Shown here: one piece after another, positions 1 through 26,449 of the stretch
Layout: the number at the start of each line of letters is the position of its first letter
Numbering within the stretch: the stretch's first letter is position 1
Virus record (IMG/VR): IMGVR_UViG_3300027908_000045
Location: 1 to 26,449 of that record
DNA: 26,449 bases
Source of the DNA: a virus
Direction: 5' to 3' (one strand)
Program-made: the position numbers and the translations under genes
The notes under the pieces: generated by a model
The model's input: only the letters and a program-made list of their open reading frames with translations
Databases searched by the model: none
What the model was told of the DNA's origin: nothing

Positions 1-1
1 A

Positions 2-214
2 GAGGACGAGCGCGAGGTGCTAAAGAAGTACGGAGTTCTCAAGAGTGTCGAAGAGGCACGCCAGTCGGCAACAAAGGTGACGGCGCACTGGTGTAAAACA
101 AAGGAATTCTCGTGGACGCTTGAAACTACTGCTCCCGCCGCGCCTTTCGACATCATGGAAGATGGCGACGGATACTGCCGCGGACTGATTCTGGATTTGA
201 AGGAACTGAATTAG
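2..214 (+). CDS. 3' end of an unidentified protein, cut by the left edge
   Basis: The frame is open from the first bases of the window to a TAG at 212-214. A GTG at 17 could start a 65-residue protein, but there is no Shine-Dalgarno sequence before it and the frame stays open upstream, so a longer gene entering from the left is more likely. The visible part is charged and contains a WCKTKEFSW stretch and an acidic DIMEDGDGYCRG stretch. I do not recognise the family. It is one of the few plus-strand genes and converges on the minus-strand late operon that ends at 479, so it may belong to a different transcription unit of the phage or to host flanking DNA. Confidence 0.5.
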   Translation, partial: EDEREVLKKYGVLKSVEEARQSATKVTAHWCKTKEFSWTLETTAPAAPFDIMEDGDGYCRGLILDLKELN

Positions 215-313
215 CCACGAGCAAACGGACGGTAGGTAGGTTACCTATCCCACAGCCCTCAGTTCGGAGCCGTGAAGCGTAGATAAAGAGAGCCAGGAAG
301 GAGCCGTAGATGA

Positions 314-442
314 GCCACAGTAGAGTCGTGGTACGAATTCATTTGGGAGGGCGGCACGTTTGTCCGGGCAGACAAGATCAACCAACCGGAGAAATATAAA
401 CATTACACACTGGATGGCGCTTCCGAAGCCTCCGGTGGGTGA
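314..442 (+). pseudogene. Coding-like fragment without a start codon
   Basis: Between the convergent genes ending at 214 and 479, one plus-strand frame reads as a credible protein end (WYEFIWEGGTFVRADK, then NQPEKYKHYTLDGASE) before a TGA at 440-442. A TGA at 311-313 closes it upstream and no ATG, GTG or TTG lies in frame before the protein-like part. It shares the frame of the gene ending at 214, with several stops between. An ATG at 309 with a good AAGGAG in front belongs to another frame that stops after about 29 codons. This fits a decayed or frameshifted gene end. It could be chance. Confidence 0.25.
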
Positions 443-478
443 GGTAGCCACTTCCAAGGAGGAAGCCGATCAGCGAAC

Positions 479-895
479 TCAGACAGATGCAAGCGCCACG
501 TCAACGCGATAACTGTACGCCATGGGCGTGTTGGCGGTAAGTTTCTCGGCCTCGGCTTCCGATTTCAGTTTAATGTACTCATTGCGCCAGGAGGGATTCC
601 GTCCTTCCCAGACTTTCAGGAAGACAAACGGCGGCGCCTTTCTCTCCGACTTCCAAAACTTCAAGACGGCGCGTTCCGCCATCAACGCTTCGACTTTCTC
701 GGGATTCAGCGAGGAGAATTCCTCGGCGGTCTTGATGCCGAGTACTTTTGAAGCGAGCGAGAGCCTGGCGGCTTTCGTTTTGCGTTCACACAGTGACTGA
801 AGTTTTTTCGCTTCGGCTAACTGTGTTTCCAGTTCGGCCAATTCGACAAGTTCAACTTCGGTGACGATCTGGGTTTCTAACGCCGTTTTTGGCAT
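479..895 (-). CDS. Hypothetical protein with N-terminal coiled coil
   Basis: This 138-residue protein is the last convincing gene of the leftward operon. Residues about 10-45 are rich in Glu, Leu, Ala and Lys and look like a coiled coil. The rest is mixed, with a KVWEGRNPSWRNEYIKLKSEAEAEK helix near the C-terminus. AGGAG lies 10 bases before the ATG, and the spacer between them contains the perfect palindrome GTGCATGCAC (897-906). I do not recognise the family. Its place after the lysis genes fits an accessory late gene. There is no signal peptide or membrane segment. Confidence 0.65.
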   Translation of the reverse strand: MPKTALETQIVTEVELVELAELETQLAEAKKLQSLCERKTKAARLSLASKVLGIKTAEEFSSLNPEKVEALMAERAVLKFWKSERKAPPFVFLKVWEGRNPSWRNEYIKLKSEAEAEKLTANTPMAYSYRVDVALASV

Positions 896-1014
896 GGTGC
901 ATGCACTCCTTTTGGTGCTACGCTTCCAAAAAGCATCAACAGCGCGCCAGTAAAGACCACTCCAGGAGCCGCTAGCGTCCAGTTAGCGGCTCTTCCTTCC
1001 TCTACCCGAGCCAT
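877..1014 (-). CDS. Possible 45-residue single-pass membrane protein
   Basis: The ORF has an ATG at 1014, a short polar N-terminus, a hydrophobic stretch at about residues 18-40 (LAAPGVVFTGALLMLFGSV) and a basic C-terminus ending KRR. It overlaps the next gene by 19 bases, which would allow coupled translation because that gene's AGGAG lies inside this ORF. Against it, only a weak G-run precedes the ATG and a 9-bp inverted repeat lies inside it. If real, it could be a small lysis or membrane accessory protein next to the lysozyme and holin candidate. The alternative is a non-coding spacer. Confidence 0.3.
   Translation of the reverse strand: MARVEEGRAANWTLAAPGVVFTGALLMLFGSVAPKGVHAPCQKRR
966..992. 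repeat. Perfect 9-bp inverted repeat
   Basis: GAGCCGCTA at 966-974 and TAGCGGCTC at 984-992 are perfect inverted copies around a 9-base loop. They lie in the 192-base interval between the genes starting at 895 and ending at 1088. On the leftward transcript the stem is followed only by a broken T run (TGGTCTTT), so it is at best a weak terminator. An mRNA processing or stability hairpin, or a dispersed host-type palindrome, are alternatives. Confidence 0.5.
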
Positions 1015-1087
1015 CCCCCAACGGCCCGAACAGATCGAATCTCTGGCGATTCTCCGCGACCTCCTTTCCTCTCTGGGATTTAGAACG

Positions 1088-1429
1088 TTACAGTTTAGCG
1101 GCAAATGCCTTAATTGAGGCGGCGGCGGCTTGAGCTTTCGCGAGCAATGCTTTGTCGAAGGTAACCGATAAACCGTTCGCCAGTGCCGCCGGGCCCGCCG
1201 CTTCTATGGTATCGAGGATGACTTCGAGCGCCTCGAACCCAAGTTGTTCAACGGCCACCGCTCCCGGAAAGGCCAACTCGGTCAATGCCTCGAGTTCCGG
1301 AGCGTCTTTGTCGATATCGGTTGCGATCGCCGGCGCCTTCTCGGCAGCCGTCAGAATGGCAGACTTGAAAGCCTTTGCAACGGCGACGAACTTCGTCGTC
1401 AACCCCTTAAATGTGAATGTAGTGGTCAT
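1088..1429 (-). CDS. Ala-rich helical hypothetical protein
   Basis: The 113-residue protein is almost wholly helical in composition, rich in Ala, Leu and Lys, with no Cys or Trp and no clear membrane span. The C-terminus has an AKAQAAAASIKAFAAKL helix. AAGGAG sits 8 bases before the ATG, inside the end of the upstream gene, and the ATGA overlap with that gene implies translational coupling. It follows the lysozyme, holin candidate and another small gene, so it belongs to the lysis end of the operon. The family is not recognised and no function is assigned. Confidence 0.7.
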   Translation of the reverse strand: MTTTFTFKGLTTKFVAVAKAFKSAILTAAEKAPAIATDIDKDAPELEALTELAFPGAVAVEQLGFEALEVILDTIEAAGPAALANGLSVTFDKALLAKAQAAAASIKAFAAKL

Positions 1430-1743
1430 GGTTTCTTCTCCTTGGATTCGGTCATAAAACGGCTCAGATTGTCGGGGTTCAGCAGATCCTGTGGAACCGT
1501 CAGCGTCAGGAAGCCCGTTTTTTCTTGATTGTGCAGTGAGAGATACATCACCGTTGCAGCGTCTTTAAGGGCCTGTCCTTCTCCCGTCCAAATCGCCCAC
1601 GTTGCCGCACCGCTGCGCCACATGGCACTGATCGTTGCCGAGAGCGAAGCGGACACGAGCGCGTTGGCGATTTCGCGTTCCAATCCGGCGTTTTTCGCGC
1701 CTTCGAACATAGAAATCGGATCCGGGATATTGAACAGGCCCAC
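1426..1743 (-). CDS. Small helical hypothetical protein in the lysis region
   Basis: The gene starts with GTG at 1743, with AGGAGG 8 bases upstream, and encodes 105 residues. The middle (about 22-70) is helical and mildly hydrophobic, with two Trp residues (SAMWRSG and TWAIWTGEG), and the tail ends in KEKKP. It could lie along a membrane, but no segment is long and hydrophobic enough for a firm transmembrane call. It sits directly after the holin candidate and overlaps the next gene by 4 bases. A second lysis accessory such as an antiholin is possible from position only. Confidence 0.65.
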   Translation of the reverse strand: MGLFNIPDPISMFEGAKNAGLEREIANALVSASLSATISAMWRSGAATWAIWTGEGQALKDAATVMYLSLHNQEKTGFLTLTVPQDLLNPDNLSRFMTESKEKKP

Positions 1744-1755
1744 GGTTTTTACCTC

Positions 1756-1929
1756 CTACTGTATTTTCTTGGAATCGGACGCCTTAATGAGTCCGATGCC
1801 GGTGGGAATGCCAGCGGTGAGCGCGGTCGCGGCGACCATTGGTTGGCCCTTCAGAAATGCGATACCGGCAGTGCAGCACGATCCGACGATCGTGAGAATG
1901 CCGGCGAGAGTTGTTTTCCAGTCACGCAT
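1756..1929 (-). CDS. Small two-helix membrane protein, holin candidate
   Basis: From the ATG at 1929 the product has 57 residues: MRDWKTT, a hydrophobic segment at about 7-26, a short turn (KGQP), a second segment at about 31-49 and a polar, basic tail KASDSKKIQ. Two short transmembrane helices with a charged end, directly downstream of a signal-less T4-type lysozyme, match the usual role of a holin, which opens the inner membrane so that the lysozyme can reach peptidoglycan. Longer starts exist (ATG at 1953 and 1986). The chosen start leaves a compact membrane protein but has only a distant GGAG. The holin call rests on size, topology and neighbour. Confidence 0.6.
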   Translation of the reverse strand: MRDWKTTLAGILTIVGSCCTAGIAFLKGQPMVAATALTAGIPTGIGLIKASDSKKIQ

Positions 1930-1998
1930 TATCTTGTTTGCTCCGAATGAAAAATTCCTAACCATCAGCCACTGGAGAGAATTCACGGGAGAGTTCGT

Positions 1999-2433
1999 CT
2001 ATTGCCAGATACCGGTTTCGATCTGAATCGCCAGGCGCCCGGCGCGCGCGGGATCTTGTTCGTTCCATAGACTGTCGAGCATCGCTGTTTTTGCGCCGGA
2101 ATAATCGCCCGCCTGTAGGCGAGTTAAAAACGTGCTGAAATTGGCGAGACCATGAACGCCCATCTGGTAGCTCATGTTGATCAGAACGCCAAGCCGGACG
2201 GCATCGAGTTGCTCTGTCCATGGCCACTGCTGACGGATGGCGGCGACGCGAGCAGCGACGCGATTGCGAAGCAGATAAAGTTGTTCGTCGTCGGTCAGCC
2301 CGCAACCGAGTCGCCCATCGATGCATGTGCCGACGCCGACCGTCCAGTACCCTAGTTTGTCCTGATATGCGCTAGGCTTTTTGCCTTCGTCGGCAATTAG
2401 TTGTTCTTCGACGTTAGTCACATTGCGACCCAT
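1999..2433 (-). CDS. Phage lysozyme (endolysin), T4 type, glycoside hydrolase family 24
   Basis: The 144-residue protein cleaves the MurNAc-GlcNAc glycan backbone of peptidoglycan at the end of infection. The catalytic triad pattern of T4 lysozyme is present with exact spacing: Glu16 (IADEG), Asp25 (AYQD) and Thr31 (YWTVGVG), equal to Glu11, Asp20 and Thr26 of T4. Later blocks also match the family (LDAVR, NMSYQMG, LANFSTFL, LWNEQDPARA). The start at 2433 is chosen because GGA lies about 8 bases upstream and it places the triad as in T4. The longer reading to 2595 adds a basic segment overlapping the previous gene. There is no signal peptide, so release needs a holin, and a candidate follows immediately. 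Confidence 0.95.
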   Translation of the reverse strand: MGRNVTNVEEQLIADEGKKPSAYQDKLGYWTVGVGTCIDGRLGCGLTDDEQLYLLRNRVAARVAAIRQQWPWTEQLDAVRLGVLINMSYQMGVHGLANFSTFLTRLQAGDYSGAKTAMLDSLWNEQDPARAGRLAIQIETGIWQ

Positions 2434-2446
2434 GACTTGCTTCCTT

Positions 2447-2701
2447 TCAGGTGCAGATGCAGATGTTCGGCTGAAAAATCGCGCTAACTGAAAAGACAAT
2501 TGAGGTCTCCACGGCGATCTGCGTAACTCGGATAAACCCGTCAGTGGGAGCGACCGAAGTTTCGGCGGGAAGCTGTGTGACGCGGATCGCCCCATCGCTC
2601 GGGTCGATTGATGTTTCCGCGGGGATCTGCGTTACCCGAATCTTGCCGTCGCCGCTGGAGACCGAACTCTCTGCGGGAACTTGGGTTACGCGAACCGACA
2701 T
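2447..2701 (-). CDS. Small protein made of 18-residue RVTQ tandem repeats
   Basis: The 84-residue protein is almost entirely four head-to-tail copies of an 18-residue unit, RVTQ[VIL]PAE[ST]S, followed by a Ser/Asp/Gly turn. The last copy is degenerate (RVTQIAVETS) and is followed by a short hydrophobic tail, NICICT. Repeats begin at residue 4, at about 2692, 2638, 2584 and 2530 on the minus strand. Similar RVTQ-type repeats occur in uncharacterised phage proteins near tail fibres (from memory, no search was run). The start abuts the stop of the LamG-like gene upstream. Short beta strands that stack or cap another fibre are a reasonable guess. The function is unknown. Confidence 0.75.
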   Translation of the reverse strand: MSVRVTQVPAESSVSSGDGKIRVTQIPAETSIDPSDGAIRVTQLPAETSVAPTDGFIRVTQIAVETSIVFSVSAIFQPNICICT

Positions 2702-3724
2702 TTAACTGATTTCCTTCATGCCGAACTCTGCCGCGTTGCGGCCAGAGACAGTCCAGGCGGCGGAAGTATTAGGGTCGGTCTGAAAGATGCTCTGATGATT
2801 CTTGAATGAGGCTCCAGGGCTGATCGAGGCACCGAGCGCGGTTGCCGAGGACGACTTGACGAAGTGCTCCATCGTTCGCGGCGTGGCGTCGTCAATGCGA
2901 TCGATCGTGTTTACCGCCACAGCGAGAATCGATCCGGCGGACTCGCTCAAATTGGCAAAGGCATAACTGTCGATTTGATTTGGGGTTGCGCTAGAGACGT
3001 AAGTCGTGTCGCCATCATTGTTCGCTTCGTTGACCTTGGCGAAGTTGCTCCCGCCGCCGCTCGGCGTCCATGCGGCATTAGACCCGGCTCCATTCGGGAG
3101 TTTTGTGTCGATAATGTGCTCGCCAATGAAATCGGAGGACGTTCCGGTCCAGAAGTGAAAATTATCGTGCCACGACGAGTTGCCGGCAGGGCGCAAATTC
3201 GTAACGTTGAAGTATAGATTTGCGGTTGCCGCAGTGTTTTGCGAAGTCAGATTCAGCAGCACGGTTCCAGGGCTTAAGCCCATGCCGCTGCACTGAACAA
3301 TAACGATGCCCGCAGAACCATCGATTACGACGTAGACTTCAAACCAGTAAAGTTGTCCGACGACAAGCCGCGTCGTCGAATGCGATCCCAGCAGCGTGCC
3401 GTTTCTTGTCGCATAGATCTGACCCAGAGAGTCGATTCTGATATCGACCTGCGTGGTGGCAGTTTCCACAAATAGACAGATAGGGGAATCGTTGGTGGGG
3501 CCGACAGGGTAAAAATAATGAAAGCCGTGGAAGCCATTTACAAAGTTGGACGGCCACGTCTTTCCAATCACTCCGCCGCCAGATCCTCCACCGAAGAACC
3601 CTTCTCCCTTTCCATAGGCACCGGTAACCAAACTGGCCGTTCCCTGAATCTGATCCCACTTTTCCGTGGCGTTGCCGACGGTCAGATAATCGAAGCCATC
3701 CATGAAAACTAAGCTGACTGACAT
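2702..3724 (-). CDS. Virion protein with LamG/concanavalin-like N-terminal domain
   Basis: The 340-residue protein begins MSVSLVFMDGFDYLT, an opening typical of phage structural proteins with a jelly-roll (LamG-like) domain. It continues with a beta-rich domain to about residue 200 (GQLYWFEVYVVIDG, NLYFNVTNLRP, NSSWHDNFHFW). The C-terminal part (about 205-340) is a second beta-rich module ending in AAEFGMKEIS. This class is usually a tail or capsid-surface protein that may bind sugars. No catalytic residues or signal peptide are seen. Its place among fibre-like genes and before the RVTQ-repeat protein supports a host-surface-binding role, which is inference. Confidence 0.7.
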   Translation of the reverse strand: MSVSLVFMDGFDYLTVGNATEKWDQIQGTASLVTGAYGKGEGFFGGGSGGGVIGKTWPSNFVNGFHGFHYFYPVGPTNDSPICLFVETATTQVDIRIDSLGQIYATRNGTLLGSHSTTRLVVGQLYWFEVYVVIDGSAGIVIVQCSGMGLSPGTVLLNLTSQNTAATANLYFNVTNLRPAGNSSWHDNFHFWTGTSSDFIGEHIIDTKLPNGAGSNAAWTPSGGGSNFAKVNEANNDGDTTYVSSATPNQIDSYAFANLSESAGSILAVAVNTIDRIDDATPRTMEHFVKSSSATALGASISPGASFKNHQSIFQTDPNTSAAWTVSGRNAAEFGMKEIS

Positions 3725-4441
3725 CTATGTCCTCGTCCCTGGCATCGTGATGTAAATTCCTAAGATCGTCGCATCCGCCGTGCCGCCGACGAACTCGACC
3801 GTGTCGCCCGGCGAAAGCGTGACCGTGCTGGAAAATGTGAACGATGCCGCAGCGGTTGCGGCGGTGAACGTAATCGTGCCAATCGCCGTCGTAGTGCCAC
3901 TCACGATCTTGTTGATCGTGATGGTGTAAGTGCCAGTGGAAGTCGTGCGGCATTTCGCAACGGCGCCGGATAAGCCAGCCGCGAACGAAACGTTTGTAAG
4001 CCCAGAACCGATGACATGACGAAGCAGGCTTTCGCTTGTTCCGGGAGGCGTTGTTCTCCCGCCTCCCATATCAAAGGTGACGAAATAGGGAGCGCTGGAC
4101 GTGCTCGCCGGAAACTGAAAGGGCGTCCTGTCGTCCTGAATTGCAGTGATGGCCCCGCTGAGTGTCGTTACGGTAGCGATCGGAATGCCGGTCGTCGGGT
4201 AACCGGTCGTATTTGAGGCCGGTGCGTTGCTCGCCGTCGTGTCTAGGAAAACATAGTTCGTGGCATTGTTCGCCATCGTCAGCGTGCCGCCGCCGTAGGC
4301 AAATCGCGCGTTCCCGGTGAATGAAGTTCCGGCGCTCAGATCGAGGACGAGGCTCGACGCTTGCGCCGTCGGCCAGAATCCTGGCGCAACGCCGTTGCAC
4401 CATTGCGCATTGACCAGATAAATCTCTTCGGGGACGAGCAT
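3725..4441 (-). CDS. Beta-rich tail-fibre-like structural protein
   Basis: The 238-residue protein starts EEIYLVNAQWCNGVAPGFWP. A middle segment describes a value-type beta strand array (TNYVFLDTTASNAPASNT, then IPIATVTTLSGAITAIQDDRTPF), which is common in phage fibre proteins just before their trunk. The C-terminal half is a Thr/Ser/Gly-rich beta sandwich (about 120-238) ending YITMPGTRT. There is no signal peptide. It follows the secreted glycosidase gene by 3 bases and precedes the LamG-like gene with no gap. A fibre or adsorption accessory role is likely, but the exact part is not known. Confidence 0.65.
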   Translation of the reverse strand: MLVPEEIYLVNAQWCNGVAPGFWPTAQASSLVLDLSAGTSFTGNARFAYGGGTLTMANNATNYVFLDTTASNAPASNTTGYPTTGIPIATVTTLSGAITAIQDDRTPFQFPASTSSAPYFVTFDMGGGRTTPPGTSESLLRHVIGSGLTNVSFAAGLSGAVAKCRTTSTGTYTITINKIVSGTTTAIGTITFTAATAAASFTFSSTVTLSPGDTVEFVGGTADATILGIYITMPGTRT

Positions 4442-4444
4442 GGC

Positions 4445-5872
4445 TTATTGCGGAACGTCGTGCGTCTGGGGCTGCGCGGTAACGGCGACTGCCGAACCTT
4501 CGAGAAGGATTGGCTTCTTTCCGATCGTCACCGTGGCGCCTAACGTGTTCGAGCCGCCCACGATATCGCGATAACTGAGATAGGTTCCGGCAGGTGGCGT
4601 ATACGTGCTGCTTCCGCTGGTGTCCCAGACGGCGCGCGCCGTATATCCGACTGGAGAGGTCCGCGTGAAATCGCAGTGCCAGACCGTCCCCGAGCTCGCG
4701 CAGGCGACCGACATCGTCGCGCCGACCATCCAGTTATAGACCTGCTGGTAGGCCGTCCCGGTCGACGTGAGGCATCCTAGGACGTTGGAGCACCCGTGGG
4801 AGCCATTTGCATACCAGAGCGTCCCCCAGCCCGTGTTGTCGTACTGATACCAGTAAGACCGCGAGAACCCGCCGGCCCAGCCGAGCAGGAAATAGCGCAC
4901 GACAAAGCCGTCAAAGTCTGCGGTCGATAGATTGGTCCCATCCTCGCCCCAGCCCCCTTCCGTGCTCCAGAGTGGCTGAGAACCGCCGGCCCCCGTGACC
5001 TGGCCATTCGCCGTCGTGAAGTAACCGGGCAACAGTTCCGGCGAGGAACAACAGGTCGTCGAACTCGCCCATGGGTAGGTGTGGACGGCGGCGATCGTTG
5101 CGGCTCCCAGTGCGCCCGAGGTTCCGACATAAGTCCCCCATGCCGTTACATTCGAACTTGTCCCCATCGAGCCGTTGCTCGGCGTGAGGATCTGAGCGCT
5201 CGACATGACGCCGACCGCGGCGACACCCATATGCCCTGCTGTGCAGGTTTCGCCCGTCGCCGTGATCGTCCCGGTTCCGAGAAGGATGCACTTCGCGTCC
5301 TGAGCCATCCGCGCGAGTTGGGCATCGGTTCCCTTCCACGAGCCGGACGTCCGGGTGAATTCGTTCCAGATTTCAAAGTAGGAGACAGGCGCGTAAGTCC
5401 CGCCGCTGAGACCGGAAAGATGATTTCCGAGGGCGTAGATGAAGCTGCGCCAGGTCTGATTGCTTCCCGTGACACCGCCATCACAATCGTTGAGCGTGTT
5501 GACGTTCGTGCACGAGGTCGCGATATCGGCCGGAACGCCGCAGGAGCCATTGGCCGTGCTGGCATAATCGCAGGCGCTATCCGAGGCATCGCTAGAAATG
5601 AAATGTGGCGTGGCGCTCAGCGTGAGCAGAATATCGCTAACGCCGATGGTTTTATCGTGCGCCAGCAGCGCGTCCAGAGTCGTGAAACTGTAGGTCGATG
5701 CCGCCGTGTTCATTTGCTGCCAGCGCGTATTCGTATCCCACAATCGATGGGATCCGACGCTGACAGCCGGAGTCGTCGTCTCCTGATAGTGCATCCCAAA
5801 GTAAGTGCTGGGGATTTGCGCAAACGCCGTTCCGAGCAGAAATAACAAGGCAAAAAAACGGCACGTTCTCAC
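4445..5872 (-). CDS. Secreted clan GH-A glycoside hydrolase (GH39/GH5-like)
   Basis: The 475-residue protein has a Sec signal peptide (MRTCRFFALLFLLGTAFA, cleavage probably before Q19) and then a (beta/alpha)8-type catalytic domain. Early strands read YFGMHYQ and SHRLWDTNTRW. The acid/base glutamate is Glu171 in SYFEIWNEF (the Asn-Glu pair of clan GH-A), His264 lies in AVHTYPW, and the nucleophile is Glu305 in LWSTEGGWG. The 134-residue spacing suits strands 4 and 7 of the barrel. A small beta domain follows (about 390-475). It should cut a beta- or alpha-linked polysaccharide with retention; the substrate is unknown. It starts with GTG, overlapping the previous gene by 4 bases (GTGA). A signal peptide is odd for a tail protein. 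Confidence 0.85.
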   Translation of the reverse strand: MRTCRFFALLFLLGTAFAQIPSTYFGMHYQETTTPAVSVGSHRLWDTNTRWQQMNTAASTYSFTTLDALLAHDKTIGVSDILLTLSATPHFISSDASDSACDYASTANGSCGVPADIATSCTNVNTLNDCDGGVTGSNQTWRSFIYALGNHLSGLSGGTYAPVSYFEIWNEFTRTSGSWKGTDAQLARMAQDAKCILLGTGTITATGETCTAGHMGVAAVGVMSSAQILTPSNGSMGTSSNVTAWGTYVGTSGALGAATIAAVHTYPWASSTTCCSSPELLPGYFTTANGQVTGAGGSQPLWSTEGGWGEDGTNLSTADFDGFVVRYFLLGWAGGFSRSYWYQYDNTGWGTLWYANGSHGCSNVLGCLTSTGTAYQQVYNWMVGATMSVACASSGTVWHCDFTRTSPVGYTARAVWDTSGSSTYTPPAGTYLSYRDIVGGSNTLGATVTIGKKPILLEGSAVAVTAQPQTHDVPQ

Positions 5873-7452
5873 AGCACGACTCCCAGAATTCCGGTGATGC
5901 CGTCTGCCGAGGCGTTCAGATATACGTTTGTGCCGTCCCAGGGCGGATTTGGCGACGCCTGAAAACGGATCAATCCATTGTTCATCGGCCCGATTGTAAC
6001 CAGGGCCGGCGTCGTTCCCAGCCCATGAGCAAGCGTGAAATCGCCTCGGGTAGTAGGCGGAATATCAACAATGGAAACGCTGACGCCGCTCCCCAAGGTT
6101 GACGTGGTCACATCGCTCGGCGGGCTGGTTGTTGTGCCGATGACCGTGGCGATCGCGCCCATTCCGCGCCTGCCGACGACGATGATGGTGGCCTGTCCGT
6201 TGTCGTGATCGTCCGAGTAATGCGAGCCCAATCGCCAGCAGTTCAGGAATATCTCTCCGGTCGTGTAGTTGATCGACCCATAGAAGACGGGCAGGCGGGC
6301 GTTCGGCGTCCAGTTTGACGTGCTTGACCAACACCAGATGTATTGCAGTTCGCTCCGCGAATAAACGTGCCCATCGATGGGACTTGTCGGCACGGGGATC
6401 GTGTCGAGATTGTTGTAAACGGTAGGCCCGAAAAACTCTGGCGTGAGCAGCGCTTCCCGAATATTGGCGTCGAGTTGCTGGACGTCCGCGGCGCGCAGCG
6501 TCTTGCCCGAAGCAAAGTTCGTCAGGGCGAATTCGGCGAGGCTGGTCGAGGTCGCGAGCGAGCCCGGCGTTCCACTGCGACGGCAGAAGGCAAAGACGGC
6601 CACGCGGCCGTAATTCGTGGGAAAGGTGACATTGCCATCGTTGTCATTGGTCGTGACCGAAACGCTGATGCCACCCGTGGGCGAGATCGAAGAATAGAAC
6701 GGGCCCAACTGGCCGAACTGCTCCGGCGGCTGCACGACCATCGTCTGCGTGCCGTCCGTCGTCCAGCGCCAGCAGGCGATGAAGCTTGCTTCGGCATAAC
6801 TGTAGGCGTAACCGTCGAGAGGGCTGATTAGCGTGCCCAGTCCGACCGTTTGCCCGTTGTAGAACTCGCCGCAGTAGAAGACTTCGCTGGCGATGGCTGC
6901 GAATTTCGCGTTGTCGTTGAGATGTTGCGCCAGATTTTGCGTGAACGGCTCGTCCACCGCCATGTCGCCGGAACTGACCGAGTTCCAGGTCGGCGTTGCG
7001 GCAAGAATGATCGTGCGGCGCTGTCGCTGACAGATGGTGTAGACGCGAATCTGCCCGTCATTGGTCTGCGTCCGCGATCCGCCCGAACCGTTGTTTCGGT
7101 ACCATTCCAGTGAGAACACATTGCCGGTCGCCTGGTCCACATTCCACTCGCAGAAGAAAAGACTGCCTGAGCCAGACTGGATCCAGCCGGTCTGCTGATT
7201 GGTCGAGATGTCCGGATTCCACAGGAAAGTACACTCGTCGATCGAGTACTGATACCCGTCGATCGGCGAGAGCGGCAACGGGACCGTGTCGCCGTTGACA
7301 TACATCCCTTGAAATATTTCGAGACGCGCGTAGGCGAACTCGGAGTTTTCGGCGACCGTCTGCACCATGTCGCCAAAGGCAGGGTCATCCGCGTCGAACA
7401 GAGTGTCCGAGAGATCGGAGAAGCCGTGAATTTCTGTGAAGGTGATGGACAC
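5869..7452 (-). CDS. Triplicated fibre-like tail protein
   Basis: The 527-residue protein starts with GTG at 7452. It has three tandem modules, at about 1-146, 150-293 and 305-428. Each has a helical start (for example FTQNLAQHLNDNAKF at 170-184) and a beta domain carrying SP[IL]DGxxYS (62-70, 210-218, 357-365), aromatic W/C-rich strands and a closing basic end (CQRQR, CRRSG, GRRG). The C-terminal domain (about 440-527) holds AHGLGTTPALVTIGPM and resembles the ends of many phage fibres. The gene follows the hub gene and is coupled to the glycosidase by overlap. A receptor-binding or baseplate-peripheral role is likely. The triplication suggests repeated sugar-binding units. Confidence 0.7.
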   Translation of the reverse strand: MSITFTEIHGFSDLSDTLFDADDPAFGDMVQTVAENSEFAYARLEIFQGMYVNGDTVPLPLSPIDGYQYSIDECTFLWNPDISTNQQTGWIQSGSGSLFFCEWNVDQATGNVFSLEWYRNNGSGGSRTQTNDGQIRVYTICQRQRRTIILAATPTWNSVSSGDMAVDEPFTQNLAQHLNDNAKFAAIASEVFYCGEFYNGQTVGLGTLISPLDGYAYSYAEASFIACWRWTTDGTQTMVVQPPEQFGQLGPFYSSISPTGGISVSVTTNDNDGNVTFPTNYGRVAVFAFCRRSGTPGSLATSTSLAEFALTNFASGKTLRAADVQQLDANIREALLTPEFFGPTVYNNLDTIPVPTSPIDGHVYSRSELQYIWCWSSTSNWTPNARLPVFYGSINYTTGEIFLNCWRLGSHYSDDHDNGQATIIVVGRRGMGAIATVIGTTTSPPSDVTTSTLGSGVSVSIVDIPPTTRGDFTLAHGLGTTPALVTIGPMNNGLIRFQASPNPPWDGTNVYLNASADGITGILGVVL

Positions 7453-7459
7453 GAGCGTT

Positions 7460-9274
7460 TTAGTCTAGTTTCGGGGCGGGGCTTCCATCCGACTGTTGAT
7501 CACTGGTATTGCAGAGAAACATGTAGGTCGCCTTTTCGTCCGACGTGGCCGAAGTCCAGACTGGCACGCTGTTCTCGGCGATCAACGCCGTGCCTGCGGT
7601 CGCGAGATAACTTGCATCGAGCAGCCGTACTTTCACCAGCCCGTCGTTGAAATCCCAGGTGCGATCGAAGACTTCAAAGAGTTTGCCGGAAATGCCCATG
7701 ACGCCCGCGATACGATCCGGCACGTGCGCCGAGCTCATATCCACGATGTCGCCGGGTTCGAGCAGGCAGGCCGACCAGAGCAGATCGATCTCGGTGAACA
7801 TCGGGTTTTTGGACCCGTAGCGCCGAAAAATCATGCTGGAGATACGCTCTGCCAGAAAGACGCCTTGCAGTCCGGATCGCATGCCGGCCGCTTCGATGAT
7901 CTGCGTCCCATATTGGCCGTAGAGCGCCACGCTCGGCGCGTATTCGTCCGTGGTCTCCACGGCATAATCGCTCGATCCGCCCGTCGTGTTGTCCATGCGA
8001 AAGGTGACGGTGTTGATCAGGTCCGCCTGTTCCGCGAGCGGCAACACAATCATGTTGTCTTCATTGATTGAGTACACTGACGCCGGAAGCGAGAACGGCT
8101 GCACGGCATTCCAGCCGGGCTCGCTCGAAACCAGTGGATCCGTTTGCGGCTCGATGCCGTTGGCATCACGAAAGACGGCTCCCAGATGCAGCGATACCAA
8201 CCCGCTGATGTACTGGATGCGATACAGGTTTCCAGCCGTGACTGCCACGACGACGGGCGCCGCCGCCGAAGTGTCGATGAACGGATAAGCGGAGTTGATG
8301 CCGCCGGTAAAGGTCCAGGGCGCAACGTCGGCATTGACTGTAACGTTGCTGCCATTGACCGCGATGACCCACGAACCGGAATTGTCGGTCCAGAAATGAT
8401 CGTTTACGCCAAGTTGCAACTGCGTGGCGCCAGCCGGAGCTTTGAGCGTGACATCCAAGCCGGGAGCGAAGGGCGCCCGCACAAGTTGCCCGGTTGAGTC
8501 CGTCCAGGCTCCGATCAAACAACCGGAGAACACGGCAGGGCGAACCTGTTTATAGAAGAAATTAACGTCGATCTGCCCTTTATTGTTCGTCCACAGATAC
8601 CCGCCCAGGGGTTTCAGTAGCTGTGCCTCGATGAAATCTTTGGCCGCAGGTGGCGAATCGATCTCGAATTTGAACTGGATGCCGGCAAAGATCCCATCGC
8701 GATAGCCGTTAATCTTCGCCTGATTGATCGCCGTCGCCGGGATGCCCGCTTCGTCCACCAGTGCGGCGATCAGGATGTCGAGCGGGTGGCCGTTCAGCGT
8801 GCGCAGATGATCGGAGTCGGTCGGAAAGCCGTCATCGGCAACGCCAAAGATCACCTGAGTCAGCGTCTGTTGATTGTCGATGCAATTGAACTGATAGGAA
8901 AGATTCTCGTTGGCCGACGCCACTGAGTCGATCACGCCGGTGAACAGCAACGCAAAATCGACCTGCGCCATGCCGACTAATCCGGTCATGACCGTGACGC
9001 TCTTGCCCTCGAAGGTGAAACTCGGAAAGTCCGCCGTGATCAGATTCTGGAAGTCCTGGACGGTGAAACTCCAGTTCTGGATGTCCGAGCCGCCGTCCAT
9101 CTCGCTAATCGTGATCTGCAGATCGTCGTAGGCCTCGAGCCAGTCGTATTGCCCGCCCACTCCCGTGGCGTAGTTGGTGAAGACGCGCGAATAGCCTGCG
9201 ATCGTGATGAGGAAGATCGGGGCCTTGAGTAGCGCGACATTGGCCGAACTGAAATTCGCGGGAACGCTGATCAT
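7460..9274 (-). CDS. Tail hub / baseplate protein with lectin-like insert
   Basis: The 604-residue protein follows the distal-tail candidate, where siphophages encode the tail hub. The N-terminal part (1-240) is beta-rich and typical of hub domains (FTGVIDSVASANENLSYQFNC at about 111-131, then FIEAQLLKPLGGYLW). The C-terminal part (about 410-560) resumes hub character (INTVTFRMDN, LLEPGDIVDM). Between them, residues about 262-405 look inserted. That segment reads GATQLQLGVNDHFWTDNSGSW at about 282-302, close to the LecA (PA-IL) galactose-lectin strand pair with its ND...NNSGSF signature. Lectin binding is inference. The start ATG is 19 bases from the divergent plus-strand gene at 9294. Confidence 0.75.
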   Translation of the reverse strand: MISVPANFSSANVALLKAPIFLITIAGYSRVFTNYATGVGGQYDWLEAYDDLQITISEMDGGSDIQNWSFTVQDFQNLITADFPSFTFEGKSVTVMTGLVGMAQVDFALLFTGVIDSVASANENLSYQFNCIDNQQTLTQVIFGVADDGFPTDSDHLRTLNGHPLDILIAALVDEAGIPATAINQAKINGYRDGIFAGIQFKFEIDSPPAAKDFIEAQLLKPLGGYLWTNNKGQIDVNFFYKQVRPAVFSGCLIGAWTDSTGQLVRAPFAPGLDVTLKAPAGATQLQLGVNDHFWTDNSGSWVIAVNGSNVTVNADVAPWTFTGGINSAYPFIDTSAAAPVVVAVTAGNLYRIQYISGLVSLHLGAVFRDANGIEPQTDPLVSSEPGWNAVQPFSLPASVYSINEDNMIVLPLAEQADLINTVTFRMDNTTGGSSDYAVETTDEYAPSVALYGQYGTQIIEAAGMRSGLQGVFLAERISSMIFRRYGSKNPMFTEIDLLWSACLLEPGDIVDMSSAHVPDRIAGVMGISGKLFEVFDRTWDFNDGLVKVRLLDASYLATAGTALIAENSVPVWTSATSDEKATYMFLCNTSDQQSDGSPAPKLD

Positions 9275-9278
9275 GAGT

Positions 9279-9284
9279 TAAAAT
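9279..9284 (+). promoter_or_regulatory. Possible -10 box for the plus-strand gene at 9294
   Basis: TAAAAT matches five of six bases of the bacterial -10 consensus and ends 9 bases before the ATG at 9294, so a transcript would be leaderless or nearly so. No good -35 box stands at 17-18 bases (TTCGCG is the nearest). There is no Shine-Dalgarno sequence before the ATG, which agrees with leaderless translation. It lies in the 19-base gap between two divergent start codons. Confidence 0.35.
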
Positions 9285-9293
9285 TGCCGACTT

Positions 9294-9575
9294 ATGACGA
9301 TCGAGAAACTGCGCCAACTATATGAAGCATGGGAAGACGACAAGAGTAATTACGATCCCGTTGAATCGAGCGATAACTACTTCTGGGCCGGCGCGAGTTC
9401 ATTTCGCGATTTTCTGGAAAAGAATGTCGCCGAGGACTTCTCCATGAATGTCGAGGAAAGTTGGTTGCTAAGTCGCTTTCTGCAAGAGCGCATGACCGAC
9501 AAAGAATCAATCGAAGAGATTGGATTGCTGGCGACGCGGTTATATCATTTCTGTCGCGAAAATCCCCTTCTCTAA
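9294..9575 (+). CDS. Small acidic protein, antisense cargo (moron) candidate
   Basis: The 93-residue protein is acidic and helical, with Leu/Glu-rich segments (EKLRQLYEAWEDD, ESSDNYFWAGASSFRDFLEKN, EESWLLSRFLQERM). No signal peptide or membrane span is seen and I do not recognise the family. It lies on the opposite strand to the tail genes: its start faces the hub start across 19 bases and its last 4 bases overlap the end of the distal-tail gene. Its residue pattern is clearly protein-like, and no minus-strand gene covers it. A self-contained gene slotted between late genes is typical of morons, whose known roles include superinfection exclusion, anti-defence and host fitness. Its own role is unknown. 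Confidence 0.75.
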   Translation: MTIEKLRQLYEAWEDDKSNYDPVESSDNYFWAGASSFRDFLEKNVAEDFSMNVEESWLLSRFLQERMTDKESIEEIGLLATRLYHFCRENPLL

Positions 9576-10033
9576 CTGTGCGTCAAACCGCCGGGAACTT
9601 TTCTCAACACCAGTTCAAAACTCGACATCTGGCGCGCACCCATAGTCGGATTCCAGGCTGGCGTCGAGATATTCGCCGTCGTGTAGTTTCGCGGACTGCC
9701 GCCGCCGTCCTCGATAACGTACTCGTCATAAGCAGTCCCGCCAGCATCCGGGTAGTAGAGAAACGACCCTCCAGGTTGCGCGTACTGCATAAACGTCTGC
9801 CATGCTGCCATGTCGGCCCAGGGCACGGTCGCATCGAAAATCAGGCGGAAGAACTGATCCGTTCTGAGATACATGACCTGCCGCTTGCCGCTCAGCGTGA
9901 TCGAAATCGAGCCGACTGCTTCCTGATCCATTACGCCATAAGGCCCGGGCTTGTTGATGGGCGGATAGGTGAATTGGAGCGTACTTGTGGGCGAAGCGGC
10001 TGGCCAGGTCACTTTCGGATACTGAAAAGCCAT
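9572..10033 (-). CDS. Distal tail protein candidate
   Basis: The 153-residue protein lies directly after the tape measure gene and before the hub, the usual place of a distal tail protein. Its content fits a small beta barrel: MAFQYPKVTWP, a middle helix-turn region (ATVPWADMAAWQTFMQYA), then GGSFLYYPDAGG and a C-terminal strand SFELVLRKV. These features (aromatic YYPD after a Trp-rich helix, and a final strand with alternating hydrophobics) occur in phage tail proteins of this position. The start is the first ATG, 3 bases after the tape-measure stop. The name rests on position and fold impression, not on a strict motif. Confidence 0.6.
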   Translation of the reverse strand: MAFQYPKVTWPAASPTSTLQFTYPPINKPGPYGVMDQEAVGSISITLSGKRQVMYLRTDQFFRLIFDATVPWADMAAWQTFMQYAQPGGSFLYYPDAGGTAYDEYVIEDGGGSPRNYTTANISTPAWNPTMGARQMSSFELVLRKVPGGLTHS

Positions 10034-10036
10034 AGG

Positions 10037-12829
10037 CTAGACGGATCTCCGCGTCACGCGTTTTGAGTTCGAGGAGAGCAGACGCGCCTGCCCCTTGTTG
10101 ACCTGTCGCGTGATCTTGCGCACGGTGAGCGGGATATCGCTCTGCAAGTGAATCTGGAGTGGGCCGCCGTTTCCGGCACCCATCTGCATCTTGCCCGCGA
10201 TGGCTGCCGCGAGGCTCGACAATGCCGCAGTGTCATGCAGGGGGATGATGGCTTTGCCGCCGGGCGCATCGCCCACCATGGCCAGCGTGGGGGACATGAC
10301 GAGGCCTCCGTCGGCCAGTTTTGGGACGTTGATGCCGCCCGAGGGAGCGCCGCCAGCCGTCGTGCCGGCGTCCGACGCGATCGTCGCACCACTGGAGCTG
10401 GTCGTCGAACTCTTGCTGCTGCCGCTGCCTAGTCCGCCCATGACGCCAGCCAAAGCCTCGAGGCCAGCGGCCGCCGCATACATGCCAGCCGCGCCACCCG
10501 GGTCAAAAGTTGGACCGGGCGTGGAATCGGCAATCGCCTGAGCGAGATAATATTTCGCCCATTGCTGAGCGATAGAGGCGATGGTTTTGAACATTGCCTT
10601 TTCGATTGCCTCACCGGCAGATTCCGATCCGGTGATCATGGCGCTAAACGCGTCCTGAATGCCTTGTGCCATACCGTCGACGGCCGTTTTGAACGAGTCG
10701 GCCATTTGCTTGGCGGACCCAGCATCCAGGTCGGCGCCCTGTTGAAACTCCGAGGAGAACATCTCCCATGCCTGCCGCAACCGACTGACCTGTTGTGCCT
10801 CCCGAACTAGGGCATTCGTGGCGTTTTGGATTTCTTTCTGTTGTGCCTTGAGTGCATTGGTATCCTGGCCTCGCGCGTTCGCAAGCGCGATCTCATCCTG
10901 AATCGCGAGAAGCATGGCTTGGTGCTTCTGCAGATCGAGCGCAAGCTGCTCTTTGCCGGCGGCAGTAGCAATCGCGATAGCCTGCCCGACGGCCCCCTTT
11001 TCGTTGGCAAGGCGCTCTTTTTCGAATTGCGCCGAAACCTTGGTGATCTCGGTCTCCGTCGTTTTGACTGCGTTCTCGGCGGTGGCGAGATTCTTTTTCA
11101 GTTCCGCAACCTGAGTGTCGCTGAACATCGGATTACCCTGAGCCGCAGTCTCCCGTTTCTGGGCTGCTTCTACAAGGGCCTGCTGTTTCGACAGTTGATC
11201 CTTGAGAATCGCGAGTGACTTCTGTTCTTCCTCGTTATAAAGAACGATCAATCGCTGATTTTTCTGCTGTTCGCTGATGATTCCCATCGAGGCGAGTTGC
11301 TTCACAGCGTCTTCGCGCGCATGGTAGTTCTCTTGAATCTGCCCAAGTTCCAGTTTTGCATCCTCTGCGGCCTGTTTCAATTGCTGGGCTTGACTCTCGG
11401 AAACAATCTTAAGTTCGGCGTCCGCCATGGACTGCACAAGTTTGATGCGTTCGTCGACCAGCGATTTGTAAAAGCCGGTCTCTTGCAACCCCTTTGCCTC
11501 TTCTTCCTTGATCGCGGCGTCGATGACGGCGAGACGCGCCTGAGAGCCAGCTTTTGTGGCGTCGATTTTCTCGCGTTCATCCTGTTGCAGGTTGGCGATA
11601 AGTTCGTTGCGGCGTTGCTCGCGGAGTTTGTCGTCTTCAGATTGTTCTTTTTGCTGTTCGCTGGCGTTGGCCTTTAATATCTTTTCGCTGTCTTGCAGTG
11701 CGCGATTATACTCGGCGATACCTTTCACTTGTTTATTGTCGCCAGCAATCGCGTCGAGCTTTACTTGCACATTCTGTTGTGCCTCTAAGGCGAGAACGAG
11801 ATCCTTTTGAGCCTCAATCTGCTTTTCCGTGTAGGTGACAGCACGATTCATGAGCGGCGCCATCGCCGTGCCGCCGGTGATGACAGTATCCTGTAATTTA
11901 TCCGCAGCGGCATTGGCATCGGTCATGGCCTTCTGCATATCCTTGGCGCTTTTGAGCGTTCCGGCAAGCAATGCTGACGCTTCATCCTTCTTGCCCGCCG
12001 TGAGCAGCAGGTCGTACTGGGCTTGAAAATCCGTCAGTGCATTCTTGGCGCCTTCTGAACCAGCCCGAAGCCCTAGCCAATCGCTCTTCAACTTGGCAAA
12101 CATCAGATCAGCGGCTTGCGCGATTTTCTGAAATTCACCTTGCAGTTCCTGCATTTGTTGATGATCAATGAGTTCGAGTTCTTTGCGGAGCGCCTCCAGG
12201 TGATTGCCGCGCAACTCGTCGATCTGAATTTGAGCCCGGAGAAATTTGTCCTCCAATCCAGTTGCGACATTGTTAAGCGTCGTATTGAACGCATCCTGCG
12301 CAAGCTGAAGTTGATGGGATTCGTCTTGCCACTCTTTGAACTTTTCAATGCCCTTGACCAGTGCGTCGATCAAGAATAAGACGGCCGTCGCCGCGAATGC
12401 GCCCTGTAGCACTGACTGAATGCCGGGCATAGAGGCGACAAAACTCGCCACATGACGCGGGAGATGGATACCGGTAGCTTCGCCGAGCAGCATGACCTCG
12501 CCGCGCGCTTCCCGGAAGTTGGCGCTCATCCTCCCAGTCGCATCGCCGGCCTCGTCGCTCGCCGGGGCGACATTGCGCAACGAAAAGGCCATATTCTGTA
12601 GGGCCTGATCGGATTGCTGAACCGGTGGCGGAATCAACTTGATTGCATCGGCGAGCGTGCTCCCAGCTTGCCCGGTATTGACCATCGTCTGCGCGAGGTT
12701 GTTTGCGGACACTACCGCCGGATCAAGCGCCGCCTGTGTTTTGCTCGCAATGCCGGCGAGCGCGGCGTCGAGGTTATTCGTGTCGCCGTAGAAGGTGAGA
12801 ATTGCGTCGCCGATGTCTAGTTTCGCCAT
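10037..12829 (-). CDS. Tail tape measure protein
   Basis: At 930 residues this is the longest gene. It starts MAKLDIGDAILTFYGDT and has an Ala-rich helical N-terminus, a hydrophobic stretch at about 145-165, and a long coiled-coil trunk (about 160-700) rich in Gln, Glu, Ala, Lys and Leu. A hydrophobic Gly/Ala-rich region follows (about 740-790). Near the C-terminus, starting at about residue 838, is the motif GGLVMSPTLAMVGDAP followed by AIIPL, which is characteristic of tape measure C-termini. The protein fills the tail tube during assembly and sets tail length. By the usual rule of about 0.15 nm per residue it predicts a tail near 140 nm, a siphovirus-like value (inference). Confidence 0.95.
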   Translation of the reverse strand: MAKLDIGDAILTFYGDTNNLDAALAGIASKTQAALDPAVVSANNLAQTMVNTGQAGSTLADAIKLIPPPVQQSDQALQNMAFSLRNVAPASDEAGDATGRMSANFREARGEVMLLGEATGIHLPRHVASFVASMPGIQSVLQGAFAATAVLFLIDALVKGIEKFKEWQDESHQLQLAQDAFNTTLNNVATGLEDKFLRAQIQIDELRGNHLEALRKELELIDHQQMQELQGEFQKIAQAADLMFAKLKSDWLGLRAGSEGAKNALTDFQAQYDLLLTAGKKDEASALLAGTLKSAKDMQKAMTDANAAADKLQDTVITGGTAMAPLMNRAVTYTEKQIEAQKDLVLALEAQQNVQVKLDAIAGDNKQVKGIAEYNRALQDSEKILKANASEQQKEQSEDDKLREQRRNELIANLQQDEREKIDATKAGSQARLAVIDAAIKEEEAKGLQETGFYKSLVDERIKLVQSMADAELKIVSESQAQQLKQAAEDAKLELGQIQENYHAREDAVKQLASMGIISEQQKNQRLIVLYNEEEQKSLAILKDQLSKQQALVEAAQKRETAAQGNPMFSDTQVAELKKNLATAENAVKTTETEITKVSAQFEKERLANEKGAVGQAIAIATAAGKEQLALDLQKHQAMLLAIQDEIALANARGQDTNALKAQQKEIQNATNALVREAQQVSRLRQAWEMFSSEFQQGADLDAGSAKQMADSFKTAVDGMAQGIQDAFSAMITGSESAGEAIEKAMFKTIASIAQQWAKYYLAQAIADSTPGPTFDPGGAAGMYAAAAGLEALAGVMGGLGSGSSKSSTTSSSGATIASDAGTTAGGAPSGGINVPKLADGGLVMSPTLAMVGDAPGGKAIIPLHDTAALSSLAAAIAGKMQMGAGNGGPLQIHLQSDIPLTVRKITRQVNKGQARLLSSNSKRVTRRSV

Positions 12830-12832
12830 GAA

Positions 12833-13246
12833 TTATTCGCCGTCTTTGCCGGTGGGGGAGAAGCCTGCCAGATTGGAAGTCACCACTTCCGGGATTCTGG
12901 GCGCGTTCTGTTCAAAGGCGGGCCAGAGATAGGGCTCGGCGCTCATCTTGGCCGTGCCCAATTCGACCCATCCGCCATACCCGGCGCTGGTCGTCATGCG
13001 GGCGCGGACGCCGTGTGCGCTTTGCCGCACCGTCGCATTGATGCTGTCGCGCAAGCGCCCCGGCTCGCGGGCTTTCGTCGCCTTCGGCAACACCGGGCAA
13101 AGTCCGCGGGCCGTCTCGACCGCATCGAACCCGACGACTTCCTCAATCGCCTCAAAGACGGCTTGTCGGATGAAGTCGCCAGCCTCTTCGGTGTGCAGGT
13201 TGAGGTTGACGAACTCGTTGAGTTCGGGTGCGTCTAGTTTTGCCAT
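12833..13246 (-). CDS. HK97 gp10-like head-tail/tail completion protein
   Basis: The 137-residue protein carries the family signature near the end: GRLRDSINATV, then GYGGWVELGTAKMSAEPYLWPAFEQN, the pattern (aromatic-rich stretch, E-x-GT, A-x-P-[FY]-L-x-P-A) of HK97 gp10-like proteins, which act at the head-tail junction or in tail completion. The N-terminal half is a helix (EEAGDFIRQAVFEAIEEVV). Its ATG lies inside the end of the frameshifted chaperone (13-base overlap), so it is probably translationally coupled to the -1 product. The position between the chaperone and the tape measure is unusual, since this family normally stands before the tail terminator. Confidence 0.75.
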   Translation of the reverse strand: MAKLDAPELNEFVNLNLHTEEAGDFIRQAVFEAIEEVVGFDAVETARGLCPVLPKATKAREPGRLRDSINATVRQSAHGVRARMTTSAGYGGWVELGTAKMSAEPYLWPAFEQNAPRIPEVVTSNLAGFSPTGKDGE

Positions 13247-13925
13247 TTCTCAAATTCGTGCGGGAGGAGTTGCGTCTTTCGCATGAATGAGAGCAACTCC
13301 GTGTCACTCACGCGCTTATTAGCCGTTCCCGATTCTTCAGGCGTACTTTTCAGCGCCCGGGCGCTTTCGAGTATGCGCTTGTTACGCGCCTGCCAGAAAG
13401 CCTCGAACTGTTCATCGGTCCAGTTGTCGAGCAGATACTCTGGGGATAGGTGCCACTCGGCAAGTACAAACTCTAATTTACCGATGAGCGTGAGCGGGAT
13501 TGTTGCGCCCGCTGCATCTCCAACACCGCCCCCAGGGAGGCTAAAAAAGGCTGAAAGGCCGCCTTGTAGATTTCCGCGAACGCGCGCGTGAAATCTTCGT
13601 CATAGGCCTCATCGAGGATCTGTTCGCGTTGTCCTGTGAGGCAGGGCGCATAAGAGAAAACAAGTTCGGGAATCTTGTCAGGGAAGTTGAGTAACGCCGC
13701 GGTCAACGCATTCCCCACGCTTTTCGCCATTTCGTCTTTGCCTGCCATGCCGTCCACGATCATCGAGGCTGCAACTTCCTGCGTGCGCTCAAAATATTCC
13801 TTGCGCCAGATGGCGGCAGCTTTCATCCGCAATACCGGAATGGTATATTCCTTGTCGCCGAATCGAACGACAATCTGCTTGAGCAGAATGTCGGACTCAC
13901 TGCGGGGCGCTTCTACGCTTTTCAT
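13234..13925 (-). CDS. Tail assembly chaperone, long form made by -1 frameshift (gpGT-like)
   Basis: Reading the chaperone from 13925 to the slippery heptamer T TTT TTA (13542-13548) gives 128 residues in frame 0. A slip of -1 rereads base 13542 and continues for 102 residues to a TAG at 13234, giving 230 residues in total. The -1 part has no start codon of its own but is strongly protein-like (LIGKLEFVLAEWHLSPEYLL, then WTDEQFEAFWQARNKR and SFMRKTQLLPHEFEKWQN). In lambda and many siphophages the two products, G and GT, load the tape measure and recruit tail tube subunits. Position just upstream of the tape measure is as expected. A 6-bp hairpin at 13493-13513 lies about 28 bases downstream of the slip site. 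Confidence 0.88.
13473..13925 (-). CDS. Tail assembly chaperone, short form (gpG-like)
   Basis: The zero-frame product has 150 residues. The start at 13925 is preferred because AGGAG stands 8 bases upstream. A longer frame to 14063 exists but would run over the divergent gene at 13981. The protein is helical with a beta start (IVVRFGDKEYTIPVLRMKAA), then a helical core (YFERTQEVAASMIVD, LTAALLNFPDKIPELVFSYA) and a Gln/Arg/Ser tail. It binds the tape measure before tail polymerisation and is not expected in the mature virion. It ends at a TAG 69 bases past the slippery site, so frame 0 and -1 overlap for this distance. Confidence 0.88.
   Translation of the reverse strand: MKSVEAPRSESDILLKQIVVRFGDKEYTIPVLRMKAAAIWRKEYFERTQEVAASMIVDGMAGKDEMAKSVGNALTAALLNFPDKIPELVFSYAPCLTGQREQILDEAYDEDFTRAFAEIYKAAFQPFLASLGAVLEMQRAQQSRSRSSVN
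13542..13548 (-). promoter_or_regulatory. Programmed -1 ribosomal frameshift site
   Basis: On the minus strand the heptamer T TTT TTA stands with the exact codon phase required for -1 slippage (CCT TTT TTA in frame 0). It is the canonical X XXY YYZ type. A GC-rich imperfect hairpin (CCTCCC with GGGCGG, one mismatch) starts 1 base after it, and a perfect AGCGGG/CCCGCT hairpin follows at 13493-13513. Either may stimulate slippage. The -1 frame stays open for 102 codons. Confidence 0.88.
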
Positions 13926-13944
13926 TCGCTTAACTCCTGTGTTA

Positions 13945-13973
13945 TTGCCGATAGGGGCAGTTTCGGATATCTT
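13945..13973 (+). promoter_or_regulatory. Probable promoter of the secreted plus-strand gene
   Basis: TTGCCG (13945-13950) and TATCTT (13968-13973) are separated by 17 bases and resemble sigma-70 -35 and -10 boxes (four of six matches each). The -10 box ends 7 bases before the ATG at 13981, so the transcript would be leaderless or nearly so. No Shine-Dalgarno sequence is present. The boxes lie between the divergent starts at 13925 and 13981. Confidence 0.45.
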
Positions 13974-13980
13974 GCCACGC

Positions 13981-14490
13981 ATGAAAAACGGCGCGGTGTT
14001 GCTGTTGACTTGCCTGTTGTGCCTTCCTGCATTCGGGCGAAAGAAGGAAAAATTAGCCTTCACTCATACCGGCGAGGTCATCGCCCATGCCGCCGTCAAA
14101 GTGTTCGCACTTTCTCATCGAGACGATCTCTTTTATGCAGGGGACTACGTGTGCCTGCCCGGGGATGAGCATCATGCCCCCGATTGCCGCACCTATCTCG
14201 ATTGGTCGGTGATCGACAAGTTCGCGTATACGGAAATCCGCCTAGATGATAAAAGCGCGATCATTGTTTGTTTTTGCCAGGAAGAAGCGCAACACGAACC
14301 ATGGAGACATGACGCGACGACCACGACAATTCGCGCCCTCGACCCGGACAACGATCTAACGCTGTTGGCGCTGAGATGGGAAGGCGAGCCAGACGGGCAG
14401 CCCGTCAGGTTTCATTACGCCATCGACAGCGCCGGGCGCATCCGGATCAAAAATCATGAACCGCGACAAACGGACCTGCTCGCCCCATAG
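13981..14490 (+). CDS. Secreted protein of unknown function, antisense cargo (moron) candidate
   Basis: The 169-residue protein begins with a clear Sec signal peptide (MKNGAVLLLTCLLCLPAFG, cleavage about residue 19). The mature part has a beta-rich domain (LAFTHTGEVIAHAAVKVFALSH, YAGDYVCLPGDEHH, CRTYLDWSVIDKFAYTEIRL), Cys residues that could pair outside the cytoplasm, and a C-terminal half with HYAIDSAGRIRIK. I do not recognise the family. The start at ATG 13981 is chosen because it carries the signal peptide; the upstream frame is antisense to the chaperone gene. The gene fills the gap between the chaperone and a structural gene on the opposite strand. A periplasmic or surface role, such as superinfection exclusion, is possible but unproven. 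Confidence 0.75.
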   Translation: MKNGAVLLLTCLLCLPAFGRKKEKLAFTHTGEVIAHAAVKVFALSHRDDLFYAGDYVCLPGDEHHAPDCRTYLDWSVIDKFAYTEIRLDDKSAIIVCFCQEEAQHEPWRHDATTTTIRALDPDNDLTLLALRWEGEPDGQPVRFHYAIDSAGRIRIKNHEPRQTDLLAP

Positions 14491-14538
14491 AACTTCGGCG
14501 GTCATGGCCCGAATCCTATCACCGACGCTTTGCGACGC

Positions 14539-15321
14539 CTAGGCCGAAGCGATCGAGCGATCAGCCTTGGCAACGATTTCGAACTGATCTCCGCTGGTGC
14601 CGGTGGTGATCGAGATGGCAGTCACGTCCACATACACCTGGGAAGTGTCGGAGAGCGCCGTCTCGGTACCGATGGTGTGGGTCGCAAGAGTCGCCGTCAA
14701 TGTCGCCACGGTGCCGTCGATCTTGACGGCGGTCACACTTACGACCGCCGAAGTGGTGAGCGCCGTCAGGTTTTTAACCTTAAACTGCGCCCCGGCGTAT
14801 TTCGTTTTGTCGATTGCGGCTTGATGCGCGAAGGTTCCCGCGGTTGCGCCAGTCTCGGTAAATGTCGCGATCACTTGGTCGTTGGGGACGTAGCAATTAC
14901 CAGCCGATAGCGTCTTTAGGTATGTCTTAAAGAAGCCATTGGCTCGCAGCGTCGGTGCGCTGGTGTTCTGTTTCGTCAGATAATCATCGATGCCCTTATA
15001 CGAAAAGCCCTTGAAATGAGTGTTGAGCGCCGCGATCATGCTGTTCATTTCGGGAATCGTGAGCAGGAAGCCGTCGGCGGGCGACGGATTGTTTTCGTCG
15101 AGAGAGCGTGCGGCTGGCAACAGATCGGCGACGATATCTTCGTCGTCGGTAGCGAGCACATAGGCTGCAATCGAATTGCTTCCGGAAAGCACGTCGGCGT
15201 TGGCCTGCGTCATGCCAGCGTTGAAACCAGCGTTGAAAGTGGGATCGCCAACGGATTCGACGGCCCATCGGGCCATCTTGTCGAGGATGTGCTGCAACTG
15301 CGTGTTGCTCATAATTGGCAT
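14539..15321 (-). CDS. Phage structural protein of unknown role after the tail tube
   Basis: From the ATG at 15321 (AGGAG 7 bases upstream) the product has 260 residues. The first half is helical (LQHILDKMARWAVESVGD, then NSMIAALNTHFKGFSYKGIDDYL) and the second half is a beta sandwich of the type seen in virion proteins (KYAGAQFKVKNLTALTTSAVV, VKIDGTVATLTATLATH, DQFEIVAKADRSIA). It lies between the tail tube and the tail assembly chaperone. A second tail-tube-like or tail-decoration protein is plausible, because the beta half could pack on the outside of the tube. The longer frame to 15537 lies over the tail tube gene and is rejected. Confidence 0.65.
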   Translation of the reverse strand: MPIMSNTQLQHILDKMARWAVESVGDPTFNAGFNAGMTQANADVLSGSNSIAAYVLATDDEDIVADLLPAARSLDENNPSPADGFLLTIPEMNSMIAALNTHFKGFSYKGIDDYLTKQNTSAPTLRANGFFKTYLKTLSAGNCYVPNDQVIATFTETGATAGTFAHQAAIDKTKYAGAQFKVKNLTALTTSAVVSVTAVKIDGTVATLTATLATHTIGTETALSDTSQVYVDVTAISITTGTSGDQFEIVAKADRSIASA

Positions 15322-15385
15322 CGGAGGTCTCCTGAAATTGATTTTGAACTTGAGGTTGATCGAACTTGGGAAGTCAGAGCCGGTC

Positions 15386-15943
15386 TTACAGGACGAACGG
15401 GATGCTGGCGAATGTCTTGGTCGTGGCCAGATCGGCAAGAGTCGGCTGGCTTGGATCGGACAGCGCTTCGAACTGCACCTGGTATTCGACCATGTCTTTG
15501 CGCTGGTACTTCGCCTTGACTGCGCCGATCGAGACAATGCGTGTGATCAAAGCCTCGCGCGTCGCATTATTGGTATCGGGCCCGAGCCATCCCAGGATGA
15601 ATTCTGGGGCAGTCGTGACCGAGCCAATCGTCAGCGTGTCGGTTCCGTTGAAGGTGGCACCGGGGATGGCATAGGTGAGATTCTGCATCGTGGTCTCTGC
15701 CAGTTTGGCGGTCACCAGAAGTTTGTGAGCGGTGAGAATCTTCTTCGCCGGACCCATGAGTTCATCGACCATGATGTCTTTCCAGGTCGGGGTGTAGTCG
15801 AATTCGATTCCGTCCGCGGTGAAGCCGATCTCGGTGAACGCCGCAAAATCCGTCTTGGCGCCCGTGAGAGTCGGCAAAGTCGTGCCGGCTGCGGCGATAA
15901 ACAGATCGCTGGGGCCGACGGTGATATTTGCAATAACGCCCAT
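15386..15943 (-). CDS. Major tail tube protein candidate
   Basis: The 185-residue protein has features of phage tail tube proteins: MGVIANITVGPSDLFIAA, a strand pair around DFAAFTEIGFTADGIEFDYTP, a charged DELMGPAKKI helix, a long loop, and a C-terminal strand set with KDMVEYQVQFEALSDPSQP. AGGAGG stands 8 bases before the ATG, one of the strongest ribosome-binding sites in the window, as expected for an abundant virion protein. It sits between the tail terminator and the chaperone/tape-measure pair. No tail-sheath gene is found next to it, which favours a non-contractile tail. Confidence 0.8.
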   Translation of the reverse strand: MGVIANITVGPSDLFIAAAGTTLPTLTGAKTDFAAFTEIGFTADGIEFDYTPTWKDIMVDELMGPAKKILTAHKLLVTAKLAETTMQNLTYAIPGATFNGTDTLTIGSVTTAPEFILGWLGPDTNNATREALITRIVSIGAVKAKYQRKDMVEYQVQFEALSDPSQPTLADLATTKTFASIPFVL

Positions 15944-15988
15944 CGTGATTTCCTCCTGTGAAAATTGAACTGCTGAAACAAAAATTTG

Positions 15989-16438
15989 TTAGGACGCGGC
16001 TCGCGCGATGATCTGATAAAACGCATAGTTGCAGACCCATGCGGTCTCGGGGTCCGTCATCTCCTGCGGTTCCATCGTTTCAATGGCGCTGAGCATCACG
16101 CCCTCGTCCAGCACGACGTTGTAAGCGCCATGCAGCGTGTCGTGAATGGAGCCGTACAGGTCCGAAGCCAACTGATACTGTTCCTGATCGGCCCAGGTGC
16201 GAACCATGACACGTCCTTGGATCAGCGCCGGAATTTCCGAATAGGGCGAGACGCCGCCGCTGCGCACAAGTTGAATGCCCGGGCCCTGAATCGGACTGAA
16301 TCCTTCCGGCAGATCGGATGCGGCGTAGATAGCGCTATTCGGATTGCTGTTGACCGTGCCAACGGCCGGTTGCAACGCCGCCATGACGCCTTCCTGCACC
16401 AGCAGGAATTCTCGGACTAGGACTGCGATGTCAACCAT
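15989..16438 (-). CDS. Tail terminator / tail completion protein
   Basis: The 149-residue protein starts MVDIAVLVREFLLVQEGVMAA. Its later blocks fit small tail-terminator proteins of siphophages: ALIQGRVMVRTWADQEQYQLAS, a helix DLYGSIHDTLHG, then TMEPQEMTDPETAWVCNYAFYQIIA. These proteins cap the tail tube when it has reached full length and join it to the head. The start overlaps the previous stop by 1 base (TAATG), so translation is coupled. A longer frame to 16672 overlaps the head-closure gene and is rejected. Position before the tail tube gene supports the call. Confidence 0.7.
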   Translation of the reverse strand: MVDIAVLVREFLLVQEGVMAALQPAVGTVNSNPNSAIYAASDLPEGFSPIQGPGIQLVRSGGVSPYSEIPALIQGRVMVRTWADQEQYQLASDLYGSIHDTLHGAYNVVLDEGVMLSAIETMEPQEMTDPETAWVCNYAFYQIIARAAS

Positions 16439-17262
16439 TACGGAATAATGACCTGACAGGCGACTTCGAGGTGATGGTGTTGCAGGCCTGGATTGTCGAT
16501 GTCGGTGATGTCGTAGAGTTCGCCGGGAATTGGTTGATTGTTGACGTTTAGCGCGGCCGACGAGGGGATCAGGAGAAAGTGATCGTGCGTGAGCGGTTGC
16601 GTGTTGTAGGTCGTGGCACCCACGACGGTGAAGGGGAAGAAACTCCCATCCGGCGACGCATCGGCGAACCACGGCCGCATATAGACTTCGCGATAGGCCA
16701 TGGCCAACTTGGATTTCGCCCGCTGTTCCGTTCCCTTGGGAGTTACTTTCCCCATGGCCACTCGGCAGGCAATGCCCGTGGCGATGGTGCTGAACGTCGG
16801 CGGCGCGATGCCGCGTTTATCGCCGGCCGCGGCGTCGCGTTGCAGAACATCCAGCGTCGAGATCAGGAAGGCGTCGAAGTCGTCGATGCCGTCGGCGCGC
16901 TGAAACGCCACAATATTCAACTGCTGCTGGTGAAAGTCCGGGTCATAGACGCGGTCGAAATCGAACACCATCGGCCCATTGTCCGGATGGTTGTAGATCG
17001 CATACATCCGGCTTTTCACTCCAGCCAAATAGCGGATGATGATCGACATCGTCACCAGCGCGATTTGCGGGCCGGGCAGGCGCGGCCATGACGTCGCTTG
17101 TCCCAGCGCCGGAGCGGCCGTCGATTGCGTCGTGCTCGCGACTGGAAGCAACTGCGCGGCAATCCCCGAAGCGAACAAAACCGGCAAGGAGTTGGGCGGC
17201 CGGTCCCAGATGTCGATGGTCTTGTCCATCGAGCCCGGATCGACATATTTGATCGTCGCCAT
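16438..17262 (-). CDS. Head-closure / head-tail joining candidate
   Basis: From the ATG at 17262 the product has 274 residues. The N-terminus reads MATIKYVDPGSMDKTIDIWDRP and the C-terminus carries GELYDITDIDNPGLQHHHLEV followed by CQVIIP, which fits proteins describing the head-tail stopper position. A middle helical part (about 115-180) includes YDPDFHQQQLNIVAFQR and FDAFLISTLDVLQ. It lies between the gp6-like connector and the tail terminator. The ribosome-binding site is weak, and a longer ATG at 17295 exists. It is larger than typical head-closure proteins (about 110-130 residues), so it may be a fusion of two neck proteins. The role is inferred from position. Confidence 0.5.
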   Translation of the reverse strand: MATIKYVDPGSMDKTIDIWDRPPNSLPVLFASGIAAQLLPVASTTQSTAAPALGQATSWPRLPGPQIALVTMSIIIRYLAGVKSRMYAIYNHPDNGPMVFDFDRVYDPDFHQQQLNIVAFQRADGIDDFDAFLISTLDVLQRDAAAGDKRGIAPPTFSTIATGIACRVAMGKVTPKGTEQRAKSKLAMAYREVYMRPWFADASPDGSFFPFTVVGATTYNTQPLTHDHFLLIPSSAALNVNNQPIPGELYDITDIDNPGLQHHHLEVACQVIIP

Positions 17263-17266
17263 TTTT

Positions 17267-17395
17267 TCAGGGTGCGCGAAAGCCGAAGTACACAATCAAT
17301 GCCATAATCACAACAATCCCAAGCACCATTAACGGCTCGTACCACGGCGCGCCACCAAACTTTCTGTCTGCCGGTGATTCTGGCGGCGATGTCAT
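17267..17395 (-). CDS. 42-residue single-pass membrane protein
   Basis: The ORF starts at ATG 17395, 6 bases after the connector stop, and ends 5 bases before the next ATG. The N-terminus is polar and Pro-rich (MTSPPESPADRKFGGAPW) and residues about 21-38 form a strongly hydrophobic helix (PLMVLGIVVIMALIVYFGF) with a short FRAP tail. The tight fit between two neck genes supports it being real. A membrane protein is not needed for head-tail joining, so it may be a lysis regulator, superinfection-exclusion peptide or other accessory. No family recognised. Confidence 0.65.
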   Translation of the reverse strand: MTSPPESPADRKFGGAPWYEPLMVLGIVVIMALIVYFGFRAP

Positions 17396-17400
17396 CTTGT

Positions 17401-18255
17401 TCACTGTCCCGACTCCTGCAGAAGCGCCCAATCCCAGCAGCGATAGGCTTCCATGATCTGCGCGATGTGCAACGGCAGACTGGAGAACTTTCCGCCCGCT
17501 CCCGGCTGCGCGATGATCGGATCGCGATTCTGATACCACAACACGAGCAATTGTTTGACGGCTAGAACGATGGGCTCGGGGATCGTGCGATCAATGGTGT
17601 AACTCGTCACTTCATCGACGGAATCCGGCACGTCAGACACTTGTTCCGTCTCGGGTTCGGGCACGGCCTCAATGTCGGCTTCTCCCGGTGGCTCCTCGGC
17701 GGATTCGATCTCGTAACCGGCCGTGAAGTTGATTTGCACGGCATTGGCGGCTCCATGAAGCGTGCCCGGCCAGGGCTGCCCAGCCAGCGGATAAAGTAAG
17801 CCGGGTTCGCTCGCGACATCCACCTGGAAGTCCTTGCCCGAGGTGAGTGTTTGAGGCGTGCCATTCAGATCGATGTAGATAATCGAAGCGCACTCGATCA
17901 GCGGCGGATACCATATCTTGATGCCTTGATGTTGCCGGTGATGCCCGCGATTGTAGATGTGAGCGGCGGCTCCGCTACCCGATCCGTACCCGCCGTAGTG
18001 GCCGCGCGGAAACGAGTCCATGTACTGGATGTATGGCTTTTTCGCCAGCGATCGCCACAGATGTTTTTCGAGCATCTGCCGCGCCCCGACGACGAGCGCG
18101 TCCAGCAATTCATCGATCAGCGGATCGCCCGTGCTGCCAGCCGCGGCTCCTGCCACGGGAGTGATATTCAGAAACTTGATGGCGGCAGTACGCGAAACGA
18201 TTTCCGTCTCGGGCGGTCCTGCGGGCACCACGGAAACGTGAATGGTATTGGGCAT
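17401..18255 (-). CDS. Head-tail connector, gp6-like (adaptor)
   Basis: The 284-residue protein shows the gp6-like connector pattern: a helical start (LIDELLDALVVGARQMLEKHL), a strand and loop region (FQVDVASEPGLLYPLAGQPWP), NAVQINFTAGYE and a final helix pair IPEPIVLAVKQLLVLWYQNRDP. These proteins form a ring under the portal. Two extra loops are present: a Gly/His-rich one at about residues 84-112 and an acidic Pro/Glu-rich one at about 184-220, which make it longer than the usual 190 residues or so. The start at 18255 has AAGGA 12 bases upstream. It is separated from the gene before it by a 127-base interval with strong inverted repeats. Confidence 0.8.
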   Translation of the reverse strand: MPNTIHVSVVPAGPPETEIVSRTAAIKFLNITPVAGAAAGSTGDPLIDELLDALVVGARQMLEKHLWRSLAKKPYIQYMDSFPRGHYGGYGSGSGAAAHIYNRGHHRQHQGIKIWYPPLIECASIIYIDLNGTPQTLTSGKDFQVDVASEPGLLYPLAGQPWPGTLHGAANAVQINFTAGYEIESAEEPPGEADIEAVPEPETEQVSDVPDSVDEVTSYTIDRTIPEPIVLAVKQLLVLWYQNRDPIIAQPGAGGKFSSLPLHIAQIMEAYRCWDWALLQESGQ

Positions 18256-18276
18256 TGCGGTCTTGAATCCTTAAAA

Positions 18277-18329
18277 AAGGAGCGAAGCTACCGGGCTGAT
18301 ATTTGAGCGCGGACCCAACTCCGCTCCTT
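18277..18329 (-). terminator. Long-loop terminator-like hairpin before the connector gene
   Basis: On the leftward transcript AAGGAGCG (18329-18322) and CGCTCCTT (18284-18277) are perfect 8-bp inverted copies, and the 3' arm runs into a T6 run (18278-18273). The loop is 37 bases, long for an intrinsic terminator, so this could equally be a processing or regulatory hairpin. It lies in the 127-base gap between the genes ending at 18383 and starting at 18255. Confidence 0.4.
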
Positions 18330-18370
18330 CCACGGCCCGGTGGCAGTAATGCGTGGGGAGTTGGGCCGTG
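18314..18370. repeat. Two overlapping, mutually exclusive inverted repeats
   Basis: CCCAACTCC (18314-18322) pairs with GGAGTTGGG (18357-18365), and CACGGCCC (18331-18338) pairs with GGGCCGTG (18363-18370). The right arms share three bases and the arms interlock, so the two hairpins cannot form fully at once. They also compete with the 18277-18329 hairpin, which shares the arm near 18322. The arrangement looks like a switchable leader or attenuator, or a pseudoknot-forming RNA. Confidence 0.5.
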
Positions 18371-18382
18371 AAAGTCTGAGCG

Positions 18383-18643
18383 TTATCTCTTTTTTGTCTT
18401 TGAACCGATCTTGCTCGCCGCGACTTCGACGTGTCGGGGCGAGACCGATGCAACGTTGCTTTCGCCCATGGGTGCGGCGTTTTCGACGGTGGCGGCATCA
18501 ACGCGCGACGCTTCCGCCTTGGGCAGTCTCATCTGATCGCCGACGTCTTCCGCCTGATGCAGCAGCACCAGATTGCGCGCGACAGCATAGGGAAAATCGA
18601 CAATCGTGCCCGTCTTTGGGCCGATCTTCATTAGAACCTGCAC
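18383..18643 (-). CDS. Small hypothetical protein after the head genes
   Basis: The start is the GTG at 18643, 6 bases after AAGGA and 2 bases past the stop of the gene before, so translation is coupled. The product has 86 residues: a beta-type start (MQVLMKIGPKTGTIVDFPYAVA), a short helix (RNLVLLHQAEDVGDQ) and a basic, Ala/Ser-rich tail ending SKIGSKTKKR. I do not recognise it firmly. Small proteins with this start are common next to phage head-tail connector genes. The gene ends at the edge of a 127-base interval with strong inverted repeats. Confidence 0.65.
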   Translation of the reverse strand: MQVLMKIGPKTGTIVDFPYAVARNLVLLHQAEDVGDQMRLPKAEASRVDAATVENAAPMGESNVASVSPRHVEVAASKIGSKTKKR

Positions 18644-18645
18644 GG

Positions 18646-18801
18646 TTAGTCCTTCCTGTTCCACTCTGCTTTGAATGCCGCGAGTGCGCGTTCCATGCGT
18701 TCGATGAGTTGCGTAACGGATTTGTCCAACTCGTCCGCGTTCGCGGTGAAGTTCAGAACGCAATCGCCGATTGTTGTGACCTTGGGTTTATCTTCTGGCA
18801 T
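18646..18801 (-). CDS. Small 51-residue hypothetical protein
   Basis: From the ATG at 18801, with GGAG 8 bases upstream, the protein has 51 residues: MPEDKPKVTTIGDCVLNFTANADELDKS followed by a helix VTQLIERMERALAAFKAEW. The size, good ribosome-binding site and 2-base spacing to the next gene support it as real. A longer frame to 18966 would include a very basic, non-protein-like N-terminus over the hairpin region and the previous gene, and is rejected. The function is unknown. It is in the head accessory part of the operon. Confidence 0.65.
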   Translation of the reverse strand: MPEDKPKVTTIGDCVLNFTANADELDKSVTQLIERMERALAAFKAEWNRKD

Positions 18802-18831
18802 GAATGTTCTCCAGATTCTCGGACAAAAGTG

Positions 18832-18890
18832 CGGCGGTCCGCCTCGAGCCCTCACCCGAGACAGACCGCCGATTTTCCCTTTACGGGAAA
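18832..18890. repeat. Two hairpins in the gap after the decoration gene
   Basis: In the 94-base gap between the genes ending at 18896 and starting at 18801 are two hairpins. CGGCGGTC (18832-18839) pairs with GACCGCCG (18864-18871) around a 24-base loop, and TTTCCC (18874-18879) pairs with GGGAAA (18885-18890) around a 5-base loop. On the leftward transcript the larger stem is followed by CACTTTTG, a poor T run. This suggests partial termination or 3' mRNA protection after the capsid genes. Confidence 0.45.
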
Positions 18891-18895
18891 GGCGT

Positions 18896-19387
18896 CTAGG
18901 TGCAGACGGTCGGGCTCTGCGTCTCCGCATAGCGTGCGCCGCTGAGAATGGCGATCGCCGATGCAATGACGGAGTTCGACGTGTTGGTCAGATCCAAGCG
19001 CAGATACTGACCGGTCGCGCCGTTGTTGGTTCCGTCGAGTTCCGCGGCGTCGATTTCGATGACGTAGAAGATGCCATCAGTCGCGGCGGGCGTGTAACCG
19101 GCGGAGGTGACTGCCGTTCGCGCACTCAGCACATCGTTTGAAACTCCAGCGGTCTCTTGCGTGTAGATGGCAAAAGGAATCGCGGTGGGGTTTGCGCCGG
19201 TGTGATCGGTGCACTGCTGGACAAGAATTTTGGTGAAGGCTGCCGCCGACACGCCAATCTGAACGATGAATGTGACGTGTTGGTAGTTCGCCATGTTGAC
19301 GGCCTGCGATGCCTGCCCGCCCGTGATATCGACCGGGGCGAGCACGTTCACCACATGGGCCTGCTCTGCGATAACAAAACCTTTCAT
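18896..19387 (-). CDS. Head accessory (decoration) protein candidate
   Basis: The 163-residue protein starts at the ATG at 19387 with GGAG 9 bases upstream. It is beta-rich, with few charged residues: MKGFVIAEQAHVVNVLAP, then YQHVTFIVQIGVSAAAFTKIL, IPFAIYTQET, GIFYVIEIDAAELDG and GQYLRLDLTNTSNSV. The pattern (strands that bind a trimer or ring, no signal peptide) and the place directly after the major capsid gene suit a capsid decoration or vertex protein. It could also be a capsid-surface structural protein of another kind. There is no motif that fixes the function. Confidence 0.55.
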   Translation of the reverse strand: MKGFVIAEQAHVVNVLAPVDITGGQASQAVNMANYQHVTFIVQIGVSAAAFTKILVQQCTDHTGANPTAIPFAIYTQETAGVSNDVLSARTAVTSAGYTPAATDGIFYVIEIDAAELDGTNNGATGQYLRLDLTNTSNSVIASAIAILSGARYAETQSPTVCT

Positions 19388-19477
19388 GGAATTGATCTCC
19401 TGTTTTCGAAATTTAGGTGAAGCGAAGCGGCGCACCCGTTTTCAGGTGCGCCGCGCAAAATCACGCGCAGTTTCCAA

Positions 19478-20785
19478 CTAGGAGCGCGTGGCGAGCGAAA
19501 TGAAGGGACTTTGTGTATTAGTCCCGTTTTTCGGGGTCAACGGCTTCTTCCAGGTCGGCTGTCCATCCACGCGATAGACGAACCGGAACGTGGTTTCATC
19601 GTTGAGGAATCGGACGTGGATCGAGGAAGCCGCTTCCGGAGCGCCCTTGTCGCTCATCACGTACTGGCTCATGTCGGCCAGGATGATGTCGCCCGGGGTG
19701 CCGAGCGTCGAGCAATGTTCCGCGGGGATGACGGGCAATCCCATCATGCGGCCGTAGAGAGGATCGTTGTTCATCTGCGATCCCGGCGGGAAGTAGAGCA
19801 ACTGAACCGCGGTTCCCGAGCCCAGGGTCAGGGGATAGAGCTTCGGCTCCACGTCCTGATTGATGAGCCAGACCGCATTCACACGGCTGGTAGCGAACAG
19901 TCGCGTGTACATATTCAGCACGTCATTGGTTGAGACCGTTGGGCCGCTGTCGCCCGAATCCTTGGCCACGGTGATGACGGCGCCAGAGTTCAGGAATCCG
20001 AGAGGCTGACCAGAGCCGCTGCCGCTGACGATTGCATCCTCCACCTTGAACGTGAATTCCTTGGGGAAGGCGTCCATGATCACGGCCTGAAGTGCGGCCG
20101 CGTCCTGCAACAGTTCGTCGGTCGCATAGCAGAGGCCTGTCAGTTTGTTCAGCGCGAGTTCGATCTGGCGGAACTTCGGCTTGGCACCGGTGAAGGCGTC
20201 CGCTTCGTTCGCCCAGAAGGCCTGCACGCCGCCCCAACGGGATCCATCCACTCGGCTGTCTTCGTCGATTGCGTTGATCTTCAACCGATTCGACTGCGAC
20301 GAGATGGGATACCGCGTCACGCGCGATGCGATCTGCCCGGTGGCGTAGGTCCGCTGCAGGAGCTGATCAGAAAAGTCGGTCTGCACCAGAAAGCCGCCGT
20401 CGGACGGAACGGTTTCCGAAGTGCCGGACGGGCCAGCCATGAAACTTGCGAGCCGCGGATCAACGCGACCAGAAAGCGAGGCATGGCGCACGGCAATCAA
20501 CTGTTCGCCGAGACTCTTGAACGGCCTTTTCGGCGCGGCTGCTGCGGCGGCGGTGGAATCGACATCTTCGACCGGCACGCCGGACAACTCGCGCTCCGCA
20601 TCCATGACCTGCTCAATGCGATCAATCTGCGCCTGAACGTCCTGCGTCTTCTGTTTGTTGGCCGTAAATGTGGCCTTTTCGGTTTCGGTCATGTCGCGGT
20701 TTTCGTCGCGGCATTTGACCAGAATTGCGTGATTTTGGCTGAGCAGGTCCTTTTTTTCCTGCCGGAGCCCATGGATATTCTTCAC
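19478..20785 (-). CDS. Major capsid protein, HK97 fold
   Basis: The start is the GTG at 20785, with AGGAG 8 bases upstream, giving 435 residues. The N-terminal 70 or so residues are a charged coiled coil (HGLRQEKKDLLSQNHAILVKCRDEN, KQKTQDVQAQIDRIEQVM), the delta (scaffold) domain of HK97-type capsids. An Ala-rich linker follows, then the mature domain from about residue 90: KSLGEQLIAVRHASLSGR, GGFLVQTDFSDQLLQRTY, EADAFTGAKPKFRQIELALNKL and NMYTRLFATSRVNAVWLINQD. The S49 protease upstream would remove the delta domain in the prohead, so no separate scaffold is needed. The terminator-like hairpin just upstream may set its dosage. Confidence 0.93.
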   Translation of the reverse strand: MKNIHGLRQEKKDLLSQNHAILVKCRDENRDMTETEKATFTANKQKTQDVQAQIDRIEQVMDAERELSGVPVEDVDSTAAAAAAPKRPFKSLGEQLIAVRHASLSGRVDPRLASFMAGPSGTSETVPSDGGFLVQTDFSDQLLQRTYATGQIASRVTRYPISSQSNRLKINAIDEDSRVDGSRWGGVQAFWANEADAFTGAKPKFRQIELALNKLTGLCYATDELLQDAAALQAVIMDAFPKEFTFKVEDAIVSGSGSGQPLGFLNSGAVITVAKDSGDSGPTVSTNDVLNMYTRLFATSRVNAVWLINQDVEPKLYPLTLGSGTAVQLLYFPPGSQMNNDPLYGRMMGLPVIPAEHCSTLGTPGDIILADMSQYVMSDKGAPEAASSIHVRFLNDETTFRFVYRVDGQPTWKKPLTPKNGTNTQSPFISLATRS

Positions 20786-20826
20786 TTTGATTTCTCCTGA
20801 ATTTTTTGTCTGGAACTTGACGCAAC

Positions 20827-20876
20827 AAAAAACACCGCCGCGCCGCAGAATCATCGGATTCCGCGGCGGCAGGCGG
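20827..20876 (-). terminator. Strong intrinsic terminator or attenuator upstream of the major capsid gene
   Basis: On the leftward transcript a 12-bp stem (arms 20841-20852 and 20857-20868, one G-U pair, 4-base loop) is extended by five further pairs (20835-20839 with 20872-20876) and then TG and a T6 run (20832-20827). This is a textbook rho-independent terminator. It lies 42 bases before the capsid GTG and 51 bases after the gene ending at 20928. No convincing promoter is seen between it and the capsid gene, so read-through, antitermination or RNA processing is implied. Confidence 0.75.
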
Positions 20877-20927
20877 CTGATTACTCGCCATCTGCCATCG
20901 GGCAGACGGCAAAACTTGTTTATGGGG

Positions 20928-21269
20928 TTAGGCGCTTTCGGCGATCAGCGACTCCGTGAGCAGTTCGTCGCTGGCGTGACAGAGCGCGACTCTCTTCTCA
21001 TCGACACACTTCTTGCACTCGTCGTCGTGGATGAAGTTGAACTCACCGGGCCCGACCGGAACGCAACGATAGTCGTGCCCAGGGAACCATCGCTGTTCGA
21101 TGTTATTTGCGGTCTGCGATAAGACGCTTTCCACGCCCTGAGGAGTCAGCATCTTGCCAGGCGGAGCGCGAAATAATTGCTTCTTGGGATGTTCGTTCCC
21201 AGGTGGAAATATCTTCACCAAAATGCGCTTGAAGCAAGGGCCTCCCACGACTCGACCAACTACCCTCAT
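20928..21269 (-). CDS. Small Cys-containing hypothetical protein, possible zinc site
   Basis: The 113-residue protein begins basic (MRVVGRVVGGPCFKRILVKIFPP) and later has FIHDDECKKCVDEKRVALCHA, giving a Cys85-x2-Cys88 pair with Cys97 and His98 (and His81) nearby, which could bind zinc. Cys12 and Cys69 are also present. It overlaps the end of the protease gene by 4 bases (ATGA) and stands before the capsid gene and its terminator. In related phages a small head protein or scaffold may lie here, but no family is recognised. The zinc site is inferred from spacing only. Confidence 0.65.
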   Translation of the reverse strand: MRVVGRVVGGPCFKRILVKIFPPGNEHPKKQLFRAPPGKMLTPQGVESVLSQTANNIEQRWFPGHDYRCVPVGPGEFNFIHDDECKKCVDEKRVALCHASDELLTESLIAESA

Positions 21270-22855
21270 AGCGCCTCCATTTCCATCTCGCGTTCAAGCA
21301 ATGCGATCGCCGCGTCGAACTTGGGGGCCGTCTGTTCGCTGTGGAAGTCGGGCGGCGTCTTGTCGAAGAGTTTGTACTCCGCCGCGAGGTGATCGTAGAC
21401 GGCCTTTCGATCCGCCTCCGGAATGCTGGTGCCGCCGCGCGAGCCGAGAAGCGATGCCATCGCCGCAGCAACGCCGCCCCACACGACAACAAATTTCCCG
21501 TCTTCGATGTCGTGATGCGGCAGTTTGTAAGAGCCGAAGGCATCCGGATTCGAGGAGTCGTACCAAGCAAAGCCGCGGCGATATTTCGCCCAGTCCATCT
21601 TGTCCTTGTCGCCGGAACCGTCTGAGGATGCCCACTTCGCGAGACGGTTTTCCGCCGCTGGCCCATCCCATGAATCGGAGTCGTCTTTGCCGTCGGAGTC
21701 GCCGTGAGGGACGGCGGCAGCTTTCAAATCGGCGGTCACTTCGCGCCAGCCTTTGCAATTCGTGCCCTTGGTGTGTGCGTTCTGAATCAACGCCTTGTGA
21801 TCGGGGGTCGCGTCGCCAAAATGATGCGGGGTGTCGCAGTTACCAAACGGCCCTGCAACGATTTCGAGATCAGTCTCAGCCTTTGCAGCAGAACCGGGCA
21901 TCGGCGTCCTCGCGCCCAATCTTGCGAGTGTCTGATCGAGCGTCGCCACCCTGTCCGCCATGCCCATCTTGACGGCCTTGTTGGCGGGGATCATGCGCCC
22001 CTGGCCGAATCCGTTCTGAACGCTTTGCTGATCGCTCTGCCGGCCACGCGCCACGGCTCGCGTGAACATGTCGTAGTAACTGTTGACCGAATCCTGCAAT
22101 GCGCCGCGCGCTTCATCGCTCAGCGGCTCGAATGGATTTCCTTCCGTCTTATACTTCCCGGCGCTTACGAGCGAGACTTTGACGCCAGCTTTGTCGAGCG
22201 CCTGACTCATGTCCTCGTGCGCGCCGAAAACGCCGATCGATCCCACTTCGCCCGAAGGTGTCACCACAAATTCTTTCGCCTGTGAGCCCAGCCAGTAGGC
22301 GGCAGATGCGGCCTGTGTGTTGGCGACGGCGGTTACGGGCTTCGACTGATTCGCTTTGTAGATTTCATCTGCCAGTTCGGGGACGCCGTCGACCGTTCCG
22401 CCAGGCGAGTCGATATCGAGCACGATGGCCTTGACCGAAGGATCGGCGACGGCTGCGCGCAGCCATTGCGTAAACTTCTCGGTCGATGTGCCTCCGGACA
22501 TATCCGACATGAGTCCCGTGCGATGGGAAATCGTGCCCGAGATGGGCAGGACGGCGATGCTTCCGGCCTTGGATCGCGAAGAACTGCCGGGCGCGGCTGC
22601 CTGACATGCCGCACATTCGCGTTTCGCCGCTTCGACGGCTTCCGGCAAAAGAATGCTGCTGCAAGTATGCGGCGCGTCTTGCATCGCAATATAAATCGGT
22701 TCTTTTGCTGGCTGTTTGACCAGCGCAATCTCCTCAGCCGATACCTCGCCACCGTCAGCCTTGAAGCGCAGAAACGAGACAATGGTCATCAACTTGTCCG
22801 CTCGCATTGCCCAGGGAGTGGACATGACTGCCGACATGATGCGGGAATATTTCAT
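21266..22855 (-). CDS. S49-family (SppA/ClpP-like) capsid maturation protease with C-terminal phage domain
   Basis: The 529-residue protein starts at the ATG at 22855 (AGGAG 10 bases upstream). Residues about 95-310 are a peptidase S49 domain: GSIAVLPISGTISHR, LDIDSPGGTVDG at 146-157, the nucleophile Ser184 in QAASAAYWLG, SGEVGSIGVFG at 201-211 and the general base Lys234 or Lys236 in SAGKYKTEGNPFEPLS. It cleaves the capsid delta domain in the prohead. The C-terminal part (about 395-505) is a separate phage module (LAKWASSDGSGDKDK, YRRGFAWYDSSNP, GSYKLPHHDIEDGK, then GTSIPEADRKAVYDHLAAEY) seen in phage head and protease proteins, possibly for prohead attachment. A Cys-rich linker (C65, C81, C84) lies near the start. 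Confidence 0.9.
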   Translation of the reverse strand: MKYSRIMSAVMSTPWAMRADKLMTIVSFLRFKADGGEVSAEEIALVKQPAKEPIYIAMQDAPHTCSSILLPEAVEAAKRECAACQAAAPGSSSRSKAGSIAVLPISGTISHRTGLMSDMSGGTSTEKFTQWLRAAVADPSVKAIVLDIDSPGGTVDGVPELADEIYKANQSKPVTAVANTQAASAAYWLGSQAKEFVVTPSGEVGSIGVFGAHEDMSQALDKAGVKVSLVSAGKYKTEGNPFEPLSDEARGALQDSVNSYYDMFTRAVARGRQSDQQSVQNGFGQGRMIPANKAVKMGMADRVATLDQTLARLGARTPMPGSAAKAETDLEIVAGPFGNCDTPHHFGDATPDHKALIQNAHTKGTNCKGWREVTADLKAAAVPHGDSDGKDDSDSWDGPAAENRLAKWASSDGSGDKDKMDWAKYRRGFAWYDSSNPDAFGSYKLPHHDIEDGKFVVVWGGVAAAMASLLGSRGGTSIPEADRKAVYDHLAAEYKLFDKTPPDFHSEQTAPKFDAAIALLEREMEMEAL

Positions 22856-22868
22856 AACGAAAAATCTC

Positions 22869-23309
22869 CTAGACTGCGGCAAGAATCGCCGCAAAGACTT
22901 CGAGTTCTACGTCGATTTGTTCCGCTTGCGCACTGCCCCAGCCGACTTCCTGCAGCGTCGAGCCTGATCCGGAGACGGGCGGAATCTGCCGTGCGCTTGC
23001 CCTCGTGTGCTGCCGTTGGGCCGTGATGCCTTCGGCGATGAATTGTAAGAATGCCCGTCCATCGCTGCGCTGTTTCGCTTGCCGACTGCACCCGTCGCCT
23101 TCAATTGAGGGAATGAGGAATGATTCCTCGTCTCCCTCGACGAGTTTCTTGATGCTGGAGCCAAGATAGGTGACCTTGTGGGTGAGTGCGCTGTACCAGA
23201 GGCAGTTTCCAGCGTTTGTCTGCTCATCTTGTGTGGTTGCACCCGAGCCGGAAATGGGATGCGGCCCGCTGCGCGTACCCCATAACTTTGAGCGGAGAAT
23301 TAAAAGCAT
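22869..23309 (-). CDS. Unknown protein with two GSG[AS]T repeats
   Basis: The 146-residue ORF fits between the LamG-like gene (ending 23316) and the protease start (22855) with short spacers. It has a repeated motif about 90 residues apart: PISGSGATTQDEQ near the start and PVSGSGSTLQEVG near the end, the latter followed by a beta-like VELEVFAAILAAV. The middle is charged. Gly/Ser/Thr-Gln repeats of this sort occur in phage structural proteins (from memory). There is no signal peptide or good Shine-Dalgarno sequence. It probably is a small head or decoration-type protein; the function is unknown. Confidence 0.5.
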   Translation of the reverse strand: MLLILRSKLWGTRSGPHPISGSGATTQDEQTNAGNCLWYSALTHKVTYLGSSIKKLVEGDEESFLIPSIEGDGCSRQAKQRSDGRAFLQFIAEGITAQRQHTRASARQIPPVSGSGSTLQEVGWGSAQAEQIDVELEVFAAILAAV

Positions 23310-23315
23310 GGCGCG

Positions 23316-24815
23316 TTACAGGGGTAGAGGGAAGGTTCCAGTGAAATCGATGCGAACATAACCCACCCAAATATTGAACCCCGCAGATTCGGCTTCGGCG
23401 CCAGACGTGCCAGCGAACCCGAAAAACGCCAGAGGGTGCGACCCTGATAGCGTGGTGTTGGTTAGCGTGCTACCCACCTGCGCTCCGGTCGTGTCGTATA
23501 CAGATAACTGGCACCCTCCGGACGCTGTCGCATAAGTCATCTGAATTTGATACACGGTGTTTGTGGCGATGTTGATTCTGCCGGCAGAGGCGCCGCCGCC
23601 ACTTGACTCCAAATCCAGTTGCAACGCAGACCCCGTGGGAAATATCTGCGGATCGCAGAAATCGGCAAAATCTTCACTCTCCATCGAGCCCAGAGAGTAG
23701 CGATTGCCGTTCGAGTCCGTCTGAGGGATGCTGGTTTCAAAACAATAAGCCATCGTCACCTTGGCGTAAGTACCAATCCCTGTTGTTGAAAACGAAACAC
23801 CGTCGGTTCCTGTTCCTGTTGCGAATTGATAAGCTAATGTGCTACTGGAATTAGTGAACGTTGCACCGTTGATAAAACTGCTACCCTGCTGGCAATTCAG
23901 CGTCTTAGTAGCAAACGTCATGTCACTGTTCGCATTGTTCACCGTCCATGCGCCAGATGCGACAAACGCCCCCGAGTTGCCGACAGTCGTTGTTGTTGGC
24001 GTCGCACCGTTCGTTCCACCGGAAGCATTGTTGTATACCGTCAACGGCAAAACGCCCGGTGAGGCTCCCGCAGGAAGAAGTGCTGTCTGTTCGTCGCGCC
24101 ATGTGTCGGACGCCATCGTGTATGGCGTATTGGTTGCCGTTCCTGTCGTTTGAATCCAATACTCCGGCCACTCGCAGTTAGCGGCGAGACCCGTAAGTAA
24201 GCTGTAATTTGTGCCTGGCGTCGGCGTAGTGCAGTTACCGTTTGTTAAAAAGCCCAGAATTAGTTCCCCGTTTGTCGTTGGCGACTGCGTCGAACCGGAC
24301 GTCGGGTTAGTGGCCACTGTGGTCTGGTCTTTGACTTGAGTGATGCTACCGCCGTCAAGAGAGAAGGCGGTTAGAACGTTCTTGAATGGTTGGCAGGCTA
24401 ACGACAAAAATCCATCGTGATTCGCTGCGCTCAATGCAGGAGTGTAGCTTCCGGCGGCGACGTTGGGCAGATAGGCGATTCCCTGTCTCCCGATATCCAG
24501 CGTCGTACCATTCGTCAGAGAGCTCATCGGCATTAAATACGTGCCGTTCGTGCTATCGCTTATTCCCCCGAAAGACGCGCTCGAGCCATCGACCCCCCAC
24601 TCGCAGACGATAGTGTCGCCCGTTGTATTGACGACTAAACTTCCGCAAGAAAATGGTGACGTTCCCGTTCCCGCGTTATTTGCCGAGGCACAATCGGTTC
24701 CGTCGTGAACGATCGTGCCGCCACCTACCGTAACCGCGGGACCGACGCGCATCCACGAACCTTGGCCATGCGCCAAGCCGGCCAAGAGCCAAACAGCGAG
24801 CAGGATATTCTTCAT
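23316..24815 (-). CDS. Secreted LamG/concanavalin-like protein
   Basis: The start is the ATG at 24815, which overlaps the previous stop by 1 base (TGATG), giving 499 residues. It has a Sec signal peptide (MKNILLAVWLLAGLAHG, cleavage about residue 17-18) and a long beta-rich mature protein low in charge and rich in Thr, Ser, Gly and Asn. Residues about 300-499 resemble a concanavalin-like (LamG) sandwich: SSTLAYQFATGTGTDGVSFS, AKVTMAYCFETSIPQ, TVYQIQMTYATASGG and NIWVGYVRIDFTG. It may bind surface carbohydrate. The long frame to 25052 has a non-protein-like N-terminus over the next gene and is rejected. A signal peptide in a phage structural operon is unexpected. Confidence 0.75.
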   Translation of the reverse strand: MKNILLAVWLLAGLAHGQGSWMRVGPAVTVGGGTIVHDGTDCASANNAGTGTSPFSCGSLVVNTTGDTIVCEWGVDGSSASFGGISDSTNGTYLMPMSSLTNGTTLDIGRQGIAYLPNVAAGSYTPALSAANHDGFLSLACQPFKNVLTAFSLDGGSITQVKDQTTVATNPTSGSTQSPTTNGELILGFLTNGNCTTPTPGTNYSLLTGLAANCEWPEYWIQTTGTATNTPYTMASDTWRDEQTALLPAGASPGVLPLTVYNNASGGTNGATPTTTTVGNSGAFVASGAWTVNNANSDMTFATKTLNCQQGSSFINGATFTNSSSTLAYQFATGTGTDGVSFSTTGIGTYAKVTMAYCFETSIPQTDSNGNRYSLGSMESEDFADFCDPQIFPTGSALQLDLESSGGGASAGRINIATNTVYQIQMTYATASGGCQLSVYDTTGAQVGSTLTNTTLSGSHPLAFFGFAGTSGAEAESAGFNIWVGYVRIDFTGTFPLPL

Positions 24816-25822
24816 CACTGTTGCACGTAACTGATTGCGTAATTGGCGACCGGCGACGTGCCCGTCTGGATGTAGCACAACTCTTGCCCCGCGGTCGTCA
24901 CAAACTGCGCCCCCCAGGTGAAGGTCGCGTTTGCAGTCGTCGTAAATGCGCCGATGATCGTAGCGGTGCCCGCCGCGCACGCCGTACCCGTTCCATAGCG
25001 AAGGGCAAACGTGGGCGTCGTGCCGCTGATCCCCTGAATCGTGATGCCGCACACGTAAATGTGCGTGCTGCCGGAAAGCGCAATCAACTGCGTCGAGGAT
25101 GTGCCGGACGTCTGACCGGCTACCATCGCAAGCGTGGCGCTCGGGTTCTGACAGGGGTTGCCGCCGTTCGGAGAATTCGCGACGACAAGCGCCGGATCGG
25201 TCGCGACTGGCGCAGTCGAGGCGGCCTTGGCGGCGGGAGTGTTCGTCCCGTCGGTGAGTTCAACGGTTCCCTTGAGATTGGCGAACGTCGACTGCGTAAC
25301 GGCAGACGACCCAGAATCAACAATGACGTGCCCAATAACATTTGTGCTCGCGCCGAGAGTTTCAATGCCAGCCAACAGTCCGACATCGGGGAGAGTCTGT
25401 GAGGCATGTTGAATGGTGACAGTACCGCTGCCCGTGATAACGGTCGAGAGTCGAACCCGAAAATAGGGCGCGTTCACCGGAAAAACAAAGGAGATATTGG
25501 TCGAGACGACCAGCGTATAGGTCGGTCCAATGATCGTCGTATTGTCTTTCTCCACTCCCTGCACGCTCGTCCAGTTCGAATTGTCGATCGACGATTCAAA
25601 GGTGACAACGCCACCAGTAAGCGTCGTGCCTTGGATCAGGGTGACCTGGATGGCGTTGTACTGCGAGGAGTTTGAAATCAGCGTAACGGCAGTATTGACG
25701 CTGGTTCCCGAGGTCCACGCCGCATCCGACGTGCCGATGGCACCTGCCCCTTGGACGGCAACCGGCTGCTGCGCCCACAGCGATGCAACAGTCAGCAGGG
25801 CGAACAGAATCAGTTTTTGCAT
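24815..25822 (-). CDS. Secreted beta-rich protein of unknown function
   Basis: The 335-residue protein has a clear signal peptide (MQKLILFALLTVASLWA, cleavage before QQ). The mature protein is beta-rich and Ser/Thr-rich: an N-terminal domain (about 20-145) with NAIQVTLIQG, VTFESSIDNSNWTSVQGVE, FVFPVNAPYFRVRLS and GSGTVTIQHAS, a pattern common in phage structural proteins, and a C-terminal domain (about 215-335) with HIYVCGITIQGISGTTPTF and TTAGQELCYIQTG. Pairs of Cys could form disulphides outside the cytoplasm. The gene is coupled to the next by TGATG overlap and follows the coiled-coil gene by 3 bases. No catalytic motif is seen. Confidence 0.75.
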   Translation of the reverse strand: MQKLILFALLTVASLWAQQPVAVQGAGAIGTSDAAWTSGTSVNTAVTLISNSSQYNAIQVTLIQGTTLTGGVVTFESSIDNSNWTSVQGVEKDNTTIIGPTYTLVVSTNISFVFPVNAPYFRVRLSTVITGSGTVTIQHASQTLPDVGLLAGIETLGASTNVIGHVIVDSGSSAVTQSTFANLKGTVELTDGTNTPAAKAASTAPVATDPALVVANSPNGGNPCQNPSATLAMVAGQTSGTSSTQLIALSGSTHIYVCGITIQGISGTTPTFALRYGTGTACAAGTATIIGAFTTTANATFTWGAQFVTTAGQELCYIQTGTSPVANYAISYVQQ

Positions 25823-25825
25823 GGC

Positions 25826-26194
25826 TTAGGGTTTTTTCTTTCGGGGAAACTTCGCTTCAATGGCGTCGAAGTCATATTCGGAAGTGTCGATCGAGTGATC
25901 CTTCGCGTACTGCGACGCGACGGATTGAATGTCCTTCCAGATCGCGGCTTCCGCCGCCTTGTTCTCCTCGATCTTGGCCCGCATGGTCTGGATTTCGATT
26001 TCCAGTTGATTGGCCTTGTACTCCAGATCGCGGACACGCAATTTCGTGGCGTCGTCCATCGCATAGAAGGGCTGCCCGGTCGACACTCCCGTCACCGCAG
26101 GCGCGGGAGGCTTGACTGGCTGGCCCTTCTCGGATGTCTGCGCCGCCAGACCTGCCGAAGCGAGAAGCAACGCAAGAAGCAAGAGACGTTTCAT
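25826..26194 (-). CDS. Small secreted coiled-coil protein
   Basis: The 122-residue protein has a signal peptide (MKRLLLLALLLASAGLAAQ, no lipobox Cys), a Pro-rich stretch (GQPVKPPAPAVTG) and a coiled coil at about residues 46-90 (DATKLRVRDLEYKANQLEIEIQTMRAKIEENKAAE in two pieces of heptads). It ends basic (FPRKKKP). Periplasmic coiled coils of this size resemble spanin-type proteins in form, but the lysis genes are at the other end of the operon and no partner is seen. It stands directly upstream of two other exported genes, so it may work with them. Confidence 0.7.
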   Translation of the reverse strand: MKRLLLLALLLASAGLAAQTSEKGQPVKPPAPAVTGVSTGQPFYAMDDATKLRVRDLEYKANQLEIEIQTMRAKIEENKAAEAAIWKDIQSVASQYAKDHSIDTSEYDFDAIEAKFPRKKKP

Positions 26195-26198
26195 TGAG

Positions 26199-26449
26199 TT
26201 ATTTGTAGGCTAGTTCGACCGTCGCATCGCTGATGAGCACGGCAGTTGTGTCGGCGTCGGTGATGCCCTTGGTGAGCGCCCAAGCGATACCGGTACCAAA
26301 GGCGAGACCATCTTCCGAGGAGAGGCAGTAGGGAACCCCGGCTTGCGCTTCTATCACCTTGACGGGAGTATCGGTGCCGACGGTCGGCGCACTCGCCTTG
26401 TTATAGAGTTTGAGATAGACCGGATAAGCGGCGTTGTTGTTCACGCAAA
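26199..26449 (-). CDS. C-terminal domain of a virion-type structural protein, cut by the right edge
   Basis: The frame runs from the right edge to a TAA at 26199. A GTG at 26444 could give 81 residues, but the frame is open to the edge and the sequence starts in mid-domain (NNNAAYPVYLKLYNKASAP, then VGTDTPVKVIEAQ and GLAFGTGIAWALTKGITDAD). This is a known C-terminal domain type of phage structural proteins (conserved LKLY, PTVGTDTP, GTGIAWALT, D-D-T), so I read it as the 3' end of a longer gene. It is the first gene of this window in the leftward operon and shows that the structural region continues to the right. Confidence 0.75.
   Translation of the reverse strand, partial: CVNNNAAYPVYLKLYNKASAPTVGTDTPVKVIEAQAGVPYCLSSEDGLAFGTGIAWALTKGITDADTTAVLISDATVELAYK

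Follow-up and report, generated by a model that had tools for sequence, protein, structure and literature searches.

Among the closest described relatives of the enzyme considered here is PslG of Pseudomonas aeruginosa (GH39; PDB 4zn2, 5bx9, 9g17), in which E165 is the acid/base and E276 the nucleophile (PMC11912335). Our enzyme is a glycoside hydrolase (GH) encoded in a viral stretch of 26,449 nucleotides (IMG/VR record IMGVR_UViG_3300027908_000045), hereafter the window. It resembles PslG in fold along 350 residues (Z 27.1, rmsd 2.8), in both catalytic glutamates, in a predicted signal peptide and in an exopolysaccharide-cluster setting, the last of these being that of its nearest chromosomal relatives. 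At the same time, the two proteins are 18% identical, and the window enzyme is phage-borne, lies in a tail block and carries two extra cysteine pairs that belong to its own subfamily. The top structural match, BcGH39 of Bacteroides cellulosilyticus WH2 (PDB 5jvk; Z 27.6 over 351 residues), differs at a similar level (15% identical), and it is an enzyme of a gut bacterium that is not phage-borne.

Phage-encoded comparators have also been described. The 'beta-1,4 xylanase' of Cr30 (AGS80957) is a homolog covering 92% of the window protein, keeps the catalytic residues and likewise overlaps the phage gene upstream of it; it is, however, 22.6% identical, has neither signal peptide nor cysteine pairs, and falls in a clade of signal-less phage copies. 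Soil viruses encode a GH5 endomannanase (PMC6786970) and a GH75 chitosanase (PMC9485262), with a proposed role in carbon degradation. Like the window enzyme these are virus-borne, bacterial-type and from soil, one set coming from peat with Acidobacteria hosts, but they belong to families other than GH39, and a term search of the main texts of both papers found no mention of signal peptides. Finally, there is precedent in principle for soluble phage depolymerases freed at lysis (PMC5380687), and their proposed end effect, free enzyme digesting exopolysaccharide around the lysing cell, is the one we propose below; no Sec export is described in that review, however, where the term 'signal peptide' is absent. 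In the literature searched, whose coverage was incomplete, we found no exported PslG-like phage enzyme.

A GH39 gene in the tail block

The gene occupies positions 4445-5872 on the minus strand (a strand that the sequence-only reading of this DNA, which first pointed to the gene, had left out) and is supported by its open reading frame and ribosome binding site, by an AlphaFold model compared with the PDB, and by a profile match to PslG. It encodes 475 residues from a GTG start codon at 5872, with ggGAG placed 7 nt upstream. That start overlaps by four bases (GTGA) the stop of a 527-residue gene (5869-7452, minus) that has three internal repeats, as layout and repeat analysis indicate. The overlap with a fibre-like gene proposed earlier thus stands as an overlap, while the fibre identity is at best putative, since the 527-residue protein has no family match and its model is useless (pLDDT 32); a search for viral relatives of it found none.

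The surroundings bear out the proposed placement in a tail gene cluster, with head, neck and tail genes upstream and a phage lysozyme downstream. In order, we find a head maturation protease (21266-22855, minus; phrog_53, 2e-88, with prophage relatives in an Acidobacteriota order), the major head protein (19478-20854, minus; phrog_10, 1.5e-44), an adaptor, a tail terminator, an Ig-domain tail protein, a neck protein and a probable tape measure protein of 930 residues (10037-12829, minus), the last assigned from position, length and helical composition, with no PHROG at a good E-value. Further tail-block genes follow, among them a 604-residue gene placed there by position alone (7460-9274, minus), for which neither family match nor relatives were found, and then the GH gene. 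Beyond it lie a 238-residue gene that starts 3 nt past the GH stop (3725-4441, minus; phrog_22757 and phrog_11585, both without assigned function), a 340-residue phage gene (2702-3724, minus; phrog_2448 over its full length, without assigned function) and the lysozyme or endolysin (1999-2595, minus; PF00959, 3e-11, and phrog_7, endolysin). No sigma-70-like promoter was detected between 1500 and 10200, and hence no private promoter-like site for the GH gene, whose simplest mode of expression is therefore read-through from the late genes. A foreign base composition can be set aside (GC3 0.73, against 0.59-0.76 in the neighbours), and neither Rfam nor tRNA searches gave any hit in the window. Two further observations concern the window as a whole. 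Between the neck and Ig-domain genes, 13246-15386 (minus) holds no clear coding-strand gene and may contain missed or frameshifted tail assembly genes; and far from the GH gene, at 26199-26447 (minus), a gene truncated by the window edge retains a C-terminal part with 43% identity to the upstream partner of the Cr30 GH.

The family could not be read from the protein alone, which matched nothing in Pfam, PHROG or NCBIfam, and the assignment for that reason needed relatives and fold. A single-sequence viral scan found no relatives of the enzyme; an alignment-based scan found them in 51 viral contigs, and these, together with the Caulobacter phage Cr30 'xylanase' and Acidobacteriota contigs, resolved the family. 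Nine residues are invariant across the 38-sequence alignment (W51, P89, P114, E167, W169, N170, E171, H264 and E305), and Pfam GH39 scores above cut-off in the relatives L002, L004 and L007. The AlphaFold model (pLDDT 85.3, pTM 0.88) is a confident barrel in which E171, in the motif WNE, follows strand b4 (163-168), and E305, in the motif TE, lies within strand b7 (301-306), which answers the structure prediction that had been suggested as a check. On this model, with an Asn-preceded glutamate after b4 and a glutamate in b7, the protein is a member of clan GH-A, as the sequence-only reading had it, and its nearest relatives in sequence and structure narrow this to a PslG-like GH39 enzyme. The best solved structures are all GH39, with xylosidases (Z 22-24) following BcGH39 and PslG, and the top rows from VIA-align are GH39 or GH39-like; structures of GH30, GH51 and GH79 match below these, activities of those families being possible. 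An alignment profile search likewise placed PslG first (5.9e-28), its other best matches being GH39 entries of xylosidase or glucosidase type, and aligned PslG E165 with E171 and E276 with E305 (PslG residue numbers being chain index plus 26). By this alignment the enzyme is predicted to be a retaining hydrolase with E171 (codon 5360-5362, minus) as acid/base and E305 (codon 4958-4960, minus) as nucleophile, and the catalytic glutamates earlier described as intact are indeed so.

Signal peptide, cysteine pairs and the case for export

The signal peptide recognized in the sequence-only reading is predicted here as well, at residues 1-18 (5819-5872, minus). The N-terminus reads MRTCRFFALLFLLGTAFA followed by QIPSTY, so that AxA before Q forms a typical cleavage site, and it scores 9.57 on a home-made, simple score of n-, h- and c-regions, admittedly a crude predictor, on which all other window genes tested fall below 7; counterpart signals occur in the chromosomal relatives. 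Sequence and model agree that the GH-A barrel begins directly after the signal, with no attachment domain between. Two probable disulphides add to this. The first cysteine pair, C101/C111 (5540-5572, minus), is kept in 8/9 signal-bearing phage copies and 44-45 of 47 Acidobacteriota copies, and the second, C391/C400 (4673-4702, minus), in 8/9 and 46/47; as pairs, both are found in none of the 22 signal-less phage copies, among which cysteines at positions 101, 111, 391 and 400 number 0, 1, 2 and 0. Disulphides form outside the cytoplasm, and the pattern accordingly fits export and supports it independently of the N-terminus, although, the signal-less phage copies forming one clade, the contrast is essentially a single phylogenetic one rather than many.

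Across phage relatives the same score separates two groups: the window copy, L008-L013 and L016 score above 8 and L015, with a lipoprotein-like start, 6.6, while signal-less representatives score below 6. Terminase or portal genes lie near the signal-bearing copies L008/L009, L011, L015 and that of a prophage in genome G360, a set outside which L010, L012, L013 and L016 fall. The L008 and L009 copies differ with a dN/dS of 0.13, and the gene is thus maintained by selection in phages. The signal-less copies, for their part, are coupled to partners from two conserved gene families, which they overlap or adjoin; the signal-bearing copies lack this coupling, and the window's 527-residue gene is unrelated to these partners. 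In many viral contigs (L017:9303-11065, L018:5704-7523, L051:9255-11074 and others) a conserved pair recurs, made up of a gene of about 200 residues and a GH39 gene without signal that overlap or adjoin each other. We read this as two uses of one enzyme family, one exported and one signal-less, partner-coupled and possibly virion-bound. The contrast with tail depolymerases that the sequence-only reading drew from the signal peptide consequently holds within the GH family, where just the signal-less copies are partner-coupled, but the window enzyme is no lone oddity, because other late genes at the fibre position of Acidobacteriota prophages also carry signal peptides.

It is decidedly unlikely, in our judgement, that the enzyme is a virion component despite its signal, that is, an entry depolymerase carried on the tail, with the signal unused or serving as a hydrophobic anchor. 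Such a role would suit the tight translational coupling to the upstream tail-block gene, the conserved partner genes to which signal-less copies in other phages are coupled, and the listing of Cr30's relative in a review of virion-associated enzymes (PMC5380687), yet it fits poorly with the typical cleavage site, with a barrel that follows the signal without any N-terminal attachment domain, and with cysteine pairs kept in signal-bearing copies only.

Chromosomal kin, host and origin

Among 200 genomes of a single Acidobacteriota order, 34 contain homologs (up to nine matches per genome), most of them with N-termini resembling secretion or lipoprotein signals. In the maximum likelihood tree the 22 signal-less phage copies stand apart, and the signal-bearing phage copies are scattered among the chromosomal ones, for which reason we conclude that the gene has been exchanged repeatedly; well-supported branches force at least nine changes. 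A single phage-specific lineage of signal-bearing copies is ruled out by the AU test, in which holding together the six copies with verified phage neighbours was rejected (p 1.3e-72, log-likelihood 219 lower). The window gene is in this respect a host-type gene in a viral context, placed by the tree among chromosomal genes and flanked on both sides by head, tail and lysis genes.

The window copy's own clade has five rows (100/98): the window, the viral contig L010 and copies from genomes G360, G217 and G455. The closest relative of all, its GH39 domain 46-49% identical to that of the window, is the G360 copy, the C-terminal part of a signal-bearing protein of 1226 residues, and it is taken to lie in a prophage because terminase and portal genes adjoin it. 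That gene (L108:8973-12653, minus) fuses a signal-bearing, beta-helix-like N-terminal part to the GH39 domain. The copies from G217 and G455 are found in exopolysaccharide clusters of Wza/Wzz/Wzy type that are syntenic with each other and include Poly_export, a chain-length protein, Bac_transf, Wzy_C, glycosyltransferases, RmlB and RmlA; the G455 cluster has a Wzx-type flippase whose C-terminus carries the GH39 domain (L110:7534-10422, plus). Direction within this clade is left both ways by the tree, host-to-phage and phage-to-host both being possible. An exopolysaccharide-cluster setting for all chromosomal relatives is ruled out, since it applies just to the nearest clade (and partly to a further G217 copy), and most other chromosomal loci looked at lie outside such clusters. 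Nonetheless, the setting holds for the two nearest chromosomal relatives and not for the window gene, which sits in a phage tail block, and so the window enzyme would work like PslG and derive from an exopolysaccharide-cluster setting while itself being no cluster member.

These same neighbourhoods bear on whether the enzyme might instead be a nutritional auxiliary gene, exported to cut plant or soil polysaccharide and feed the infected host, as proposed for the soil-virus GHs. Virus-encoded GHs of proven activity have indeed been described from soil (PMC9485262) and, with Acidobacteria hosts, from permafrost peat (PMC6786970), and within a single Acidobacteriota genome the family is represented by many paralogs, most of them outside exopolysaccharide clusters. 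We regard this explanation as unlikely, however, given that a late position between tail and lysozyme genes would leave little time to feed the host, that exopolysaccharide clusters are where the nearest chromosomal relatives are found and that PslG is among the best structural matches. The freeing of sugars suggested in the sequence-only reading is likewise without support.

An Acidobacteriota host is likely, from the kinship of the GH and from prophage head genes, although some other phages match the window's head proteins equally well; the head protease has relatives 46-51% identical in prophages of the same Acidobacteriota order and reaches similar values in other phages. In such prophages the genes after the tail-tip gene often start with a signal peptide. 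By the home-made score, signals are carried by 11 of 95 genes of at least 150 residues in nine Acidobacteriota prophage stretches, while in eight stretches from phages whose head genes are related the figure is 2 of 87, and in the surroundings of signal-less GH copies it is 2 of 190; Fisher's test gives p 0.02 for the comparison with the former control and 1e-4 for that with both controls together. This enrichment is best taken as a lead, because one of the nine stretches was picked for holding the GH, a spanin-like gene is among the 11, the predictor is crude and the single control that was positive has no assigned host. Large genes with Sec-type signals are seen at the fibre position in L155:1168-4149 (minus), L162:16534-18771 (plus), L162:18811-19899 (plus), L156:11169-12056 (minus), L159:7813-10512 (minus) and L108:13119-18134 (minus). 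Signal peptides at fibre loci thus look common in Acidobacteriota prophages, and the window GH may belong to a group of several late proteins that are exported.

A proposed role at lysis

Overall, we favour, as the probable reading, a phage-borne PslG-like GH39 endo-glycosidase of Acidobacteriota origin that would be made late, exported through Sec, freed at lysis and directed at the surrounding exopolysaccharide. Layout, signal, catalytic residues and kinship can be read from the sequence, and from these we infer export, timing, substrate and effect. The enzyme would be made late, with its gene coupled to those of the tail, ahead of the lysozyme gene, and presumably co-transcribed with the late genes; the signal would take the enzyme to the periplasm, where the cysteine pairs would form disulphides and where it would build up, possibly cutting nascent exopolysaccharide already. 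Lysis would then free it as a soluble enzyme, which would endo-cleave exopolysaccharide around the cell and let progeny leave the slime and reach neighbours, and we would not expect it as part of the virion. In Gram-negative bacteria a Sec signal means export to the periplasm and alone gives no passage across the outer membrane. Thus, of the earlier proposal that the enzyme acts outside the cell on host exopolysaccharide, action outside the cytoplasm on that polymer is probable from the cysteine pairs, the GH39/PslG fold and the cluster kinship, whereas action beyond the periplasm does not follow from the signal alone. The substrate, moreover, is suggested by the neighbours of relatives about 45% identical, of which just the nearest clade lies in exopolysaccharide clusters.

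Were the enzyme to stay in the periplasm, it could be a host-benefit or superinfection-control gene that trims nascent exopolysaccharide and alters the infected or lysogenic cell's surface. PslG is likewise a periplasmic protein, its gene lying together with those for the synthesis of its polymer (PMC11912335), and a close relative of the window gene lies in a prophage; but the layout indicates late expression with no private promoter-like site, no lysogeny genes were seen in the window, and we give this possibility very little weight. The evidence suggests instead that a soil-type phage turns its host's slime enzyme on the slime around the lysing cell. More tentatively, and with considerable doubt, we propose that Acidobacteriota phages keep Sec-exported late cargo at the tail-fibre locus, fibre-like proteins as well as exopolysaccharide hydrolases from slime clusters, as a second, non-virion arm that would act on the host matrix at lysis instead of, or beside, tail-bound depolymerases.

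If the favoured reading is true, phages repeatedly capture a hydrolase that is kept beside host exopolysaccharide genes, export signal included, and express it late. One enzyme family would then serve two uses, either exported and disulphide-bearing or signal-less and partner-coupled, and soil phages would have a testable route by which to open the slime of the Acidobacteriota, an abundant and hard-to-grow phylum.
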